From the NCBI RefSeq assembly GCF_030408435.1, contig NZ_CP047046.1, positions 478,572 to 542,571 on the forward strand: 64,000 nt of DNA. Direction: 5' to 3'. Each line of letters opens with the position of its first letter. Positions within the stretch are counted from its first letter, which is position 1. Below, piece by piece: positions 1 to 64,000 of this stretch. This DNA is from Corynebacterium auriscanis. GTDB lineage: Bacteria; Actinomycetota; Actinomycetes; Mycobacteriales; Mycobacteriaceae. The notes below the pieces were generated by a model. It saw only the letters and a list, made by a program, of their open reading frames with translations. It did no database searches and was not told the DNA's origin. The position numbers were made by a program, and so were the translations under genes.

Positions 1-1386
1 ACGGAAAACGGCATCCAGCCAGTTCATGGCTGGAGCCAAATTGTCCAACATTGGTAATACATGGTCAATCAACGGAGCGACCGGAGGCAGCGGGGTTTCG
101 CGGTAGTATACCGACGTCCCGGCCTCGCACCACTGCCGTGCCATCGTGCGAGCGCCCTGCACAGGAATGGAATCGTCGTTTTTTCCATGCCCAACGAATA
201 CTGGAACGTTAGGTGGCCTGTGACCGATTTCCTGATCAGCCAAGACGGACTTCAGTGGCTCCTGCTGGGCGAGCTGTTCCAAGGACTTACCGGATTTGGT
301 GAGGGTCCGGGTATCCACATACGCATGCCGGGCTAGGGACTGCGGAATGCATTCATCGGCGGTCTGCTCTAGCAACCGCTTACCTTTATCGTTGAGTAAA
401 TCATCCACCAAGGGTTTGAGTTCTGGTTTCGCGGCAATGAAACCATTGATGGCATATCCCAAAACCCCGGCCAGAGGCTTGCGATCAATCGCAGCTGCGG
501 TTTGGGCCAGGTTGGCTGGTGTACCCCCGGCGTAACCCGCGACCACGTTAATACCCTTGCCATAGGTGGGAGCCAGCTCCACGGCAGCTGCGGATCCGCC
601 ACCGCCCTGGGAGTATCCATAGAACGCCACTGGTGAGGCCGAGGTGATGCCCTTTACGTTCAAGTTGACAGCCGCACGGGCCATATCGATGGTGGCTTGC
701 CCTTGCTCCACGCGGTTCATGTAGGTGTGTTGGCGGGAGGTGCCCAAACCGGGCAGGTCGGTCAGAGCAACATTCCAGCCACGCGCCAAGGCGCCTGCCA
801 CCGGAATGGCCTCATACTCCAGCCCCACCGACAACAGCTTTCCCGGAGCACACGCATCGCCGCTGCCCTGGGTGCCGGGTGCAATAGTAAGCAGAGGTCG
901 CGGCCCTTTTCCTGTCCATGGCTGAGAGGAGCGCAGTACGGTTCCGGTGACTGGGATCCGTTTACCGTTGTTGTCAGTGGACACATAGGCCACGCGCTCG
1001 GACTTCGACATCATCCAGTCGACGAATGGCAGTCCAAAGGCAAATTGGCTCGGTGCCCGCTTGATGACATCGCCGGGGTTGCCAGACACAGTCGCTGGAA
1101 GGGAATCGTAGAATCCGCGCGCATTGCGATCCAAAGCCCCCCATGTATTAGATGACAGCATGTCCGCTGGCCCTTGGGAGGATCCCAGGGCGCTGGAGGA
1201 CCCCGATGCTGCAGATCCACGGGCCGAACCTTCCGCCGCATCGTAGGAGGGGCTCGGTGCCTGCTGGGCAGCTGCCAGGCCGGCGCCACCTAGGGAACTA
1301 CCAATTCCGACGCCACAAGCTAGCGCCACAGAAGCTGATGCTTTGCACACCCGCTGCGAGAAGAAAGATACTAGTGAGGTTCTCAT
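1..1386 (-). CDS. secreted triacylglycerol lipase, LIP family (partial, 3' end outside window)
   Basis: Reading the minus strand from ATG at 1386 gives 462 codons without a stop up to the window edge, so the C-terminus is missing. The N-terminus is a Sec signal peptide: Arg and Lys residues, a hydrophobic stretch, then an Ala-rich site near AAAQQ at about residue 40. The body matches secretory lipases of the LIP (PF03583) type: a GYSQGGGG nucleophile elbow with Ser259, a GHGKNDDSIP loop carrying a candidate acid, and IDHVLP with a candidate catalytic His. It probably hydrolyses acylglycerols or esters outside the cell, a common trait of lipid-requiring skin corynebacteria. No Shine-Dalgarno is visible. 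A TATAGT -10 hexamer (1395-1400) lies 8 nt before the ATG, so the transcript may be leaderless. Family assignment is firm; substrate is inferred. Confidence 0.85.
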   Translation of the reverse strand, partial: MRTSLVSFFSQRVCKASASVALACGVGIGSSLGGAGLAAAQQAPSPSYDAAEGSARGSAASGSSSALGSSQGPADMLSSNTWGALDRNARGFYDSLPATVSGNPGDVIKRAPSQFAFGLPFVDWMMSKSERVAYVSTDNNGKRIPVTGTVLRSSQPWTGKGPRPLLTIAPGTQGSGDACAPGKLLSVGLEYEAIPVAGALARGWNVALTDLPGLGTSRQHTYMNRVEQGQATIDMARAAVNLNVKGITSASPVAFYGYSQGGGGSAAAVELAPTYGKGINVVAGYAGGTPANLAQTAAAIDRKPLAGVLGYAINGFIAAKPELKPLVDDLLNDKGKRLLEQTADECIPQSLARHAYVDTRTLTKSGKSLEQLAQQEPLKSVLADQEIGHRPPNVPVFVGHGKNDDSIPVQGARTMARQWCEAGTSVYYRETPLPPVAPLIDHVLPMLDNLAPAMNWLDAVFR

Positions 1387-1534
1387 GAATGATGACTATA
1401 GTTTTAACGCAGACATATTTTTGCAAGGTAACGGAAAATACTTCGGGAATTGATGTAATTCTTGCGCGGAGCTTCCCTGACTCTTGCAGGTCTGCGATGT
1501 TCTGTGGCAACTATTGCATTGACTAAAAACCGAA

Positions 1535-2683
1535 CTATGTGGGCAAACGCAATCCGGTTAATCCGGTTTCGGACTTCGGTTCAGATCGGTCGCGGTTAAC
1601 TGCTGCGCGTTCTCCTCGGGCCTCGGTGTGCTCTGCTATTCCCTCCGTGGACGCTGCGTTCGAGGGATCGTTACTGGTGGTTGCGTCTTGCCGATGCCCG
1701 TCGGTGCGCTCCGCTAACCCGTCTGCAACCAGAGAATTCACTGCCCGGGTGAGCTGCGCTTTGTCGTGCCACAGCAGATCAATCTCGGCACGAGTGGCGC
1801 GTGAATCTTTGCGAGAACGCAGTAAACCCATAATTTTGCCCCGCACCTGCCGGTCGGTGCCTTCGAACTTCTGAACGCGTTTGGCGGCGGATGCTTTCTG
1901 CTGTTCTGAGGGCTCCGGTCGACCCGCGGCTACCCACTGACAGTGTTTCCGCACAGGGCACTGATCACATTGCGGGTTCTTGGCTCGGCAAATAAGTGCC
2001 CCCAGCTCCATGAGGGATGCGGTCATCATCTGTGCATCCTCGTGTGCCTGAGGATCGTGATGATCGGGTTCGACGTGGCGTCGAACCAAAAACGGATCTG
2101 GATCCACCCACGGCATCAATTCGGCGACATCCACCAAGTCACGTGCGCGCGCCGGCCCCTGCAAATAAGAGCCGAAAACTACCCGATGAAGTACGCGGCG
2201 CACGTTGGTATCGACCACGGGGACTGCTTGCTCGAATGCAAAAGCGGCCACAGCGCGTGCTGTGTAGGAACCGATACCAGAAAGGGCTTCGAGTTCGGCG
2301 ATGGAATCGGGCACGTTCCCGTCGTGGCGCTGAACGCAATCACGGGCACACTCCTGCAGCCGGAGTGCACGGCGCGGATAGCCGAGGTTGGCCCACATTC
2401 GCAAAACTTCGGCCTTGGAGGCGACAGCTAAATCTGCCGGCTGGGGCCACCTCCTCATCCATGCTTCCCACAGGGGGATGACCCGGGAAACGGGGGTTTG
2501 CTGCGACATGACTTCGCTCACCAAAATTGCCCACGGCGAGGTATCTGGGTGGCGCCAGGGCAACACGCGACCGTGGCGGGCGAACCAGTGGTTAAGATCG
2601 CGAGCGAACTGTAACCGGTCTATGGGGTAGGCGCTGAGGCGCCCTTCCGCGGAGGTGGCGAGGGGGTAGTCAGGGGTTGGCAT
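1535..2683 (-). CDS. mutY: A/G-specific adenine glycosylase MutY
   Basis: Base-excision repair enzyme that removes adenine mispaired with 8-oxoguanine. The open frame extends upstream to 2863, but that part is not conserved-looking; ATG 2683 (MPTPDYPL) gives the usual N-terminus and leaves a short divergent gap to the carbonic anhydrase gene. Visible features: SEVMSQQTPVSRV with the catalytic Glu, helix-hairpin-helix LEALSGIGSYTARAV with Ser where endonuclease III has its catalytic Lys, VVDTNVRRVL with the catalytic Asp, and a [4Fe-4S] motif C-x6-C-x2-C-x5-C in CRAKNPQCDQCPVRKHC. The last 60 or so residues are polar and low complexity, and a clear NUDIX-like 8-oxoG recognition domain is not obvious. 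The pairing with carbonic anhydrase near radA is the arrangement I recall from C. glutamicum. Confidence 0.93.
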   Translation of the reverse strand: MPTPDYPLATSAEGRLSAYPIDRLQFARDLNHWFARHGRVLPWRHPDTSPWAILVSEVMSQQTPVSRVIPLWEAWMRRWPQPADLAVASKAEVLRMWANLGYPRRALRLQECARDCVQRHDGNVPDSIAELEALSGIGSYTARAVAAFAFEQAVPVVDTNVRRVLHRVVFGSYLQGPARARDLVDVAELMPWVDPDPFLVRRHVEPDHHDPQAHEDAQMMTASLMELGALICRAKNPQCDQCPVRKHCQWVAAGRPEPSEQQKASAAKRVQKFEGTDRQVRGKIMGLLRSRKDSRATRAEIDLLWHDKAQLTRAVNSLVADGLAERTDGHRQDATTSNDPSNAASTEGIAEHTEARGERAAVNRDRSEPKSETGLTGLRLPT

Positions 2684-2719
2684 AGCAAAAATAAGTCTAT
2701 CCAAGGCAAAATTAAACGT

Positions 2720-3364
2720 ATGACAAGCCCGCACGAAATGACACCCCAACAAGCCTGGGAAGCGCTGCGCACAGGCAATGAGCGCTTTATGCAAGACAAT
2801 AGTGACCACCCCAATCAAGGCCCCGGTCGTCGCCAAACCCTTACCCAAGGGCAACGCCCGCATGCCGTGGTACTAGCGTGCTCGGATTCGCGCGTGCCCG
2901 TAGAGATCGTTTTCGATCAAGGCCTAGGGGACCTGTTCGTCATCCGCACGGCGGGTGAGATTACGGACCTCTCCGTACTCGCAAGCCTAGAATTCGCAGT
3001 TGATGGCCTAGGCGTGCCTCTGGTTGTGGTGCTCGGTCACGAGAGCTGCGGGGCTGTGAAGGCTGCCCAGAACGCTCTCGATGGCGGAGATCTTCCAGAT
3101 GGATTCCAACGCGTGCTGGTGGAAAAGGTCACGCCCTCCCTGTTGTCAGCACGGAAGAAGGGGTTCGAGGGCTCCGATGAGTTCGAGAAGAACCACGTAC
3201 GGGAAATCGCGGATCACATCGTGGATCGATCCCCGGAAATCCAAACGCGCGTCAAGGATGGGCGGTGTGCCGTCGTGGGATTGCGCTATCGTCTGTCGGA
3301 CGGCCGCGCGGAGCCCCTGGTTGGGTTCGGCTTGGACATTGAAACTGGTGAACCCAGCGCCTAA
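2720..3364 (+). CDS. beta-carbonic anhydrase
   Basis: Cytoplasmic zinc enzyme that interconverts CO2 and bicarbonate, supplying HCO3- to carboxylases. The 214-aa product is normal length for a bacterial beta-class enzyme. The zinc ligands are visible as Cys54 in CSDSR (with the Asp56-Arg58 dyad) and His107 and Cys110 in GHESCGAV. The start ATG 2720 is 36 nt from the divergent mutY start. No good ribosome-binding site is seen; an AAAATT hexamer close to the ATG would fit a leaderless transcript. It is transcribed away from mutY and towards the membrane protein at 3430. Confidence 0.93.
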   Translation: MTSPHEMTPQQAWEALRTGNERFMQDNSDHPNQGPGRRQTLTQGQRPHAVVLACSDSRVPVEIVFDQGLGDLFVIRTAGEITDLSVLASLEFAVDGLGVPLVVVLGHESCGAVKAAQNALDGGDLPDGFQRVLVEKVTPSLLSARKKGFEGSDEFEKNHVREIADHIVDRSPEIQTRVKDGRCAVVGLRYRLSDGRAEPLVGFGLDIETGEPSA

Positions 3365-3429
3365 AATGCGGCGAATTTTGACGTTCCGAGACGTGTCATT
3401 ACCGCAGGCGAGCGCACCAATCGGCTAGG

Positions 3430-4152
3430 GTGAGCCCCGTGACTGATCCGAACTCCCGCAAGCCACTACCCCCCGAGGTCTACAAGCGCCGGCGTATCGC
3501 TGCCGTCGTGGTGCTGGTGCTGGTGTTGCTACTGTTGTGGTGGTTGATCGGGTCTCTGGGCGGGGACGAGGGAACGCAGAATGCGGCGTCGAATCAAAAG
3601 GCCCAGACCACCCAGACCTCGTCGGTGGCTGCCAGCGACAGTGCCACCCCGACAGAGACGAAAAGTGAAAGCTCCGCGCCGGGAGAATCGGATAAGAATA
3701 AGGAGCAATCCCAGACCCCCAGTGAGACCGCAAAGGACGAAGGCAAACCGAAGAAGGACACCTGTGGTTTGTCGGACCTGGAAGTAATCGCGAAGCCTGG
3801 CGCACCTTCTTTCGCGCCGGATGCGGTGCCGAACTTCTTTGTCACCATCAATAACCCCACCGCCGCCGATTGCACGATCGATTTGGATCAAGACAAGTTG
3901 AGCTTCGAGGTCTTCACGCTCAACAACTACCAGCGTGTGTGGGGTGACCTAGATTGTAATGAACCAGGGGCTTCAGGCGAGCGTGTAATCAAGGCGGGGG
4001 AATCCGCCAAGTATTCGTTGAACTCTTGGTCGCGCACGACCAGTGCTCCGAGCGCATGTGAAGCGCGACAACCCGTGGGGCCCGGCGGTTACCTTTTGTA
4101 CGCGCACGTGGGTGATAACACCTCTAAGCCCGCCACGTTTAACCTGCAGTAA
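3430..4152 (+). CDS. single-pass membrane protein with extracytoplasmic domain, function unknown
   Basis: The start is GTG 3430 or possibly GTG 3439 four codons on. The product is 240 aa: a short basic cytoplasmic tail (YKRRR), one transmembrane helix at about residues 24-42, a Ser/Thr/Lys-rich linker to about residue 115, then a compact domain with Cys residues (DTCGLSDL, AADCTID, DLDCNEPG, SACEARQ) that could form two disulfides. This is a type II, cell-envelope topology. The gene is convergent with radA. A similar membrane protein sits between carbonic anhydrase and radA in other corynebacteria from memory. I do not recognise a characterised family. Confidence 0.75.
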   Translation: MSPVTDPNSRKPLPPEVYKRRRIAAVVVLVLVLLLLWWLIGSLGGDEGTQNAASNQKAQTTQTSSVAASDSATPTETKSESSAPGESDKNKEQSQTPSETAKDEGKPKKDTCGLSDLEVIAKPGAPSFAPDAVPNFFVTINNPTAADCTIDLDQDKLSFEVFTLNNYQRVWGDLDCNEPGASGERVIKAGESAKYSLNSWSRTTSAPSACEARQPVGPGGYLLYAHVGDNTSKPATFNLQ

Positions 4153-4190
4153 CGCTTAGCCAGCAGTAACGTTCAAGCCTGCAGCAACCT

Positions 4191-5591
4191 TTAACCAGCA
4201 GCAACCTTCAAACCTGCCCACTTCACGGCCTCGTAGAGGTGGCCTACTTCCGTGACTTTCATGTTCTTAGGGGCATCGTAAAGGCAGTTTTTGGGAACTG
4301 CTGCTGAGGTGAAACCCAGGCGGGACGCCTCGGCTAGCCGTTGGGTTAATTGTGGAACGCGCCGGACTTCTCCGCCCAGGCCCACTTCTCCTACCGCGAT
4401 CGCCCCCAGGGGGAGCGGGTGGCCAGTGGCAGTGCTTGCCAAGGCCAACACTAGGGCGAGGTCGGCAGCGGGCTCCTGGATGCGGATGCCCCCGACGGTG
4501 GCTGCGTAGACTTCCTTTTCGGTCAAACGCAAGCCGCAGCGTTCGGAGAGTACGGCCAGGTTCATGGAGACGCGCCCCGCATCGATCCCAGTGACGTAGC
4601 GTTTCGGGTTTCGGATATCGGAGTTGACGGCGAGGGTTTGCACCTCGGAGACCATGGCCCGGCGACCATCCATCGTGACGGTGATGGCCGTGCCGGTGAC
4701 GGATTCGGTGCGGTGGTGCAAGAAAAGACCTGAGGGATCGCTGACTTCGCGGATGCCGTGTGCGGTTTGTTCGAAACAACCGACTTCGTCGGTAGCACCG
4801 AAACGGTTTTTGATACCTCGCAAAAAGCGCAGGGCCGAGTGCTTATCCCCTTCGAAGTTCAACACCACATCCACGAGGTGCTCGATGGTACGGGGGCCGG
4901 CTACATTGCCCTCCTTCGTCACATGACCGATCGCGATGACTGGGGTGCCGGAGGCCTTGGCGAAGGTCGTGAGTGTGGACGTTACCGATCGGGTTTGGGT
5001 TACACCACCGGCCACTCCTTCTACACCTGTTGCCTGCATGGTTTGCAGTGAGTCCACGATCACGAGTTCAGGTTTCACGGCTTCAATGTGAGCGAGGGCG
5101 CGCTCCAGGTCGTTTTCATTGGCCAAGTACAGTCGATCGTCCAATGCGCCTGTGCGTTCTGCCCGGTTGCGCACTTGTCCCACGGATTCTTCCGCGGTGA
5201 GGATCAATACGGTTCGTCCCAGTTTTGCCCATCGTGCGGCTACCTCCAGAAGGAGCGTGGACTTTCCCACCCCGGGTTCGCCCGCCAAGAGAACCGCGCT
5301 ACCGGGCACGATGCCACCGCCCAACACGCGGTCCAGCTCGGCCAAGCCACTGGGCTGGTGGTTGGCAATGGTTGGATCGATCTTGGTGACCGGCTGTGCT
5401 GCGGCGCTGCTGGGAATCAACCCCGCGGAGCTGCTGACAGCAGCGCGACTACCCACAATGGCCGTGGCCGGCGCCTTTTCCTCAAGTGTTCCCCATTCAC
5501 CGCACGAGGGGCAGCGGCCCATCCACTTGGAGATCTGGTACTCACACGCAGTGCACGTGTAGACGGTGTTCTTCTTTGAGGTCTTGGCCAT
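4191..5591 (-). CDS. radA: DNA repair protein RadA
   Basis: RecA-related branch-migration helicase that helps process recombination intermediates. Seen in order: an N-terminal C4 zinc finger (TCTACEYQ and CPSCGEWG), Walker A GEPGVGKST, Walker B-like LVIVDSLQ, the RadA-specific KNRFG motif (GIKNRFGATDE), and a C-terminal Lon-protease-like domain ending at the 3' end. The start is set at ATG 5591 (MAKTSKK). An in-frame GTG at 5621 would lie inside the hairpin at 5608-5641 and is disfavoured. Downstream of lpqE and upstream of mutY on the opposite side, the order matches actinobacterial radA loci. Confidence 0.95.
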   Translation of the reverse strand: MAKTSKKNTVYTCTACEYQISKWMGRCPSCGEWGTLEEKAPATAIVGSRAAVSSSAGLIPSSAAAQPVTKIDPTIANHQPSGLAELDRVLGGGIVPGSAVLLAGEPGVGKSTLLLEVAARWAKLGRTVLILTAEESVGQVRNRAERTGALDDRLYLANENDLERALAHIEAVKPELVIVDSLQTMQATGVEGVAGGVTQTRSVTSTLTTFAKASGTPVIAIGHVTKEGNVAGPRTIEHLVDVVLNFEGDKHSALRFLRGIKNRFGATDEVGCFEQTAHGIREVSDPSGLFLHHRTESVTGTAITVTMDGRRAMVSEVQTLAVNSDIRNPKRYVTGIDAGRVSMNLAVLSERCGLRLTEKEVYAATVGGIRIQEPAADLALVLALASTATGHPLPLGAIAVGEVGLGGEVRRVPQLTQRLAEASRLGFTSAAVPKNCLYDAPKNMKVTEVGHLYEAVKWAGLKVAAG

Positions 5592-5607
5592 GGGGTCCAC
5601 AATAAAC

Positions 5608-5641
5608 AACCGGCCGGACACGCAATGGTGCCCGGCCGGTT
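5608..5641 (-). terminator. hairpin terminator after the LpqE-like gene
   Basis: Perfect 10-bp inverted repeat, AACCGGCCGG at 5608-5617 and CCGGCCGGTT at 5632-5641, with a 14-nt loop. On the minus strand it is followed by a T-rich GTTTATT. It lies between the end of the LpqE-like gene and radA, so it probably ends lpqE transcription. Confidence 0.6.
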
Positions 5642-5667
5642 TGATATTCGAACAGGGGCTTTATCGA

Positions 5668-5691
5668 GCGCGTTGAAATAGGGAAACGCGC
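5668..5691. terminator. second hairpin downstream of the LpqE-like gene
   Basis: Seven-base stem GCGCGTT (5668-5674) with AACGCGC (5685-5691) and a 10-nt loop, 22 nt after the lpqE stop. It has no long T-run, so it may be an RNA-stability or weak termination element that works with the stronger hairpin further on. Confidence 0.4.
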
Positions 5692-5713
5692 GCGACCCCT
5701 CCGCTGCGGGTGC

Positions 5714-6310
5714 TTAGTGCTGGTGCTCGCCGCCAGCCTTTGGGGCGTCGGTGGAGACGTGGGTCTCGGCATCGCGGTTCAGGGTGCCGGCCTTCGGGGT
5801 GTAAGCAACGATAGGAGCGTTGACCTTTGCGCTGCCGGTATCGAACTTGATCTCAACTTCCTTCTGACCACCGATGTGCGCACCGGTCAGGCCGGAGATG
5901 GAGGTGGTGACGTAGCTGTTGCAGGAACCCTGCTGGCCACCCTTCTTCATCGAATCAACGGCATCCTTGTAGTCCGCAACGAGGGAGCAGTTGGGGCCAA
6001 CGGCCTTATCACCCTGAAGGGTGACGGGCTTGCCGTCTACCTTCACGGACTGGAGGTTAACCTTCTTGCCGACCTGGTCAACGTTGCCAGCAGTGAACTT
6101 CACGGAAAGCTGGTTGTTTGGATCCACAACAACGGCTACATCGCGCAGAGAAATCTGCTTACCGGCCTGTGCGAACACGCCGTTCACGGCGGGAACTTGA
6201 TTGGCCGTCTGAGAGATGTGACCTGCACCGCAGGCGGTCAAGGCCAAGGCGGAACCAGCGGCCACGGCAGCCAACGCAGCACGCGTGGCGGTCGACTTCT
6301 GGGACTTCAC
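5714..6310 (-). CDS. lpqE: LpqE-like lipoprotein
   Basis: Secreted lipoprotein of 198 aa with a signal peptide and the lipobox LTAC; the mature protein would start at that Cys. The start is GTG 6310 because GGAGG lies 8 nt upstream; the ATG five codons earlier overlaps that site and has none of its own. The mature domain is beta-rich, with two Cys residues (PNCSLV, QGSCNSY) that may pair, and the tail ends in GGEHQH, a possible metal-binding end. In Mycobacterium the lipoprotein LpqE lies between radA and carD exactly as here; the name rests on that synteny plus the lipoprotein nature. The biochemical role is unknown to me. Confidence 0.7.
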   Translation of the reverse strand: MKSQKSTATRAALAAVAAGSALALTACGAGHISQTANQVPAVNGVFAQAGKQISLRDVAVVVDPNNQLSVKFTAGNVDQVGKKVNLQSVKVDGKPVTLQGDKAVGPNCSLVADYKDAVDSMKKGGQQGSCNSYVTTSISGLTGAHIGGQKEVEIKFDTGSAKVNAPIVAYTPKAGTLNRDAETHVSTDAPKAGGEHQH

Positions 6311-6653
6311 GATGAGATCCTCCATCTGAGGCGATAATGCAATAAACGTCTAGCCAATAGATTAAACCCTTCGCACCGCGAATACATAGTTGTGTTTGCG
6401 CTGCTGACCTATGGCGGGGGCATTTGATGGGTTTTTCGCCCCAAATAAGGGTGGAAGGCGGGTGTTCCGGCCCTTTAATCGATTGTGTGCACTCAAGGGC
6501 AGCCCCGTCATGTCCGTTGACAGGCCGGGGCAGCCTCGGTGCCCAACTGCAGTCTGGGGTAGAATCTGAAAGCCAGCTGGTTAAAACCCCTAGGTTGACT
6601 TGCCCTAGGCGAAAGTGGTTATAGCCCCCAAGGAAGGATGAGTTCTCTCACTC
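6311..6653. other. lpqE/carD divergent intergenic region
   Basis: About 340 nt without a convincing gene. It must hold the divergent promoters for the LpqE-like gene and carD. I see candidate carD promoter elements towards its right end (TAGAAT at 6560-6565; TTGACT and TATAGC at 6595-6625) and no clear riboswitch or repeat. Confidence 0.5.
6595..6625 (+). promoter_or_regulatory. candidate carD promoter
   Basis: TTGACT (6595-6600) and TATAGC (6620-6625) are separated by 19 nt, slightly long for a sigma-A promoter. It would start transcription about 20 nt before the carD ATG. An alternative -10, TAGAAT at 6560-6565, would give a longer leader. Confidence 0.4.
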
Positions 6654-7253
6654 ATGGAGTTCAAGGTCGGAGACACAGTCGTTTACCCGCACCACGGTGC
6701 CGCCGTGATCGAGGGGATCGAGCAGCGCGAGTTCAAGGGGGAGAAGGTCGACTACCTGGTTCTCCGCATCAACCAAGGGGACCTTTCGGTTCGCGTTCCC
6801 GCAGCTAACGCGGAAAAGGTGGGTGTGCGCGATGTGGTCGGCGAGGAAGGGCTTCGCAAGGTCTTTTCCGTCCTTCGCGAAACCGATGTGGAAGAAGCCG
6901 GCAACTGGTCCCGCCGCTACAAGGCTAACCAGGAGCGTCTGACTTCCGGTGACGTCAACAAGGTCGCCGAAGTGGTTCGTGACCTGTGGCGCCGCGATCA
7001 GGACCGGGGCTTGTCCGCAGGTGAGAAGCGGATGCTTGCTAAGGCGCGGCAGATCCTCGTCGGTGAGCTGGCCTTGGCTGAGGGCGTGGACGACAAGAAG
7101 ACCGATGCCCTCTTGGAAGAAATGCAGGAGGCGATTAAGCGTCACCGCGAGGCAGCCGAGGCCGCACGGGCAGCAGGCATCGAAGATGAGGATCCCAAGC
7201 GCCCTGGCACTCCAATCGATCTCGATGAAGAATTGGATGAGGACGAGGATTAA
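6654..7253 (+). CDS. carD: RNA polymerase-binding transcription factor CarD
   Basis: CarD binds the RNA polymerase beta subunit and stabilises open complexes at many promoters, including rRNA promoters, in actinobacteria. The N-terminal RNAP-interaction (TRCF-like Tudor) domain begins [15 protein letters not shown]. The C-terminal helical DNA-binding domain contains the conserved [13 protein letters not shown], with the Trp that contacts the melted DNA edge. The 199-aa product is longer than mycobacterial CarD because of an acidic tail ([11 protein letters not shown]). A GGAAGGA-type site lies somewhat far upstream. It is followed by ispD and ispF, as in Mycobacterium. Confidence 0.95.
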
Positions 7254-7371
7254 TCGCCGCCCCGCTGCCAGCCCTTGTGCGCATTCCCCTATGACAGCGG
7301 TGCGCGTGGGGGAGGGGGCGGTTCGCTTCTCGGTGGATTCAAGTACGGTGCACACGGAGTAACGCATACCC

Positions 7372-8196
7372 ATGATCAATACGGATCACGTCTTCGCGCT
7401 GGTCGCCGCCGCCGGCAGCGGAACGCGGTTGGGATTTGATACCCCGAAGGCATTCGTCAAGTTACGCGGTCGCACGCTGTTGGAACGCAGTCTCGATGCG
7501 CTGGCTGAATCCCAGTCGGTGGGTCATGCCATCGTGTTGGTCAGTCCTGATATGGTGGACGCAGCCCGGGAAATTGTGAACCACCCGGAAAACAAACTGT
7601 CGTGGGCTCCGATGGGCGTCGGAATAGAATTAGGAGGCAGCGAGCGGGTTGACTCCGTTTACGCTGGCCTGCAAAAGGTTCAGCCCCTTGCCGCCGGTCG
7701 GCCGGATTCGTTGGTTCTTATTCACGACGCCGCGCGCTGCCTAGTCCCCGCTCAGCTGGTAGCGGAAGTTGTCACTGCAGCGGGCGATGCACAGTCGGGC
7801 GCGATCCCGGTGTTACCCGTAGCCGATACCATCAAGGTGATCGAGCCGCTGGGGGCGCAAGTTAGTCACGCGGTCGCGCGGTTAGATGGGGCAGAAAAGG
7901 TCGTGTCCACCCCGCCACGAAGCATGCTCCGAGCAGCACAAACACCGCAGGTTTTCCGGTTTGATCAGTTGCTGGATGCAAACGAGCGGTATCTGAACGC
8001 GGTGGAGATTGGCTCGGCCCATCCCACCGAAAAGCACGGCTTGGACTCGGTGCAAGAAGCTACGGATGATGCGTCCCTCATGGAGATGGCGGGTTATGAG
8101 GTGGTCGCTGTGCCGGGGCATCTCCTGGCAATGAAGATCACCACGGAAATGGACTACCGGGTGGCAGAAATGCTGCTGGCCGGAATGGAAGAATAA
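7372..8196 (+). CDS. ispD: 2-C-methyl-D-erythritol 4-phosphate cytidylyltransferase IspD
   Basis: Third step of the MEP isoprenoid pathway: joins CTP and MEP to give CDP-ME. Recognised by the nucleotide-binding loop [10 protein letters not shown] near the N-terminus, the following Lys of [16 protein letters not shown], and [11 protein letters not shown] near the C-terminus. At 274 aa it is longer than the usual 230-240 because of an insert around residues 155-215, including [19 protein letters not shown]. Start ATG 7372. It forms an operon with ispF, 23 nt downstream. Confidence 0.94.
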
Positions 8197-8219
8197 GACT
8201 ATACAAGGAGCCGACCTTC

Positions 8220-8699
8220 ATGATTATCCCTCGAGTTGGAATTGCCACCGATGCCCACCAGGTGGAAGCAGGGAAGGACTGCTGGATGGCATGCCTGCTG
8301 TGGGAAGGGCAAGACGGTTGTGAGGGACACTCCGATGGTGACGTAGTGGCTCATGCGGTGGTGGATGCGCTGCTCTCTGCGGCGGGGCTGGGGGATTTGG
8401 GAAGCTTCGTTGGGGTGGGACAAAAAGAATACGACAATGTCTCGGGTGCACGACTGCTGAAGGAATGTCGGGCGTTGCTGGAATCCAAGGGGTTCGTTAT
8501 TGGCAATGCGGCAGTACAGATGGTGGGGAACCGCCCGAAGATGGGAACGCGCCGGAAGGAAGCGGAAAAGGTTATGGGCGACCTGATCGGCGCACCAGTT
8601 TCGGTGTCCGCCACAACTACCGATCACATGGGCTTTACGGGCCGTGGTGAGGGGGTAGCCGCGGTTGCTACAGCGGTGGTGTGGAAACCGAACAAGTAG
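8220..8699 (+). CDS. ispF: 2-C-methyl-D-erythritol 2,4-cyclodiphosphate synthase IspF
   Basis: Converts CDP-ME 2-phosphate to the cyclodiphosphate in the MEP pathway. At 159 aa it has normal length. Metal ligands of the family are visible: Asp11-x-His13 (DAHQ) and the His in [18 protein letters not shown]. The C-terminal [14 protein letters not shown] is diagnostic. AAGGAG ends 9 nt before ATG 8220, a strong ribosome-binding site. In related genomes cysS follows at once; here a 2.7-kb accessory cassette and an FAH-family gene intervene. Confidence 0.95.
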
Positions 8700-8702
8700 C
8701 TG

Positions 8703-8729
8703 TTGACATGGCTCCCGGGGGGGTAATCT
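8703..8729 (+). promoter_or_regulatory. candidate promoter of the peptide/ABC cassette
   Basis: A perfect TTGACA (8703-8708) lies 4 nt after the ispF stop, followed after 15 nt by TAATCT (8724-8729). The spacer is short and the -10 is weak, but it sits about 36 nt before the short ORF at 8766 and would separate the cassette from the ispDF transcript. Confidence 0.45.
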
Positions 8730-8765
8730 ACAAAAGTTGATAAACGTCTTCACCAGAGGGAGCTT

Positions 8766-8924
8766 ATGAGTAAGTGTATAAGCCAATGCTCGGTCGCCCG
8801 ACCCGAGTGGGGTGGGGGTACCCAGGTCATGCCACGCACTTTTTCAAGCTACACACCTGGGGCTGGCAGTCAACAAGCGCGAAAAACTTCAACATGTACT
8901 TCTAGATGGGGAGTGAATCTTTGA
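8766..8924 (+). CDS. small Cys/Ser/Thr-rich peptide, possible exported peptide precursor or leader peptide
   Basis: A 52-codon frame starting at ATG 8766 behind a good GAGGGAG ribosome-binding site and ending TGA 8922-8924. The peptide begins MSKCISQCSV, has a WGGG turn at residues 15-18, and a Ser/Thr/Gly-rich second half ending KTSTCTSRWGVNL, with three Cys. Its stop overlaps the likely TTG start of the ABC ATPase (TTGA), and that gene's ribosome-binding site lies inside this frame, which suggests translational coupling. I recognise no bacteriocin family and no modification enzyme is present, so both a secreted peptide substrate and a regulatory leader peptide remain possible. The RNA also contains a hairpin (CTCGG...CCGAG) inside the frame. 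Confidence 0.5.
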   Translation: MSKCISQCSVARPEWGGGTQVMPRTFSSYTPGAGSQQARKTSTCTSRWGVNL

Positions 8925-9637
8925 ATCAAGCTGCCACCTTTAGCTTCCAGTATCCGCGCACTCGAGAAGGCGTGACCGTTACGGGGTTAAAGATTACCGG
9001 ACGGCCAACCGTGTTGCTAGGAACCAATGGTGCGGGGAAAACAACACTCATGAGGCTATTGGCCAAGCAGTTGCGTCCTAAAAGCGGTCACGTTCCTGAA
9101 CTAGGAAAAGCTGTCTATGTTCCACAACGTTTTGAAGGCATACGCGGCTTTCGTGTGATTGATTACGTGGCTTATGTTGCATGGCTCAATGGTGCAGGAT
9201 GGTCTGATAGTAAAAAGGATGCGCGTCATTGGATTAGCTTTGTGGGGTTAAATTCCCAGCGCGATAAAGAATGCCGGCAACTGTCGGGAGGACAGCAAGC
9301 GCGACTTCAAATTGCTACAGCTCTAAATTCTCGTGCAGAATTTGTCCTGCTCGACGAGCCTAGTGCCGCTTTGGATCCCCTAGCTAAACGCGACTTGCAG
9401 GATCTGTACGAATCAATCGCCAATTCCGGTGTAGGGCTGTGGGTGTCTAGCCATCAGCCACTTGAGATCGAAGCACCATTTCTAGACGTAGTTGTCTTGA
9501 ATCGGGGTGCAGTTGACTTCCAGGGGACTGTTGAGGAATTCTTGAACCTCGCGAATGACTCTAGTGGGTCACGCCGATCTTCTGATTGTTCAGATTACAC
9601 TCACGCTCTGGCTGTGGCCTTTAGGAGGGGGCGTTGA
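8921..9637 (+). CDS. ABC transporter ATP-binding protein (accessory cassette)
   Basis: Cytoplasmic ATPase of a probable exporter. Motifs in order: Walker A GTNGAGKTT, Q-loop VPQRF, signature LSGGQQARL, Walker B FVLLDEPSAAL, and the switch His in SSHQP. The start is placed at TTG 8921, because GGGGAG (8908-8913) ends 7 nt upstream and the TTG overlaps the preceding stop. An ATG at 8906 would add five residues but has no ribosome-binding site. The C-terminal 30 residues (SSGSRRSSDCSDY) are polar and unusual. It shares a TTGA overlap with the permease gene. Codon use is more AT-rich than in ispDF or cysS, consistent with horizontal gain. Confidence 0.85.
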   Translation: MNQAATFSFQYPRTREGVTVTGLKITGRPTVLLGTNGAGKTTLMRLLAKQLRPKSGHVPELGKAVYVPQRFEGIRGFRVIDYVAYVAWLNGAGWSDSKKDARHWISFVGLNSQRDKECRQLSGGQQARLQIATALNSRAEFVLLDEPSAALDPLAKRDLQDLYESIANSGVGLWVSSHQPLEIEAPFLDVVVLNRGAVDFQGTVEEFLNLANDSSGSRRSSDCSDYTHALAVAFRRGR

Positions 9638-10821
9638 CGGTGAACCGAGTCCTCTTAACCAACATTGGCTTGCTCTGCGGTGCTTTTGTGCTTGCGCTGT
9701 GGAGTGTAAATGTCAATGCTCTGCCCTCTAGAACAATTCCGAACATTGTTTCGAACAGTCTTGGGCTGTTTTATGTACTTGGCCCTGCATTAGGGTTAAT
9801 TGGAGCCAAAGAAATGGCTCGTTTTAAAGGCTTGGTGCGATCGCGCACGTCAGGAATATTGATAGGAAGAATTGCCTTCCGATCGTTAGGGTACGCGGCC
9901 GTTTTTGGGATTTTGGCCCCGTCGATATATTTGGTGGCACAATTATTAACAACAGGATCTTTTAACTTGTCAACGGATCTGATTATGGGTGCGTTGACTA
10001 TCTGTCTTCAATCGATGACGTGGATCGCTTTTGGTGCTGCGCTAGGACTCTATCTTCCGGCGGTGGTGGCGGCTGCGCTGGGACTGTTCGTGCCGTTTAT
10101 CCTTGCAGCCTACCCGGTAACCATGGGGAACGTGGCATGGCGACAAATGTTCGGGCAACCATACACTTCTTGTTGCTCGGTTTCCCAGCAAATTGATCCA
10201 ATTTTGTGGAAGTCGTCGATATTGGTGTTGGGGTCAATTCTTGCGGGCGCTTTCATTCTGGTGTTGACATTTAATAGAAGGCAAAAACCCGTGCTATTGA
10301 CGAAGTTCTTTAGTATTGTTGTCCTTGGGTTAGTCGCTTGTGCTGGATATGGCGTAGCTAAACAGGGAAATTACGATTTGGCCGTTCCTCGTCCTGAGGA
10401 TGCGATGCGCTGTGAGGGAGATATTTGCTTATGGCCTGAAACGCCAGCAGAGCAACGTGTTGCGAATGAGAGGGTGTGGAACTCCCTTGGAGTTCGAGGG
10501 TACCGCTTAGTTGATACCGAACTGGTGTCTGATCGGCATCTGCTATTCGCGCGCACCAGTGACGAGCGTGAGGTTAGAAAACATATACTCACGCAGCTAC
10601 TTGTACATGAACCAGAACTGAAGAATTCTCGTTCGTGCTGGAGCTCCGAAGATGGCGAGCTGTCTCTTGCCGACGCACTGCCTGATCTGGAATTAGAAGA
10701 CTTGGAATCCGCTGTCTTGACTTCGTCGGGAAAGTGGCGCGGATTACACGGGACGAAGCAGGGAATCGATGTTCGAATGATCGCTAGACATGTCAACCGG
10801 GAGTGCCAGGGACAATGGTGA
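9634..10821 (+). CDS. multispan ABC permease with C-terminal extracytoplasmic domain (DUF7224-like)
   Basis: 395 aa. Start TTG 9634 overlaps the ATPase stop (TTGA) and has a perfect AGGAGG 5 nt upstream. The N-terminal 250 residues contain about six hydrophobic helices and resemble the membrane part of a type-2 ABC exporter. A last helix at about residues 226-246 leads to a soluble tail of 145 residues, which begins RCEGDICLWPET and has further Cys at SRSCWSS and NRECQGQW. From memory, the C-x4-C-x-WPE pattern recalls a domain of unknown function (DUF7224) on actinomycete permeases; that link is tentative. The tail may bind or process the transported molecule outside the membrane. The substrate is unknown. 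Confidence 0.75.
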   Translation: MTVNRVLLTNIGLLCGAFVLALWSVNVNALPSRTIPNIVSNSLGLFYVLGPALGLIGAKEMARFKGLVRSRTSGILIGRIAFRSLGYAAVFGILAPSIYLVAQLLTTGSFNLSTDLIMGALTICLQSMTWIAFGAALGLYLPAVVAAALGLFVPFILAAYPVTMGNVAWRQMFGQPYTSCCSVSQQIDPILWKSSILVLGSILAGAFILVLTFNRRQKPVLLTKFFSIVVLGLVACAGYGVAKQGNYDLAVPRPEDAMRCEGDICLWPETPAEQRVANERVWNSLGVRGYRLVDTELVSDRHLLFARTSDEREVRKHILTQLLVHEPELKNSRSCWSSEDGELSLADALPDLELEDLESAVLTSSGKWRGLHGTKQGIDVRMIARHVNRECQGQW

Positions 10822-11399
10822 ATTCTTTATCGAGGGTTCCATTGTATTGTAAAGGCCATTCAGTGCCGCTCGTGCTGGTCATTCATGTCATTTGCCTGGT
10901 GGGTGCTGTAATGCTGGGGACTACATCTATCCCTGTGCCGTGGGCCTCGTGGAACTCGGCTGGGTTTATTCCTTTCAATTTTGTGTTTTCTACTGCATTG
11001 GTGAGTTCTGTAGTTGTATTTTGGGAGAGTCGTCTCTCTATTTTGGAAGAGAGTTCTCATCAATCATGGGTAGTGTGTGATTGGTTATTCTTGTTGGTGT
11101 GTTTGGCTGAGTGCGTGGTGGTCGCTCTGCTTGGTAACGGCGGTATGCTCCAATACACCCTGATTTCCTTAGCTGTCCTCTTTGTTGCCTGTTTTCTAAC
11201 GACAATTCGGAGGGCGTTTTATACAGTCTTGCTGACCACGGCAGCTCAATGCATTCTGATATCCGTTTTACCGAGTAAGTATTTGCCTGTTTTTTGGCCC
11301 GCTAAGACGAATGTCATTGTTTTGGTCGGAGTTTTAACTGTCGTTTTGTTTGCGCTCGTGCGTTCTCCGATGAAGAAGGGCTACTCGCTCTTCGGTTAG
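10815..11399 (+). CDS. accessory multispan membrane protein of the ABC cassette
   Basis: About 195 aa with five or six hydrophobic segments and few charges, so an integral membrane protein. The start is ATG 10815 or GTG 10818, with AGGGA just upstream; both overlap the permease stop at 10819-10821, so translation is coupled. An upstream GTG at 10803 is also in frame. No family is recognised. By position it is a second membrane subunit or an immunity-type partner of the ABC system. The gene is AT-richer than its conserved neighbours and ends 46 nt before the convergent FAH-family gene. Confidence 0.7.
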   Translation: MVNSLSRVPLYCKGHSVPLVLVIHVICLVGAVMLGTTSIPVPWASWNSAGFIPFNFVFSTALVSSVVVFWESRLSILEESSHQSWVVCDWLFLLVCLAECVVVALLGNGGMLQYTLISLAVLFVACFLTTIRRAFYTVLLTTAAQCILISVLPSKYLPVFWPAKTNVIVLVGVLTVVLFALVRSPMKKGYSLFG

Positions 11400-11445
11400 T
11401 TTTTAATTCTGGTGTCGGTACCCGAGAATACCTTTTGAGAGACAA

Positions 11446-12360
11446 TTACTGAGCTGGATATTTCGTCGTGTCTATACGGTTACAGATTTCCCCCAGCCCG
11501 TCGATAGCGATCCTCACCTCGTCATTGTGGGCTAGGTAGCACGGCGGCGTCATGCCATGGCCCACGCCCTCGGGCGTACCAGTGACGATCACGTCACCGG
11601 GCTCCAGCGTGGCGAAATTACTGATGTATTCCACTAACTCAGCCGGTTTGAATACCAAGTCCGCCACAGAGTGTTCCTGGCGTAACTCTCCATTGACCCA
11701 CGTGCGTAGCATCGCGCCGTCTGCCACCGGATCGTATTCGTCCGCGGTGGTCAGCCACGGGCCAAAACCGCTGGAACGATCCAAGTTCTTCCCCTGCAGC
11801 CACTGCTGCGTGCGGTACTGCCAATCGCGCTGGGAAAAGTCATTCATAATCGTGTAACCGGCGATGGTGGGGCGGGGAATCCCACTCTTGGATCCTTCCG
11901 TGTTGCTTTCGCTCGCACCGATGACCACCGCTAATTCGCCTTCATAATCCGCCTTGTCTTGCAACCCTGGCGGCACCACGATATCGGCAAACGGCGCAGC
12001 CAACGCGCTGGCGTATTTCACGAACAAGGTGGGATGATCCGGAATAGGATGCCCCATTTCCTCGATGTGCTCGCGGTAATTCAACCCCACGCAGAAAATC
12101 TTTCCGGGCTTCGGGATTACCGGCCCCAACTGAGCGGCGGAAAAAGAAATCTCCGGCAGCTCAGCCATGGTGGCCTGGTCTACATTGAGGTCAAATGGCA
12201 GGTGGGCGTCGAGCGAAAAAGGCAGCAACACCCCGCGGCCGTGACCTTCCTCGAAAGAAAAAGACGTGATGGCAATAGGAACCCAATCGCCACGAGAGGA
12301 ACCGCGGAGGTCACCCCGGTACGTCGATCCGGGTGGAAATTGTATGGTAGCTAGCTTCAC
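11446..12360 (-). CDS. fumarylacetoacetate hydrolase family protein
   Basis: 304-aa enzyme of the FAH / 2-hydroxyhepta-2,4-diene-1,7-dioate isomerase family, which cleaves or isomerises 2-oxo acids using a divalent metal. Visible are [14 protein letters not shown], the metal-binding [11 protein letters not shown] (E-x-E), [22 protein letters not shown] and [14 protein letters not shown] 12360 is chosen because GGAG lies 8 nt upstream; an ATG at 12381 has no such site and would abut the divergent cysS start. The specific substrate cannot be read from sequence; oxaloacetate decarboxylase/tautomerase-type activity is possible for this family in Corynebacterium. Confidence 0.87.
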
Positions 12361-12380
12361 AGTGGGTACTCCTACGTACA

Positions 12381-13829
12381 ATGACGATTGTGACTTTGCG
12401 AATCTACGATACTGCCACCCGCCAACTCCGCGATTTTGAACCGGCCCGTGAGGGGCACGCGTCGATCTACCTGTGTGGCGCTACCGTGCAATCCATCCCG
12501 CACATCGGGCACGTCCGCAGTGGTGTGGCCTTCGACATCCTGCGTAATTGGCTGCAGGCGAAGGGGCTGGACGTGGCGTTTGTGCGTAACGTGACGGATA
12601 TCGATGACAAGATTCTGACTAAAGCCGCCGAAAACGGTCGCCCGTGGTGGGAGTGGGCCGCAACGCACGAACGCGCCTTTAGCTGGGCTTATGACCAATT
12701 GGGGGTGACCCCGCCTTCCATCGAACCACGCGCCACCGGGCACATCCCGCAGATGATTGAGTACATGCAGCGGATCATCGACAACGGTCACGGTTATGCA
12801 GCCGATGGCAATGTGTACGCGCAGCCTGCGACTATCGAGAACTACGGTTTCCTGTCGGGGCAGAAGCTGGACGAGATGGACCAGGGTGAATCCGCCGGCA
12901 CAGGCAAGCGCGATCCGCGTGACTTCACGATGTGGAAAGCAGCCAAGCCCGGTGAGCCCGCCTGGGATACCCCTTGGGGGCGCGGTCGACCCGGTTGGCA
13001 CATCGAGTGCTCCGCTATGGCAACCACCTACTTGGGGAGCGAGTTCGATATTCACTGCGGTGGCCTGGATCTACAGTTCCCGCATCACGAGAACGAGGCC
13101 GCGCAGGCTACCGCCGCAGGCGACGGTTTCGCCCGCTACTGGATGCACAACGGCTGGGTGACCATGAGCGGCGAGAAGATGTCTAAGTCTCTAGGCAATG
13201 TCTTGAGCATCCCCAACGTGCTGAAACTTGTTCGTCCCGTAGAGCTGCGCTATTACCTGGGTAGCGCTCATTACCGCTCGATGTTGGAGTACTCGGAAAC
13301 GGCTTTGGGTGAGGCCGCTGCCGGTTACCGTCGCATCGAGAAGTTTCTGTTGCGTGCGGCTGGTTCTCTTTCTGGTTCCGACGCCACAAGCTTGCCCGAG
13401 ACCATTCCGGCTGGTGAGGTAACGGATGCCTTCGCCGCGAAAATGGACGAGGATCTGGCGGTGCCTCAGGCGCTAGCTCAGATCCATGAACGGGTGCGCG
13501 AGGGCAACAAGCTGCTCGAAGGTAAGTTGGACGAGGCGAAGCGTGCGGAGCTGGCACAGATTGGCGGGGAAGTCCGCGCGATGGCGGCTGTGCTGGGTGT
13601 GGACCCGTTCAGCGAAACGTGGTTGGAGTCCACCAAGGCTACCGCGGGTGGATCGGATGCTGCTATGGGTGCCCTTGATGTGCTGGTGAAGTCGGAGCTG
13701 GTGCGCCGGGCAGAAGCGCGCGCAGCCAAGGATTGGGCGACCGCGGATGAGGTCCGGGATCGCTTGGCCGAGGCCGGTATTGAGGTCACGGACACCGCCG
13801 ATGGCGCGAAGTGGGCGCTGAAGGGGTAA
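12381..13829 (+). CDS. cysS: cysteinyl-tRNA synthetase
   Basis: Class I aminoacyl-tRNA synthetase that charges tRNA-Cys. HIGH-type signature [13 protein letters not shown] and KMSKS motif [11 protein letters not shown] are both present. Zinc-ligand positions are visible in YLCGATV, HIECSAM and FPHHENE. At 482 aa it is normal length. The annotated start is ATG 12381; GTG 12390 (giving MTLRIYDT) fits the usual N-terminus equally well and may be the real one. It is divergent from the FAH gene with about 20 nt between starts. In mycobacteria rlmB follows directly; here about 13 kb intervene. Confidence 0.95.
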
Positions 13830-13839
13830 CGGGACCAAT

Positions 13840-13873
13840 GGTTTTCAGCGGTCTGGGTCTATCGTTGAAAACC
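13840..13873. terminator. imperfect inverted repeat after cysS
   Basis: GGTTTTCAGCG (13840-13850) pairs with CGTTGAAAACC (13863-13873) with one G-T pair and a 12-nt loop, 11 nt after the cysS stop. It has no T-run. It may be a bidirectional terminator with the hairpin at 13921. Confidence 0.45.
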
Positions 13874-13920
13874 GCTGGGGCGAATTGGAGCCGCCGATCA
13901 TCTGCATCAGGATCGAAGAT

Positions 13921-13940
13921 GGCCGCTGGGTTCAGCGGCC
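13921..13940. terminator. perfect GC-rich hairpin between convergent genes
   Basis: GGCCGCTGGGTTCAGCGGCC is an 8-bp perfect stem with a GGTT loop. It lies between the convergent cysS and FMN-reductase genes, so it is a likely terminator or 3'-end stabiliser, although no T-run follows. Confidence 0.5.
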
Positions 13941-13980
13941 GATGTAACTGGGGGGGGTAAGTTTTGCCAGTCGGGCGGGA

Positions 13981-14556
13981 CTAGGAATTTACTTTAACGA
14001 CGAGGTCTGCGACCCGGTTGACATAGTCGGCAACGAAATCTCGGGTGCCTTCATTGGCAAACTCACCGTCGTCTGCGATGAGGGAGGGGGATTGCCCGAG
14101 GAATACCTCGGGCTGCCCTACACTCGGCATGTCGAAGTAGGAGAGGGCCAAGCGGAGATTCTTCTGGGAACTGTAACCGCCCATTCGACCCACCGAATGG
14201 CTGATGATTCCCATTGGTTTGTTCTTCCATACCACGTCGGAGTTTGGCTTAGATCCAATGTCCACAGCATTTTTCAGGCAAGCGGGAATCGTGCGGTTGT
14301 TTTCTGGGGTGACGAAAAGAATTCCGTGTGATTCCTTGATGAGCTGCCGGAATTGCTTGTACTCGTTTGGTTCAGAGACATCGGGGACGTTGGGGTCGTC
14401 GTATTCGAAGTTGTAGAGCGGGAGCTTGCTGATATCGATGATTCGCACCTCCCAATCTTGCGGGAAGAAAGTCATGGCTTGCTTGGCGATCTTGAGTGCG
14501 TAAGAATCGCGGCGTAGGCTGCCAACAAGCACACTGATTACGTAATGAGTGGACAT
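13981..14556 (-). CDS. NADPH-dependent FMN reductase family protein
   Basis: Flavodoxin-fold reductase of 191 aa. Motifs: VLVGSLRRDSYALKIAK (phosphate-binding loop of the ArsH/SsuE/azoreductase-like family), FVTPENNRTIPACLKNAVD and ISHSVGRMGGYSSQ. The start is ATG 14556, with GAAAGGAG 7 nt upstream; the frame extends to 14616, but the extra residues have no support. It lies 152 nt downstream of nrdF on the same strand. Since NrdI is a flavoprotein that must be reduced to make superoxide for R2 activation, a flavin reductase here is a plausible electron donor. That role is inferred from position only. Confidence 0.82.
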   Translation of the reverse strand: MSTHYVISVLVGSLRRDSYALKIAKQAMTFFPQDWEVRIIDISKLPLYNFEYDDPNVPDVSEPNEYKQFRQLIKESHGILFVTPENNRTIPACLKNAVDIGSKPNSDVVWKNKPMGIISHSVGRMGGYSSQKNLRLALSYFDMPSVGQPEVFLGQSPSLIADDGEFANEGTRDFVADYVNRVADLVVKVNS

Positions 14557-14708
14557 AGGAAAACTCCTTTCGCGAGTTTCATTAGGTAAAGAGGATGGGG
14601 TTGAAGGAGACTGCATCAGTCACTCTCATTCATGGGAAGTAGACGTTTTCAAGAGCGGAGCGATGTGATCGTCACGGACGAGGCAATTTCGCTCGTGATT
14701 GCGTCTGG

Positions 14709-15713
14709 TTAGAAATCCCAGTCGGTATCTGCGGTGTCCTCAGCCTTGCCCATGATGTAAGAGGAGCCAGAACCGGAGAAGAAATCGTGGTTTTCATCTG
14801 CGCCTGGGGTCAGCGCGGACAGTATTTCTGGGCTGACATCGGTCTCCTCGGCCGCGAAGTGCGGTTGATAACCGAGGTTCATCAGTGCCTTATTCGCGTT
14901 GTATTTCACGAATTTCACAACATCAGGCATGAGCCCCAGCGGTTCGTAGAGCTCCGCGGAGTACTGGACTTCCAGTGCGAAGAGCTTCTCAAGTAGCGCA
15001 TGAGTGAATTCCGAAAGCTCTGCGGTGCGCTCCGGGTGGTTTTCCAATCCGCGTTGGAATTTGTATCCGGAGTAGTAACCGTGGACCGCCTTGTCCCTCA
15101 GGATCAACCGGATCATGTCGGCGGTGTTCGTAAGCACCCCACGAGTGGAAAAGTGCAGCGGAAGGTAGAAGCCTGCGTAGAGAAGTACCGAGGAAAGGAG
15201 GGTAGCCGAAACCTTTCGTTTCAGTGGGTCCTCCCCAAAGTAATGTTCCAATACGGAGTGACACCGTTGCTGTAGCACGTCATTGTTGACGGCCCATTCA
15301 TACGCTGCGTTAATCGATGGGGTGTTCGCCAGCGTTGAAAACACACTCGAGTAGGATCGAGCATGAACTGACTGCATGAATGCGATATTGGTATATACCG
15401 CTTCTTCATGCTCGGTTTGGGCGTCTTGAATCTGACTTATTTCGCCCACTGTTGCCTGCATGGTATCCAGCAGGGTAAGTCCCGTGAATACCCGCATTGT
15501 CAGTGTTCTTTCCATATCGGATAACCCATTCCAATCTTTGAGGTCATTCGACAATGGAACCTTTTCCGGCAGCCAGAAGTTTGCGGTGAGACGCTGCCAA
15601 ACTTCTTGGTCTTTGTCATCTTGGACTTTATTCCAGTTGATGGGGCGAATTCTTGCCCCTGGATTGTATTTGGCTTTCGGGGGTGTAACCGATTCGGCAA
15701 TTGTTATGCGCAT
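14709..15713 (-). CDS. nrdF: ribonucleotide reductase R2 subunit, metal-free class Ie (R2e, QSK variant)
   Basis: NrdF-like radical-generating subunit, 334 aa. The fold and tail (FFSGSGSSYIMGK...WDF, which docks on NrdE) are standard class Ib. Compared with Salmonella NrdF as I remember it, the metal ligands are Asp83 (kept), Glu to Gln114 in FMQSVHARSY, His117 (kept), Glu to Ser174 in LLSSVLLYAGF, Glu to Lys208 in RDKAVHGYY and His211 (kept). The radical Tyr121 is intact. Gln/Ser/Lys is the signature of class Ie R2e proteins, described from Mycoplasma, which bind no metal and use an oxidised tyrosine (DOPA) radical made with NrdI and oxygen. I checked the Q and S codons in the nucleotide sequence (CAG, TCC). 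AAAGGAG precedes ATG 15713. No nrdE lies nearby. DNA synthesis without Fe or Mn is the inferred role. Confidence 0.92.
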   Translation of the reverse strand: MRITIAESVTPPKAKYNPGARIRPINWNKVQDDKDQEVWQRLTANFWLPEKVPLSNDLKDWNGLSDMERTLTMRVFTGLTLLDTMQATVGEISQIQDAQTEHEEAVYTNIAFMQSVHARSYSSVFSTLANTPSINAAYEWAVNNDVLQQRCHSVLEHYFGEDPLKRKVSATLLSSVLLYAGFYLPLHFSTRGVLTNTADMIRLILRDKAVHGYYSGYKFQRGLENHPERTAELSEFTHALLEKLFALEVQYSAELYEPLGLMPDVVKFVKYNANKALMNLGYQPHFAAEETDVSPEILSALTPGADENHDFFSGSGSSYIMGKAEDTADTDWDF

Positions 15714-15892
15714 TCTTCTCCTTTGGGTCTACTGTCAATTGATAGTTTCTGGTCTGGCAGAGCCACGTGTTGCTAGTGCGTTGCGCCACCAAGGTGCGGT
15801 ATTGCCGACGTTTTTGTTGCGCTGATGTGACATCCACAAAGCCGTGTTGCGCTAACGCAGTTGCGGTGGGCGTTGTGAAACATGACCGTGCT
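15714..15892. other. nrdI-nrdF spacer
   Basis: 179 nt between nrdI and nrdF. It holds the nrdF ribosome-binding site (AAAGGAG) at its left end and several GTTGCGC words. There is no room for nrdE, no recognisable nrdE remnant and no small gene I can support. Confidence 0.5.
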
Positions 15893-16381
15893 TCACATCG
15901 ATTCCCTAGGCAACCGTTTCCAGAATTCTGTGAGTCCTTCGTTGACTCTCTGCACGTCACGGTCGGTGCCGAGCAGTTCAAAGCGGTACAGCTCGGGCAC
16001 TGAACACTTCTTTGCGATGATGGGGCCTGCGATGCAGAAGTGCTCACCGAAGTTAGTGTTTCCACTAGTGATCACCCCACGAATGAGCTTGCGATTATCG
16101 GGGATGTTCAAGAACTGGATTACTTGCTTCGGCACGGCCCCTTTGAGTTCTCCGCCACCGTAGGAAGGAACCACGAGTACGTAAGGGGACGTCACTCGGA
16201 GCATGCCTTCGACTCGTGGCCTCAAGGGGATGCGCAGCGCTGGTCGGTCCAGCTTCTGGATGAAACGATGGGTATTCCCCGACGCGCTTGAAAAATAGAC
16301 GAGATCAGCGGGTTTTCCAGTATTTACACTGCTTCTCAGGCTGACATTAACCGTACGCGTGCTGTTGCTGGTGGCGGACAT
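15893..16381 (-). CDS. nrdI: NrdI flavoprotein, ribonucleotide reductase activator
   Basis: Flavodoxin-like protein that delivers a reduced oxygen species to NrdF. The FMN phosphate loop [14 protein letters not shown], the VPSYGGG loop and the C-terminal [20 protein letters not shown] and [12 protein letters not shown] are all typical. The product is 162 aa with about 26 extra residues before the usual start; no other start codon is available before LVYFSS. A promoter (16389-16417) places the start of transcription at or next to ATG 16381, so the message is probably leaderless. It reads towards nrdF. NrdI is essential for R2e activation in the published systems, so the pair is functionally coherent. 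nrdH and nrdE are absent. Confidence 0.95.
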
Positions 16382-16388
16382 ACAGAAA

Positions 16389-16417
16389 GTTTTACCACGG
16401 CATGAACTGGATGTCTA
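16389..16417 (-). promoter_or_regulatory. nrdI promoter
   Basis: On the minus strand TAGACA (16417-16412) and TAAAAC (16394-16389) are separated by exactly 17 nt. The -10 ends 7 nt before the nrdI ATG, the geometry of a leaderless transcript. CCTAAC (plus strand, about 16425-16430) just upstream resembles half of a DtxR site but the other half is not conserved. Confidence 0.5.
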
Positions 16418-16470
16418 CGTACTACCTAACGTTAAAGTTCAATGGATTGAAGTTTAATCGGGTGCGCAGT

Positions 16471-17037
16471 TTAGGTGCGGGGGAGTGGGAACTCACTGGT
16501 TCCCTCCTCAGGATTCGGGTACTCGTCGGGTTGAAGTGGAAAATTGTCAGTTTGAGTGGCGCCAGGTGAGGGCAGCTCATTACGCTTCGACCACATTGGG
16601 TTCAGTCCGGGCATGAACCACATGGTGGTGGCAACGATGACTGCAATGATGCATCCCCCCACGGTGGACCACCTTGGTGGGATGTACCAGAACCCAGCTA
16701 TGACAAGTAGGCCCATTGCGCCAACGATCATGGGGATGATGAGGCCAAGGTTCAAGCGACGGGCGACCTGGTACTCCTCCCAATCGGCACCGGGGAAGCG
16801 GCCACGCGCTTGGGATCGGATTCGACGCGGGGTTTTTATGGCGGGCACTGCACATGCGATGAGAGTTAGCGCAGAGCCGGCGCTGGCGACAATGACGTCC
16901 CCGATGACGGCGCCATAGGCCATTACGCCGAGTGCCACAGCAAGGGCGAGGCGCTCTGAGGGGGACAGAGAAATCGTCACATGGGGGTCCACTTCGGGGT
17001 AGAGCGTTTCGAGGGGGTTTTCGATGTAGTAGTTCAT
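16471..17037 (-). CDS. four-helix membrane protein, function unknown
   Basis: 188 aa with four hydrophobic segments in two pairs (about residues 29-48 and 50-66, then 97-117 and 125-143), a basic loop between the pairs (KTPRRIRSQARGR) and a Pro/Glu-rich C-terminal tail. No family is recognised. It starts 200 nt from htaA on the opposite strand, with the DtxR-type box between them, and lies 89 nt upstream of nrdI on the same strand. It could therefore be iron-regulated and partly co-transcribed with nrdI. No good ribosome-binding site is seen (AAGAGATG is 8-15 nt upstream). Confidence 0.7.
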   Translation of the reverse strand: MNYYIENPLETLYPEVDPHVTISLSPSERLALAVALGVMAYGAVIGDVIVASAGSALTLIACAVPAIKTPRRIRSQARGRFPGADWEEYQVARRLNLGLIIPMIVGAMGLLVIAGFWYIPPRWSTVGGCIIAVIVATTMWFMPGLNPMWSKRNELPSPGATQTDNFPLQPDEYPNPEEGTSEFPLPRT

Positions 17038-17129
17038 TTTTTGTCATCTCTTAGGGGTGTGACGGGGGTATTTGGGAGCTGTGCCGAAACAATTTCTAGG
17101 CGACGGAGGATTGCCGTGCTAGCTTGTGC

Positions 17130-17148
17130 TTAGGTTTGCCTTACCTAG
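17130..17148. promoter_or_regulatory. DtxR-type iron operator upstream of htaA
   Basis: TTAGGTTTGCCTTACCTAG matches the 19-bp DtxR consensus as I recall it at 16 positions and is near-palindromic. It lies about 90 nt before htaA and overlaps a possible -35 (TTGCCT at 17137-17142, with TACCCT at 17161-17166 after 18 nt). Iron-loaded DtxR would be expected to repress here. It could also affect the divergent membrane-protein gene. Confidence 0.75.
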
Positions 17149-17237
17149 TTAACCGTAGGCTACCCTAATGTGCAGAAGGGACTTGGTAAGAGAAACCGCT
17201 TCCAATCTCCACAGTTTTCGTTTCGATTAGGAATTAC

Positions 17238-19187
17238 ATGTCTCTTTCACTTTCTGGATCACGACGGGGCCTGCTTCACCGGCAGATTAACCGCAGGTCG
17301 ATGGCTCTGGGTGCAGTTACCACGCTCATCTGGGCGCCTATCGCGGCAACTATCGGCAGTACTCCCGTCGCGCTTGCGGCCAGCACCTGTGAATTCAATT
17401 GGGGGATCAAACAGAGCTATCGCCAGTACATTCAAGGCCCCGTCGCCAAGGGTGGCTGGGGCGGGGACGGTATCGGCTTCACCGGCGATAAAGTGGGCGC
17501 TAACGGTGCATTCAAATTCAGCCCCCAAAAGCCACAGGTGACAGGTGACACTGTCACAGTGCCCCTTAACGGTGTGCTTCACTTCAACGGCCACAACTAC
17601 GGCGGCGAGGATTTATGGGACATGACGTTGTCCGATTGGAAGATTCGCGCCAACGGGAACATGGCCGACATCCTGGTGGATTATGTTTCCTACGAATCCG
17701 ACATGGTGAACAAGACCAAAAAAGGTAACAAGATCACCGGGGATGACGAAGTAATCGCCACAATCAAGCTCGCCAATCCCGTCAATACCACGTCTGGAGC
17801 GGTTGATCTTTCCGGGAATACAACCCTTACACAGGGTGGCCACCGCTTATTCCTTGCTTACGACGCAGGGGTATCAATGGATCCGACCAGCGGCGGCGTT
17901 GCTCTTGATGGCAGTTGCGGGTCCGGATCAGGTTCTGGTGCAGGTGCCGGTTCTGGGTCCAAGCGCCCTCTGACCACCATCAGTGGTAATTTCACAGGGT
18001 TCAACAAAGAAGCCATGTCGATTCTGTCTGAGACAAACGACACCATGAACGCGCTTACGTCGTTCATGGGGAACGCCCAGGCATTCCTTGATGAGTACGA
18101 ATCCTTTGTGAAACGTGGCGGTGGCAATACCGTTTCAGGTGGAAGTGCGTCTGGGGGTACTACTTCTCACACCTCTTCTCCATCGGGTAATTCTGCCGGA
18201 AACAGCACGAAGTCCAGCGCAGACGCCGCAGGAACTAGCCACGGCACGTCCAAAACAACGGCGGGAACCGACAAAAATGCCACATCACACGGTGGAAATG
18301 GCTCATCCCGGATCGCGTCGGTGGCTGGCGGGGGTGCAATTGGTGACGCAGGCGTTGCGGGCAGCACATGTGAGGCTGTGAAGTCGGTTGAGAGCGGCGA
18401 GGCCGCATGGGCAGTAAAAGAATCTTTCCAGTCCTACATCACCGGATCCATTGCCAAAGGCAAGTGGGATTTGAATGGAGTGGGCTTCAATAGTGGTCAA
18501 TTCCAATTCACGGCCAATGGTGGCAACGTTGATACTGATGCAAAACAGGGATCTATCTCCCATGGAGGAACCCTGCACTTCACAGGCCACAACGGAATCT
18601 TGGATTTGAGTATTTCCAACCCTGAAATTCAGTTTGAGGGTGAATCAGGAAAGCTCGTTGCCGATGTTCGTTCATCAACCATGGAAGGTGAAAAGAGAGA
18701 TTTCGGCCGCACGGCCCTAGCAGATCTGAGCTTCACATCGCTTGATGTTTCGGATGGTTCGGCACGGGGTAAGGCAGACGTTTCGTTGACCAGCGATGGG
18801 TCTAAGGCTTTCGCAGAGTTTTACGAAGCAGGCACCCAACTAGCACCCATCTCGTTTAGCTCACAACTGGGCGGTCAAGGTGACTGTGCCGGGGTGGGGG
18901 GTTCCACAACTTCTGGTTCCTCAGCGGGGCAGGGCGGTGCAGGTTCTGCGGCCTCGCGTACAGCCGCTGCTGCCAAACTTGCTGCGAAAAACCGGAGTGG
19001 AGATGCAGGCACTAACGGTGATTCCTCCTCCACTGGTTACGAAAACGGTTCTGACAAATTCAAGATCAAGTCGGCCGCAGCTGATGACAGCGGATCAAAC
19101 CCAACAACCTACCTGCTCCTACTGATCGCGGGATTTGTCGTTGCAGGCGGAAGCATTGGCCGATTAGTCGCAAATAACCCGTCTTAA
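17238..19187 (+). CDS. htaA: haem-binding surface protein HtaA, two HtaA (CR) domains
   Basis: Cell-wall-exposed haem and haemoglobin receptor that passes haem towards HmuT. 649 aa: signal peptide ending near VALA-AS (about residue 48), HtaA domain 1 (about 50-215), a Gly/Ser-rich linker, HtaA domain 2 (about 375-545), an Ala/Ser-rich stalk, and a C-terminal membrane anchor (YLLLLIAGFVVAGG). Both domains carry the expected axial-ligand Tyr region (SYRQYIQG with Tyr61; FQSYITG) and the His region (LHFNGHN; LHFTGHN). TAGGA precedes ATG 17238. It is first in a cluster with hmuTUV and sits behind the DtxR box. C. diphtheriae HtaA has the same domain plan. Confidence 0.92.
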   Translation: MSLSLSGSRRGLLHRQINRRSMALGAVTTLIWAPIAATIGSTPVALAASTCEFNWGIKQSYRQYIQGPVAKGGWGGDGIGFTGDKVGANGAFKFSPQKPQVTGDTVTVPLNGVLHFNGHNYGGEDLWDMTLSDWKIRANGNMADILVDYVSYESDMVNKTKKGNKITGDDEVIATIKLANPVNTTSGAVDLSGNTTLTQGGHRLFLAYDAGVSMDPTSGGVALDGSCGSGSGSGAGAGSGSKRPLTTISGNFTGFNKEAMSILSETNDTMNALTSFMGNAQAFLDEYESFVKRGGGNTVSGGSASGGTTSHTSSPSGNSAGNSTKSSADAAGTSHGTSKTTAGTDKNATSHGGNGSSRIASVAGGGAIGDAGVAGSTCEAVKSVESGEAAWAVKESFQSYITGSIAKGKWDLNGVGFNSGQFQFTANGGNVDTDAKQGSISHGGTLHFTGHNGILDLSISNPEIQFEGESGKLVADVRSSTMEGEKRDFGRTALADLSFTSLDVSDGSARGKADVSLTSDGSKAFAEFYEAGTQLAPISFSSQLGGQGDCAGVGGSTTSGSSAGQGGAGSAASRTAAAAKLAAKNRSGDAGTNGDSSSTGYENGSDKFKIKSAAADDSGSNPTTYLLLLIAGFVVAGGSIGRLVANNPS

Positions 19188-19239
19188 CAGTCGTTAATGA
19201 CGAGAAGACGAGATTGAGAAGAGTCAGAAAGCACGTTTC

Positions 19240-20331
19240 ATGGTTAAAACCCTAAATTCAACCGTAAAGGTTGCGATCTTCGCTTTTGCCGCTCTTATGT
19301 GCGCGACAGTCCTGTCCGCATGCGGTGTGAAAGGCGCCTATAGTTCCGACGATGATTCTTCCCTGCGCGATAGTCTCAAAAGCGCAAGTGACTTGCAAAA
19401 TCCCCATAGTTTTGAGGGGGTTTCCCACGTTAAGGATTTCACCGATGTGGAACCAATCACCGCCAATCCTTCACCGGTTCTACCAGTGGAATTAACGGAC
19501 GCAGATGGCAACGAGGTGAAAGTTGAAAGCGTTGAGCGAATCCTGGCTCTCGATTTGTATGGCACCTATACCAAGACCCTGACTGGTTTGGGCTTGGCGG
19601 GAAACATCGTGGGTCGAACGGTTTCCTCCACCGAGGGCATTGTGGCCGATAGGCCGGTGGTCACCCAGGGAGGACACAATATCAACGTCGAAGCGGTTCT
19701 TTCGCTGCGGCCCAGTGTGGTTATCGTGGATCACTCCATTGGCCCGCGCGATGCCATCGATCAGATTCGTGCAGCCGGAGTGACCACAGTCGTTATGGAG
19801 CCGACCCGGACCATTGATTCGGTCGCTGAAGACATCAAAACTTTGGGTGCAGTTGTGGGCCTCGTGGATGATGCGAAAAAACTAGCTGATCGTACAGTCG
19901 AAGAGATTGATCTGGATAAGGAAGCCATTAAGAAGATGGTCCCCGCCAACCCAATGCGCGTGGCATTCCTTTATGCCCGCGGTAACGGCGGCGTCTCCTT
20001 CATCATGGGCAATGGCACCGGCGCGAAGGATCTCATCGAAGGAATCGGTGCTATTGATGTAGGAACCGAAAATAATCTCTCCTACATCGAACCAGCCAAC
20101 GCAGAAGCCCTCGCCCGCTTGAACCCAGATGCATTCATCATGATGACTGGTGGTTTGAAATCGACCGGTGGCATAGACGGTCTGCTGAAACGACCCGGGG
20201 TAGCACAGACAAAGGCCGGACAAAAACGGCGTGTCATCACGATCCCCGACGGTCAGTCCCTTGCTTTCGGACCAATGACTGGGCAGACACTATTGCGGAC
20301 AGCGCAGGCGCTATATGACCCACACGGCTAA
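19240..20331 (+). CDS. hmuT: haem ABC transporter substrate-binding lipoprotein HmuT
   Basis: Lipid-anchored haem-binding protein that hands haem to HmuUV. Signal peptide with lipobox LSAC, lipidated Cys28. Then comes an acidic linker and a cluster A-II periplasmic-binding fold of the BtuF/HemT type: ERILALDLYGTYTKTLTGLGL, VTQGGHNINVEAVLSLRPSVVIVD, FLYARGNGGVSFIMG and the closing FGPMTGQTLLR. The conserved Tyr after NLS (SYIEPANAEAL) and the His of GGHN are at places where C. diphtheriae HmuT has its haem ligands, though I cannot align exactly. It overlaps hmuU by 17 nt. Confidence 0.93.
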   Translation: MVKTLNSTVKVAIFAFAALMCATVLSACGVKGAYSSDDDSSLRDSLKSASDLQNPHSFEGVSHVKDFTDVEPITANPSPVLPVELTDADGNEVKVESVERILALDLYGTYTKTLTGLGLAGNIVGRTVSSTEGIVADRPVVTQGGHNINVEAVLSLRPSVVIVDHSIGPRDAIDQIRAAGVTTVVMEPTRTIDSVAEDIKTLGAVVGLVDDAKKLADRTVEEIDLDKEAIKKMVPANPMRVAFLYARGNGGVSFIMGNGTGAKDLIEGIGAIDVGTENNLSYIEPANAEALARLNPDAFIMMTGGLKSTGGIDGLLKRPGVAQTKAGQKRRVITIPDGQSLAFGPMTGQTLLRTAQALYDPHG

Positions 20332-21364
20332 AACACACGAGGTTTTTCAGGCTCGGACGCGGCGCCGGATATGCGTATTCAGCTTGCTCGGAATCCTCGT
20401 CATCTTAGCGGCATTGCTGTCCATTGTGCTGGGACAATACTACGTTCCTCTCAATCATCTGGGAGCCATCTTGTTGGGAAGGGATCATCACGCGGATCTC
20501 GCATCCAGTGTGGTGTGGGATATCCGCCTACCTCGGATCCTCCTTGGGTTCCTCGTAGGCGCGTGCCTTGGAGTGGCGGGGACACTCATGCAGGCAGTAT
20601 TTGCCAACCCGTTGGCCGAGCCATCGATCATTGGGGTCACGGCTGGAGCAGGTGTCGGTGCCGCCCTGGCAATCGTGTTCAACATTGCCTTCTTGGGCAC
20701 GTTCACCACTCCATTCTTTGCATTTCTCTCTGCACTCATTGCTACCGTGCTGATCTACCAACTTGCCCGCAGCAATGGTCGAGTGGTGGTGATCAACCTG
20801 GTTCTCACCGGCATCGCGGTCAACGCAGTTTGTGGAGCCGTCATCTCCTTCATGGTGTACCTAGCCCCGACCACGAGTAGAGAAGAGATCATTTTTTGGC
20901 AAATGGGTTCCCTCAATGGTGCTCAGTGGAAGCACGTGTGGGTGGTACTTCCCATCGCAGTGATAGCGGTAGCTGTCGCTTTGCGCCTTGGCGGTGCACT
21001 AGACGTGCTGGCTTTGGGTGATAAAGCAGCTGGACACACGGGAATCAACGTTGGCCAACTGCGCGTGATCGCGATTGTTGTCTCAGCCGTGCTCACAGCG
21101 GGTGCAGTTGCGTTCGCAGGGCTCATCGGTTTCGTGGGACTCATCATCCCGCACCTGTTGCGCACGGTGATGGGGCCGGAAAACCACCTGCTCATCCCCG
21201 CTTCGGCCCTGGGTGGCGCGGTGCTCATTGGACTATCCGATGTGGCTGCTCGCACGATGATCGAATTTGCAGATCTTCCCATTGGTATCTTCACCGCGCT
21301 TGTTGGTGGTCCCACGTTTTTTGTAATGCTTCGACGCATGATGAGGAAGGGGATGCATTCATGA
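20315..21364 (+). CDS. hmuU: haem ABC transporter permease HmuU
   Basis: FecCD-family permease, 349 aa, with about ten membrane helices. Family landmarks are VVWDIRLPRILLGFLVGACLG, the VFANPLAEPSIIGVTAGAGVGA coupling region and GLIGFVGLIIPHLLR. The start ATG 20315 lies within the end of hmuT, and the stop overlaps the hmuV ATG (ATGA), so hmuT-U-V is a tightly coupled operon. It moves haem across the cytoplasmic membrane as a dimer with HmuV. Confidence 0.94.
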   Translation: MTHTAKTHEVFQARTRRRICVFSLLGILVILAALLSIVLGQYYVPLNHLGAILLGRDHHADLASSVVWDIRLPRILLGFLVGACLGVAGTLMQAVFANPLAEPSIIGVTAGAGVGAALAIVFNIAFLGTFTTPFFAFLSALIATVLIYQLARSNGRVVVINLVLTGIAVNAVCGAVISFMVYLAPTTSREEIIFWQMGSLNGAQWKHVWVVLPIAVIAVAVALRLGGALDVLALGDKAAGHTGINVGQLRVIAIVVSAVLTAGAVAFAGLIGFVGLIIPHLLRTVMGPENHLLIPASALGGAVLIGLSDVAARTMIEFADLPIGIFTALVGGPTFFVMLRRMMRKGMHS

Positions 21365-22206
21365 CCATTAATGCTGACGACGTTGCCATTGAAGTAACTG
21401 CGCTCAACGTCAACGTTGGCACAAAGCAGTTGCTGAGCGATATCAGCTTCACCGCCCGTAGGGGCGAGGTCACCGGCCTGATCGGTCCGAATGGTGCAGG
21501 AAAATCGACCTTGCTGGCTGCATTATCTGGAGACCTAACTCCGTCTTCGGGGACAATTTCTGTCGGCGGACTTAACCCGTCGCTTGGCGACGCAAAGACA
21601 ATGGCTCGTCGTCGCGCGGTGTTGCTCCAAGACGTCTCCGTATCCTTTGAATTCTTGGTTCGGGATGTCGTGGCAATGGGCCGGCGACCTTGGCGAGGCG
21701 AGGTCGATGGTAGCTACGATGAGCTCGTCATCGATGCAGCCCTAGAAGCTACAGATACGGCCGCACTTGCAGACCGAGATATCGTCACTCTTTCCGGTGG
21801 GGAGCGAGCACGTGTTGCCCTCGCCCGAGTGTTAGCGCAGCAAACACCGATCATCTTCCTCGATGAACCGACCGCGCCGATGGATATCCGGCACCAAGAA
21901 CAAGTCCTTAGCCTGCTCCGAGAAATCGCTCACGCAGCCGGCACTGCGGTGGTGGTTGTTTTGCACGATCTCAACGCGGCGGCTGCGTATTGCGACCACA
22001 TCACATGTCTTTCGGGTGGTCGCATCGTCGCCGATGGGTCGGTCGATGAGGTTTACACCGATGAAACCTTGACGATGATCTATGGATGGCCGGTCGAGGT
22101 TACGCGGAGTGCAGACGGTCGCATTACCGTCTGTCCGCGGCGGAGGGATCCGCCCGAAGCAGCAGGTCGACTGCTGAATCAATACAAATCCAACTCGTTT
22201 CATTAA
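21361..22206 (+). CDS. hmuV: haem ABC transporter ATP-binding protein HmuV
   Basis: ATPase energising HmuU, 281 aa. Walker A GPNGAGKST, Q-loop LLQDVSVSFEF, signature LSGGERARVALAR, Walker B IIFLDEPTAPMD and switch VLHDLNAAAAYCD are intact. The C-terminus carries a short tail after CPRRRDP that is unlikely to be functional. Its stop is followed after 24 nt by the htaB-like gene, which has its own strong ribosome-binding site. Confidence 0.94.
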   Translation: MTINADDVAIEVTALNVNVGTKQLLSDISFTARRGEVTGLIGPNGAGKSTLLAALSGDLTPSSGTISVGGLNPSLGDAKTMARRRAVLLQDVSVSFEFLVRDVVAMGRRPWRGEVDGSYDELVIDAALEATDTAALADRDIVTLSGGERARVALARVLAQQTPIIFLDEPTAPMDIRHQEQVLSLLREIAHAAGTAVVVVLHDLNAAAAYCDHITCLSGGRIVADGSVDEVYTDETLTMIYGWPVEVTRSADGRITVCPRRRDPPEAAGRLLNQYKSNSFH

Positions 22207-22230
22207 CCCCATCTCAGGAGGAGTAAATCC

Positions 22231-23277
22231 ATGACCATCAAGTCACTTCGCACTACAATGACTGCTGGTGCTATAACCCTTGCACTTGGCAGTACTGCGC
22301 TCACGGTTCCTTCTGCTGCAGCAGCAGAAGAAGAAAAGCAAGGATCCTTAACTGCTCAGTGCAAAACGTTTGTCACCGGCGGCACGTTTAACTGGGGAGT
22401 AAAGAATAGTTTCCGCCAATACATTCAGGGGAATATTGCTCGAGGTAGCTGGAGCTTGGACGGCAACGTCCAAGAGTCGGATCCAAGCAACCGCGCGGGC
22501 AAAGACTTCCAGTTCAAGTTTGAAGTGGATCCCAAAACCTCGACAATTGAAGTTAATGACGAGGGGAAGGTAACAAAGGCAGATATTCGTACGAAGCCGT
22601 CAAAAATCACTTTTGAGGGGCACAAAGGCTCGTTGTACACGAATTTTCTGAACCCGTATGTGATCGCGGAAGGTAATGGCATCCAGGGTGGTGCAGGGTA
22701 CCTCGCGTACTACGTGCCGGGTAAAGGAATGACTGAATACACGCCAGAAGATCGTATTGAGCAGAACAAGGTCACCGGCAGTGATGTGTTTTCGAAGGGG
22801 CAGGGGACGTGGACTGTTGGCACAGGCACCATCAATCTGGATGCCTCCAACATGATGTATGTGCCCAAGCCCGGTACGGATTCATGGAAAGGCATTCTTG
22901 AGGGAGTTGATGCCTTGTTCATGGGGTTGTACAACGCTAAATACAAGCCGGAACTGGATGACATCAATGTCGTGCTGACCACCGAGGAGAAGTGCAGCCT
23001 TCCCCAGACACCGCCACCGGCAGCCGATCCTGATCCAAACATGGAGACCGGAGGGAACGACACTCAGGGTAGTAGCAGCAATAACCAGGGTAGCTCCGGT
23101 AGTGAAATGACTTCCGGCCATTGGAAGAAATTCGCAGAAGTGTGGAATTACCTCCTAGGTGCCGCGGGAATTCTCGGAATGTTCGCGATCCTCGCCCATG
23201 CTCTGAAGGTTTCGGGAGTCTTCGAGGACGTGAGTAAGCAAATCAATGACTTTTTGCACAAAGGCAAACTTCGTTAA
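22231..23277 (+). CDS. htaB: HtaA-domain haem-binding membrane protein (HtaB-like)
   Basis: 348 aa: signal peptide (site near AAAAEEE), one HtaA domain with FNWGVKNSFRQYIQGNIARGSW and ITFEGHKGSL holding the Tyr and His regions expected to bind haem, a Pro/Gly/Ser-rich stretch, a C-terminal transmembrane helix (YLLGAAGILGMFAILAHAL) and a basic tail. AGGAGGAG lies just before ATG 22231. C. diphtheriae HtaB has the same single-domain anchored form and the gene follows hmuV in the same way. The likely role is relay of haem between HtaA and HmuT. The gene name is by analogy. Confidence 0.82.
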   Translation: MTIKSLRTTMTAGAITLALGSTALTVPSAAAAEEEKQGSLTAQCKTFVTGGTFNWGVKNSFRQYIQGNIARGSWSLDGNVQESDPSNRAGKDFQFKFEVDPKTSTIEVNDEGKVTKADIRTKPSKITFEGHKGSLYTNFLNPYVIAEGNGIQGGAGYLAYYVPGKGMTEYTPEDRIEQNKVTGSDVFSKGQGTWTVGTGTINLDASNMMYVPKPGTDSWKGILEGVDALFMGLYNAKYKPELDDINVVLTTEEKCSLPQTPPPAADPDPNMETGGNDTQGSSSNNQGSSGSEMTSGHWKKFAEVWNYLLGAAGILGMFAILAHALKVSGVFEDVSKQINDFLHKGKLR

Positions 23278-23320
23278 TGCATTTACATGATGTACTCAAT
23301 CTCCTGAAAGGAATAGAACA

Positions 23321-23983
23321 ATGACGGCTCCTACAGCCACCAACTACGCCACCGCGCCTCTTTCTGAGGTCTTGCGTGATGCCACTTCCATGGCTCACGA
23401 ACATGCAGAAGGTTCGACGTTCATGACGAAGCTTCTCAGCGGAGACCTCAATGCCAATGCGATTTCCTCGCTCTCGGGCCAACTGTGGTTCATTTATGAC
23501 GCCTTAGAAAACGCTGTTCGTCGAGTTTCCACCACACCGGTTGCGGCGCCAATCGTGGATACCCGTTTGGAGCGACGTGCTGCGCTGGAAAACGATCTTT
23601 CAAAATTAATCGGCGCTGGTTGGCTCGACGAGATACGAATTCTTCCTGCGACAACGAGATATGTCGATCGTCTGAATTCTCTTGGGGAAGTGGACGCTGC
23701 CCGGGTTATCGCCCACCACTATGTCCGTTACCTCGGAGATATCTCCGGTGGGCAAGTGATCGCAGCGCGTCTAGCCAGCTTCTATGACATCGATTCGGAG
23801 GCATTGAAGTTTTATGATTTCTCCGCTATCGGCAAGATTCCTCCATACCGGGCCAATTACCGCCGACAGCTCGACCAGCTTCTCCTCGCTGAGGAACAAC
23901 GCGTCGAGCTGATTGAAGAAGCCAAAGAGGCTTTCGCATTGAACACTGCGGTGTTCGCGGACCTATTTGAGGTCTGCGCATAG
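23321..23983 (+). CDS. hmuO: haem oxygenase HmuO
   Basis: Cytoplasmic enzyme that opens imported haem to biliverdin, CO and iron. 220 aa, the standard length. The proximal His26 sits in MAHEHAEGSTFM, and the distal helix has the diagnostic HHYVRYLGDISGGQVIA. The C-terminal FALNTAVFADL matches C. diphtheriae HmuO. AAAGGAA lies about 10 nt before ATG 23321. Its place between two htaA-family genes makes this locus a complete haem capture, import and degradation pathway. Confidence 0.95.
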   Translation: MTAPTATNYATAPLSEVLRDATSMAHEHAEGSTFMTKLLSGDLNANAISSLSGQLWFIYDALENAVRRVSTTPVAAPIVDTRLERRAALENDLSKLIGAGWLDEIRILPATTRYVDRLNSLGEVDAARVIAHHYVRYLGDISGGQVIAARLASFYDIDSEALKFYDFSAIGKIPPYRANYRRQLDQLLLAEEQRVELIEEAKEAFALNTAVFADLFEVCA

Positions 23984-24242
23984 CTGGGACCCAAAACGGT
24001 CAGCGACAAGTACCCCGCTCATCCCTGCGCCTCACCCGGCGTCCCACCCCGATGCTCACCTGGCGCCTCACCCGGCGTCCCATCCCGATGCTCACCCGGC
24101 GTCCCATCCCGATGCTCACCTGGCGCCTCACCCGGCGTCCCATCCCGATGCTCACCTGGCGCCTCACCCCATTCGTCTACTTCTACCTATCGTTCATCTG
24201 GGAATCCCCCTCGCGGATTTCCGCTTATCAAGGAGACTATCC
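23984..24242 (+). other. hmuO-htaC intergenic region with minisatellite
   Basis: 259 nt. The centre is the repeat at 24027-24170. The right end carries the AAGGAG ribosome-binding site of the next gene. The frame of that next gene stays open through the whole region, back into hmuO. Confidence 0.6.
24027..24170 (+). repeat. 36-bp GC-rich tandem repeat
   Basis: Units of 36 nt start at 24027, 24063 and 24123, with an extra partial 27-nt unit at 24096 and a partial copy at 24159. Each contains GCGTCCCATCCCGATGCTCAC or a one-base variant, of which the first 20 bases are nearly invariant. In frame with htaC it would read His-rich peptides such as APHPASHPDAHL. Unit number is likely to vary between strains. 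Confidence 0.9.
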
Positions 24243-25112
24243 ATGTCCCATACCGCTACGCGCGGCTTCATCGCTGCTTCTCTAGCTGGCACCGTCGCTT
24301 TCAGCGGAATGGTCGTTCCGCTGGCTCATTCTGCGGAGCCATCCACCGAAACTACTCCAGTCCTAGAAACTGGCGCCTTCGCGTGGCCCATCAAAGCCTC
24401 GTTCCTTAACCATGTTCAAGGACCATTTGCCCGTGGCACGGTCACCGCCAGCGGTGGCGCCGAATTCAAGGGAAACCAATTCGTGTTCCCCGTTAACTCG
24501 ACTAATACCTCTTTAGATGCGCAGGGTAACGGAGTCATCAGACTGGATGGCGCTGCGCACCTCGTGGCGTATCGAGGGTTGGGACCTAACGGTGGCCCAG
24601 CTCTCGATATAAAGTACTCAGACCTCCAATTAAGAGTCGCTGGCACTCGGGTTTCCCTGGTTGGTGACTACGCCCTATCTGGGAAAACCGCGAATGAGCC
24701 AACGCAGTTGAATAACCACGGCGATGATGAAATCCTCGCTACTTTCACCGTGGATGCGCCGATTCGGCCGGGGACAGACTTCTCCGCGATGGATCGCCCC
24801 ACGGCGGCAGGAATTGGGTTGCAGCATTCGCTGCTTCGCTACAAGGAAGGTGAGGCATTCACGGATGCGGATGTGGACCTTGTGCTCGACTATGCCAATG
24901 ATAGGAAGGCTGATGATGTCACCCCGGTAGAGCTACAGGGCAGTGCGACCGGCTCGGTGGGACCTTCTCACGGTACAGCTAACGGGTCCTCGACGACCGG
25001 AACCATCTTTGGGGTAATTGTGGCCCTGATCGCAGCTGTGGGTGGTGGCGCACTCGCGCTGGGGATGGTGGGGTGGCAGGGCGTTCTGAAAAACCTTGGC
25101 ATTCGCCTGTAG
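24243..25112 (+). CDS. htaC: HtaA-domain haem-binding membrane protein (HtaC-like)
   Basis: 289 aa: signal peptide (site near AHSAEPS), one HtaA domain (FAWPIKASFLNHVQGPFARGT ... GAAHLVAYRG ... DEILATFTV) and a C-terminal membrane helix. In the first ligand motif the usual SYxxYI Tyr is replaced by Leu-Asn-His (SFLNHVQG), and the second motif reads LDGAAHLVAYRG in place of HFxGHxG. Haem binding is therefore less certain than in HtaA and the HtaB-like protein. Start ATG 24243 has AAGGAG 8 nt upstream. The frame is open back to 23967 through the His-rich repeat, but a start there would bury the signal peptide and overlap hmuO. Confidence 0.82.
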   Translation: MSHTATRGFIAASLAGTVAFSGMVVPLAHSAEPSTETTPVLETGAFAWPIKASFLNHVQGPFARGTVTASGGAEFKGNQFVFPVNSTNTSLDAQGNGVIRLDGAAHLVAYRGLGPNGGPALDIKYSDLQLRVAGTRVSLVGDYALSGKTANEPTQLNNHGDDEILATFTVDAPIRPGTDFSAMDRPTAAGIGLQHSLLRYKEGEAFTDADVDLVLDYANDRKADDVTPVELQGSATGSVGPSHGTANGSSTTGTIFGVIVALIAAVGGGALALGMVGWQGVLKNLGIRL

Positions 25113-25219
25113 GTATTGAAGTCGGTTCATTCTACCGGGGTAAGGCGCCCAGCTGTGGCAACGACCGCATCGTTGCGACGGCGTCGCGCTCCGTCGTACT
25201 GGTTTGCTCCGCAGCCGCG

Positions 25220-26608
25220 TTACGCCAGCGCCTTACCCCGCTGCTCCGGCAACATAAACGCCGCGATGGCGGCGATAGCAAAAGCAGCCCCGAACACGGC
25301 GAACAACACACCCTGGCCACCAACGGCCAGAATCGGCGGCACAATCAGCGGAGCCAGGATCGACGCAATACGACCGAATCCCGCAGCAGCCCCCGTACCA
25401 GTGCCACGCAGGTGCGTGGGATACAGCTCTGGCCCCACTGCGTACAGTGCACCCCACGCGCCGAGGTTGAAAAAGCTCAACAAGCAGCCGGCGGCGATGA
25501 TCTGCCATTCGGCATTAGCGAAGCCATACAGCCCTGCGGCCACCGCCGAACCCGCGAGGAACGTCGCCAGCGTCGGGCGCCGGCCCCAACGCTCAATCAG
25601 AAATGCACTCACCGCATACCCCGGCAATTGCGCCAGTGTGATGATCAGGGTGAACGTGAAGGATTTCACCAGCGTAAAACCCTGCGCGTGCAGCAGCGAC
25701 GGGATCCAAATGAACGCCCCGTAGTAGCTCAAGTTGATGCAGAACCACACCGTCCACAGAGCCGCCGTGCGTTTACGCAGCGCGGTCGCCCAGATGGAAC
25801 TGGTTGTGTCTAGGTCTTTTTCTTTGGCCGACGCCACGACGTGCCCAAATTGGCTTTCCTTCGGCTGAGAGTTTAGCGCGGGGGAGGCCTCGAAGTCGCG
25901 GACGATCTTCTCGGCCTCTTCGTGGCGCCCCTTGTTCTCCAAGAAGCGGACGGATTCGGGCAGGCCTAGGCGGATGACGAGGGCATAGAGCGCGGGGATG
26001 CAACCCATGGCGAGAGCCCAGCGCCACCCGGCGTCGGAAGAAGACACAATGAACGCGCCGATACACGCGGCGGCGATCCAACCAACGGCCCAGAAGGCTT
26101 CGAGCAGCACGACCATACGACCGCGTGCCTTGCGAGGGGAGAATTCGGAGACCAGTGTGGATGCCACGGGGAGTTCAGCACCCAGGCCCAAACCAACCAC
26201 GAAACGCAGTGCGATGAGTACAGCCAACGAACCCGCCAGGGCGCTGGCACCTGTTGCGATACCGTAGATCAACAAGGTGGCGGCAAACACGTTGCGTCGA
26301 CCGAATTTGTCCGCCAGCAATCCGCCGAGGGTGGCGCCGATGGCCATGCCTACGAAGCCAATTGAGCCCAGCCAGGACGTTTCAGTCTTGGTGAGGTGCC
26401 ATTGCGCGGCCAGAGCGGCCATGATGAAGGAAATGAGGCCCACGTCCATGGCATCGAGCGCCCAGCCGATACCAGAGCCGGTGAGAAGTTTAACGTGACG
26501 TCGAGTGACGGGAAGCTCATCCAGTCGATCGTTGCGAGAGAGCTGGCCAGTTGCCGCGACATTAATTTCGGCAGTGGTGGAGCCAGGCTGCGAGGAGGGG
26601 TTTTCCAT
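25220..26608 (-). CDS. major facilitator superfamily transporter
   Basis: 462 aa with 12 predicted helices. Typical MFS loop motifs are GGLLADKFGRRNVF (between helices 2 and 3), GLGLGAELPVASTLVSEF and the second-half ERWGRRPT. The central cytoplasmic loop (NKGRHEEAEKIVRDFE) is like that of the sugar-porter/aromatic-acid:H+ symporter groups. Start ATG 26608 (MENPSSQ) is preferred to 26662. It is convergent with the htaC-like gene. Substrate unknown; a carboxylate or sugar is likely. No sequence link to haem is seen. Confidence 0.85.
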   Translation of the reverse strand: MENPSSQPGSTTAEINVAATGQLSRNDRLDELPVTRRHVKLLTGSGIGWALDAMDVGLISFIMAALAAQWHLTKTETSWLGSIGFVGMAIGATLGGLLADKFGRRNVFAATLLIYGIATGASALAGSLAVLIALRFVVGLGLGAELPVASTLVSEFSPRKARGRMVVLLEAFWAVGWIAAACIGAFIVSSSDAGWRWALAMGCIPALYALVIRLGLPESVRFLENKGRHEEAEKIVRDFEASPALNSQPKESQFGHVVASAKEKDLDTTSSIWATALRKRTAALWTVWFCINLSYYGAFIWIPSLLHAQGFTLVKSFTFTLIITLAQLPGYAVSAFLIERWGRRPTLATFLAGSAVAAGLYGFANAEWQIIAAGCLLSFFNLGAWGALYAVGPELYPTHLRGTGTGAAAGFGRIASILAPLIVPPILAVGGQGVLFAVFGAAFAIAAIAAFMLPEQRGKALA

Positions 26609-26708
26609 AAAGATGAAAATAGTACATCGCGGGGCCCTAACGATAGGATGGGCGACAGTCAATCAAGAAAATTAATGCATGTAATCGAGTATGCAGAGGG
26701 GCCAGATC

Positions 26709-27659
26709 ATGGCAGGAAATTCACGCCGCACGGGTGCAGTGCGCAAGACCGAGCGCAAGGGGGCTCCGAAGGGGTCGGGAGGTCAGAGGCGCAGGGGGCT
26801 TCGTGGCCGTAAAGCCACGCCGAAGGCAGAGGATCGCACGTACCACCCCGCGTATAAACGCAAGAAAGAAGCAGAGCGCCGCGCATCGGGTGCGCACAAC
26901 CGTCGCGATCGCGCCGACGCTGTGGAATTGGTTGTGGGCCGCAATCCCGTCGTGGAGTGTTTGCATGCGAATGTCCCGGCAACCGCGTTGTACGTGGCCG
27001 AGGGTACGAAGAATGATGAACGCCTCTCCGAGGCAGTGCATACCTGCGCTGATCGCGGTATCTCTGTGTTGGAGGTGAGCCGCCAAGAACTCGACCGCAT
27101 GACGGGAAATGGGATGCACCAGGGCATTGGCCTGCAGATTCCGCCGTACCAATACACCGAGGTCGAGGACCTTATTGCATCGACCACGAGTGCTGCCACT
27201 CCCGGTATGGTCGTGGCGCTCGACAACATCACCGACCCTCGTAACCTTGGCGCGGTTATCCGTTCTGTGGCCGCCTTTGGTGGTCACGGGGTTATTATTC
27301 CCGAACGACGCAGTGCTTCAGTGACTGCAGTGGCGTGGCGGACATCCGCTGGAACCGCCGCGCGCCTTCCCGTCGCAAAAGCCACGAACATGGTGCGCAC
27401 CCTCAAGCAATTCCAGCAGGCCGGTTATCAGGTAGTGGGACTGGACGCTGGGGGCGATCACACCCTCGATACGTACGACGGCACCACCCCTGTGGTGATC
27501 GTGGTTGGCTCGGAGGGCAAGGGATTGTCCCGACTCGTGGCGGAGACATGCGACACGATCATGTCTATCCCGATGGCCAAGTGGGTGGAATCCCTCAACG
27601 CCTCTGTTGCTGCGGGTGTTGTGTTAAGCGAGTTCGCGAGGCAGCGTCGCGTGAAGTAG
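26709..27659 (+). CDS. rlmB: 23S rRNA 2'-O-methyltransferase, RlmB/TrmH family
   Basis: SPOUT methyltransferase that probably methylates G2251-type residues of 23S rRNA. 316 aa: a basic, low-complexity N-terminus ([19 protein letters not shown]), an L30e-like substrate-binding domain ([22 protein letters not shown]), then the knotted SAM domain with [31 protein letters not shown] and the closing [22 protein letters not shown] lies 8 nt before ATG 26709. In mycobacteria the orthologue follows cysS directly, which marks 14-26.6 kb as inserted material. Confidence 0.93.
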
Positions 27660-27797
27660 AGCGTGGTTTGCAATGGGTGGGCGTCCCACGTGCGTGAAGT
27701 AGAGCGACATCAACTAACCGCCGCAAAGTACGAAAGCAAGGGCGTCCCATGCGCCCGAAGTAGCGCGTGGTTTGCACTGGGTGGGCGTCCCACGCGC
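27654..27797 (+). repeat. 40-bp direct repeats downstream of rlmB
   Basis: 27654-27693 and 27758-27797 match at 37 of 40 positions and share GCGTGGTTTGCA and TGGGTGGGCGTCCCACG. A third partial copy of GGGCGTCCCA...GAAGTAG lies near 27740-27764. The first copy includes the last codons and stop of rlmB. Each full copy contains a small GTGGG/CCCAC hairpin. Together with 27798-27886 (GC-rich, no gene) this fills the spacer before the convergent esterase. Confidence 0.85.
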
Positions 27798-27886
27798 CGA
27801 CCGCCAACCGCCGACCGGCGGGCGGGTCCGGCGGGGGCGAGGCTCTCGTCGCCAATTCGGATCTGAGCGCGCAGCCACACGTCCCG

Positions 27887-29599
27887 CTAACCCAATAGCT
27901 CGGAGAGGTCCACCCGCTCCCATGCCTGTCGTAGCTCAGACTGGGGGTCCGTTTGAAGCTGTTCGGCGCGGGGCAGGGTGGCGTCGAAAATAAGGGTGGA
28001 AAAGTCGGTGGAGTAGGGAGCGAAACCTGGGTCGCCGTCGTGAATGAAGGCACGCCAGCGATCGTGCATAGCGACCGAGGTGGCATGCAGATCTTCGCGA
28101 CCACCCATGAGTAGCGCAACGCGGCCCTTATCTTCGCGGTAGCGCCGGAATAGAATCGGCAGATCCAGCGCGTGCATGGAACCTATTCCCGCGCGACGAA
28201 GAAACGGAGTGGTGGTATCCAAACGGTAGAGCCAGGCCTTGCCCGGCGCGTGATTGCGTGCGAGTTGCCATGTGGGGGCTGTAAATATGGAGTCGCCGAA
28301 GAAACGGCCAGTCATCAGGCGCGAAGAGGCCGACGCATAGTGCTTTTCCAAGATCTCCATGCCCCGCTCGCCATGGACGCGCGCGAAGTTGTTCGCGCGT
28401 TGGCGCTGCACCCTTCGAGGGTTGGGCTCTAGGCGCATCATGTCGTACTCATTGAGGTTGGTACCGGTTAGCAGTGGAATGTCCAACGTCGCGCCGGGTG
28501 CCAGTGGGTGCCGGGGTAGCAGGTCGTTATCAATAAGTGGGGCGAACGGTCCAGGGATGCTGTGGGGGTTAGCTGCTTGGTAGCGCACCAGTTCGTCGGA
28601 GAGTTGCCCCAGAATAGCTGCATCCGCGGTGAGCATCGCCTGGGTTGCCTCACGTAATGCGGCCGACGAGAGCTCCGGGGGATCTACGCGGACCCGTGTG
28701 CGCTCCTTCACAGGTAGCCGCTGTTCACGTTCAAGACGGTAGAACCAGCGCGCTGCCCGGTCAGTCCACTCCTTCGCATGCCGGCGGGAATGCACCATGT
28801 TGCCGGCGGGCGACTGGGAGATCGCCCCGCGCACAATGTCCCGGAGGGACGGGGTGGCCAACAACGCGTTGACCATGGATCCACCGGAGGATTCTCCCAT
28901 AATGGTCAAACGATCTGGATCCGCGCCAAACGCTGCGGCGTTGGAGTGAATCCACTGAATGGCCGCGATGAGGTCGGAATGGCCCGGATTAGTTTCCACA
29001 TTGTCCGGACCGTATGTTCCCTCGCCGACGGCGAGCTGACCGAGAATTCCAACCCGGTAGTTTACGGCGACAAACACGCAGTCCATGGATGAGGCGAAGT
29101 ATTCGCCGGAGAACATGGGCTGGGCGGCGGAACCATGCACATTGGAACCACCGTGGATCCACACGACGATGGGGCGATGGGCTTCGCGGTTGAATACCTC
29201 TCCGGCTTTCGCGTTGGCATCTGGCACAACAACGTTGAGCCACAGGCAATCTTCGCTACCGAAGCGGCGACCACCCGTTTTCTTGGGTGCCGGGCGGTAC
29301 TGGGCGCAAAATGGGCCGGAGCGATCGGCGTGGTAGACCTCAGTCCAAGGGGCAATGGGGCGGGCGCGTTTGAAACGAAGAGGGCCGATGGGCGGTTCGG
29401 CGTATGGAATACCACGGAAAGCTACCACACCGTTTTCTTTGTGTCCTTTGATCGGGCCCGAAGAGGTGTTAACTACCCATGGGTTGCGGGAGTGAGGGGT
29501 TCTAGGGCTTTGTAAGGGAGGAACCTGTTGAGGATGCAAACTGTCTGTTGACGGTTGAATTGGATCGTGCGGGGCATGTGGTCGATCGGGTTTAGTCAC
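27887..29599 (-). CDS. carboxylesterase type B family protein
   Basis: 570 aa. Alpha/beta hydrolase of the type-B esterase family: GIPYAEPPIGPLRFKRARP, SEDCLWLNVVVP, the oxyanion-hole motif WIHGGSNVHGS, nucleophile elbow GESSGGSM, a candidate Glu near NLNEYDMM and His in SMHALDLPILF. It hydrolyses carboxylic esters; natural substrates are unknown. There is no clear signal peptide, so it is probably cytoplasmic. The first 45 residues are Pro/His-rich and may be overextended; downstream starts are possible. The upstream spacer (29600-29726) is AT-rich with TATAA-like words. Confidence 0.87.
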   Translation of the reverse strand: MTKPDRPHAPHDPIQPSTDSLHPQQVPPLQSPRTPHSRNPWVVNTSSGPIKGHKENGVVAFRGIPYAEPPIGPLRFKRARPIAPWTEVYHADRSGPFCAQYRPAPKKTGGRRFGSEDCLWLNVVVPDANAKAGEVFNREAHRPIVVWIHGGSNVHGSAAQPMFSGEYFASSMDCVFVAVNYRVGILGQLAVGEGTYGPDNVETNPGHSDLIAAIQWIHSNAAAFGADPDRLTIMGESSGGSMVNALLATPSLRDIVRGAISQSPAGNMVHSRRHAKEWTDRAARWFYRLEREQRLPVKERTRVRVDPPELSSAALREATQAMLTADAAILGQLSDELVRYQAANPHSIPGPFAPLIDNDLLPRHPLAPGATLDIPLLTGTNLNEYDMMRLEPNPRRVQRQRANNFARVHGERGMEILEKHYASASSRLMTGRFFGDSIFTAPTWQLARNHAPGKAWLYRLDTTTPFLRRAGIGSMHALDLPILFRRYREDKGRVALLMGGREDLHATSVAMHDRWRAFIHDGDPGFAPYSTDFSTLIFDATLPRAEQLQTDPQSELRQAWERVDLSELLG

Positions 29600-29726
29600 A
29601 TATTCGACCTTATAACTTATTAAAGCTCTTATAAATACCGCCCGTGGCTTGAGGCTGCTCCGTGGCAGCCCGGCCTGTTCGCTCAGGTCAGTATAAGGGC
29701 GTGGTCGGCCCCAGGCACGCTTATCC

Positions 29727-30650
29727 TTACGACCCAGGGACTGAGTCAGCTGGGTGGTGGGGGCGCTCAGTCACATCGTCGGAGTATTCCTGCGCGCGGT
29801 GTTCATCGGCATTCAAGGACCGAGAAAACGCCCATTCAATCCCGCGGCACACTAGGTAGATCGCGAAGCTCAGCGATGTGACGAAGACAGATACCGGCAA
29901 CCCCGGCGCCAAGGACAACAGCAGGCCACCCACGGCTGAAATCACCGAGAATGTGCCCGAGAGCAACACAGCGATCAGGGGATTGCTCGTGACTCGCACC
30001 GCGGCCGCACCAGGGGTGATGAGCAATGCGATCAGCAGCAGCGCTCCCACGATCTGCACGCCCTGGCTGGCCACCACTCCAATGAGGGCGGCGAAAACAA
30101 GCCCCAGAGTTTTGACCTTCACACCCGAAGCCCCAGCCAGCGCGGGATCGACGGTCGCGAATAGTAGCGGTCGCCACAGCAGCGCCACGACTGCCACCAC
30201 GGCGACAGTTAGTACCGCCAGAAGCCCCAGCGAGCTGGAACTCACACCCACAATCTGACCGGTCAACAGGCTGAATGCCGAGGAACTACGTCCGGGGTAT
30301 AAGTAGATGAACAGCACGGATAACCCCATGCCGAAGCTCAACACCACCGCGACGATTGAATCTTGCTCCTTCGCCCCCAGTGCGGCCAGCACCACGGCGG
30401 CGAGGATGGCGCCCACGAGTGCACCCCAGCTCACACCTATTCCAAATAACAGGGCCGCAGATGCTCCCATCAAGGCCAATTCGCCGGTGGAGTGCGCTGC
30501 GAAGCTCATCTGGCGCATCACAATCAACGGTGCAATGGCGCCGGAAACAATTCCTAGCAAAAGGGCGGCAATGATCGCATGCTGCACAAAATCGACTTGC
30601 AGCAGCGTGAGCGTATCAGCCCACCAATCACCCGTGTGGAAATCCGTCAT
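29727..30650 (-). CDS. zinc (or manganese) ABC transporter permease
   Basis: ABC-3 family permease of the ZnuB/TroC type, 307 aa, with about eight helices. Landmarks: IAPLIVMRQMSFAAHSTGEL near the N-terminus, GQIVGVSS, and QGVQIVGALLLIALLITPGAAA. The C-terminal 35 residues are hydrophilic (SLNADEHRAQEYSDD). The start ATG 30650 overlaps the end of the ATPase gene by 4 nt. Last gene of the three-gene metal-uptake operon. Confidence 0.9.
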   Translation of the reverse strand: MTDFHTGDWWADTLTLLQVDFVQHAIIAALLLGIVSGAIAPLIVMRQMSFAAHSTGELALMGASAALLFGIGVSWGALVGAILAAVVLAALGAKEQDSIVAVVLSFGMGLSVLFIYLYPGRSSSAFSLLTGQIVGVSSSSLGLLAVLTVAVVAVVALLWRPLLFATVDPALAGASGVKVKTLGLVFAALIGVVASQGVQIVGALLLIALLITPGAAAVRVTSNPLIAVLLSGTFSVISAVGGLLLSLAPGLPVSVFVTSLSFAIYLVCRGIEWAFSRSLNADEHRAQEYSDDVTERPHHPADSVPGS

Positions 30651-31348
30651 ACGACAATCAGCCTTCCGTCCACGTTCAGAACCCGCACATCGGTTCGGTA
30701 CAGCTCCGATAGGGTCTCGGAGGTCATTACTTCTTCTACCGAACCGATGGTATGCCCGTGGGGCGTGAGGTACAGGACCCGATCTGTCACATGCAGAATG
30801 GGGTTAATGCCGTGCGTGACAAACAGCACGGCGGTGTTGTGTTCCCGTCGGCGCCGATCTAATAGTTCTACGGTTCGCTTTTGCGCACGCATGTCTAGGG
30901 ACAACAACGGTTCATCGCACAGCAATACGTCCGGATTGTTCGCAAAGGCCTGCGCTTGCCGAATGATTTGTTGTTGACCACCCGAAAGCTGGCCAATTCT
31001 GCGATCGGCCAACCCGGTTGCCCCTACTTCTGCCAGGGCCTGGTCAACGGTTTTTCGGCTTGGCTTTCTTTTTTTGACGACGCCATGGGCCACAGCGAGC
31101 CCGACTAAATCCCGGGCTCGAATGGGGATTGTGGGATCGAACATCCGTTGCTGGGGAATGTAGCCGATCCGCCCATTGACCTCGCATGAACCTCGGGTGA
31201 GCTTGCGGGTACCCAGCGCAGCATTGAGGAGCGTGGATTTCCCCACTCCGTTGGTTCCCAGAATTGCAAGGAACTCACCTGGCGCGACCTCGAAGGAGAG
31301 GTCGCGCCAGAGCGGTTCCATCGCGGCGTCGGTAAAAGAAAGAACCAT
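30647..31348 (-). CDS. zinc (or manganese) ABC transporter ATP-binding protein
   Basis: 233-aa ATPase of the ZnuC/TroB group. Walker A GTNGVGKST, Q-loop YIPQQR, signature LSGGQQQIIRQAQA, Walker B VLLCDEPLLSLD, switch VTHGINP. The start may be GTG or ATG at 31348; no strong ribosome-binding site is visible. It is 19 nt downstream of the binding-protein gene. Confidence 0.91.
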   Translation of the reverse strand: MVLSFTDAAMEPLWRDLSFEVAPGEFLAILGTNGVGKSTLLNAALGTRKLTRGSCEVNGRIGYIPQQRMFDPTIPIRARDLVGLAVAHGVVKKRKPSRKTVDQALAEVGATGLADRRIGQLSGGQQQIIRQAQAFANNPDVLLCDEPLLSLDMRAQKRTVELLDRRRREHNTAVLFVTHGINPILHVTDRVLYLTPHGHTIGSVEEVMTSETLSELYRTDVRVLNVDGRLIVV

Positions 31349-31367
31349 AGTTGAGTAACCTACGCCT

Positions 31368-32489
31368 TTATTTGGTAGCAGCTTCCAGATCGGAGATCAG
31401 CTTCTCAGCGTACTGCAGGTAGTCCTGATTATTGTCCGGGGTTTCGTTAACGTTGATGACCTTCACGCCAGCATCCTTAGCGGCCTTCGTGAGTTGTTCA
31501 GCCGCGGGGGTTTGCGACTGCTCATTGGTGATCAGGATGTCGGCTTTCTTAGAGGTAATGGTCTCACGAGCAGCAGCCAGGTCTGCAGCGGAAGGCTCCG
31601 ACTCGGCGAAAACGGACTTTGCGAAGGCTTCCGGGGTCACATCCGTGAGACCCGAATCCTTCACTACGTCCGAGGCGATTGATTCCGTGAGCACCACGTT
31701 CTTGCCCTTGAGCGCCTTGATACGATCGGCGAACTCATTGGTCTTCTTCTTGAAGTCCGCTGGATCCTTGGCGATCGAGTCATCCTTCGCGTTCAGCTCC
31801 TTGGCCAGATGGTCGGCGAAGTTATTCACCGTTTCCATGTCGAACCAGATGTGAGGGTTCTCGCCGTGAGCGTGGTCATGCTCGTCGTGCATCGCATCGC
31901 TGGGTGTGGCTTCGTCGTGGTTGTGCTCGTCGTGTGCGTGCTCATCCTCGTGCTTGTGCTCGTCGTGCATCGCTTCGCTGGGTGTGGCTTCCTCGTGCTT
32001 GTGCTCGTCGTGCATCGCATCGCTGGGTGTGGCTTCGTCGTGGTTGTGCTCGTCGTGTGCGTGCTCATCCTCGTGCTTGTGCTCGTCGTGGGCACCCTTG
32101 TCACCTGCGCCGTGATCGTGGTGGTGCGCTTCACCCACTGGCTTGGCTGTGATGAGGGGAGTGCCGCTTTCCACGTGATCGGTCAACCAGTTGTCGTAAC
32201 CCGCGCCGTTCCCGACCACGATGTCTGCGGACTTGAGTTCGGCCAAGTCCTTAGCGGTGGCCTCGTACTCGTGAGGATCGTCCTGATTATTGTCCAAGAT
32301 AGTGACTACCTCGACGTTGTTGTGCCCCTTGGCAACCTCTTCTGCAATGTCGCCCCATACCGAGGTGGACGCAACAACCTTGATGTTCTTGCCATCGGCA
32401 GCTGTATCAGTAGAACCACCATCTGCACACGCAGTAACTCCCAGCCCCAAGGTCAGGGCGGCTGCAAGTCCGGTCAAAGTCTTCTTCAT
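31368..32489 (-). CDS. zinc-binding lipoprotein with His/Asp/Glu-rich repeats (ZnuA/TroA family)
   Basis: 373 aa. Signal peptide with lipobox VTAC. Cluster A-I metal-binding fold: VVASTSVWGDIAEEV, NNQDDPHEYEATAKDL with a metal-ligand His, ADIVVGNGAGYDNWL, NPHIWFDMETVNNFADHL with the second His, and ITNEQSQTPAAEQL. A flexible loop at about residues 121-212 is packed with His and acidic residues (DEHKHEDEHAHDEHNHDE and similar), typical of zinc rather than manganese binders, and probably collects zinc. AGGTGA lies 6 nt before the ATG. The order binding protein-ATPase-permease next to ipsA matches C. glutamicum from memory. Zur control is likely, but I could not identify a convincing Zur box. 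Confidence 0.92.
   Translation of the reverse strand: MKKTLTGLAAALTLGLGVTACADGGSTDTAADGKNIKVVASTSVWGDIAEEVAKGHNNVEVVTILDNNQDDPHEYEATAKDLAELKSADIVVGNGAGYDNWLTDHVESGTPLITAKPVGEAHHHDHGAGDKGAHDEHKHEDEHAHDEHNHDEATPSDAMHDEHKHEEATPSEAMHDEHKHEDEHAHDEHNHDEATPSDAMHDEHDHAHGENPHIWFDMETVNNFADHLAKELNAKDDSIAKDPADFKKKTNEFADRIKALKGKNVVLTESIASDVVKDSGLTDVTPEAFAKSVFAESEPSAADLAAARETITSKKADILITNEQSQTPAAEQLTKAAKDAGVKVINVNETPDNNQDYLQYAEKLISDLEAATK
31879..32090 (-). repeat. internal direct repeats in the zinc-binding lipoprotein gene
   Basis: About 89 nt at 31879-31967 recur, essentially identical, at 32002-32090 (period 123 nt, 41 codons). A shorter copy lies between them. They encode the His-rich loop, so recombination would alter loop length in frame. 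Confidence 0.8.
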
Positions 32490-32603
32490 TCGAAATCACC
32501 TATTTCTCGTCTCGACGCTGACAACCGTTCCCAATTATTCCTCATTGCATAGTACTAGGGCATGGTGAGCTTTCCTAGTCCACGACCGCTTACAGTAGTG
32601 ACT

Positions 32604-33731
32604 ATGAATCGTCGTTCAGCACGCCGTGGCACCCTCGCATCGATCGCCGCGGAAATCGGGGTTTCGCGCACCACGGTGTCGAATGCCTATAACCGGCCGA
32701 ATCAACTGTCGCCTGAGCTGCGCGAGAAGATTTTGGCGACCGCTGAACGCGTAGGTTATCCAGGCCCGGATCCCACCGCCCGTTCACTGCGAACGCGCCG
32801 CGCCGGTGCCATCGGAGTTTTACTGACCGAGGACATGACGTATGCCTTTGAGGATCAAGCATCCGTGGAATTCATGGCGGGCGTGGCCACGGCCTGCGGC
32901 ACCCTAGATTCGTCGATGCTCCTGCTGCCTGCGGGCGTCGGTAATCCAACGGAAAAAGCAGCGCAGCTGGTCAACCAAGCTAGCGTGGATGGTTTCATCG
33001 TCTATTCGGTAGCCGCCGATGACCCCCACTTGGCTGCAGTGTTGGCCCGGGGACTACCAACTGTGATTTGCGATCAGCCCGTGAAACCCGCTGCCAAGGG
33101 AGATTTCGGTTTTGTGGGAATCGACGATCGCGAAGCAATTAAACCAGCGGCGCAGGCCGTTGTGGATGCCGGTCACACCAATATTGGGGTGCTGTGTATC
33201 CGCCTTGACCGTACCCCCAACGATGGCCCCGTTTCTGCCACTCGCCTGCGTACGGCTCAAATGCACGTGCAGCGCTCCCGCGTGCAGGGGGTTTTGGATA
33301 CTCTTTCCGACGCCGCGCTGGATCCAGCCCACGTTCCCATAGTGGAACGCCACATCAATAATCGGGAGACTGCGAAAGAAGCCGCACGCGAACTGTTGAC
33401 GTCCCACCCGGAATTGACCGCGGTGGTGTGTACCACGGATTCAATGGCGATAGGGGTGTTGGAATATGCTCGCGAACAGGGAATTTCGATTCCCGAGCAG
33501 TTGAGTGTTACCGGTTTTGACGGCATCCCGGAGGCCCTACACGAAGGCATTACAACGGTACGACAACCAACGCAGCTTAAAGGCCAACACAGTGGCGAGA
33601 TGCTGGGAGCGATCCAAAACGCCGGTTTCGCTAAGTTGGCAAGCGTTCCGGAAACACAGGTGATTCTAAAGACGACCTTTAAGCCCGGAACGTCAGTTGC
33701 TCCACCAATTGCACAAGGTAATCGCGCATAG
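32604..33731 (+). CDS. ipsA: LacI-family transcriptional regulator, IpsA-like
   Basis: 375 aa: N-terminal LacI helix-turn-helix (TLASIAAEIGVSRTTVSNAYNRP) and a periplasmic-binding-like effector domain (GFVGIDDREAIKPAAQAVVDAGH, VVCTTDSMAIGVLEYAREQG). ATG 32604 (MNRRSARRG) is chosen over 32562. In C. glutamicum the LacI regulator between otsB and the zinc ABC operon is IpsA, which senses myo-inositol and controls inositol-phosphate synthesis for phospholipid and mycothiol production; the name rests on that position. The 3' end overlaps convergent otsB by 53 nt. Confidence 0.82.
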   Translation: MNRRSARRGTLASIAAEIGVSRTTVSNAYNRPNQLSPELREKILATAERVGYPGPDPTARSLRTRRAGAIGVLLTEDMTYAFEDQASVEFMAGVATACGTLDSSMLLLPAGVGNPTEKAAQLVNQASVDGFIVYSVAADDPHLAAVLARGLPTVICDQPVKPAAKGDFGFVGIDDREAIKPAAQAVVDAGHTNIGVLCIRLDRTPNDGPVSATRLRTAQMHVQRSRVQGVLDTLSDAALDPAHVPIVERHINNRETAKEAARELLTSHPELTAVVCTTDSMAIGVLEYAREQGISIPEQLSVTGFDGIPEALHEGITTVRQPTQLKGQHSGEMLGAIQNAGFAKLASVPETQVILKTTFKPGTSVAPPIAQGNRA

Positions 33732-34521
33732 CGGCGGGGGAGCTCAGACCGAACTCCGCGGCTGTTGGCTTGCCTTTTCCGTCTGAATCGACGTGGATAC
33801 CGATGTCGTGTCCGGGCCTCAAGAGCTTCAGTACAGACTCGTCCGTCGTATCGTCACCAGCAAAAAGTATACGGTCGATGCCATGTTCGTCGCAGAAAGC
33901 CTTCACAAAATCGCCCTTGGAGGTGGAATCCACCGCCACTTCCAAGATGCATTTGCCTTCAGTGATCTTTGCCGATGGTTGGGAGCTGGCGAATTCCCGG
34001 TAGCGGGCGGTGGCAGTGGCGGCCGCGTGAGGATCCTCCGCCGTGCGGCTATGCAATCCCACGGCCAATGGTTTCAGCTCCACCCACACACCGGGGGCAT
34101 CGGCGGCTACGTCATGCGCTACCTCGGATAGCCGCTGCCACAAGTCCAGCTGCCCCGGCGAGAGCTGGGGGTGAGGCTGGCCCAGCTGGGCCTCGACCAC
34201 CCCTTTGCCAATGGGGGCAGGTTCGGCACCGTGGCTTCCCACCAAATGAATACCGCAGGGCAGCTGCAACTGGGTGGCCGTCACGAGATTGCCCAGGTTG
34301 CGACCAGAGATGATCATGGCTTCCACATTGGGTAGCCCGGCGGCTTTCTCTAAAGCTTCGATTGCGCCTGCCTCTGCCCGGCTAGCCAGGGGCTCGTTAG
34401 AAAAGGGCGCCAGCGTTCCATCGAAATCCATCGCCACCAGCAGTTTCTCATCAGTCGGTAGATCCGGGATGATCGGGGCGGGAAGTCCGCCGGAATGCGC
34501 GTTCGGGGACATGTGGGGCAT
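33679..34521 (-). CDS. otsB: trehalose-6-phosphate phosphatase OtsB
   Basis: Dephosphorylates trehalose 6-phosphate to trehalose, a compatible solute and cell-envelope precursor. 280 aa. HAD motifs: MDFDGTLAPF (nucleophile Asp), IISGRN, KGDFVKAF (Lys) and FAGDDTTDE. The start is ATG 34521 or 34512. It belongs with otsA and the intervening lipoprotein on the same strand; the gap to the lipoprotein stop is 115 nt. Confidence 0.93.
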   Translation of the reverse strand: MPHMSPNAHSGGLPAPIIPDLPTDEKLLVAMDFDGTLAPFSNEPLASRAEAGAIEALEKAAGLPNVEAMIISGRNLGNLVTATQLQLPCGIHLVGSHGAEPAPIGKGVVEAQLGQPHPQLSPGQLDLWQRLSEVAHDVAADAPGVWVELKPLAVGLHSRTAEDPHAAATATARYREFASSQPSAKITEGKCILEVAVDSTSKGDFVKAFCDEHGIDRILFAGDDTTDESVLKLLRPGHDIGIHVDSDGKGKPTAAEFGLSSPAAMRDYLVQLVEQLTFRA

Positions 34522-34636
34522 GATTGCTTCGCCTTTCTGTGGTGCTTGCTCGCTGTGTCAATGGTTTTGCTGCCGCCGCGGGGAGAGCGCTGCGGTCACT
34601 GTTAGGTCTGTGGTGCTTGCTAGCGGCATCCGATTT

Positions 34637-35128
34637 CTACTTACTGGGCCCACTGATGAACTCCATCGCCGGCGTGGTCTGCCACGGTTGTTCGTCCCCG
34701 TCCTTGCGCTGCAAACGCAACGTGGAATCCACGGGGCGTGAAATCGCCATGTCATGGCCCGCCAAAACCTGCTTTATCCGATTGGCGTTGTCCTCATCCC
34801 CCGGCACACACTTTGTATCGTCACGCTGTTCGGAGGTGATATCGCCAAACCGAAGCGCCGAGCCTTCATCGAGCCATTCCACGCTGCCCCGTAAAGCGAT
34901 GCACCCACTGGCCCCAGTGAACTCTCGATCACCGAAAACGAGGAACGCCCGCCCCTGCTGGTTTTCGGGAAGGATGGAGGGCCGGGTGGCGTCGGAAGTA
35001 ATTTGGGTGACCTGCCACTGCGTGGTGCCCAATGGTGTTTCCTGCATGGCGCAGGCGACCAAGGAAAGACCAGCCACGATGCACACGACGGTGATGTGGG
35101 CTATGTTTTTCAACGCGACGGGCGGCAC
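34637..35128 (-). CDS. META/HslJ-like lipoprotein
   Basis: 163 aa. Signal peptide with lipobox LVAC. The mature part resembles the META/HslJ fold: TTQWQVTQI, FTGASGCIALRGSVEW (usual F-x-G-C-N region) and a second Cys in DTKCVPG. The GTG start at 35128 overlaps the otsA stop (TAGTG), so it is translationally coupled to trehalose synthesis genes. Function unknown; a conserved lipoprotein between otsA and otsB is found in other corynebacteria from memory. Confidence 0.75.
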   Translation of the reverse strand: MPPVALKNIAHITVVCIVAGLSLVACAMQETPLGTTQWQVTQITSDATRPSILPENQQGRAFLVFGDREFTGASGCIALRGSVEWLDEGSALRFGDITSEQRDDTKCVPGDEDNANRIKQVLAGHDMAISRPVDSTLRLQRKDGDEQPWQTTPAMEFISGPSK

Positions 35129-36606
35129 TAGGCGTTATCCACCTTCTGTAACTGACGAAGGAACGATTCGGCCCAGCGGTTAACGTCGTGCGTACGGACG
35201 TGATCCCACATGTCCAGCATGCGCTGACGGCGAGAGTTCGGGTCATCCGTCGCGGCCTTCACCACCGCCATGGCCGTGGAGTCGGGGTCATGGGGGTTAC
35301 ACAGGTAGGCCTGCGTTAGCTGAGTGGCCGCGCCCGTGAACTCCGACAACACCAACGCACCCGAACCGTCGGAGTGGCACGCCACGTATTCCTTGGCGAC
35401 CAGGTTCATGCCGTCCTTCAGTGCAGTGACTAGGAGTATATCGGCGGCGGAGTACAACGCGGTGATGTCTTCAAACGGCAAACCAGCGTGCGTGTAGTGC
35501 ACGACCGGGCGACCCAGCGAACCGTAATTGCCGTTGATACGAGAAACGATCCGCTCCACCTCCTCGCGGACGCGCTGGTAATCCTCCAGGCGCTCGCGGG
35601 ACGGGGTGGCCACCTGCACCATCACAACGTCTTGAGCTTTAAGGTCCCCGGAATCCAGCAGGGTCTCTAGGGTTTCCAACCGATGCGTGATGCCCTTGGT
35701 GTAATCCATGCGGTCCACACCGGCAAGCAGCAACTTGGGGTTGCCCAACTGCGTGCGCAGTTTTTCCGCGCGGGCCATGACCTCGGGGGACATGGCTGTC
35801 TGATTGACGTGCCTAGCATCAATTGAGATGGGGAAGACCCCCACTTTGACCTCGCGCGTGGACCCGTCACTGTCTTGGACCTGAACCACGCCGACGATGT
35901 CACCTGGTTGAGGCAGGCGGGCCCCACGGACGAAAGTGTGCTCATCTTCTGCGTGAGCATAAGAGACGTCCTCGCCCAGCGCCTGCAACGTGTCTAGGAA
36001 ATTAATGGCGCCATCGGCGGTGTGGAAACCCACGACATCCGCGCCCAGCGTTCCCTCTAAGATCTCGCGGCGCCAAGGCAGTTGCCGGAACAACTCCGGG
36101 GCGGGGAAGGGGATGTGGAGGAAGAAACCGATGCTTAAGTCGGGGCGCTGTTGTCGCAGTTGCCCCGGGACTAGGTGCAGTTGGTAATCCTGCACCCACA
36201 CCGTCGCGCCCTCAGCGGCCTCACGCGCCGCGGCATCCGCGAAGCGCTTGTTGACCTCCTGGTAGCGCTCCCAGTAGCCCTTATCGAACTTTGGGCTGAC
36301 GATGAGGTCGTGATACAAGGGCCACAACGTTGCGTTGGAAAAACCCTCGTAGAACAACTCGTGATCTTGGGCATCCAAGTTCACCGGCAGCATCCGTACA
36401 CCGGCCTGCTCAGCCGAGGGCATGTCATCGACCGCGACTTCATCCGTGCAGCCCGGCCAACCAACCCATGCCCCCTCGCGCTCATGCAAAACGGGCTTCA
36501 ACGCAGTGACCAACCCGCCAGGGGAGGGGTTCCACTCCACTTTATCCCCGTTGAGCACTCGGTCGACGGGTAAACGATTGGCGACGACGATGAAATCGCT
36601 AGTCAT
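35128..36606 (-). CDS. otsA: trehalose-6-phosphate synthase OtsA
   Basis: GT20 glycosyltransferase joining UDP- or GDP-glucose to glucose 6-phosphate. 492 aa. Conserved segments include VVANRLPVDR, PSPGGLVTALKP, WVQDYQLHLVPGQLR, GFFLHIPFPAPELFRQLPWR, GVDRMDYTKGITHRL and TALKDGMNLVAKEYVA. It begins 9 nt after the histone-like gene and is coupled to the META-type lipoprotein. Confidence 0.95.
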   Translation of the reverse strand: MTSDFIVVANRLPVDRVLNGDKVEWNPSPGGLVTALKPVLHEREGAWVGWPGCTDEVAVDDMPSAEQAGVRMLPVNLDAQDHELFYEGFSNATLWPLYHDLIVSPKFDKGYWERYQEVNKRFADAAAREAAEGATVWVQDYQLHLVPGQLRQQRPDLSIGFFLHIPFPAPELFRQLPWRREILEGTLGADVVGFHTADGAINFLDTLQALGEDVSYAHAEDEHTFVRGARLPQPGDIVGVVQVQDSDGSTREVKVGVFPISIDARHVNQTAMSPEVMARAEKLRTQLGNPKLLLAGVDRMDYTKGITHRLETLETLLDSGDLKAQDVVMVQVATPSRERLEDYQRVREEVERIVSRINGNYGSLGRPVVHYTHAGLPFEDITALYSAADILLVTALKDGMNLVAKEYVACHSDGSGALVLSEFTGAATQLTQAYLCNPHDPDSTAMAVVKAATDDPNSRRQRMLDMWDHVRTHDVNRWAESFLRQLQKVDNA

Positions 36607-36615
36607 GAGAAGCTT

Positions 36616-36990
36616 TTACTCCGCAGTCTTAGAGGTTTTCTTCGTGGCTTTGGAGGCTTTTTTGGTTGTCTTCTTTGCTGCCTTGGTGGTTTTCTTCGCT
36701 GTCTTGGTGGCTTTCTTGGTCGCCTTCTTGGCAGCCTTCTTTGCCCCCCGTTTCGTGGTCTTGCGGGTCGCCTTCTTGGCCTCAGCTTCCTTGGCCTCAA
36801 TTTCGGCGACAACACGGCGGTGAATCAGTCCCTCTGGCTCTACACCCAGCATGCACATCAGTGTGGCTGCATCGAGGAAGTCCTCGGAAAAAGTAGCGAC
36901 AATGCGCTGCGCTGCTGCGGCGGTCTCCGCCTCCACGGCGTGGAGGGACTCGGTGTTGTTGGAACGATTGTCGGTGACCTTCGGCGGCAC
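36616..36990 (-). CDS. small protein with histone-H1-like Lys/Ala-rich tail
   Basis: 124 aa. Residues 1-75 form a small, probably helical domain (TAAAAQRIVATFSEDFLDAATLMCMLGVEP). Residues 76-124 are almost only Lys, Ala and Thr in KKAAKKATKK-type runs, like eukaryotic H1 tails and the tails of actinobacterial HupB. The tail probably binds DNA, RNA or polyphosphate. Start GTG 36990 with AAGGGG about 10 nt upstream. It is 9 nt before otsA, so it is probably co-transcribed with the trehalose genes. I recognise no named family. Confidence 0.75.
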   Translation of the reverse strand: MPPKVTDNRSNNTESLHAVEAETAAAAQRIVATFSEDFLDAATLMCMLGVEPEGLIHRRVVAEIEAKEAEAKKATRKTTKRGAKKAAKKATKKATKTAKKTTKAAKKTTKKASKATKKTSKTAE

Positions 36991-37068
36991 GTGCGCAACC
37001 CCTTTTCTTTCTTGATGCGGGTCTATCTTCGTTGCACCAGCGCAACCAACTAGGCGAGCAACCGCGTT

Positions 37069-37086
37069 GCCGGCTGGGGAGCCGGC
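37069..37086. terminator. GC-rich hairpin between thrE and the histone-like gene
   Basis: GCCGGCT and AGCCGGC, 7 bp perfect, with a GGGG loop. Both flanking genes are on the minus strand, so this would end thrE transcription or shape the leader of the next gene. No T-run follows. Confidence 0.4.
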
Positions 37087-37198
37087 CGTACGTCGTGTCG
37101 CGTATCCAGTTGGGGCACTAGCTTCATCGGGCGGAGGCTTTTGGTGAAAAACCCCTCAACCAACAGTATTTTACGCGAAAAGGTTTCAGTTGGTGCGA

Positions 37199-38773
37199 TC
37201 AGTCTCCCTTGGGCTCTTCGGGCTTCGGCATTTTGTGGTCCAGCTGCCACAGGGATTCAGATCCCTTCTTTTCTCGACGCCGCCAGTGCAGCGGCTGACG
37301 AACTCGGCCGTCCACTGTGAGGCGCGGTTGGGAGATATCCCTGCGGCGCACGATTCGAGGGCGAATGAGCTGTTGGTATCGATTGATAATGCGGCGCGGC
37401 CGGCGGATTCGACGCGCGGTCCACTCACCCAACACAACCCCCGCGGCCAATGTGGTGGCGGTAGCCAGCGCCAGCGCCAAATTGGAAATACCCACAACGA
37501 ATTGCTCGCTCAGCATGGAGCTCATACCGCGGTAGAGCGCCAGACCGGGCAGTAGCGGAGTGATCCCGGCGGCTGCGGTAATCTGCGGCGGAATCATGTA
37601 CCGACGGGAAAGCAAACCACCGGCAAAACCAACAGCCAGGGCGCTGGTGCCATTGGCGAACATGGGCGACCAACCCGCGACACTCTGAATGAGGAAGAAC
37701 GCGGTGGATGCTACCAGCGCGGTTAAGCCAGCTACGATTGTTGCGCGGCGCTCGGTGAAACACGCGATACAGAAAAAGATAGTGGCGAAGGCACCGGAAA
37801 TGATCTGCAGCGGAACGGAGCCGAACTCGCCTGACGTTTGGGAGGTATCGATGGGAGGCAACGTAATGCCGATCCATGCCATGGCTTGAATTCCGGCACC
37901 GATACCCGCAATGATGCCGCCGGTTTGCAGCAGGGTTTCAAAGAAACGGGCGGAGGACGTGACAGGGGCGCCGGTAATGCCGTCTTGGAGTGCTTGCACC
38001 AGCGTCAACCCAGCCAGTAGTGCCACAATGCACGATGCGATAACCAACGAGGGTGGTAGGAAAAAACCCAATTCCACACCCACGGCATAGGTGAGAGCCG
38101 CAGGGATCACGGAAGCGAAACCGCCCAAGACGTTTTGGAAGAACACGGGCAGGGATTTGGATGCCAACCACGCGTTGGCAAACACCGTGAAGATGGTGGT
38201 GACACACGCTACGAAGGCAATGACCCAGCCACCGCCCAGCAGCAACCCGACCGAACCGGCGAATCCGCCCCATGCAAGCAGTGCGTAACGGTTGCGGAAG
38301 GGCAGGTTAGAGGTCTCGATCTCGAACAGAATCTGCTGGGCCATCTCCAGCGGCGTGGCGCCCGCTACGATGGATCGCACCAACCGATCGACTTCTGTCA
38401 ACCTGGAAAAATCCGTGGTGACCTTGTGCACAACACGGAACACCGACGTCGCCGGCTGGTTCTGGTTGAACCGCGCATACACCGTGATGGTGTTCAATGT
38501 GATGTCCACGTGCGTGTAGTGCAAACCGTAGGCGGTGGCAATGGCCCGTATTTGGGCTTTCGCATCGGTATTTCCGGTGCCGGCCGCTAAGAGCTGATCG
38601 CCGATGCGGGCCGCCAGGTCCATGACTGCGTGCACTTTAGCGGGATCGCTTAAGTCGACCGGTGCCAGGGGTGATGGCGGTGGTGCGAGGCGAATCGCAT
38701 CGATCGTTGCGCGATTGCCAGTGAAGAGCAGCTCAGCGCCCTTGCCAATGGCGCTCCTCAGGAAATTACTCAC
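37199..38773 (-). CDS. thrE: threonine/serine exporter ThrE
   Basis: 524 aa. The N-terminal soluble domain (VMDLAARIGDQLLAAGTGNTDAKAQIRAIATAYGL) and about ten C-terminal helices are those of the single-chain ThrE exporter of Corynebacterium. The C-terminal tail is very basic and hydrophilic (RRIRRPRRIINRYQQLIRPR). It exports Thr and Ser using the proton motive force. It lies next to tRNA-Thr, divergently, as in C. glutamicum from memory. Confidence 0.93.
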   Translation of the reverse strand: MSNFLRSAIGKGAELLFTGNRATIDAIRLAPPPSPLAPVDLSDPAKVHAVMDLAARIGDQLLAAGTGNTDAKAQIRAIATAYGLHYTHVDITLNTITVYARFNQNQPATSVFRVVHKVTTDFSRLTEVDRLVRSIVAGATPLEMAQQILFEIETSNLPFRNRYALLAWGGFAGSVGLLLGGGWVIAFVACVTTIFTVFANAWLASKSLPVFFQNVLGGFASVIPAALTYAVGVELGFFLPPSLVIASCIVALLAGLTLVQALQDGITGAPVTSSARFFETLLQTGGIIAGIGAGIQAMAWIGITLPPIDTSQTSGEFGSVPLQIISGAFATIFFCIACFTERRATIVAGLTALVASTAFFLIQSVAGWSPMFANGTSALAVGFAGGLLSRRYMIPPQITAAAGITPLLPGLALYRGMSSMLSEQFVVGISNLALALATATTLAAGVVLGEWTARRIRRPRRIINRYQQLIRPRIVRRRDISQPRLTVDGRVRQPLHWRRREKKGSESLWQLDHKMPKPEEPKGD

Positions 38774-38939
38774 CCGTCACACGCTACATTGCTGCCCTGT
38801 TCTTGTCAGCAGGGGCCGGACGTTCATACATGGTCCTAATGTGGTGGCGGTTTGGTGCTCTGGCTTAGCTTGCTGGTACTCTATCTCTTATCCATTGTGA
38901 CGCCGCGCTGCAGTCGGGCGCGGTTAATTTTTGGGTTCT

Positions 38940-39015
38940 GCTGGAGTGGCGCAATCGGTAGCGCAACGGTCTTGTAAACCGTAGGTTGCGAGTTCAAGTC
39001 TCGTCTCCAGCTCCA
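38940..39015 (+). tRNA. tRNA-Thr (anticodon TGT)
   Basis: 76-nt cloverleaf. Acceptor arm GCTGGAG (38940-38946) pairs with CTCCAGC (39005-39011), then discriminator T and encoded CCA. D-loop with AATCGGTAG, anticodon stem CGGT/ACCG around CTTGTAA giving UGU, and a T-loop GTTCAAGTC. Confidence 0.95.
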
Positions 39016-39053
39016 CTACTTTCTACGCCGTTTGTGGGCGCTATTGTGTCAGC

Positions 39054-39419
39054 ATGACTCTTTGGAAACTCAGCGACGATTGGCTGCGCAATCATACATC
39101 TCCAGATTTGGTCTACACCGTGGTCCTGCGGTTGGATTCCCCAGACATTACGCAGCGCGTGTGGCAGCAATTCGAAGATCGGGTTGTGGATGGAGCGGAG
39201 GTCGGGGGAGGACCGGAAGGCCACCCCACCGTGCTGTGGGGTGGCGCATACCTAGAACTGGTGGGGGATCGGGAGATTGAAGCTGGCAGTGGTGGGGAAG
39301 ATGCCTTGGATTCCCTCAACTACGCGATCAATGAGCTACTGGCTAACGCTATTGCTAGCGCAGATGTGAGCACCAGGATTAAGGTGGTGTCGGCCGCGCG
39401 TCAGCTGGTCAAGGACTAG
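39054..39419 (+). CDS. conserved hypothetical protein
   Basis: 121 aa, soluble, acidic, no signal peptide: MTLWKLSDDWLRNHTSPDLVYTVVLRL, a Gly-rich middle (VGGGPEGHP) and a helical C-terminus (ALDSLNYAINELLANAIASADV). No family recognised. It starts 38 nt after tRNA-Thr and ends 3 nt before the convergent acetyltransferase. Codon use and the tight fit between neighbours support it as real. Confidence 0.65.
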   Translation: MTLWKLSDDWLRNHTSPDLVYTVVLRLDSPDITQRVWQQFEDRVVDGAEVGGGPEGHPTVLWGGAYLELVGDREIEAGSGGEDALDSLNYAINELLANAIASADVSTRIKVVSAARQLVKD

Positions 39420-39422
39420 CTA

Positions 39423-39965
39423 CTACTGAAAGCCGTAATACATGACTTTGCATTCGCCGGATTCTGATAGGCCCCGGTGCTTATAGCCGATGCGTTCATA
39501 GACGTGCTCGGCACGGTCGTTGCCGAAGTCCACGGCCAAGCTAATTCCCGGTGCGCCGGAAACTTTAGCCAATAACATCGCACGTTCCATGAGAATGGTC
39601 CCCAAACCCCCGCCGGGGTGACCGGGTGCGAGCGCTAACGCCACTTCAGGCACATCGGCGCTGACGAAACCACTGCAGTGCTCCTCTTCGGTTCCTTTAC
39701 GCAGCCAAGCAGCACCAATATCGCGACCATCCTTTTGGATAATGATCCCGCCCTGATCTTCAGTCCACAAACCGACGTAGTTGTGACTATCTTCGTCGAA
39801 TCCCTCGGGCAGTTCCCGATCTGCATCCCCGAAAGTTTCCGCTTCGCGAAACATCCGCTCGATAAACGAACGGTCGGCTTCGGTGGGGCGACGGAATGTG
39901 ATGGCAGATCCGTCTTTGGCATGGGTGGGCGAGTAGGGATCAGTCGTGTGAAGTGAGTTTGACAT
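39423..39965 (-). CDS. GNAT-family acetyltransferase
   Basis: 180 aa from ATG 39965 (MSNSLHTT); the frame is open to 40010 without support. N-terminal ITFRRPTEADRSFIERMF, acetyl-CoA-binding loop LAPGHPGGGLGTILMERA (a variant of Q/RxxGxG/A) and the terminal VYERIGYKHRG are typical. The acceptor substrate is unknown. Confidence 0.82.
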   Translation of the reverse strand: MSNSLHTTDPYSPTHAKDGSAITFRRPTEADRSFIERMFREAETFGDADRELPEGFDEDSHNYVGLWTEDQGGIIIQKDGRDIGAAWLRKGTEEEHCSGFVSADVPEVALALAPGHPGGGLGTILMERAMLLAKVSGAPGISLAVDFGNDRAEHVYERIGYKHRGLSESGECKVMYYGFQ

Positions 39966-39983
39966 GCACTCTAACGTAACAAA

Positions 39984-40007
39984 AGCCGGCCTCCAGGGAG
40001 ACCGGCT
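39984..40007 (-). terminator. Rho-independent terminator of the L,D-transpeptidase gene
   Basis: On the minus strand AGCCGG, one mismatch, CTCC, a 2-nt loop, GGAG and CCGGCT form a stem of about ten pairs, followed directly by TTTTGTTA. It lies about 60 nt after the ldt stop. Confidence 0.7.
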
Positions 40008-40068
40008 CAAGGTAGAACGTGGCGTCGATTAAAAAGCCACGCCCAACGGCGACAAAAGGCGAAGGGTC

Positions 40069-40800
40069 TTAGAAGATGAAGACTTGGTCGCCAACGTTCA
40101 GAGACGCGAAGTACTGAACGGCATCCTTGTGATACAGGTGGATGCAGCCGTTGGACATAACGTACGGGTCGCCCTCGTGAAACGCATGGCCATTGTTAGT
40201 GAAGTACACGGAGTATGGCATTGGAGCATTGCCGAACTCGCGAGAGATCTCGTCCTTCACCTTACGGGTCACGACCATGGAGCCACGTGGAGTTTCCTCA
40301 CCGCGCTTACCGGAGGAGATGCGAACCGGACCGTAGGTGCGCTTACCGTTGCGCTGCAACCAGGTGACCTGGTTCTTCAGGTCAACACAAGCGCGTGCAG
40401 ATGGAGGGCAAGGATTGTTGGCCTTACGGGCGGCAGCGCGTTTCTTCGCAGCAGCGGCAGCGGCAGCGCGCTTCTTGGCAGCAGCTGCTTCGGCACGCTT
40501 CTTTGCGGCAGCACGAGCGCGCTCGGCTTCACGAGCCTTCAGCGCGCCAGGGGCGATGAAGTTGGCCGTGTTATCAATGCCTTGACGAACCGGGCCACGA
40601 AGCTGAGGGGGCAGATTGTTCGTCTGGTTGTACAGGTTGTCGCGTGCGTCCAGAACAGCCTTATGATCTGGGGTTGCGGATCCAAGAGGACCTGCTGGAG
40701 CAGCAGAAGCGGTACCGGCACCCAGAGAAAGCGCGGTGAGCATTGCAACGCCGGCTGCGGTTGCGCGGCGACGCAAAGAAGGTGGGTTGTTCGAAGTCAT
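40069..40800 (-). CDS. secreted L,D-transpeptidase (YkuD family)
   Basis: 243 aa from ATG 40800. Signal peptide ending ASA-AP (about residue 33). Residues 88-127 are an Ala/Lys/Arg-rich helix (AAKKRAEAAAAKKRAAAA) that may span the wall or bind wall polymer. The C-terminal YkuD domain has HAFHEGDPYVMSNGCIHL, with catalytic Cys219 in SNGC and the upstream His. It forms 3-3 cross-links in peptidoglycan or attaches proteins. The frame is open far upstream to 41247, but that part is the intergenic repeat and an antisense of phoP. The terminator at 39984 follows it. Confidence 0.9.
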   Translation of the reverse strand: MTSNNPPSLRRRATAAGVAMLTALSLGAGTASAAPAGPLGSATPDHKAVLDARDNLYNQTNNLPPQLRGPVRQGIDNTANFIAPGALKAREAERARAAAKKRAEAAAAKKRAAAAAAAKKRAAARKANNPCPPSARACVDLKNQVTWLQRNGKRTYGPVRISSGKRGEETPRGSMVVTRKVKDEISREFGNAPMPYSVYFTNNGHAFHEGDPYVMSNGCIHLYHKDAVQYFASLNVGDQVFIF

Positions 40801-40815
40801 GGCAAAAAGCTTAAC

Positions 40816-40915
40816 CTGTCTATTAGTCTTTGCATAGTCGACATTCGGGCGTGGTGCCGGCTGTTTGCGGTGGGTTGGTTTGGTCTGTCTATTAGTTTTT
40901 GCATAGTCGACATTC
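40816..40915. repeat. 31-bp direct repeats between ldt and the response-regulator gene
   Basis: Copies at 40816-40846 and 40885-40915 differ at one base; each contains CTGTCTATTAGT and TTTGCATAGTCGACATTC. Centre-to-centre distance is 69 nt. They cover the leader of the L,D-transpeptidase gene and the upstream region of phoP, so they may be duplicated promoters or response-regulator sites. Confidence 0.9.
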
Positions 40916-41016
40916 AAACGTTGGCACCCGTTTGTTGTGCATGATTTTTCACAGGAACTGTACAGTTGATGTACAGGACCGGCGATATTCGTTGGATGAC
41001 AATGAGGGACATGACC

Positions 41017-41718
41017 ATGCCGAATAATGCACCAACCAAGGTTCTCGTCGTCGACGATGAATCGAATATTTCTGATTTGCTCAAGGTGAGCCTCAAGTTC
41101 CAAGGCTTCGAGGTGGAAACGGCAGATAGCGGCCAAGCAGCGTTGGACATTGTCGATGAATACCAGCCCGATGCTTTCATCTTGGATGTCATGATGCCGG
41201 GAATGGATGGGTTTACCCTCCTCAACAAACTGCGCTCGCAGGGCCACGATGCCCCTGCGCTATTCCTCACCGCCAAGGATGGGGTGGAAGATCGCATCCA
41301 CGGGCTGACTATTGGTGCGGACGACTACGTGACCAAACCTTTTAGCTTGGAGGAAGTCATCACCCGCCTGCGCGTGATCCTGCGCCGCGTGTCCCCAGAA
41401 GATGAAAAAGAATCGAATGTCATCACCTACGAAGATCTCACCCTCGACGATGACATGCACGAGGTCACTAAGGCAGGAAAGGTTGTGGACCTTTCGCCCA
41501 CTGAGTTCAAGTTGCTGCGCTACCTCATGGTGAATGCGGAAGTGGTTCTCAGTAAAGCCAAGATTCTCGACCACGTCTGGAACTACGATTTCGGTGGCGA
41601 CGGAAACGTCGTGGAATCCTACGTGTCCTACCTTCGGCGAAAGATCGATACCGACGACCCACGCCTTATTCACACCGTTCGAGGTGTGGGGTACGTGCTA
41701 CGCAAGCCCCGCACCTAA
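41017..41718 (+). CDS. phoP: OmpR-family response regulator, PhoP-like (PhoR in C. glutamicum naming)
   Basis: 233 aa. Receiver domain VLVVDDESNISDLLKVSLKFQGFEV, phospho-acceptor Asp in ILDVMMPGMDG, TKPFSLEEVITRLRVILRR, then a winged-helix DNA-binding domain (LSPTEFKLLRYLMVNAEVVLSKAKIL ... VVESYVSYLRRKID). It closely resembles mycobacterial PhoP. In C. glutamicum the orthologous pair PhoS-PhoR governs phosphate starvation and lies at the same place before purD. The start is ATG 41017 because GAGGG lies 8 nt upstream; upstream ATGs in frame lack this. The kinase gene is 38 nt downstream. Confidence 0.88.
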   Translation: MPNNAPTKVLVVDDESNISDLLKVSLKFQGFEVETADSGQAALDIVDEYQPDAFILDVMMPGMDGFTLLNKLRSQGHDAPALFLTAKDGVEDRIHGLTIGADDYVTKPFSLEEVITRLRVILRRVSPEDEKESNVITYEDLTLDDDMHEVTKAGKVVDLSPTEFKLLRYLMVNAEVVLSKAKILDHVWNYDFGGDGNVVESYVSYLRRKIDTDDPRLIHTVRGVGYVLRKPRT

Positions 41719-41756
41719 TGTGAGAATCGAACGGCCCCCTTGTCCACGGAGAATTT

Positions 41757-43337
41757 GTGACTCATATCGATCCCCCGATGGGAACGGCAGTTAAGGCTGA
41801 GCATCCCCGCAAAAACTTCGCGGGGCATTTCCTTTCCCACTACCCGCTGCGTATTTCATTAGTGGTAGTAATTACCGCCCTAGCAGGGGTTGGTCTCACG
41901 ATTTCCAGTGCGGTAGTCACGTCCACCCTGCAACGATTCATGATCCAGCGCGTGGATGATCAGCTGGCAAACGCAACGGATTCGTGGGCACACCGCACTT
42001 CAACCAGTCGCACAACGCCGTATGACGACCTGGGTAAAACTGAGGATCCCCGTGGATCGGGCAGCTCGGACGGGTCCTCCTCAGGCGGCCTGCTGGGGTC
42101 GTATCCAAACAAAAGCGATGTGGATCGGCCTCCCAGTGACTTCTATGTGCTGGTAGTAGATGGCCCCGTTGCCTATGAGCAGTTCAACAGCGTGAACGAA
42201 TCGAAGCCTGAGGTTCGTGGTCTCGATAAACCAACCCCTCCTACGACCGTGAGCGCCCGCCCGGGCAGTGCCTCACCCACGGCGTGGCGCGCGGCGAGTG
42301 TGCAGAACCAGGATGGCACCGTCACGATCGTTGCGCTGCCCCTAGCCGATGAAGAACACACCATCACCCGCCTCATCGCGCTGCAGGTCATCATTGGCCT
42401 TATCGCTTTGGCCGCCATTGTGGTGGCCAGCATGTATATCGTCCGCAGGGCGCTGAAACCACTGAACCAGGTAGAACACACCGCCTCGCTGATCTCGCGT
42501 GGCCACCTTGAACAACGCATCCCCACATGGTCCCCAAACACGGAGGTGGGGGCGCTATCGCAAGCCCTGAACCGAATGTTGGCACAGATTCAAGGGGCGT
42601 TCATGTTTGTGGAGAATTCCGAGCGTCAAGCCCGCGGGTCGGAGGCTGCCATGCGCCGTTTCATCGGCGACGCTTCCCATGAACTTCGCACCCCGCTGAC
42701 GTCCGTGCGCGGATACGCAGAGCTCTACCAATCCGGAGCTACCGACGATGCTCGCATGGTCATCGACCGCATTTCCGAAGAGTCTGCCCGTATGTCCCTC
42801 CTCGTCGAGGATCTGCTGGCACTGGTGCGCATGGATGAAGGGCGCCCACTGAAACAGGACCGTGTGGACGTGCTGGAGCTGGTGCTGCACTCGGCGGATT
42901 CCGCTCGCGCCGGTTTCCCCGGGCGACACGTGTCGGTCAACAATAGGTGCGGCGGGGACATTCCGGTGGTCATCGGTGATGCTAACCGGTTGCACCAAGT
43001 AGTGGGCAACTTGCTGACCAACGCACTTCGTCACGGTGGGGATGCCGCCCAGGTTCAGATCAACCTGTCCCAAGGTAGCCACACCGTCATCATTGAGGTC
43101 TCAGACGACGGTAACGGCATCGCTGAAAAGGACTTGCCCCATCTGTTCGAACGCTTTTATCGCCCGGACGTCTCGCGCTCACGTGCATCCGGTGGCTCAG
43201 GGCTGGGCCTTTCCATCGTGAAATCCCTCGTAGAGGCCCACGGTGGCACCATCACCGTGGCCAGTCGGCTGGGGGAAGGAACTACCTTTACTGTCGAGCT
43301 GCCGTCCGCTGCGGAGGATGTTCCAGAGCATGCTTAA
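41757..43337 (+). CDS. sensor histidine kinase, PhoR-like (PhoS in C. glutamicum naming)
   Basis: 526 aa from GTG 41757. Two membrane helices (about residues 31-54 and 207-228) frame an extracytoplasmic sensor with a Gly/Ser-rich segment. Then come HAMP, the H-box DASHELRTPLTSVRGYAE, N-box VGNLLTNALRHGG, G1 VSDDGNGI, F-box LFERFYRPD and G2 GSGLGLSIVKSLV. It should phosphorylate the adjacent regulator. Its last 50 nt overlap the convergent lipase gene. Confidence 0.92.
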   Translation: MTHIDPPMGTAVKAEHPRKNFAGHFLSHYPLRISLVVVITALAGVGLTISSAVVTSTLQRFMIQRVDDQLANATDSWAHRTSTSRTTPYDDLGKTEDPRGSGSSDGSSSGGLLGSYPNKSDVDRPPSDFYVLVVDGPVAYEQFNSVNESKPEVRGLDKPTPPTTVSARPGSASPTAWRAASVQNQDGTVTIVALPLADEEHTITRLIALQVIIGLIALAAIVVASMYIVRRALKPLNQVEHTASLISRGHLEQRIPTWSPNTEVGALSQALNRMLAQIQGAFMFVENSERQARGSEAAMRRFIGDASHELRTPLTSVRGYAELYQSGATDDARMVIDRISEESARMSLLVEDLLALVRMDEGRPLKQDRVDVLELVLHSADSARAGFPGRHVSVNNRCGGDIPVVIGDANRLHQVVGNLLTNALRHGGDAAQVQINLSQGSHTVIIEVSDDGNGIAEKDLPHLFERFYRPDVSRSRASGGSGLGLSIVKSLVEAHGGTITVASRLGEGTTFTVELPSAAEDVPEHA

Positions 43338-44103
43338 CCAATCCAGCGACCTTGCGGTTGCGCACCAGCATGTTGTGGGCAACCTCTAAATCGGGGTAGT
43401 ACTTCTGCACCAACACCAAACGCAGAGGCCCAGGATGCGCGGGAGTACCGGTCCATTCGCTATCGTCGGCAAGTGCAAACGCGGCTTCCAAAGGAACAGT
43501 CCGGTCATACTTCGTAGCAATCTGCGTGATGGGGACCGTGCAGGTGGCCGTTTGATGCAACACCGCGGTCAACTCCGGGGAGCCAACGATCTGTTGGGCG
43601 AACGCGGGACCGGCTACGGCATCGACGATTCGCAGCGCGGCGTCGGCACTAGGCCGACCAGACCACGGCATGCGCACACCCCGAAAATCGGCGCCCAACC
43701 CAACTATATGGTGCACAAACCGGCCAGCGCGCGGCCGGGATGCCACAGCGAGGGACAGCAACCCGCCCTGTGAATGCGCCACCAAGTCGAACGTGGGCGA
43801 TTTGGTCTGATCGTGTAGCTCCTCCAACTGCTTTTCAATTTCTTCGATGGAACCGTTGAGGGCTCGCGTGCCATTGTCGCCGTAACTCACGCTAAAGACG
43901 CGCCGGGACCGCCCGTCGTAAGTGGAACGCAGATACGGGACCAAACGGTTGAAATTCCCGCGGCCCCCCACGGTGCCGTGCACGACCACCACCGGCCGAG
44001 GCTCCCGCTGGCTCAGCTGGTACGTCGGCGACTCTTCCCAATGCCCTAGATCCGGCAGGTAGGAGAAAATCGATCGGCGCGCTGCCTCCGTCACGAATCC
44101 CAC
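43288..44103 (-). CDS. alpha/beta hydrolase, lipase class 2-like
   Basis: 271 aa. PVVVVHGTVGGRGNFNRLVPYL (oxyanion region), nucleophile elbow VAHSQGGLLSLAV, and a C-terminal His candidate in LEVAHNMLV. No signal peptide. It is a paralogue of the adjacent gene (shared HGT-x-NxxLVxxLR, HSQGGLL, QQI-GSP) and overlaps its end by 13 nt. Substrate unknown; an ester or lipid is likely. Confidence 0.82.
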   Translation of the reverse strand: MGFVTEAARRSIFSYLPDLGHWEESPTYQLSQREPRPVVVVHGTVGGRGNFNRLVPYLRSTYDGRSRRVFSVSYGDNGTRALNGSIEEIEKQLEELHDQTKSPTFDLVAHSQGGLLSLAVASRPRAGRFVHHIVGLGADFRGVRMPWSGRPSADAALRIVDAVAGPAFAQQIVGSPELTAVLHQTATCTVPITQIATKYDRTVPLEAAFALADDSEWTGTPAHPGPLRLVLVQKYYPDLEVAHNMLVRNRKVAGLVKHALEHPPQRTAARQ

Positions 44104-45239
44104 TCCTCTTCTTGCCCCTCATCATCCCGTAGTGCCTGCACAAGCGTCTCGTGCACTAACTCTTGGACGGCGGGATTGCTGGGCAACTCTTCATGCCTAC
44201 ATTTACCGACGCCCACGTCCTGCACAAAAACATTCTTCACTAGGTCCGAGTCTTCCATGGACAAAAACGCATTCTCGTGCGGGACAACCGTCGAGTCATT
44301 GCGGGTGGCGTAATTGGTGTAGCGAATCATTGGGCGGGTATCGGGGCTGGCCGCGAGTGTTTCTAACACAGGGGAGCCGATGATTTGTTGCATACCGGCA
44401 GCGCCGAATACACGGCGAATGGTCGCAGCGGCCATGCGTTGCGTGGTCTCTGAGGTCAGGAGGTTCCCCAGCATTCCCAAAAGCGTGGTCCCTTGGTGGG
44501 GTGAGCCCAAACTGATGAGGTGGTGGACGTAATCCTCCCCGCCTAATTCGTTGATCCAATACCGAGCCAGCAACCCGCCTTGGGAATGCCCTACAATATC
44601 AACGGCCTCGGCGCCGGTAGCTGACAAGACCTGTTCGATGTATGCGCCGATATCTTGCGCTGAGGTGGGGATATCCTGCGTTCCATGCACTCCATAGTCG
44701 GGGCTAAACACCACAAAGCCATCGTTGCGCAGGCGAAGAACAAGGTTTTGCCACACGTTTTTAGAACTGATGGTGCCGTGAATGAGCACTACCGGGTAGG
44801 GCCGATCCAATGTGGGCCGGGCTTGCCAAAGGTCATCTGCGTAACCGTGGGAGACCTGGCGCGCGCCCAGTGGGGGATCGGGGATGGCACCACGTAGTTG
44901 TGGCATTGATGGGCGGGTGACACCCAGGTTGCCGGGAATGTCGTAGATGAAACGCCCCGTTGAAGCTACGCCGTTGGATAGACGAGTAAGCCACGTCCGC
45001 TCTGATTTGTCGAGCAGTGGGTCGTCGGATTCTGACAGGGCAGTGCCGTCGGCATTTTCACCTGCAGCCTGCTCAGCAGTGAGGTCATCGGGTGGTGTGC
45101 CGTCCAGTTCATTGGAATCGGCGAAAGAGTTGGAGCTACCCGTGGCGAATTCGGGATCCGCCCAATCAGGGGCTAGCGCGAATTCGTCATCGGATTCATC
45201 GTCATCTTCGATGGGGTAGGGGCGCGGCTTGGAGGTCAT
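44091..45239 (-). CDS. alpha/beta hydrolase, lipase class 2-like, with acidic N-terminal extension
   Basis: 382 aa. The first 80 residues are acidic and disordered (IEDDDESDDEF). The hydrolase domain has VVLIHGTISSKNVWQNLVLRL, IVGHSQGGLLARYWI, an HLISLGSPHQGTT segment and a late His in GKCRHEELP. This is the triacylglycerol lipase/EstA-type pattern. The N-terminus has no signal peptide. Its ATG overlaps the HIT stop (TAATG) and its end overlaps the next hydrolase, so HIT and the two lipases form one operon. Confidence 0.84.
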   Translation of the reverse strand: MTSKPRPYPIEDDDESDDEFALAPDWADPEFATGSSNSFADSNELDGTPPDDLTAEQAAGENADGTALSESDDPLLDKSERTWLTRLSNGVASTGRFIYDIPGNLGVTRPSMPQLRGAIPDPPLGARQVSHGYADDLWQARPTLDRPYPVVLIHGTISSKNVWQNLVLRLRNDGFVVFSPDYGVHGTQDIPTSAQDIGAYIEQVLSATGAEAVDIVGHSQGGLLARYWINELGGEDYVHHLISLGSPHQGTTLLGMLGNLLTSETTQRMAAATIRRVFGAAGMQQIIGSPVLETLAASPDTRPMIRYTNYATRNDSTVVPHENAFLSMEDSDLVKNVFVQDVGVGKCRHEELPSNPAVQELVHETLVQALRDDEGQEEEWDS

Positions 45240-45670
45240 TAGTCCTTGGGCTGTTCCTTGAGGTCAGTGGTGCCCAGAATCGCGCGGATCTTGTCGGCGG
45301 CAGCTTCCATCTTGGCCGGGTCGGTCTCATCCATTTTCATCACGTTCGCCAGTGAGTAGCCGGACATGTCGGCAGCGGGGAAAACGTGGATGTGAGCGTG
45401 GGGAACCTCAAAACCGGCAATGAGGTATCCAGCGCGTGGAGACTTGAAAGCCTCGATAATCGCCTGGCCTACTTTTTGCGCAACCTCATTGCAGTGTGCC
45501 CACAGGGCAGGATCCATATCGGTCCACCGATCGACTTCTTCAACTGGGACCACGAGGGTATGTCCGTATGCGACGGGCTCGATGGTGAGGAAGGCCACAA
45601 CCTTGTCGTCACGGTAAACAAAACGACCGGGTAGTTCTCTATTGATGATCTTTGTGAATACGCTCGTCAT
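45239..45670 (-). CDS. HIT-family nucleotide-binding hydrolase
   Basis: 143 aa from ATG 45670. Histidine-triad motif PHAHIHVFP (H-x-H-x-H), with the upstream GHTLVVPVEEVDRW typical of HINT/Fhit-like proteins. It hydrolyses purine nucleoside phosphoramidates or related nucleotides. It lies divergent from purD with 54 nt between starts, consistent with a nucleotide-related role. The longer frame to 46468 is antisense to purD and is not real. Confidence 0.92.
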   Translation of the reverse strand: MTSVFTKIINRELPGRFVYRDDKVVAFLTIEPVAYGHTLVVPVEEVDRWTDMDPALWAHCNEVAQKVGQAIIEAFKSPRAGYLIAGFEVPHAHIHVFPAADMSGYSLANVMKMDETDPAKMEAAADKIRAILGTTDLKEQPKD

Positions 45671-45711
45671 GGTTCTCGATGGTAGCGCCGGACCGTCAAA
45701 CATGTGGTGGG

Positions 45712-45717
45712 TAAAGT
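45712..45717 (+). promoter_or_regulatory. purD -10 element (leaderless)
   Basis: TAAAGT ends 7 nt before the purD ATG, so transcription should begin at the start codon. No matching -35 is obvious. Confidence 0.45.
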
Positions 45718-45724
45718 ATTCACT

Positions 45725-46984
45725 ATGCGCATTCTTGTGATCGGAAACGGTGCCCGCGAGCACGCCTTGGCTTATTCCTTGTCCCAGGACCCATCGGTGG
45801 ATGAAGTCCACGTCAGCCCCGGCAACGCGGGTATGGCTGCTGTTGCTACTCTCCACCCCTCTGGTGATGCAGTTGAACTCGCCAGGGACATTCAGGCAGA
45901 CCTCGTTGTCATCGGGCCGGAAATCCCATTGGTCGCCGGTGTTGCAGACGAATTGCGTGCGGCCGGTTTCGCCGTGTTTGGTCCGTCCAAGCAAGCTGCT
46001 CAAATCGAAGGCTCCAAGGCTTTCGCGAAGGATGTCATGGCGCGCGCCGGGGTTGCCACGGCGCAGGCCCAGTCGGTGCCGGTCGGCGCTTCGGATGCTG
46101 ATATCGACGCCGCTTTGCACAACTTCGGCCCCATGTACGTGGTGAAAGATGATGGCCTCGCCGGTGGAAAGGGGGTGGTTGTTACTGATGACCGCGCTGC
46201 GGCTCTGGCTCACATTAAGGCTGTTCATGAGGGTGGAAATCCGGTCTTGTTGGAAACCTTCTTGGACGGCCCGGAGGTATCCCTGTTCTGCCTCGTCGAC
46301 GGGGAAACCGTCGTTCCGCTGCTGCCCGCCCAAGACCACAAGCGTGTGGGGGAAAACGATGAGGGCCCCAACACCGGTGGCATGGGAGCGTACACTCCGC
46401 TGCCGTGGTTGCCCGAAGATGGTGTACAGCGCATCGTCGATGAGGTGTGCCGTCCAGTAGCCAAGCAAATGGTGGAGGATGGGGTTCCTTTCAACGGCTT
46501 GTTGTATGCCGGGTTGGCGTGGGGCAACAATGGCCCATCGGTAGTGGAATTCAATTGCCGTTTCGGTGACCCGGAAACCCAGGCGGTGCTGGAGCTGCTC
46601 AAGACTCCGCTCGGCGGGGTGCTGGACGCGGTAGCACGTGGTGAGCTGGAATCACTCCCCGCGCTGGAGTGGAAGGAAGGCTACGCTCTGACGGTCGTAC
46701 TGGCTGCAGAAGGGTACCCGGAAGCACCAAAGACGGGCGAGGTTATTTTGGGGGCTGATGCCGGGAGCGAATCCAAGGGGATCCGGGCCGCTGGTGTGGC
46801 GGAAAAGGATGGGAACTTGGTTTCGGCAGGTGGTCGCGTGATCAATGTCATCGGCTCGGGCGCCACGCTCGAAGAAGCCCGCGACCAGGCCTACCGCGTG
46901 ATGGATAGCGTGACCCTGCCAGGTGGGCACTTCCGCAGGGACATCGCCCTCCCCGCGGTCGAGGGGCGCATTTCGGTCCAATAG
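45725..46984 (+). CDS. purD: phosphoribosylamine-glycine ligase
   Basis: Second step of purine synthesis: makes GAR from phosphoribosylamine, glycine and ATP. 419 aa from ATG 45725 ([16 protein letters not shown]). ATP-grasp features are [38 protein letters not shown] and [10 protein letters not shown]. The start at 45704 lacks support. It is the first of the purine genes scattered through 45.7-63.2 kb. Confidence 0.95.
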
Positions 46985-47096
46985 CACCTTTCTTTGCACG
47001 CCTGGCAGGATTTTGTGGGGATGGAGCGTTGACCAGCCTGTGATCATGCGTTGTAGGGATTTCCCTTCTGCGCTGCGGTCTCGTTAAATTGCCCAT

Positions 47097-48047
47097 ATGC
47101 CTGAAGGTCATGTGATTCACCGGCTCGCGCGGCACCTCAACCAAAACTTTGGGGGCCAGGTTATGAGGGTCAGTTCTCCCCAGGGGCGTTTCGCCGTCGA
47201 GGCGGCTCTGATCGATGGGACTCAGCTATGCAAAGCACGTGCGTGGGGGAAGCACTTGTTTTTGGAATTTGGTTCCCAACGTATCGTGCACATCCATTTA
47301 GGTTTGATTGGATCGTTTCGGATCGAGCCTTACCAATCGGATACGCCGTGGGGACAAGTTCGTTTGCATTTGCACCGGGCGATAGATGACGGGGGAGCGG
47401 ATGCCTACCCGCTGAGCAACACAGATAGGCCGGCCGGCTCGGCGAAAACGCAAAGCACAGGCACCGCAGGTGGCGCAGCCACGCTTGATAACGCGGCCCA
47501 GTCAGACAATCAGGCCGTAGCTGCTAATCTACGGGGCCCGCAGTGGTGCCGGTTGATTACCGAGGCCGAGATGGACATAGAGATCGGCAAGTTAGGGGCG
47601 GATCCCCTGCGGCCCACCGATCCTGTGAACCTTGAACTAAAAGAAGAAGTATTTCGGCGGTTGACGCGCAGTCGCCGATCGATTTCAAGTTTGTTAATGG
47701 ACCAGAAGTTCTTTGCCGGGGTAGGCAATATCTACCGCGCCGAAGTGCTCTTTCGTTTAGGGATCAATCCCGAGACGCGGGGCGACGTGGCGTCGGAAAG
47801 AAAAGAAGAAATCTGGGAAGACCTGGTGGAGCTCATGGCCTACGGTGAGCAGCACGGACGCATCGACACAGTGAGGCAAGAGCATAGCCCTGAGGCGATG
47901 GAAAGAGCGCCGCGGGTAGATGACCACGGAGGAGAGGTGTACGTGTACCGCCGGGCTGGGCAACCGTGCTTGGTGTGTGGGGATGGCGTGCAACATGCGG
48001 TGGTGGAAGGGCGGAATCTCTTCTGGTGTCCCACGTGCCAGCTATGA
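47097..48047 (+). CDS. nei: formamidopyrimidine/endonuclease VIII-family DNA glycosylase
   Basis: 316 aa. Removes oxidised bases with AP-lyase activity. It starts MPEGHVIHRLARHLN: Pro2 is the catalytic nucleophile and Glu3 its partner. WGKHLF holds the conserved Lys, QKFFAGVGNIYRAEVLF is the helix-two-turn-helix, and CLVCGDGV...FWCPTC is the zinc finger. It resembles mycobacterial Nei1 (MPEGHTLHRLAR). An insertion at about residues 96-150 (Ala/Gly/Ser-rich, TQSTGTAGGAATLDN) is unusual for the family. Confidence 0.9.
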   Translation: MPEGHVIHRLARHLNQNFGGQVMRVSSPQGRFAVEAALIDGTQLCKARAWGKHLFLEFGSQRIVHIHLGLIGSFRIEPYQSDTPWGQVRLHLHRAIDDGGADAYPLSNTDRPAGSAKTQSTGTAGGAATLDNAAQSDNQAVAANLRGPQWCRLITEAEMDIEIGKLGADPLRPTDPVNLELKEEVFRRLTRSRRSISSLLMDQKFFAGVGNIYRAEVLFRLGINPETRGDVASERKEEIWEDLVELMAYGEQHGRIDTVRQEHSPEAMERAPRVDDHGGEVYVYRRAGQPCLVCGDGVQHAVVEGRNLFWCPTCQL

Positions 48048-48188
48048 GGCACGGTAGGAGGTCCCGTGACTGCTGTAAGAGCAGGAGGCATTCTTTTCTG
48101 GTGCTCCGATTACCCGCGATAGAGGCGCGGTAAAAACGGGTAAAAGCGGTGGTGGGGGAGGGGTAGCAGGTGCGAGGCGGACTTGTGG

Positions 48189-48194
48189 GATAAT
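48189..48194 (+). promoter_or_regulatory. purB -10 element (leaderless)
   Basis: GATAAT is followed by 7 nt and the purB GTG, the same geometry as at purD. It lies in the 154-nt nei-purB spacer. Confidence 0.5.
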
Positions 48195-48201
48195 AACGGA
48201 C

Positions 48202-49632
48202 GTGCCTGCGAAAAAGAAGATTTCAAACGTCCTTGCCAACCGATACGCATCCCCTGAGATGACCGCGATTTGGTCACCGGAGGACAAGATCGTCATGGAG
48301 CGCCAATTGTGGATCGCCGTGATGAAGGCCCAGCAGGAGCTGGGTGTGGAGGTTCCAGCCGAAGCGATCCAGAGCTACGAGAAGGTCATCGACAACGTTG
48401 ATCTGGAATCGATCGCGGAACGGGAGAAGGTCACCCGCCACGATGTCAAAGCTCGAATCGAAGAGTTCAACGTCCTGGCCGGCAATGAGCACATCCATAA
48501 GGGAATGACATCCCGCGACCTGACCGAAAACGTCGAGCAACTGCAGATCTACCGCTCCCTGGAGATTGCTCGGAACAAGGCCGTGGCCGTGCTGGCGCGC
48601 ATCGGCAAACGAGCGGGCGAGTACGAATCCCTCGTAATGGCGGGGCGTTCCCACAATGTGGCCGCGCAGGCGACAACGTTAGGAAAGCGCTTTGCCTCCG
48701 CCGCAGACGAACTGCTCATCGGTCTGGAGCGGATCCAAGATCTGCTGAATCGCTATCCACTGCGCGGTATTAAGGGGCCAATGGGCACCAGCCAAGACAT
48801 GTTGGACTTGCTCGGTGGGCAGGAGGACAAGCTGGCGAGCCTCGAATGGAAGATTGCCGACGAGCTAGGATTCCGTCGCGTGTTCGACTCGGTGGGGCAG
48901 GTTTACCCGCGCAGCCTGGATATGGATGCGTTGTCCGCACTGGTAGAACTCGGCGCGGCGATGAGCTCCCTGTCGATGACGATCCGTTTGATGGCGGGTA
49001 ACGAGACCGTGACGGAGGGGTTCAAGGAAGGCCAGGTTGGTTCTTCCGCGATGCCACATAAGATGAACGCCCGTTCGTGCGAGCGAGTTGGCGGCATGCA
49101 GGTGCTGCTGCGCGGTTACTTGACGATGGCCGCTGACCTAGCGGGTGCGCAGTGGAACGAAGGTGATGTGTTCTGTTCCGTAGTTCGTCGCGTGGCGCTA
49201 CCGGATGCATTCTTTACGTTCGATGGCATGTGCGAGACGTTCCTGACCGTGTTGGACGAATTCGGTGCGTTCCCCGCGATGATCGAGCGCGAACTGGACC
49301 GCTACCTGCCATTCTTGGCAACAACGAGGATTCTGATGGCTGCTGTGCGCGCCGGGGTGGGGCGCGAAACTGCGCACGAGGTTATCAAGGAGCACGCGGT
49401 TGGCGTGGCTTTGAACATGCGCGAAAATGGTGGCGAGCAGGATCTGATCCAGCGCCTAGCCGCCGATGAGCGCTTGCCCCTAACCGAAGAGGATCTAAAC
49501 GAAGCGCTGGCCGACCGGCACGCATTCATCGGTGCGGCGGAGAGCCAAACGCAGCGTGTCCTGCGCCGGGTTACTGAGATTACGAAACGCTACCCGCTGG
49601 CGGCGGCGTACACACCAGGGGAGATTTTGTAA
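48202..49632 (+). CDS. purB: adenylosuccinate lyase
   Basis: Fumarate-releasing lyase acting twice in purine synthesis (SAICAR to AICAR, adenylosuccinate to AMP). 476 aa from GTG 48202. Signature GSSAMPHKMNA, plus MTSRDLTENVEQLQ and AGRSHNVAAQATTLGKR with catalytic-region residues. Likely leaderless (see -10 at 48189). Convergent with the oligopeptide ABC operon across two hairpins. Confidence 0.94.
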   Translation: MPAKKKISNVLANRYASPEMTAIWSPEDKIVMERQLWIAVMKAQQELGVEVPAEAIQSYEKVIDNVDLESIAEREKVTRHDVKARIEEFNVLAGNEHIHKGMTSRDLTENVEQLQIYRSLEIARNKAVAVLARIGKRAGEYESLVMAGRSHNVAAQATTLGKRFASAADELLIGLERIQDLLNRYPLRGIKGPMGTSQDMLDLLGGQEDKLASLEWKIADELGFRRVFDSVGQVYPRSLDMDALSALVELGAAMSSLSMTIRLMAGNETVTEGFKEGQVGSSAMPHKMNARSCERVGGMQVLLRGYLTMAADLAGAQWNEGDVFCSVVRRVALPDAFFTFDGMCETFLTVLDEFGAFPAMIERELDRYLPFLATTRILMAAVRAGVGRETAHEVIKEHAVGVALNMRENGGEQDLIQRLAADERLPLTEEDLNEALADRHAFIGAAESQTQRVLRRVTEITKRYPLAAAYTPGEIL

Positions 49633-49692
49633 CCCCCAGGTCGCTCCGGGTAGGCCCAGTGTCGGTCTAGGCAACCGAGCACTCGGGGAACC

Positions 49693-49741
49693 GGGTGCCC
49701 GGGCACCCCCGGGTGGTCAGCCTTAGGGCGTTAGCCCTAAG
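49693..49741. terminator. paired hairpins between purB and the peptide ABC operon
   Basis: Two elements: the perfect palindrome GGGTGCCCGGGCACCC (49693-49708) and the 8-bp stem CTTAGGGC/GCCCTAAG with loop GTTA (49722-49741). They lie between convergent genes and probably end transcription from both sides, although T-runs are absent. Confidence 0.6.
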
Positions 49742-49763
49742 TCGCGGGCAATCCCCAGCAACC

Positions 49764-51617
49764 CTAGCTCTGGTGCAGCGGGATCGACCCGCCCGGAATC
49801 GAATCCAACAGCCGCTGGGTGTATTCCTCGCGCGGATTCATGAACAGATCATCGGTCTGTCCACGCTCCACGATTTCGCCTGAACGCATCACCAGCGTCT
49901 CATCCGCGATCTGCTTCACCACCGCCAAGTCGTGGGTGATGAAGAGGTAAGTCAGGTCCATCTGGTGCTGCAGGTCGTTGAGCAGCTCCAGCACTTGTGA
50001 CTGCACCAGCACGTCCAGTGCGGACACCGCTTCATCGAGGATCAACGCTTCCGGGCGCAAAGCTAGCGCACGGGCAATCGCCACGCGCTGCCTCTGTCCA
50101 CCGGACAGCTCTCCGGGGTAACGGTGCATCATTGATTGAGGCATCGCAACCATATCCAGCAGCTCGCGCACCCGCTGCTCGTGTTCCTTCTTGTTCCCGA
50201 TTTTGTGGATCCGCAGTGGCTCGCTGATCGTAGAGAAAACCGAATACATCGGATCAATCGAACCGTAGGGGTTCTGGAAAACGGGCTGCACGTGGCGCCG
50301 AAACTTTAATTCCTGCTTGCGATCCAGGTTCGTGACGTCTTCGCCATCGAATGTGATCGTGCCACTAGTGGGCTGCAACAGCCCCAGAACCATCTGTGCC
50401 ACGGTTGACTTACCAGAACCGGATTCGCCCACCAGAGCCAATGTCCGCCCACGGTCGAGGTAGAAACTGATGTCCTGCGCCGCCACGAAGTCCTTCTTTT
50501 TCCACGGTTTTTCACCGCGTACTTGGTAGATCTTCGTGAGGTTCTTTGCCTCAATCAAGGGCTTATTAGTCGACGCCCCGCTGGTGCCACCTTCCTTGCC
50601 CTCTGCACTACCGACTGGCGTGGCCTTGGCGGGCGCGGGGGAGGCCTTGGACCGCTTCGTATCTTCGGAACGCGCACCCTCGCCTGCACGTTGAGGATCG
50701 TTTTTGGCCGCGCTCTGTGCAGTCACCTCGGACCTCCGCGCCGACAAGCTCGGTGCGGCGGACACCAACTTTTTGGTGTAGGGATGATGCGGGTCTTGCA
50801 GAATCTCCAGTGCAGGGCCCGATTCCACGATACGCCCCTGGCTCATCACCACAATGCGTTGAGCTCGCTCCGCAGCCAACCCCAAGTCATGGGTAATGAG
50901 CATCACCGCGGTGCCCAGTTGCGCGGTCAAGTTGTCTAGGTGATCCAGGATCTGCTGCTGCACAGTAACGTCCAGCGCAGAAGTGGGTTCATCGGCGATG
51001 AGCAGCGTCGGGCGGGCGGCTAAACCGGCGGCGATCAACGCACGCTGGCGCATACCACCGGAAAACTGGTGGGGGTACTCGTCTACGCGCCGGGATGATT
51101 CCTTCATACCGGCCTCATCCAACAAATCAATAGCACGCTGGTGGGCTTCGGAACCGGTGGCGATGTTGTTGTATTTCAGGCCTTCCTTGATGTGGTGGCC
51201 AATGGTCCATACCGGGTTCAGGTTGCTCATCGGATCTTGCGGGATCAACCCCACAGTGTTGCCCCGAATTGCGGTGAACTGCTTTTCAGAGAAATGAGTG
51301 ATGTCCTGGCCCGCTAGTTCGACGGTTCCACCCGTCACACGCCCACCACCGGGGATAAGCCCCAGCACCGCATGCGCAGTTGTGGATTTACCCGAGCCTG
51401 ATTCTCCCACGATTGCCACGGTTTCACCCGGGTAAATCTCCAAGTTAACGTCGAAAACCGTGGGCAGCGGATTCTTCTTCGTGCCAAAGGCGATATCCAC
51501 CCCGCGCATGGACAGGACGGGCGAGGGGTTGCTGTTGGCGTCGGACTTATTACCGACGCCCACACGGCTGGCGGTCGAGCTATCAGTAGGGGCCGAGGAG
51601 TCAGCAGGTGAGGTCAT
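49764..51617 (-). CDS. oligopeptide/dipeptide ABC transporter, fused ATP-binding protein (DppDF/OppDF)
   Basis: 617 aa, two full ATPase domains in one chain. Domain 1: Walker A VGESGSGKSTTAHAV, signature FSGGMRQRALIAAGLAA, Walker B LLIADEPTSALDV. Domain 2: VGESGSGKSTVAQMV, LSGGQRQRVAIARALAL, LILDEAVSALDV. The linker (about residues 300-355) is Ala/Lys/Glu-rich. In many bacteria these are separate genes. Second-domain Walker B reads DEA rather than DEP, which is common in OppF-like halves. It starts within 4 nt of the end of the permease gene. Confidence 0.93.
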   Translation of the reverse strand: MTSPADSSAPTDSSTASRVGVGNKSDANSNPSPVLSMRGVDIAFGTKKNPLPTVFDVNLEIYPGETVAIVGESGSGKSTTAHAVLGLIPGGGRVTGGTVELAGQDITHFSEKQFTAIRGNTVGLIPQDPMSNLNPVWTIGHHIKEGLKYNNIATGSEAHQRAIDLLDEAGMKESSRRVDEYPHQFSGGMRQRALIAAGLAARPTLLIADEPTSALDVTVQQQILDHLDNLTAQLGTAVMLITHDLGLAAERAQRIVVMSQGRIVESGPALEILQDPHHPYTKKLVSAAPSLSARRSEVTAQSAAKNDPQRAGEGARSEDTKRSKASPAPAKATPVGSAEGKEGGTSGASTNKPLIEAKNLTKIYQVRGEKPWKKKDFVAAQDISFYLDRGRTLALVGESGSGKSTVAQMVLGLLQPTSGTITFDGEDVTNLDRKQELKFRRHVQPVFQNPYGSIDPMYSVFSTISEPLRIHKIGNKKEHEQRVRELLDMVAMPQSMMHRYPGELSGGQRQRVAIARALALRPEALILDEAVSALDVLVQSQVLELLNDLQHQMDLTYLFITHDLAVVKQIADETLVMRSGEIVERGQTDDLFMNPREEYTQRLLDSIPGGSIPLHQS

Positions 51618-52606
51618 CGGGTGCGCTCCTTAGGGTCGAGGGCGTCCTTCAAGGTATCGCCCAACAGGATGAATCCCAGCACAGTCATTGCCAAGGCAGT
51701 AGCCGGGTAGAACAGGTTGGAAGGGGCCACGCGCAGTGTGGACTGTGCAGTGGAGATGTCATTGCCCCAGGAAACCACGGTTGGAGGAAGCCCAATGCCC
51801 AGGTAGGACAAGGTGGCCTCGGCAACGATGTAGATGCCCAAGGACGTGGTGGACATGACGATGATCGAAGCCAAGCAGTTCGGCAAGATGTGACGGAATA
51901 GGATGCCGGACTTGGAAAGCCCCAGCGCGCGAGAGGCGGAAACATAGTCGTTGTTCTTCGTGGACAAGACAGCGGAGCGAACCACGCGCGCCATCTGTGG
52001 CCAGCCAAAGATTGACAAAACGAATACGACCGTGAGTGTATTGCGCACACTAAACATCTGCATCAACACAATGCCGGCCAGCAGCAGCGGGATGGCGAAC
52101 ATGATGTCCGTCAGCCGGGAGAGAATGGCGTCGACCCATCCGCCCACGTAACCGGCGACGGACCCCACGATCACGCCGATGATGGTGACAAAGATGGTGG
52201 TCAACAGACCCGTGACCACGGATGCCCGCGCCCCGTAAATGGTTCGAGCGTACACATCGTAGCCCTGCAGCGTGAAGCCGAAGGGATGCCCGCTGCGGCT
52301 CGGGGCCAAAGAATCGTTGAGGTCTGCCGCACGGGGGTCCGTGCTGGAAAACAGGCCAGGGAACAAGGCAACTAAGAGGGTCAACACAATGATCACGGAT
52401 GCGACCCAGAACAGTGGGCGCCGGCGTAGCTGCTTCCATGCGCTGCCCCACATACCCGTAGGGGCGCTATCGGGCAGCAACTGGTCGCGGGTGAGGACGT
52501 CCTCGGTTTCAGTTTCGGCTACCCAGCGTTCCTGACGGCTGACGACCGGGCCGATCCCGCGGTGTGCCATAGCGAAATTGGAATTGTTGTTAGTGGAATT
52601 AGGCAT
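51614..52606 (-). CDS. oligopeptide ABC transporter permease (DppC/OppC family)
   Basis: 330 aa with six helices. The N-terminal OppC_N segment (WKQLRRRPLFWVASVIIVL), PFGFTLQGYDVYARTIYGARASV, and the EAA loop YVSASRALGLSKSGILFRHILPN are diagnostic. The start overlaps the DppB-like gene by 8 nt. It works as a heterodimer with DppB. Confidence 0.93.
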   Translation of the reverse strand: MPNSTNNNSNFAMAHRGIGPVVSRQERWVAETETEDVLTRDQLLPDSAPTGMWGSAWKQLRRRPLFWVASVIIVLTLLVALFPGLFSSTDPRAADLNDSLAPSRSGHPFGFTLQGYDVYARTIYGARASVVTGLLTTIFVTIIGVIVGSVAGYVGGWVDAILSRLTDIMFAIPLLLAGIVLMQMFSVRNTLTVVFVLSIFGWPQMARVVRSAVLSTKNNDYVSASRALGLSKSGILFRHILPNCLASIIVMSTTSLGIYIVAEATLSYLGIGLPPTVVSWGNDISTAQSTLRVAPSNLFYPATALAMTVLGFILLGDTLKDALDPKERTR

Positions 52607-53525
52607 AGCGAATCCTTGGGTCCAGCAGGGCGTAAAGCAAGTCGATCACGAGATTCGAGATAACGAAGATGATGACGAGCACGGTGACAACACTGACGAC
52701 GGTGGGGGATTCACCCAGGTTGACGGCTTGGAAAACGAGTCCGCCTACACCGTGAATGTTGAAGATGCCCTCCGTGACGATCGCGCCACCCATAAGTGCT
52801 GCGAGGTCGGCGCCAATGAAGGTGACGACGGGGATCATGGAGTTGCGGATCACGTGGTTGCGGATAGCAGCCCAGCGCGGTAGACCGCGGGACTGTGCCG
52901 TGCGCACAAAGTCAGCACGCAAATTTTCGGCGATTTCACTGCGAGTGAGGCGCAGGACGTATGCGAAGCTGACCAGGCCCAACACGGCGGCGGGGAGCAG
53001 CAGTCGTTGAAAAGAGGCATTGCTGCCGACGGTGGGTGGCACAACACCCCATTGAATTCCGAAGAGGAACTGCCCCACGAAACCGATGACGAAGATTGGA
53101 ACTGCAATGATGACCAGGCTGATGACCAGCAGCGTGGAATCGAAGAAGCTGCCTTTCTTCAGACCGGCGATGATGCCGAAACCGATACCGAAGATGATCT
53201 CGATCGCCAGGGCCATCAGTGCCAATTTGATGGTGATGGGGAATGCCTCGGCCAGCACGTCGATGACCGGGCGATTGGAGAACGTCATACCCAAATCGCC
53301 TTGGAAAACACCGCCTAAGAACAGCAAGTACTGCACAACGAATGGTTTATCCAAGTTGTATTGTTCACGGATCGCATCCAGCACATCCGGATCGGCGGCC
53401 TTTTCACCGGCCAGAGCGAGTACCGGGTCACCAGGTGTGAGGAACACCATGGCGTAGATCAAGAAGGTGGCCCCCAGGAAAACTGGGATTAGTTGGAGAA
53501 GGCGTTTGCCGACGTACCACAACAT
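52599..53525 (-). CDS. oligopeptide ABC transporter permease (DppB/OppB family)
   Basis: 308 aa. MLWYVGKRLLQLIPVFLGATFLIYAMVFLTPGDP is the classic OppB/DppB N-terminus; the EAA loop is FVRTAQSRGLPRWAAIRNHVIRNSMIPV. Its ATG overlaps the stop of the binding-protein gene (TAATG), so the operon is tightly coupled. Confidence 0.94.
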   Translation of the reverse strand: MLWYVGKRLLQLIPVFLGATFLIYAMVFLTPGDPVLALAGEKAADPDVLDAIREQYNLDKPFVVQYLLFLGGVFQGDLGMTFSNRPVIDVLAEAFPITIKLALMALAIEIIFGIGFGIIAGLKKGSFFDSTLLVISLVIIAVPIFVIGFVGQFLFGIQWGVVPPTVGSNASFQRLLLPAAVLGLVSFAYVLRLTRSEIAENLRADFVRTAQSRGLPRWAAIRNHVIRNSMIPVVTFIGADLAALMGGAIVTEGIFNIHGVGGLVFQAVNLGESPTVVSVVTVLVIIFVISNLVIDLLYALLDPRIRYA

Positions 53526-55147
53526 TAGTTGTCACCTTCCTTCGTGAGCTTGGTGAATTCGGGGTAGCCGTTCCACCCGGTTTGGAAGTGCTTCAGGTTG
53601 GGATTCCACGCCGTGGATGCAGATTTGTACCACAGCGGAATCTGCGGGAGGTCCTCCATGAGCACAGCCTGAGCTTGGTTGTAGATGGGTTGAGCTTTCT
53701 CCGCGCTGGGGCTACTTGCGGCTTTGGCCAAAAGAGCATCGAACTCAGCGTTGGAGTAGTCCGTGTCGTTCGAGCTTCCTTTCGTCCGATACTGGCTTTC
53801 TAGGAAGTTGGCAATCGAGGGGTAGTCGCCCAGCCAACCCGTGCGGTAGCCGGCGCCGACATTGCGGTTCACTACGTCGTCGCGCAGGCCCTTGAAGTTT
53901 GGATAAGCCCTACCTTCGGCGGGAATCCCTAAGGTCTGACGGATGCTGTTGGTCACTGCCTCCACCCAGGATTGGTGGCCACCGTCGGCATTGTAAGCAA
54001 TTTGGAACTTGCCCGTAAAAGGCCGGATCTTATCGGCCTTCGCCCACAGTTCGCGAGCCTTTTCGGGTTGGTAGGTAAGAACTTCCTTACCCTTGATGTC
54101 AGGGGTTCCGCCCAAGGTAGGGGAGCCGAAGTCCTCCGCGGGGGTCCGGGCACCGAAGAACAGTTTTTCCGTGATGAGATCGCGGTTGATCGCCATGCTG
54201 AGTGCGTGCCGGCGTAGCTTTCCTTCCTCGTCATTGCCAAAGTGCTTGAGGTTGAAAGGAATGCCGAAGGATTCGATGGAAGCCATGGCACGGTTACTAT
54301 GCGACTGAGGGAAATCGGCTTGGTACGACGGGTATGCGTTTGGGCCGACGGTTTCACGAACGGAGTCCAGATCACCGGCTTGCAGATCGGCATAGGCGGT
54401 GTCCAGGCTGGTGTAGAACACAAAATTCAAACCTGCGTTTTGCGCCTTGTCCTTGCCGCTGTAGTTGTCGAAGGCTTTGAGACGAACGTTGACATTGTGC
54501 GTCCATGCGTTGTCCCCATCCATCATGTAGGGGCCATTGCCGATGGGGTGTTCGCCGAACGCGTCCATGTCTTTGAAAGCCACTTTTGGCAGTGGTGCGT
54601 AGGCGTAGTAACCCAATCGCAGCGGCCAGGTGGCTTCGGGAGCGCTTAGTTCCACAGTGAACTTGTGGTCGTCTATCTTGGTGAGGCCACTTAACTTATC
54701 TGCGGTGCGGTTGTCCCCACTGAGCTCGTCAAATCCCTTGATGTTGGAGAAGAAGTCGCTCCCGAGTTGCGCGTTTTTCACGTCCGCACCGTAGTTCCAT
54801 GCGTCGATGAAGCTATCGGCGGTGACCTCTTCACCGTTGTGGAACTGCCAACCGTCTTTAATTACCACGGTGAACTTTGTGGAATCCGCGTTGGGTGTAA
54901 TGGATTCCGCTACCTGGTTGTATGGCTTACCTTCGGGGTCATAGTCAACGAGGCCGTCGAAGAGTGTTTCCATCAGCGTTCCGCCACCGTTTTCGTTGGT
55001 GTTGGTCGGTACCAAGGGGTTTTGAGGCTCGGAACCGTATACGGAGATGTACTCCGCAGGGGTGTCGGGTTGCTTGGTGGAACATGCTGCGAGGCTCGCG
55101 CTGAGGGTAATGGCAGTGAAGGCCGCCAGAACTCTTGTCGCTTTCAT
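53525..55147 (-). CDS. oligopeptide-binding lipoprotein (solute-binding protein family 5)
   Basis: 540 aa from ATG 55147 (GAGGAAAG upstream; the open frame to 55198 is not supported). Signal peptide with lipobox LAAC. SBP_bac_5 features: EPQNPLVPTNTNENGGGTLMETLFDGLVDYDPEGKPYNQVAES, DGWQFHNGEEVTADSFIDAWNY, PIGNGPYMM and the C-terminal QIPLWYKSASTAWNPNL. First gene of a four-gene peptide uptake operon. Its divergent upstream region is shared with purC and holds a large inverted repeat. Confidence 0.94.
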   Translation of the reverse strand: MKATRVLAAFTAITLSASLAACSTKQPDTPAEYISVYGSEPQNPLVPTNTNENGGGTLMETLFDGLVDYDPEGKPYNQVAESITPNADSTKFTVVIKDGWQFHNGEEVTADSFIDAWNYGADVKNAQLGSDFFSNIKGFDELSGDNRTADKLSGLTKIDDHKFTVELSAPEATWPLRLGYYAYAPLPKVAFKDMDAFGEHPIGNGPYMMDGDNAWTHNVNVRLKAFDNYSGKDKAQNAGLNFVFYTSLDTAYADLQAGDLDSVRETVGPNAYPSYQADFPQSHSNRAMASIESFGIPFNLKHFGNDEEGKLRRHALSMAINRDLITEKLFFGARTPAEDFGSPTLGGTPDIKGKEVLTYQPEKARELWAKADKIRPFTGKFQIAYNADGGHQSWVEAVTNSIRQTLGIPAEGRAYPNFKGLRDDVVNRNVGAGYRTGWLGDYPSIANFLESQYRTKGSSNDTDYSNAEFDALLAKAASSPSAEKAQPIYNQAQAVLMEDLPQIPLWYKSASTAWNPNLKHFQTGWNGYPEFTKLTKEGDN

Positions 55148-55360
55148 GTGCCGTCTTTCCTCTTTCACGTGAAGCTGCGCCGGGGCTGGCCAAGCCACGC
55201 TGGGGTTCAGCGCGAAACGTTGTCCGGTAGCACAGCATTGGAACGATGATAAGAGTGGTAGTCATTAAAATGAAAAAGAAAATGTTGCCTAGGACACGTT
55301 TCGGGGGCAATTATTAACTACCTTGCATGCTCCCCGCGCAGGAATAGCGATGTTTGTGCA

Positions 55361-55397
55361 CCAAACGAGGTGGGTGGTCCCCACCCACCTCGTTTGG
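55361..55397. promoter_or_regulatory. perfect 17-bp inverted repeat between dppA-like gene and purC
   Basis: CCAAACGAGGTGGGTGG (55361-55377), loop TCC, then CCACCCACCTCGTTTGG (55381-55397). It lies 40 nt before the purC ATG, and the rest of the 289-nt spacer has no gene. It could be an operator, a terminator of an unseen transcript or a strong RNA hairpin. No T-run follows on either strand. Confidence 0.6.
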
Positions 55398-55436
55398 AAT
55401 AGTAAAAGCACTCATACGGGTCTAGACTTTCTCACC

Positions 55437-56330
55437 ATGCGTCCTGAACTTTCCGACTACGAGCACATCTCCGCAGGCAAGGTCCGCGAGATCTACGAAA
55501 TTGACGATGACACGTTGTTGATGGTTGTTTCCGACCGGATCAGTGCTTACGACTTCATCCTCGATACGGAAATCCCAGATAAGGGGCGGGTGCTTACCGC
55601 GATGAGCGCCTTCTTCTTCGACAACATCGATTTCCCTAATCACCTGGCTGGCCCGTTGGACGATGAGCGCATTCCCGCATCCGTCCTGGGGCGGGCAATG
55701 GTGTGTAAGAAGCTGGACATGGTGCCATTCGAGTGTGTGGCTCGCGGCTACCTCACCGGTTCTGGGCTTAAGGAATACAACGAAACCGGATCGGTGTGTG
55801 GCGTCGAGCTCCCAGAAGGCCTCACGGAGGCATCCCGGTTGCCAGAGCCAATCTTTACCCCTGCCACGAAGGCTGAGGTTGGTGATCATGATGAAAACGT
55901 AAGTTTCGACGTTGTCGTCGAGGCCCTCGGCGAACAAAGGGCCAAGGAACTTCGCGACGCCACCCTGTCGATCTACTCCAAGGCCGCGGGAATGGCACAC
56001 GAGCGCGGAGTGATTTTGGCGGATACCAAGTTTGAATTCGGCCTCGATGAGAATGGGCAGTTGGTGTTGGCTGATGAGGTTCTCACCCCGGACTCCTCCC
56101 GATACTGGCCAGCGAATGAGTACGAAGAGGGCAGGGTGCAGCCCTCGTTCGATAAGCAGTATGTGCGCAATTGGCTCACCGGGCCGAAAGCTGGCTGGGA
56201 CAAGAAGGAAGGAACCCCTCCACCAGCACTGCCCGGTTCCGTCGTCGAAGCCACGCGTGCGCGTTACGTAGAGGCCTATGAAAAGATCTCGGGCAAGCGT
56301 TTTGCCGACTGGATCGGTAGCTGCGTGTAA
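55437..56330 (+). CDS. purC: phosphoribosylaminoimidazole-succinocarboxamide synthase
   Basis: Makes SAICAR from CAIR, aspartate and ATP. 297 aa from ATG 55437 ([20 protein letters not shown]). SAICAR synthetase motifs: [52 protein letters not shown] (55423-55428) lies 8 nt before the ATG, so it is probably leaderless. The frame continues upstream through the inverted repeat to 55323; that extension is not real. Confidence 0.95.
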
Positions 56331-56375
56331 ACCGCCATTGCATTAAAAGCCAGCTGTGTTTGCAAACGTGGGCTG

Positions 56376-56526
56376 GTCAAACCCCGCATGAGGGCGTGCC
56401 ACGCTTTACGGACGTGAAGACGAGGCGGATATCGCTAGTCAAACCCCGCATGAGGGCGTGCCACGCTTTACGGACGTGAAGACGAGGCGAATATCGCTGG
56501 TCAAACCGCGCATGAGGGCGTGCCAC
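56376..56526 (+). repeat. 62-bp tandem repeat between purC and oligopeptidase B
   Basis: Two full units (56376-56437, 56438-56499) and a 27-nt partial (56500-56526). Full units differ at one or two bases. Each contains GTCAAACCCCGCATGAGGGC and CGTGAAGACGAGGC. With 56331-56375 and 56527-56583 it fills the 253-nt spacer; no gene seen. Confidence 0.92.
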
Positions 56527-56583
56527 ATATCAGACCGCGCGGAACCGACTGCAGACATGAACCCCGCTGTTAGAGTGGGGTCC

Positions 56584-58719
56584 ATGTCGATCGAGAACTC
56601 CTCACATATCAGCGCTCCGGTGCCCCGGAAGCAACCTACGACCCGTACGTTTCACGGGCGCGAATTCGTTGATAACTACGAATGGATGCGCGATAAGGAA
56701 TCGGAGGAGCTGCTGGCGCACCTCCAAGCGGAGAACGAGTGGACAAACCACCGCACGGCGCATCTCGATGCCCTGAAGAAGGACATCTTCGAGGAGATCA
56801 AAGCACGTGTGCAAGAAACCGACCTGTCGGTCCCCGTGCGATCCGGCCAGTGGTGGTACTTCTCGCGTACTGAAGAGGGTAAGAATTACCCGGTTATGTG
56901 CAGGATCCCCGTCCGCGATATCAATGATTGGACCCCGCCGGCTATCGAACCAGGGGTTCCCGCCGAAGATGAACAAGTTTTCCTCGACGCCAACCAATTG
57001 GCGGAAGGAAGCAAGTTTTTCAGCTTAGGCGCTGCCAGCGTGACCCTCGACGGCTCTAGGATCGCCTATTCCGTGGACCTCGCTGGTGATGAACGCTTCA
57101 CTATGCGGTTTAAGGACCTGACGACCGGTGAGCACTGGCCAGAAGAAATCAGCAACATCAGCTACGGCGCCACATGGGTGGGAAACGATACGGTCTACTA
57201 CCAGCGGGTTGATGAGGCCTGGCGCCCGCACGAAATCTGGAAGCACACGCTGGGCACTCCGGTAGAAGACGATGAGTTGATTTTTCGTGAGGAAGACGAG
57301 CGCTACTGGACCGGAGTGGGTACCACCCGATCCGAGCGCTACCTGTTGGTATCCACGAGCTCCAAGGTCACCAGCGAATGCTGGTACCTCGATTTGCAGG
57401 ACCCTGATGCGCAGCTGACCTGTATTCTGCCACGCGAGGATTCCGTGGAGTATGGAGTTGATCATGCGATCGTCGATGGTCGTGACTACTGGATGGTTGT
57501 GCACAACCGCAATGGCGTGAATAGTGAACTGGGCTATCACCCGGTGGGTGTGATCGAGTCCCTCGCGGAAGTATCCCCTCTTGTCCCACACCGCGATGAT
57601 GCCCGCGTGGAAGGGGTGGAGGTTTTCCGGAACTACCTCGTCCTGGAGTTGCGCGAGGATGCTGTGGAAACCGCTTATCTTATGGACATCCGCCACGGAT
57701 TCGGTGAGTTTCAGCAGATCAACTTCAATGAGGAATTGGTCAGCACTGTCGTCGGAGGCAATTCGGAGTGGGATAGCCCGGTGTTACGCGTAGTTGTATC
57801 CAGCTTCGTGCGTCCTACGCGAGTATTCGAGATGGATCTGGAAACGGGCGAGAAAATCCTGCGAAAGGAGCAAGTGGTCCTACCTGCGCCCGATGGCACT
57901 CCGTTCACACCAGGCGACTACGAGGCGCGCCGCATGTGGGTTACGGCACGCGATGGGGAACAGGTGCCGGTATCGCTGATCTACCGTTCCGGCTTGGATC
58001 TCGATCGTCCGAACCCCGTGCTGCTCTACGGTTACGGATCCTACGAAATCTCCCGTGATCCAGCGTTCCTCACCGCACGTCTTCCGCTTCTCGACCGGGG
58101 TGGCATCTTCGCTATTGCCCATGTGCGTGGCGGCGGTGAGATGGGTCGTTCATGGTACGACAACGGCAAGCAGTTGAAGAAGATGAATACTTTTACGGAC
58201 TTCATCGACGTTGCTGATCACCTCATCGAGACGGGCTTGACCACCGCGCAGACGATGGTGGCCGAGGGCGGTTCGGCCGGCGGCATGCTCATGGGTGCGA
58301 TTGCTAACATGGCGCCAGATCGCTTTAGCGGAGTGCAGGCCATTGTGCCCTTTGTGGATCCGCTGACATCCATGCTCATGCCCGAACTGCCCCTGACCGT
58401 CACTGAATGGGACGAGTGGGGTGACCCGTACCATGACCCAGAAGTCTATGACTACATGGCTGGTTACGCCCCTTACGAGAATATCGATCCGCACACTGAT
58501 TACCCGGCGATTTTGGCCGTGACCAGTCTGAACGATACCCGTGTGTTGTATGTCGAACCCGCCAAGTGGGTAGCCAAGCTGCGCGAGGTTGCCGGAGCTG
58601 ATGCCCTCATGAAGATCGATCTGACCTCCGGCCACGGTGGTGTTTCTGGCCGCTATGAGCAGTGGAAGGAAATCGCTTTCGAGACCGCGTGGGAGCTTGA
58701 GCGCATGGGCCTTGCTTAG
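56584..58719 (+). CDS. ptrB: oligopeptidase B (prolyl oligopeptidase family S9A)
   Basis: 711 aa. Cytosolic serine peptidase cleaving short peptides after basic residues. N-terminal beta-propeller, then the catalytic domain with Ser564 in EGGSAGGMLMG, Asp651 in SLNDTRVLYVEPAKW and His684 in SGHGGVSGRYE. YGSYEISRDPAF and HVRGGGEMGRSWYDNGK are typical of oligopeptidase B. ATG 56584 has TAGAGT 7 nt upstream (leaderless). The frame is open to 56458 through the tandem repeat, not supported. Together with the peptide ABC operon it would allow use of peptides. Confidence 0.93.
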   Translation: MSIENSSHISAPVPRKQPTTRTFHGREFVDNYEWMRDKESEELLAHLQAENEWTNHRTAHLDALKKDIFEEIKARVQETDLSVPVRSGQWWYFSRTEEGKNYPVMCRIPVRDINDWTPPAIEPGVPAEDEQVFLDANQLAEGSKFFSLGAASVTLDGSRIAYSVDLAGDERFTMRFKDLTTGEHWPEEISNISYGATWVGNDTVYYQRVDEAWRPHEIWKHTLGTPVEDDELIFREEDERYWTGVGTTRSERYLLVSTSSKVTSECWYLDLQDPDAQLTCILPREDSVEYGVDHAIVDGRDYWMVVHNRNGVNSELGYHPVGVIESLAEVSPLVPHRDDARVEGVEVFRNYLVLELREDAVETAYLMDIRHGFGEFQQINFNEELVSTVVGGNSEWDSPVLRVVVSSFVRPTRVFEMDLETGEKILRKEQVVLPAPDGTPFTPGDYEARRMWVTARDGEQVPVSLIYRSGLDLDRPNPVLLYGYGSYEISRDPAFLTARLPLLDRGGIFAIAHVRGGGEMGRSWYDNGKQLKKMNTFTDFIDVADHLIETGLTTAQTMVAEGGSAGGMLMGAIANMAPDRFSGVQAIVPFVDPLTSMLMPELPLTVTEWDEWGDPYHDPEVYDYMAGYAPYENIDPHTDYPAILAVTSLNDTRVLYVEPAKWVAKLREVAGADALMKIDLTSGHGGVSGRYEQWKEIAFETAWELERMGLA

Positions 58720-58934
58720 GAGAAGTTAACGGGTGAAACTAGCCCTCCATTCGGCATCGGATTCGCCCTGGGGTTTCACAAAAAGCTCTCGCTCCCCTGT
58801 GAACCTGATAGCTGTCGGGATAGAAAATGGCCAAGCGAAGGGCTGATGGAGTGCAAAGTGGCAAAGGTGATTTTTCCTAAAAAGTAGCCTTGCTGTAACG
58901 CCCTCTTTACCTATATCTGCCATGGTTCTAAGGC
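58720..58934 (+). other. ptrB-DUF2334 spacer
   Basis: 215 nt, no gene. It has an imperfect stem near 58776-58805 (GGTTTCACA with TGTGAACC) that may be the ptrB terminator, and AT-rich sequence before the next gene. Nothing else recognised. Confidence 0.4.
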
Positions 58935-59675
58935 ATGAATGCCTACCGCCAGCCCCGCCTCATGCTCACCGTTAGTTCCATCGGTAGTGACGATGTCATT
59001 ACCGCCCAGCGGATCTGTGACATGGCACGCGAATACGGTTATCGCGCGGGCTTGGTGGTGACGGTCAACGGACCCAACTGGCGCCTCCGTGAAGACCCGA
59101 CAGCCCTCGAATTGATCCTGGATTCCGCTGCCCGTCACCACGAAGTCCTTCTGGGTGGTCTGGGCCCCCTGTATCATTCCTCCGGACGAGTCGAAAAAGG
59201 AGAGTTCTTCCAGCTTGGCCGCCACGAATCGGCCCTCCGCATCAACGGTGCATGCCGGCAACTCCACCAGTTGGGCATCCATCCGCACGTGTTCGCTCCG
59301 TCCCGGTGGGGCGCTTCCGCCGGTGCTATGGAGGCGGCGCGAAATGCGGGCTTCGGCATCGCAGCTGATGCTTACTACGTCTGGGACCTCGCCAAGGACA
59401 TTGCGCATCCGGTTCGCGTGCTCGCCTTCGGCGAAGGCTTCGGTGCCGCCAAATGGTGGCGTCGCAACTTGTTGCGCACCGTCCAACGCATGGCCCTCAA
59501 GGGGCAAGACGTCCGCATCTCCGTGTCCGCGGGCAAAGCCTCAAAGGACTCTGTCTTCAAGGATCTCGAGCGCGCCCTGCACATCCTTCACGCTGCAGGC
59601 TACGCAGGCACCACTTATGAATCCTTCGCCCGCCCGCGCGAAAGCACATCTGCTGGCCGTGTGGGCGTCGCCTAA
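58935..59675 (+). CDS. DUF2334-like / polysaccharide deacetylase-fold protein
   Basis: 246 aa, soluble. The N-terminus PRLMLTVSSIGSDDVITAQRICDMAREYGYRAGLVVTV, the GLGPLYHSSGRVEKGEFF segment and HPHVFAPSRWGASAGAMEAARNAGFGIAADAYYVWD resemble the DUF2334 branch of NodB-type deacetylases in actinobacteria (Asp and His metal sites, Pro-x-W-G turn). The exact substrate is unknown. No clear ribosome-binding site before ATG 58935. Confidence 0.65.
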   Translation: MNAYRQPRLMLTVSSIGSDDVITAQRICDMAREYGYRAGLVVTVNGPNWRLREDPTALELILDSAARHHEVLLGGLGPLYHSSGRVEKGEFFQLGRHESALRINGACRQLHQLGIHPHVFAPSRWGASAGAMEAARNAGFGIAADAYYVWDLAKDIAHPVRVLAFGEGFGAAKWWRRNLLRTVQRMALKGQDVRISVSAGKASKDSVFKDLERALHILHAAGYAGTTYESFARPRESTSAGRVGVA

Positions 59676-59814
59676 AAAGCTTTTTTATTACCGACGCCCC
59701 TCGCCCCATCCGTCGAAGGGGCACCCTAGGTGAACGCCGGATTTGGGTGAGGTGGGTCAATGTTACGATGGTGCAGTAAATTCCACCCTTACAACTGGGA
59801 GAAGCGAAATCACC

Positions 59815-60072
59815 ATGGCTCGTGTTGTTGTCAACGTTATGCCGAAACAGGAAATTCTTGATCCTCAGGGGCAGGCAGTGGTCCGCGCCCTGGGCCGCAT
59901 CGGAATCAGTGGAGTAAACGATGTCCGTCAGGGCAAGCGTTTCGAACTGGATGTGGAGGAAAATGTCAGCGAGGAAGACCTGGAGCGAATCGCTCGGGAT
60001 CTGCTGGCGAACACCGTGATCGAAGACTACGACGTCGTTGTCGAGACCGAGGATGCGGAGGCTGCCAAGTGA
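59815..60072 (+). CDS. purS: phosphoribosylformylglycinamidine synthase subunit PurS
   Basis: 85 aa, the small structural subunit of the three-part FGAM synthase. [26 protein letters not shown] and [20 protein letters not shown] are conserved. GGGAGAAG precedes ATG 59815; the upstream frame to 59743 is not supported. The stop overlaps the purQ start (GTGA), so stoichiometry is translationally linked. Confidence 0.95.
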
Positions 60073-60734
60073 GTGCACGCATTGGCGTGATCACCTTCCC
60101 GGGCACCCTCGACGATGTGGATGCCTCCCGTGCGGTGCGACTGGCGGGCGCGGAGGCTGTTGAGTTGTGGCACGCGGACGAGGATCTCAAGAACGTAGAC
60201 GCCGTGGTTGTTCCCGGTGGTTTTTCCTACGGCGACTACCTGCGCGCTGGGGCAATCGCATCCATCGCTCCGGCGATGCGAGCTGTGGTGGAATCCGCGG
60301 GGCGGGGAATGCCGGTGCTGGGTATCTGCAACGGCTTTCAGATCCTGCAGGAAGCAGGGCTTCTGCCAGGCGCTTTGACCCGCAACGAGGGCCTGCACTT
60401 TGTTTGCCGCGATATTTATCTCGAGGTGGACAACAAGAACACTCCGTGGACCCAGGGGCTGCCAGACCGCATTCTCGTGCCAACGAAGCACGGTGAAGGC
60501 CGCTTCCAGGCTGACGATGAAACCCTCCAGAAGTTGGAGGACGAGGGCCGCGTGGTATTCCGCTACGCCGTGAACCACAACGGATCCCGTAATTCCATCG
60601 CCGGCGTGTGCAGCGAAAACGGTCGTGTCGTTGGCCTCATGCCCCACCCAGAACACGCTGTAGAAGAACTCACCGGCCCATCAACTGACGGACTGGGTTT
60701 GTTCACGTCCGTTCTGCACACCCTCGTTTCTTAG
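60069..60734 (+). CDS. purQ: phosphoribosylformylglycinamidine synthase subunit PurQ
   Basis: 221-aa class I glutamine amidotransferase supplying ammonia to PurL. Nucleophile Cys in [11 protein letters not shown]; His and Glu in [29 protein letters not shown] is typical of PurQ. GTG start 60069, 4 nt overlap with purS; purL follows after 15 nt. Confidence 0.96.
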
Positions 60735-60749
60735 GAGCCGACGCGAAAC

Positions 60750-63182
60750 ATGACTGAGAATAAGATTCACAACGATACCGTCGCTGCGGCACAGGCAAAC
60801 CCGGATCTCGAGCAGCCCTACGCCGAACTGGGATTGAAAGACGACGAGTACGCACGGATTAAGCAGATCCTCGGCCGCCGGCCCACCGATGCCGAACTGG
60901 CGATGTACTCCATCATGTGGTCGGAGCACTGCTCGTATAAGTCCTCCAAGGTGCACCTGCGATACTTCGGTGAGACCACGACGGACGAGATGAAGTCCAA
61001 GATGCTCGCGGGCATCGGTGAAAACGCCGGTGTGATCGACATCGGCGATGGCCACGCGGTTACCTTCAAGGTGGAAAGCCACAACCACCCTTCTTACGTG
61101 GAGCCCTACCAGGGTGCAGCCACCGGTGTGGGCGGTATCATTCGCGACATTATGGCTATGGGCGCACGTCCAGTTGCCGTCATGGACCAGCTCCGCTTCG
61201 GTCCAGCCGATGCCCCGGATACGCAGCGCGTTCTGCCCGGTGTGGTGGCTGGCGTGGGTGGATACGGAAACTCCTTGGGACTGCCCAACTTGGGTGGCGA
61301 GACCGTCTTTGACGAGTCCTACGCGGGTAACCCGTTGGTGAACGCACTGGGTGTGGGAACCCTGAAGGTCGATGATCTGAAGCTGGCTTTTGCCTCTGGC
61401 ACGGATAACCGGGTGATCCTGTTTGGATCCCGCACGGGCCTGGATGGCATCGGCGGTGTGTCCGTTTTGGCGTCGGACACGTTCGAAGAAGGCGCCGAGC
61501 GCAAGCTGCCGGCCGTGCAGGTGGGCGATCCATTTGCTGAGAAGGTACTCATCGAGTGCTGCTTGGACCTGTACAACGCCGGCATTGTCGTGGGCATCCA
61601 GGACCTGGGTGGCGCGGGCCTGTCGTGTGCTACCTCCGAGCTGGCATCGGCGGGGGATGGTGGTATGCACGTCAACCTCGACAACGTGCACCTGCGTGCC
61701 GAGGGCATGACCGCGGCCGAGATCCTCAGCTCCGAATCCCAGGAGCGCATGATGGCGGTCGTCAAACCGGAAAACGTCGATGCTTTCATGGAGATCTGCC
61801 GTCGTTGGGACGTGCTGGCCTCCGATATCGGCTACGTCACCGATCAGGACAACCGTCTGACGATCGAGCACCAGGGCGAGATCGTGGTGGACGCACCACC
61901 GCACTCCATGGCTGAAGAAGGCCCGGTGTACGAGCGGCCCTATGAGCGCCCTGCCGACCAAGATCAGCTAAATCAAGAACCAAACCTGGAGCGCCCACGC
62001 ACCGCGATGGAGCTGCGCCAGGTGGTGCTGGATCTGGCAAGTTCCCCGGCTTTATGCTCCCGCGCATTCATCACTGAGCAGTACGACCGCTACGTCCGCG
62101 GCAACACCGTGTCCGCCAAGGATGCCGATGCAGGTGTGCTGCGCATTGATGAGGAAACTAACCGCGGTATCGCCGTTGCAACGGATGCTTCCGGCCGTTA
62201 CACCAAGCTGGATCCTCGCACGGGTGCACAGTTGGCGCTGGCTGAGGCACACCGCAACGTCGCAGCTACCGGCGCCACCCCAGTCGCCGTTTCGAACTGC
62301 CTGAATTTCGGCTCCCCGGAGGATCCCGCAGTGATGTGGCAGTTCCGTGAGGCTGTTCGTGGCTTGGCCGACGGCTGCGCCGAGCTGACCACTCCAGTCA
62401 CCGGTGGCAACGTGTCCTTCTACAACCAGACGGGCACTACCCCTATCTTGCCGACCCCAGTGGTCGCCGTTCTGGGAACTATTGACGACGCCTCCACGCG
62501 CATCCCCCAGCAAGTCACTCCACGGGTAGCCGCAGCCCAGGGCACGGACTTTGATCTGGTCTTGGTCGGCAAGAAGACCCAGGATGAACTGGGTGGTTCG
62601 ATCTGGCAGCAAGTTGCGCACGATAACGCACTAGCCGGCATGCCACCACAGGTCGATTTGGCAGATGAGCAGAAGCTCGCAGAGCTTATGAGCTCCCTGC
62701 GTGGCAAGGTTGTTGCCGCTTCGGACTTGTCCGAGGGTGGTTTGTCCCAGGCATTGGTCGAGCTGGCGGTACAATCCGATTTCGGCCTGATTGCTGACCC
62801 CACCGCGTTCCTTGAGGCGCCTACCGCGGGTGAAGGGGAGAGCGGCGATAGCGAGCAGATCGCAGCAGATTTGTTCGTGGGACTATTCTCCGAAACCGCA
62901 TCCCGTATTCTGCTGGTTGTGGAGAGGGATAAGCGCGACGAGGTCGTAGCGGAAGCGGAACGCACTGGCTTGGCTGCGGCTCACATCGGACGCACCGGTA
63001 CCACGGACGATGCGGACCAAGCTGTGATCGTGTTGGCCAAGGGCGTGGTGGCGTCGGAAGAAAAACCAACTGATGTACCGCAGGCCCTGGTCTACAACCT
63101 CGACGAGATTCGCAGTGCCTGGGAAAGCACCCTGCCCGCGCTGTTTAGCCACGCGGCAGGAAACAACTCGGTTATTGAGTAA
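60750..63182 (+). CDS. purL: phosphoribosylformylglycinamidine synthase subunit PurL
   Basis: 810-aa synthetase subunit of the small (PurSQL) type. [18 protein letters not shown], the [28 protein letters not shown] nucleotide region, [16 protein letters not shown] and the second half [17 protein letters not shown] plus [15 protein letters not shown] are conserved. AGGAGC lies just before ATG 60750. Slightly longer than the usual 730-770 aa, in part because of a Glu/Gly-rich insert near [16 protein letters not shown]. The 3' end overlaps the convergent thioesterase by 11 nt. Confidence 0.96.
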
Positions 63183-64000
63183 TCCGGTACTCGTCGCGAA
63201 GCGGCTTTACTAGCGGCTTGGGCACGAACTCGCTGCGCAGCTCGCGCAAACGCAGCGAGTGCTGCTCGAGCCGCTTATCTTCGTTTGTGACTGGGACGAA
63301 CTTGCGGGCCGCGAGCGGATTGCCGTCGATGTCCATGGCGATGTAGGTAAACGATGCGTGGATGGCCACGGGCAGGTTGTCCTTGCCGTGGCGGGGGTCG
63401 CCAGCGCGCAGGTGCACGATCACGGACATGGAGCGGGCATCCGTGCGGATCAAGCGGGCATCGACCTCAACCAGGTCGCCAATGTGGACCGGGCGGTAGA
63501 AGCGGATGCCACCGGCGTACACAGCCACGGTGCGCTCGCCCGACCACTGCATGGTGCAGGCTGTGGCGGCCTCATCAATCCACTCCATGGCCGTACCACC
63601 GTGCACGTTGCCACCCCAGTTGACGTCCGTGGGCTTAGCCAAGAAGCGGTTCGTGAGCTGGGGTGCAGTGGAATCCTCGGTGTAGGTCTGTCGCAGCATC
63701 TCCTCTTCGATGGCCTTGCGCAGCTGCACGCGCGACAGGGCGGCCTCGGCTACGCGCTTTTCCTCATCCGTTTTCGGCACGTAGTTGGGGACGGCCTTGG
63801 CCTTCCGGTTTTCATCCATAGCCACGAAAATCACCAAGCAGTCGCACGCGCGGGTGAAGATACCCTCGCGCGGATCGGCGGAAAACACCTCGTTGACGAT
63901 GTGCATCGACGATCGGCCGGTGTAGGCGATTCGGCTGCGCACTTCCACCATGTGTCCGGAGGGAATGGGGCGGTTGAAGTGAATGTGGCCCACATAAGCC
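63172..64000 (-). CDS. acyl-CoA thioesterase, tandem hotdog domains (partial, 5' end outside window)
   Basis: The minus-strand frame is open to the right edge (...[20 protein letters not shown]), so the true N-terminus is missing; an internal GTG at 63993 is not the start. Two hotdog domains of the YciA/BFIT type: the end of the first ([33 protein letters not shown]) and a complete second ([38 protein letters not shown], where Asn/Asp-x-GGxxxGG...D is the active-site helix, and [22 protein letters not shown]). It hydrolyses acyl-CoA thioesters in the cytosol; chain specificity unknown. Confidence 0.88.

What the first reader, a model, noticed from the sequence alone, without database searches (positions are those of the whole stretch)
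14709..15713. NrdF carries the Gln-Ser-Lys signature of the metal-free class Ie ribonucleotide reductase
Three metal-binding glutamates of class I R2 are replaced: Gln114 (FMQSVHARSY), Ser174 (LLSSVLLYAGF) and Lys208 (RDKAVHGYY). Asp83, His117, His211 and the radical Tyr121 remain, as does the NrdE-docking tail. R2e proteins with QSK or VPK replacements are known to hold a DOPA radical with no metal, from Mycoplasma and a few other pathogens. A QSK form in a Corynebacterium, a genus known for a manganese NrdF, is a notable find. The residues are seen directly; metal independence is inferred from the family.
Basis: partly seen in the sequence, partly recalled or inferred. Interest (0 to 1): 0.93.

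Follow-up and report, generated by a model that had tools for sequence, protein, structure and literature searches.

The report
Manganese-starvation backup for making DNA precursors
A Corynebacterium carries a second ribonucleotide reductase subunit that lacks three metal-binding residues and sits, with a flavin reductase gene, behind a DNA site shared with manganese-uptake genes; it would likely let the cell keep making DNA building blocks without metal when manganese runs out.

Summary
The minus-strand NrdF has Q114, S174 and K208 for three glutamates, keeps D83, H117, Y121, H211, groups with other QSK proteins and is closest to the solved Gardnerella class Ie R2 (8rag/8rah). But QSK in Corynebacterium is already in print; a Q-type R2 is in 110 of 242 Corynebacterium genomes here. 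New is the setting. (1) The genome has one NrdE and a normal EEE NrdF: this is a spare R2. (2) A palindrome 54 bp before nrdI (16436-16453) also lies at mntR/mntA, mntH and sodA/ldh of this genome; it is at 25 of 80 QSK promoters, 0 of 129 EEE promoters. In C. diphtheriae the published MntR-regulated nrdI-nrdF2 maps to the QSK locus. (3) A flavin reductase follows nrdF; homologs are in 77 of 110 Q genomes, 7 of 132 others, mostly adjacent. In C. diphtheriae it lies elsewhere, yet carries the palindrome and matches the MntR-regulated 'oxidoreductase' DIP2262. Best reading: a metal-free R2 derepressed by manganese starvation, with a dedicated flavin reductase, perhaps the NrdI reductase. Metal freedom, MntR binding and the reductase's role are untested here.

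The parts
14709..15713 (-). nrdF, class Ie (QSK) R2 subunit, 334 aa; Q114 at 15372-15374, S174 at 15192-15194, K208 at 15090-15092, radical Tyr121 at 15351-15353
   Evidence: ORF, codons, NCBIfam NrdF models, PDB 8rag/8rah best, alignment, tree
15893..16381 (-). nrdI, flavodoxin-like activase, 162 aa
   Evidence: TIGR00333 over its cut-off, PF07972
13981..14556 (-). flavin reductase (PF03358); the ORF opens at 14616, the start at 14556 fits the relatives better
   Evidence: Pfam, alignment, model and Foldseek: FerB, ChrR, ArsH; conserved beside nrdF-QSK
16436..16453 (.). palindrome ACTTCAATCCATTGAACT (minus strand), predicted MntR operator, 54 bp before the nrdI start
   Evidence: same element at mntR/mntA, mntH and sodA/ldh of this genome
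16471..17037 (-). 188-aa membrane-type protein of unknown family upstream of nrdI; not clearly part of the unit
   Evidence: no Pfam or NCBIfam match; of the loci held only copies of this locus matched; also in G142
17130..17148 (.). DtxR-box-like site between the 188-aa gene and htaA; probably serves the heme operon, not nrdI
   Evidence: 3 mismatches, 0 expected in 100 shuffles; 89 and 92 bp from the two starts

Best explanation
The window encodes a QSK-type class Ie R2 (NrdF) with its activase NrdI and a flavin reductase gene behind a palindrome shared with the cell's manganese genes; it is predicted to be a metal-free R2 that MntR likely releases when manganese runs out and that would share the cell's only NrdE with the normal, predicted manganese-type NrdF. 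Shown by sequence: the three replaced ligands, the kept Asp/His/Tyr, one NrdE and a second (EEE) NrdF in the genome, and the palindrome at nrdI, mntR/mntA, mntH and sodA/ldh. Inferred from the family (PMC11846895): no metal, and Tyr121 turned into DOPA with an oxidant from NrdI. Inferred from the palindrome and from C. diphtheriae RNA-seq (PMC13001254): repression by MntR at high manganese. Inferred from linkage and co-occurrence: the flavin reductase serves this R2; most likely it passes NAD(P)H electrons to NrdI so that NrdI can keep making the oxidant (my odds about 45%), otherwise it repairs over-oxidised DOPA (a quinone) or acts less directly.
For: Residues and kinship. One R1 and two R2 in the genome. 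Palindrome: window copy 13 of 14; of the own genome's 13 sites with up to 2 mismatches, four lie at nrdI-QSK, sodA/ldh, mntH and between mntR and mntA, and the same four in G142; 12 or more of 14 at 25 of 80 QSK nrdI promoters, at most 10 at 129 EEE promoters. It never coincides with an MntR-like gene in the locus: 0 of 28 with the gene, 25 of 52 without; dereplicated 0 of 19 and 18 of 40, p 2e-4. MntR-like gene or Mn/Fe-type binding protein in 23 of 63 dereplicated QSK loci, 0 of 28 and 0 of 19 EEE loci. C. diphtheriae (G038): the only perfect site is at QSK nrdI, one of two 1-mismatch sites is at the reductase next to sodA; PMC13001254 Table 3 lists nrdI-nrdF2 and DIP2262, neighbour of sodA, as MntR-regulated with the same sign as mntABCD. 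Reductase: 77 of 110 Q genomes against 7 of 132 others; 67 of 77 within 11 kb.
Against: No binding, expression or enzyme data for this organism. The reversed-pattern control gave 7 sites where the palindrome gave 13, so about half of such sites are chance; nine own-genome sites are unexplained. 27 of 52 QSK loci without an MntR-like gene also lack the palindrome at 12 or more. In C. diphtheriae mntA, the best known MntR target, has only an 11 of 14 site, and one of its three best sites precedes a response-regulator gene. The reductase is missing in 33 of 110 Q genomes and in Gardnerella, whose QSK enzyme was shown active without it. Correcting for kinship, the pairs test goes the right way but is weak: same way 4.5, other way 0.2, median p 0.125, 62 of 242 genomes, chosen by me. 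The match of DIP numbers to G038 is by gene order; I did not see the DIP sequences.
Confidence: 0.7

Rival explanations
1. The unit is an iron-starvation R2: DtxR acts at the hmu junction and transcription runs through the 188-aa gene into nrdI-nrdF.
For: DtxR-like site at 17130-17148 between htaA and the 188-aa gene, 0 expected by chance; C. diphtheriae htaA-hmuTUV are listed among iron-repressed genes (PMC13001254 passage).
Against: htaA/hmuT lie near the QSK gene in only 2 of 86 QSK loci, the window and G142; DtxR-like sites at 4 of 81 QSK nrdI promoters against 1.05 expected in shuffles, so at best a weak excess; DtxR did not bind the C. diphtheriae nrdI promoter.
Confidence: 0.12
2. QSK R2 is a constitutive second R2 and its link with manganese genes is an accident of where the cassette landed.
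For: 27 of 52 QSK loci without an MntR-like gene lack the palindrome; Bifidobacterium, Gardnerella and Streptomyces loci show neither.
Against: The palindrome sits before nrdI in many different places, and the unlinked C. diphtheriae reductase has it too; 0 of 129 EEE promoters have it.
Confidence: 0.1
3. The reductase is a hitchhiker: a quinone or redox-stress enzyme of the manganese regulon with no role in R2 activation.
For: Its fold kin FerB, ChrR and ArsH act on quinones, chromate or arsenicals (names; functions recalled); in G038, G138, G148 and G225 it stands next to sodA; Gardnerella QSK works without it.
Against: 77 of 110 Q genomes against 7 of 132 others and adjacency in many branches; 0 of 45 EEE-only loci.
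Confidence: 0.35
4. NrdF(QSK) still uses a metal, bound by what is left of the site (Asp, two His, one Glu).
For: Asp83, His117, His211 remain; copper(I)-bound structures of a class Ie R2 exist (titles).
Against: The Gardnerella QSK protein contained no iron or manganese and needed DOPA for activity (PMC11846895).
Confidence: 0.06
5. The gene is a decaying duplicate without function.
For: One other QSK locus (L227, G129) shows an in-frame stop.
Against: Open frame, all family residues, DWDF tail; a Q-type R2 is kept in 110 of 242 genomes.
Confidence: 0.03

Closest known systems
Class Ie R2eQSK of Gardnerella vaginalis (8rag, 8rah; PMC11846895)
   Same: Q/S/K triad, Asp, two His and Tyr kept, NrdI present; 66% identity
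   Different: Gardnerella has nrdHIEF with its own nrdE and no close reductase homolog in its genomes (3 of 3); here nrdI-nrdF-reductase, a shared NrdE, an EEE NrdF beside it and the palindrome
nrdI-nrdF2 (DIP1923-1924) of the MntR regulon of C. diphtheriae (PMC13001254)
   Same: By mapping, the same QSK nrdI-nrdF pair behind the same palindrome, NrdE elsewhere
   Different: Its reductase is unlinked, next to sodA; the paper's text does not call it class Ie or metal-free (term search)
Class Ie R2eVPK (Mesoplasma, Aerococcus, S. pyogenes)
   Same: Three Glu replaced, shared Lys, NrdI needed
   Different: V/P instead of Q/S; order nrdFIE with own nrdE; Bacillota. Iron and manganese repress the S. 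pyogenes one (Do et al. as cited in PMC8463856)
E. coli NrdEF, manganese RNR used in iron starvation
   Same: Works alike: a spare RNR for metal shortage (PMC8463856 passages)
   Different: Class Ib with manganese and its own R1, used in iron and not manganese shortage
FerB / ChrR / ArsH NAD(P)H flavoenzymes
   Same: PF03358, flavodoxin-like fold
   Different: 18-27% identity in the first 15 structure matches; the QSK-linked proteins form a subfamily of their own (50-68% to the window's)

Membership tests
Class Ie R2 (QSK) | Three ligand Glu replaced by Gln, Ser, Lys | tested here: met
Class Ie R2 (QSK) | Asp, two His and the radical Tyr kept | tested here: met
Class Ie R2 (QSK) | Groups with QSK and not with EEE proteins | tested here: met
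   88 QSK and 8 EEE rows, starred branch of 100
Class Ie R2 (QSK) | NrdI encoded with it | tested here: met
Class Ie R2 (QSK) | No metal; DOPA at the tyrosine; active with an R1 | not testable with these tools
   known for the Gardnerella protein (PMC11846895)
Class Ib (manganese) R2 | Full set of carboxylate ligands | tested here: not met
   Q, S, K at three of them
MntR regulon | Operator shared with other manganese genes of the genome | tested here: met
   nrdI, sodA/ldh, mntH, mntR/mntA
MntR regulon | An MntR encoded in the genome | tested here: inconclusive
   DtxR-family protein (PF01325, PF02742, FeoA) beside a Mn-type binding protein; best NCBIfam model MntR, but 160 bits against a cut-off of 350
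MntR regulon | MntR binding and manganese response | not testable with these tools
   C. diphtheriae only (PMC13001254)
NAD(P)H flavin reductase (PF03358) | Family score and flavodoxin-like fold | tested here: met
   100.6 bits against 24; Foldseek FerB and ChrR first; model pLDDT 72
NrdI reductase | Reduces NrdI with NAD(P)H | not testable with these tools
   inferred from linkage only

The most novel reading that the evidence does not exclude
QSK class Ie R2 is the metal-free arm of an MntR-controlled swap: at low manganese the cell replaces its manganese NrdF by NrdI-NrdF(QSK) on the same NrdE, and the linked flavin reductase is the missing NrdI reductase (or DOPA-quinone repair enzyme) that makes this R2 work in the cell.
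Probability: 0.38. Interest if true: 0.8.

Novelty: new variant of a known kind. Interest (0 to 1): 0.62.

Why it matters
[quoted passage not shown] The shared palindrome offers a concrete answer to the first, manganese starvation, and the conserved reductase a concrete candidate for the second; both can be tested with a few proteins. It would also explain why corynebacteria with a normal R2 keep a second, metal-free one.

Tried and rejected
Iron/heme control as the general rule: dropped (2 of 86 loci). NrdR boxes: a loose scan hit 11 QSK loci at up to 3 mismatches, one (L178) at 1, not the window. The first Q pattern (56 of 242 genomes) missed FMQA and HAK forms; the widened one (110 of 242) replaced it and one search replaces. 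'QSK as sole RNR' (40 Corynebacterium species in PMC11846895) was not seen: 110 of 110 Q genomes also match the E pattern. The pattern tests one Glu; 20 of 20 same-genome loci fetched were EEE, plus L001 and L285. I cannot say why the counts differ. Promoter and terminator consensus scans of 13800-17300 found nothing.

Rows dropped or shared: 17 weak reductase matches (29-37% identity), the only match in 15 genomes, were left out and one split match (G197) kept. The palindrome was first seen by eye in the promoters printed (G035, G038, G089) and in the window; these loci are inside the 80. Among the 80, L007 and L211 are one gene and some others are exact copies; the dereplicated count is 18 of 59. 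One search scanned 81 promoters, 80, with another length limit. Ten of the 161 loci had no nrdF call and were not counted; flanks are not equal in all loci.

Full report
Observation. The ORF at 14709-15713 (minus) encodes a 334-aa NrdF with Q114, S174 and K208. Against four EEE NrdF the three residues fall on the Glu columns. All loci then held gave 177 QSK and 52 EEE matches and no mixed form (overlapping loci included). PDB search: 8rag and 8rah at 505 bits, next 9l6o at 445. A tree of 88 QSK and 8 EEE rows separates the two with a starred branch; the window's nearest kin are G142 (97%) and G227 (81%), then genes of Mycetocola and Leucobacter.

What is already in print. PMC11846895 (abstract, sections 6 and 11, passages) describes QSK enzymes: 275 genes, all Actinomycetota; nrdIF in 104 stretches, nearly always with an nrdE elsewhere; no iron or manganese and a DOPA in the Gardnerella protein. 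So the NrdF as such is one more example of a known kind. One point differs: the paper counts 40 Corynebacterium species with QSK as sole RNR, while here all 110 genomes with a Q-pattern R2 (of 242) also match the E pattern.

The genome's RNR set. Two R2 and one R1. NrdE follows nrdH and nrdI; the EEE NrdF comes behind a ferritin-like gene (small genes named by eye). The QSK gene has its own nrdI and no nrdE. Both R2 end in DWDF. Sharing of NrdE is inferred.

The reductase. Downstream lies a PF03358 protein. Of the 80 loci, 35 hold a QSK gene and 45 only EEE; close homologs sit in 15 of 35 and 0 of 45. Genome-wide (50 genomes): 16 of 35 QSK genomes have a homolog of 50% identity or more, and 1 of 15 EEE-only genomes (Canibacter oris). 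In 242 Corynebacterium genomes: 77 of 110 with a Q-type R2, 7 of 132 without (Fisher p 5e-28, not corrected for kinship); 67 of the 77 within 11 kb, 63 within 2.5 kb, 10 elsewhere. On 62 genomes that I chose, independent pairs go the same way in 4.5 and the other way in 0.2 on average, median p 0.125: right direction, too few pairs. NrdF and reductase distances correlate, r 0.36 over 28 loci, 10 of 2000 permutations as high. Linkage is found in separate deep branches and is missing in Bifidobacterium, Gardnerella, Streptomyces and one large Corynebacterium branch. The model (pLDDT 72, low in two loops) is flavodoxin-like; best matches FerB, an NADH-dependent reductase, ChrR and ArsH.

Manganese genes near QSK loci. 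In 18 of 62 dereplicated loci a gene on the same strand upstream of nrdI recurs. Three scanned examples carry PF01325, PF02742 and FeoA; the best NCBIfam model of four is MntR, below its cut-off. Brevibacterium and Brachybacterium loci hold a binding protein nearest to Mn/Fe models, a Leucobacter locus a Mn/Fe-type ATPase. By profile search, regulator or binding protein occur in 23 of 63 dereplicated QSK loci, 0 of 28 EEE loci of other genera and 0 of 19 EEE loci of the same Corynebacterium genomes. The window has no such regulator beside it.

The palindrome. In genomes where the reductase is unlinked, nrdI and reductase promoters showed a common element, AGTTCAANNNNTTGAACT. It scores 12 or more of 14 at 25 of 80 QSK nrdI promoters and never above 10 at 129 EEE promoters. 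It and the resident MntR-like gene exclude each other: 0 of 28 loci with the gene, 25 of 52 without (p 1.7e-6); dereplicated 0 of 19 and 18 of 40 (p 2e-4). Twenty-seven of the 52 have neither. The window's copy at 16436-16453 scores 13, 54 bp before nrdI; in the window alone 5 sites of up to 3 mismatches compare with 1.4 expected, so the window by itself would not prove it. In the whole own genome 13 sites have up to 2 mismatches (reversed control 7). Besides nrdI they include one between sodA (84% to the sodA of L205) and ldh, one before an NRAMP gene (426.6 bits for MntH, cut-off 430), and one between an MntR-like gene and a Mn-type binding protein. G142 repeats all four. I take the other nine as background.

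C. diphtheriae as an outside check. G038 has an HmuO identical over 215 residues to 1iw0 (organism recalled). Its one perfect palindrome precedes the QSK nrdI; of two 1-mismatch sites one precedes the reductase, which follows sodA, the other a response-regulator gene and is unexplained. Its mntA has a weaker site, 11 of 14. PMC13001254 Table 3 (section 8 read) lists as MntR-regulated piuB, mntABCD, nrdI-nrdF2, sodA with the opposite sign, and the neighbour of sodA, 'Oxidoreductase' DIP2262, with the sign of nrdI-nrdF2. The EEE nrdF of G038 has no nrdI beside it; its nrdI precedes nrdE. So nrdI-nrdF2 should be the QSK pair and DIP2262 the reductase. This rests on gene order; I saw no DIP sequence, and Peng et al. 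2021 only as a citation.

How it likely works. With manganese, MntR holds nrdI-nrdF (and, if co-transcribed, the reductase) off and the EEE NrdF serves NrdE. Without manganese that NrdF cannot be loaded; MntR lets go; NrdI and NrdF(QSK) are made; reduced NrdI makes the oxidant that turns Tyr121 into a DOPA radical; NrdE is served again. The reductase would feed NrdI, which fits two statements in print: a short-lived QSK radical would need constantly reduced NrdI (PMC11846895), and a flavodoxin reductase raised radical yield in Bacillus cereus class Ib (PMC8463856 passage). Repair of DOPA-quinone is my second choice. Everything beyond sequence, palindrome and linkage is inference.

Literature searched for the reductase link or for manganese control of class Ie: in a library of open-access papers only. 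I saw no listed paper that ties a flavin reductase to QSK R2. Metal control is partly in print: PMC8463856 cites Do et al. for repression of the S. pyogenes class Ie genes by Fe and Mn, and PMC13001254 has nrdI-nrdF2 under MntR; its text has no match for 'metal-free' or 'class I'. The novelty I claim is the join: the QSK R2, the palindrome and the reductase as one unit.

Noticed in passing
window 17130-17148: DtxR-box-like site in the junction between the heme-uptake operon (htaA 17238 +, with HmuT-, HtaA- and heme oxygenase-family genes downstream) and the 188-aa gene ahead of nrdI.
   Followed up: partly
window 29727-32489: A metal ABC transporter whose binding protein (PF01297) has weak, mixed scores to Mn and Zn models.
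   Followed up: partly
L290 (G038:C1:1961409): A 1-mismatch palindrome 60-70 bp before a response-regulator gene in C. diphtheriae; not explained by the manganese reading.
   Followed up: no
L286 (G000:C1:200204): The palindrome lies between sodA and a lactate dehydrogenase gene, so either or both may belong to the manganese regulon.
   Followed up: partly
L227 (G129), 6392-7351: A QSK nrdF with an in-frame stop, a possible decaying copy.
   Followed up: no
G031, G156, G244, G251: Genomes with two Q-type or QSK nrdF genes.
   Followed up: no
242 Corynebacterium genomes: All 110 genomes with a Q-pattern R2 also match the E pattern, at odds with the published count of 40 Corynebacterium species with QSK as sole RNR.
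   Followed up: partly
L009, L013, L014, L015, L017, L020: Close QSK relatives come from Leucobacter, Brevibacterium, Mycetocola and Brachybacterium, several of them cheese-rind species as I recall, which hints at horizontal spread.
   Followed up: no
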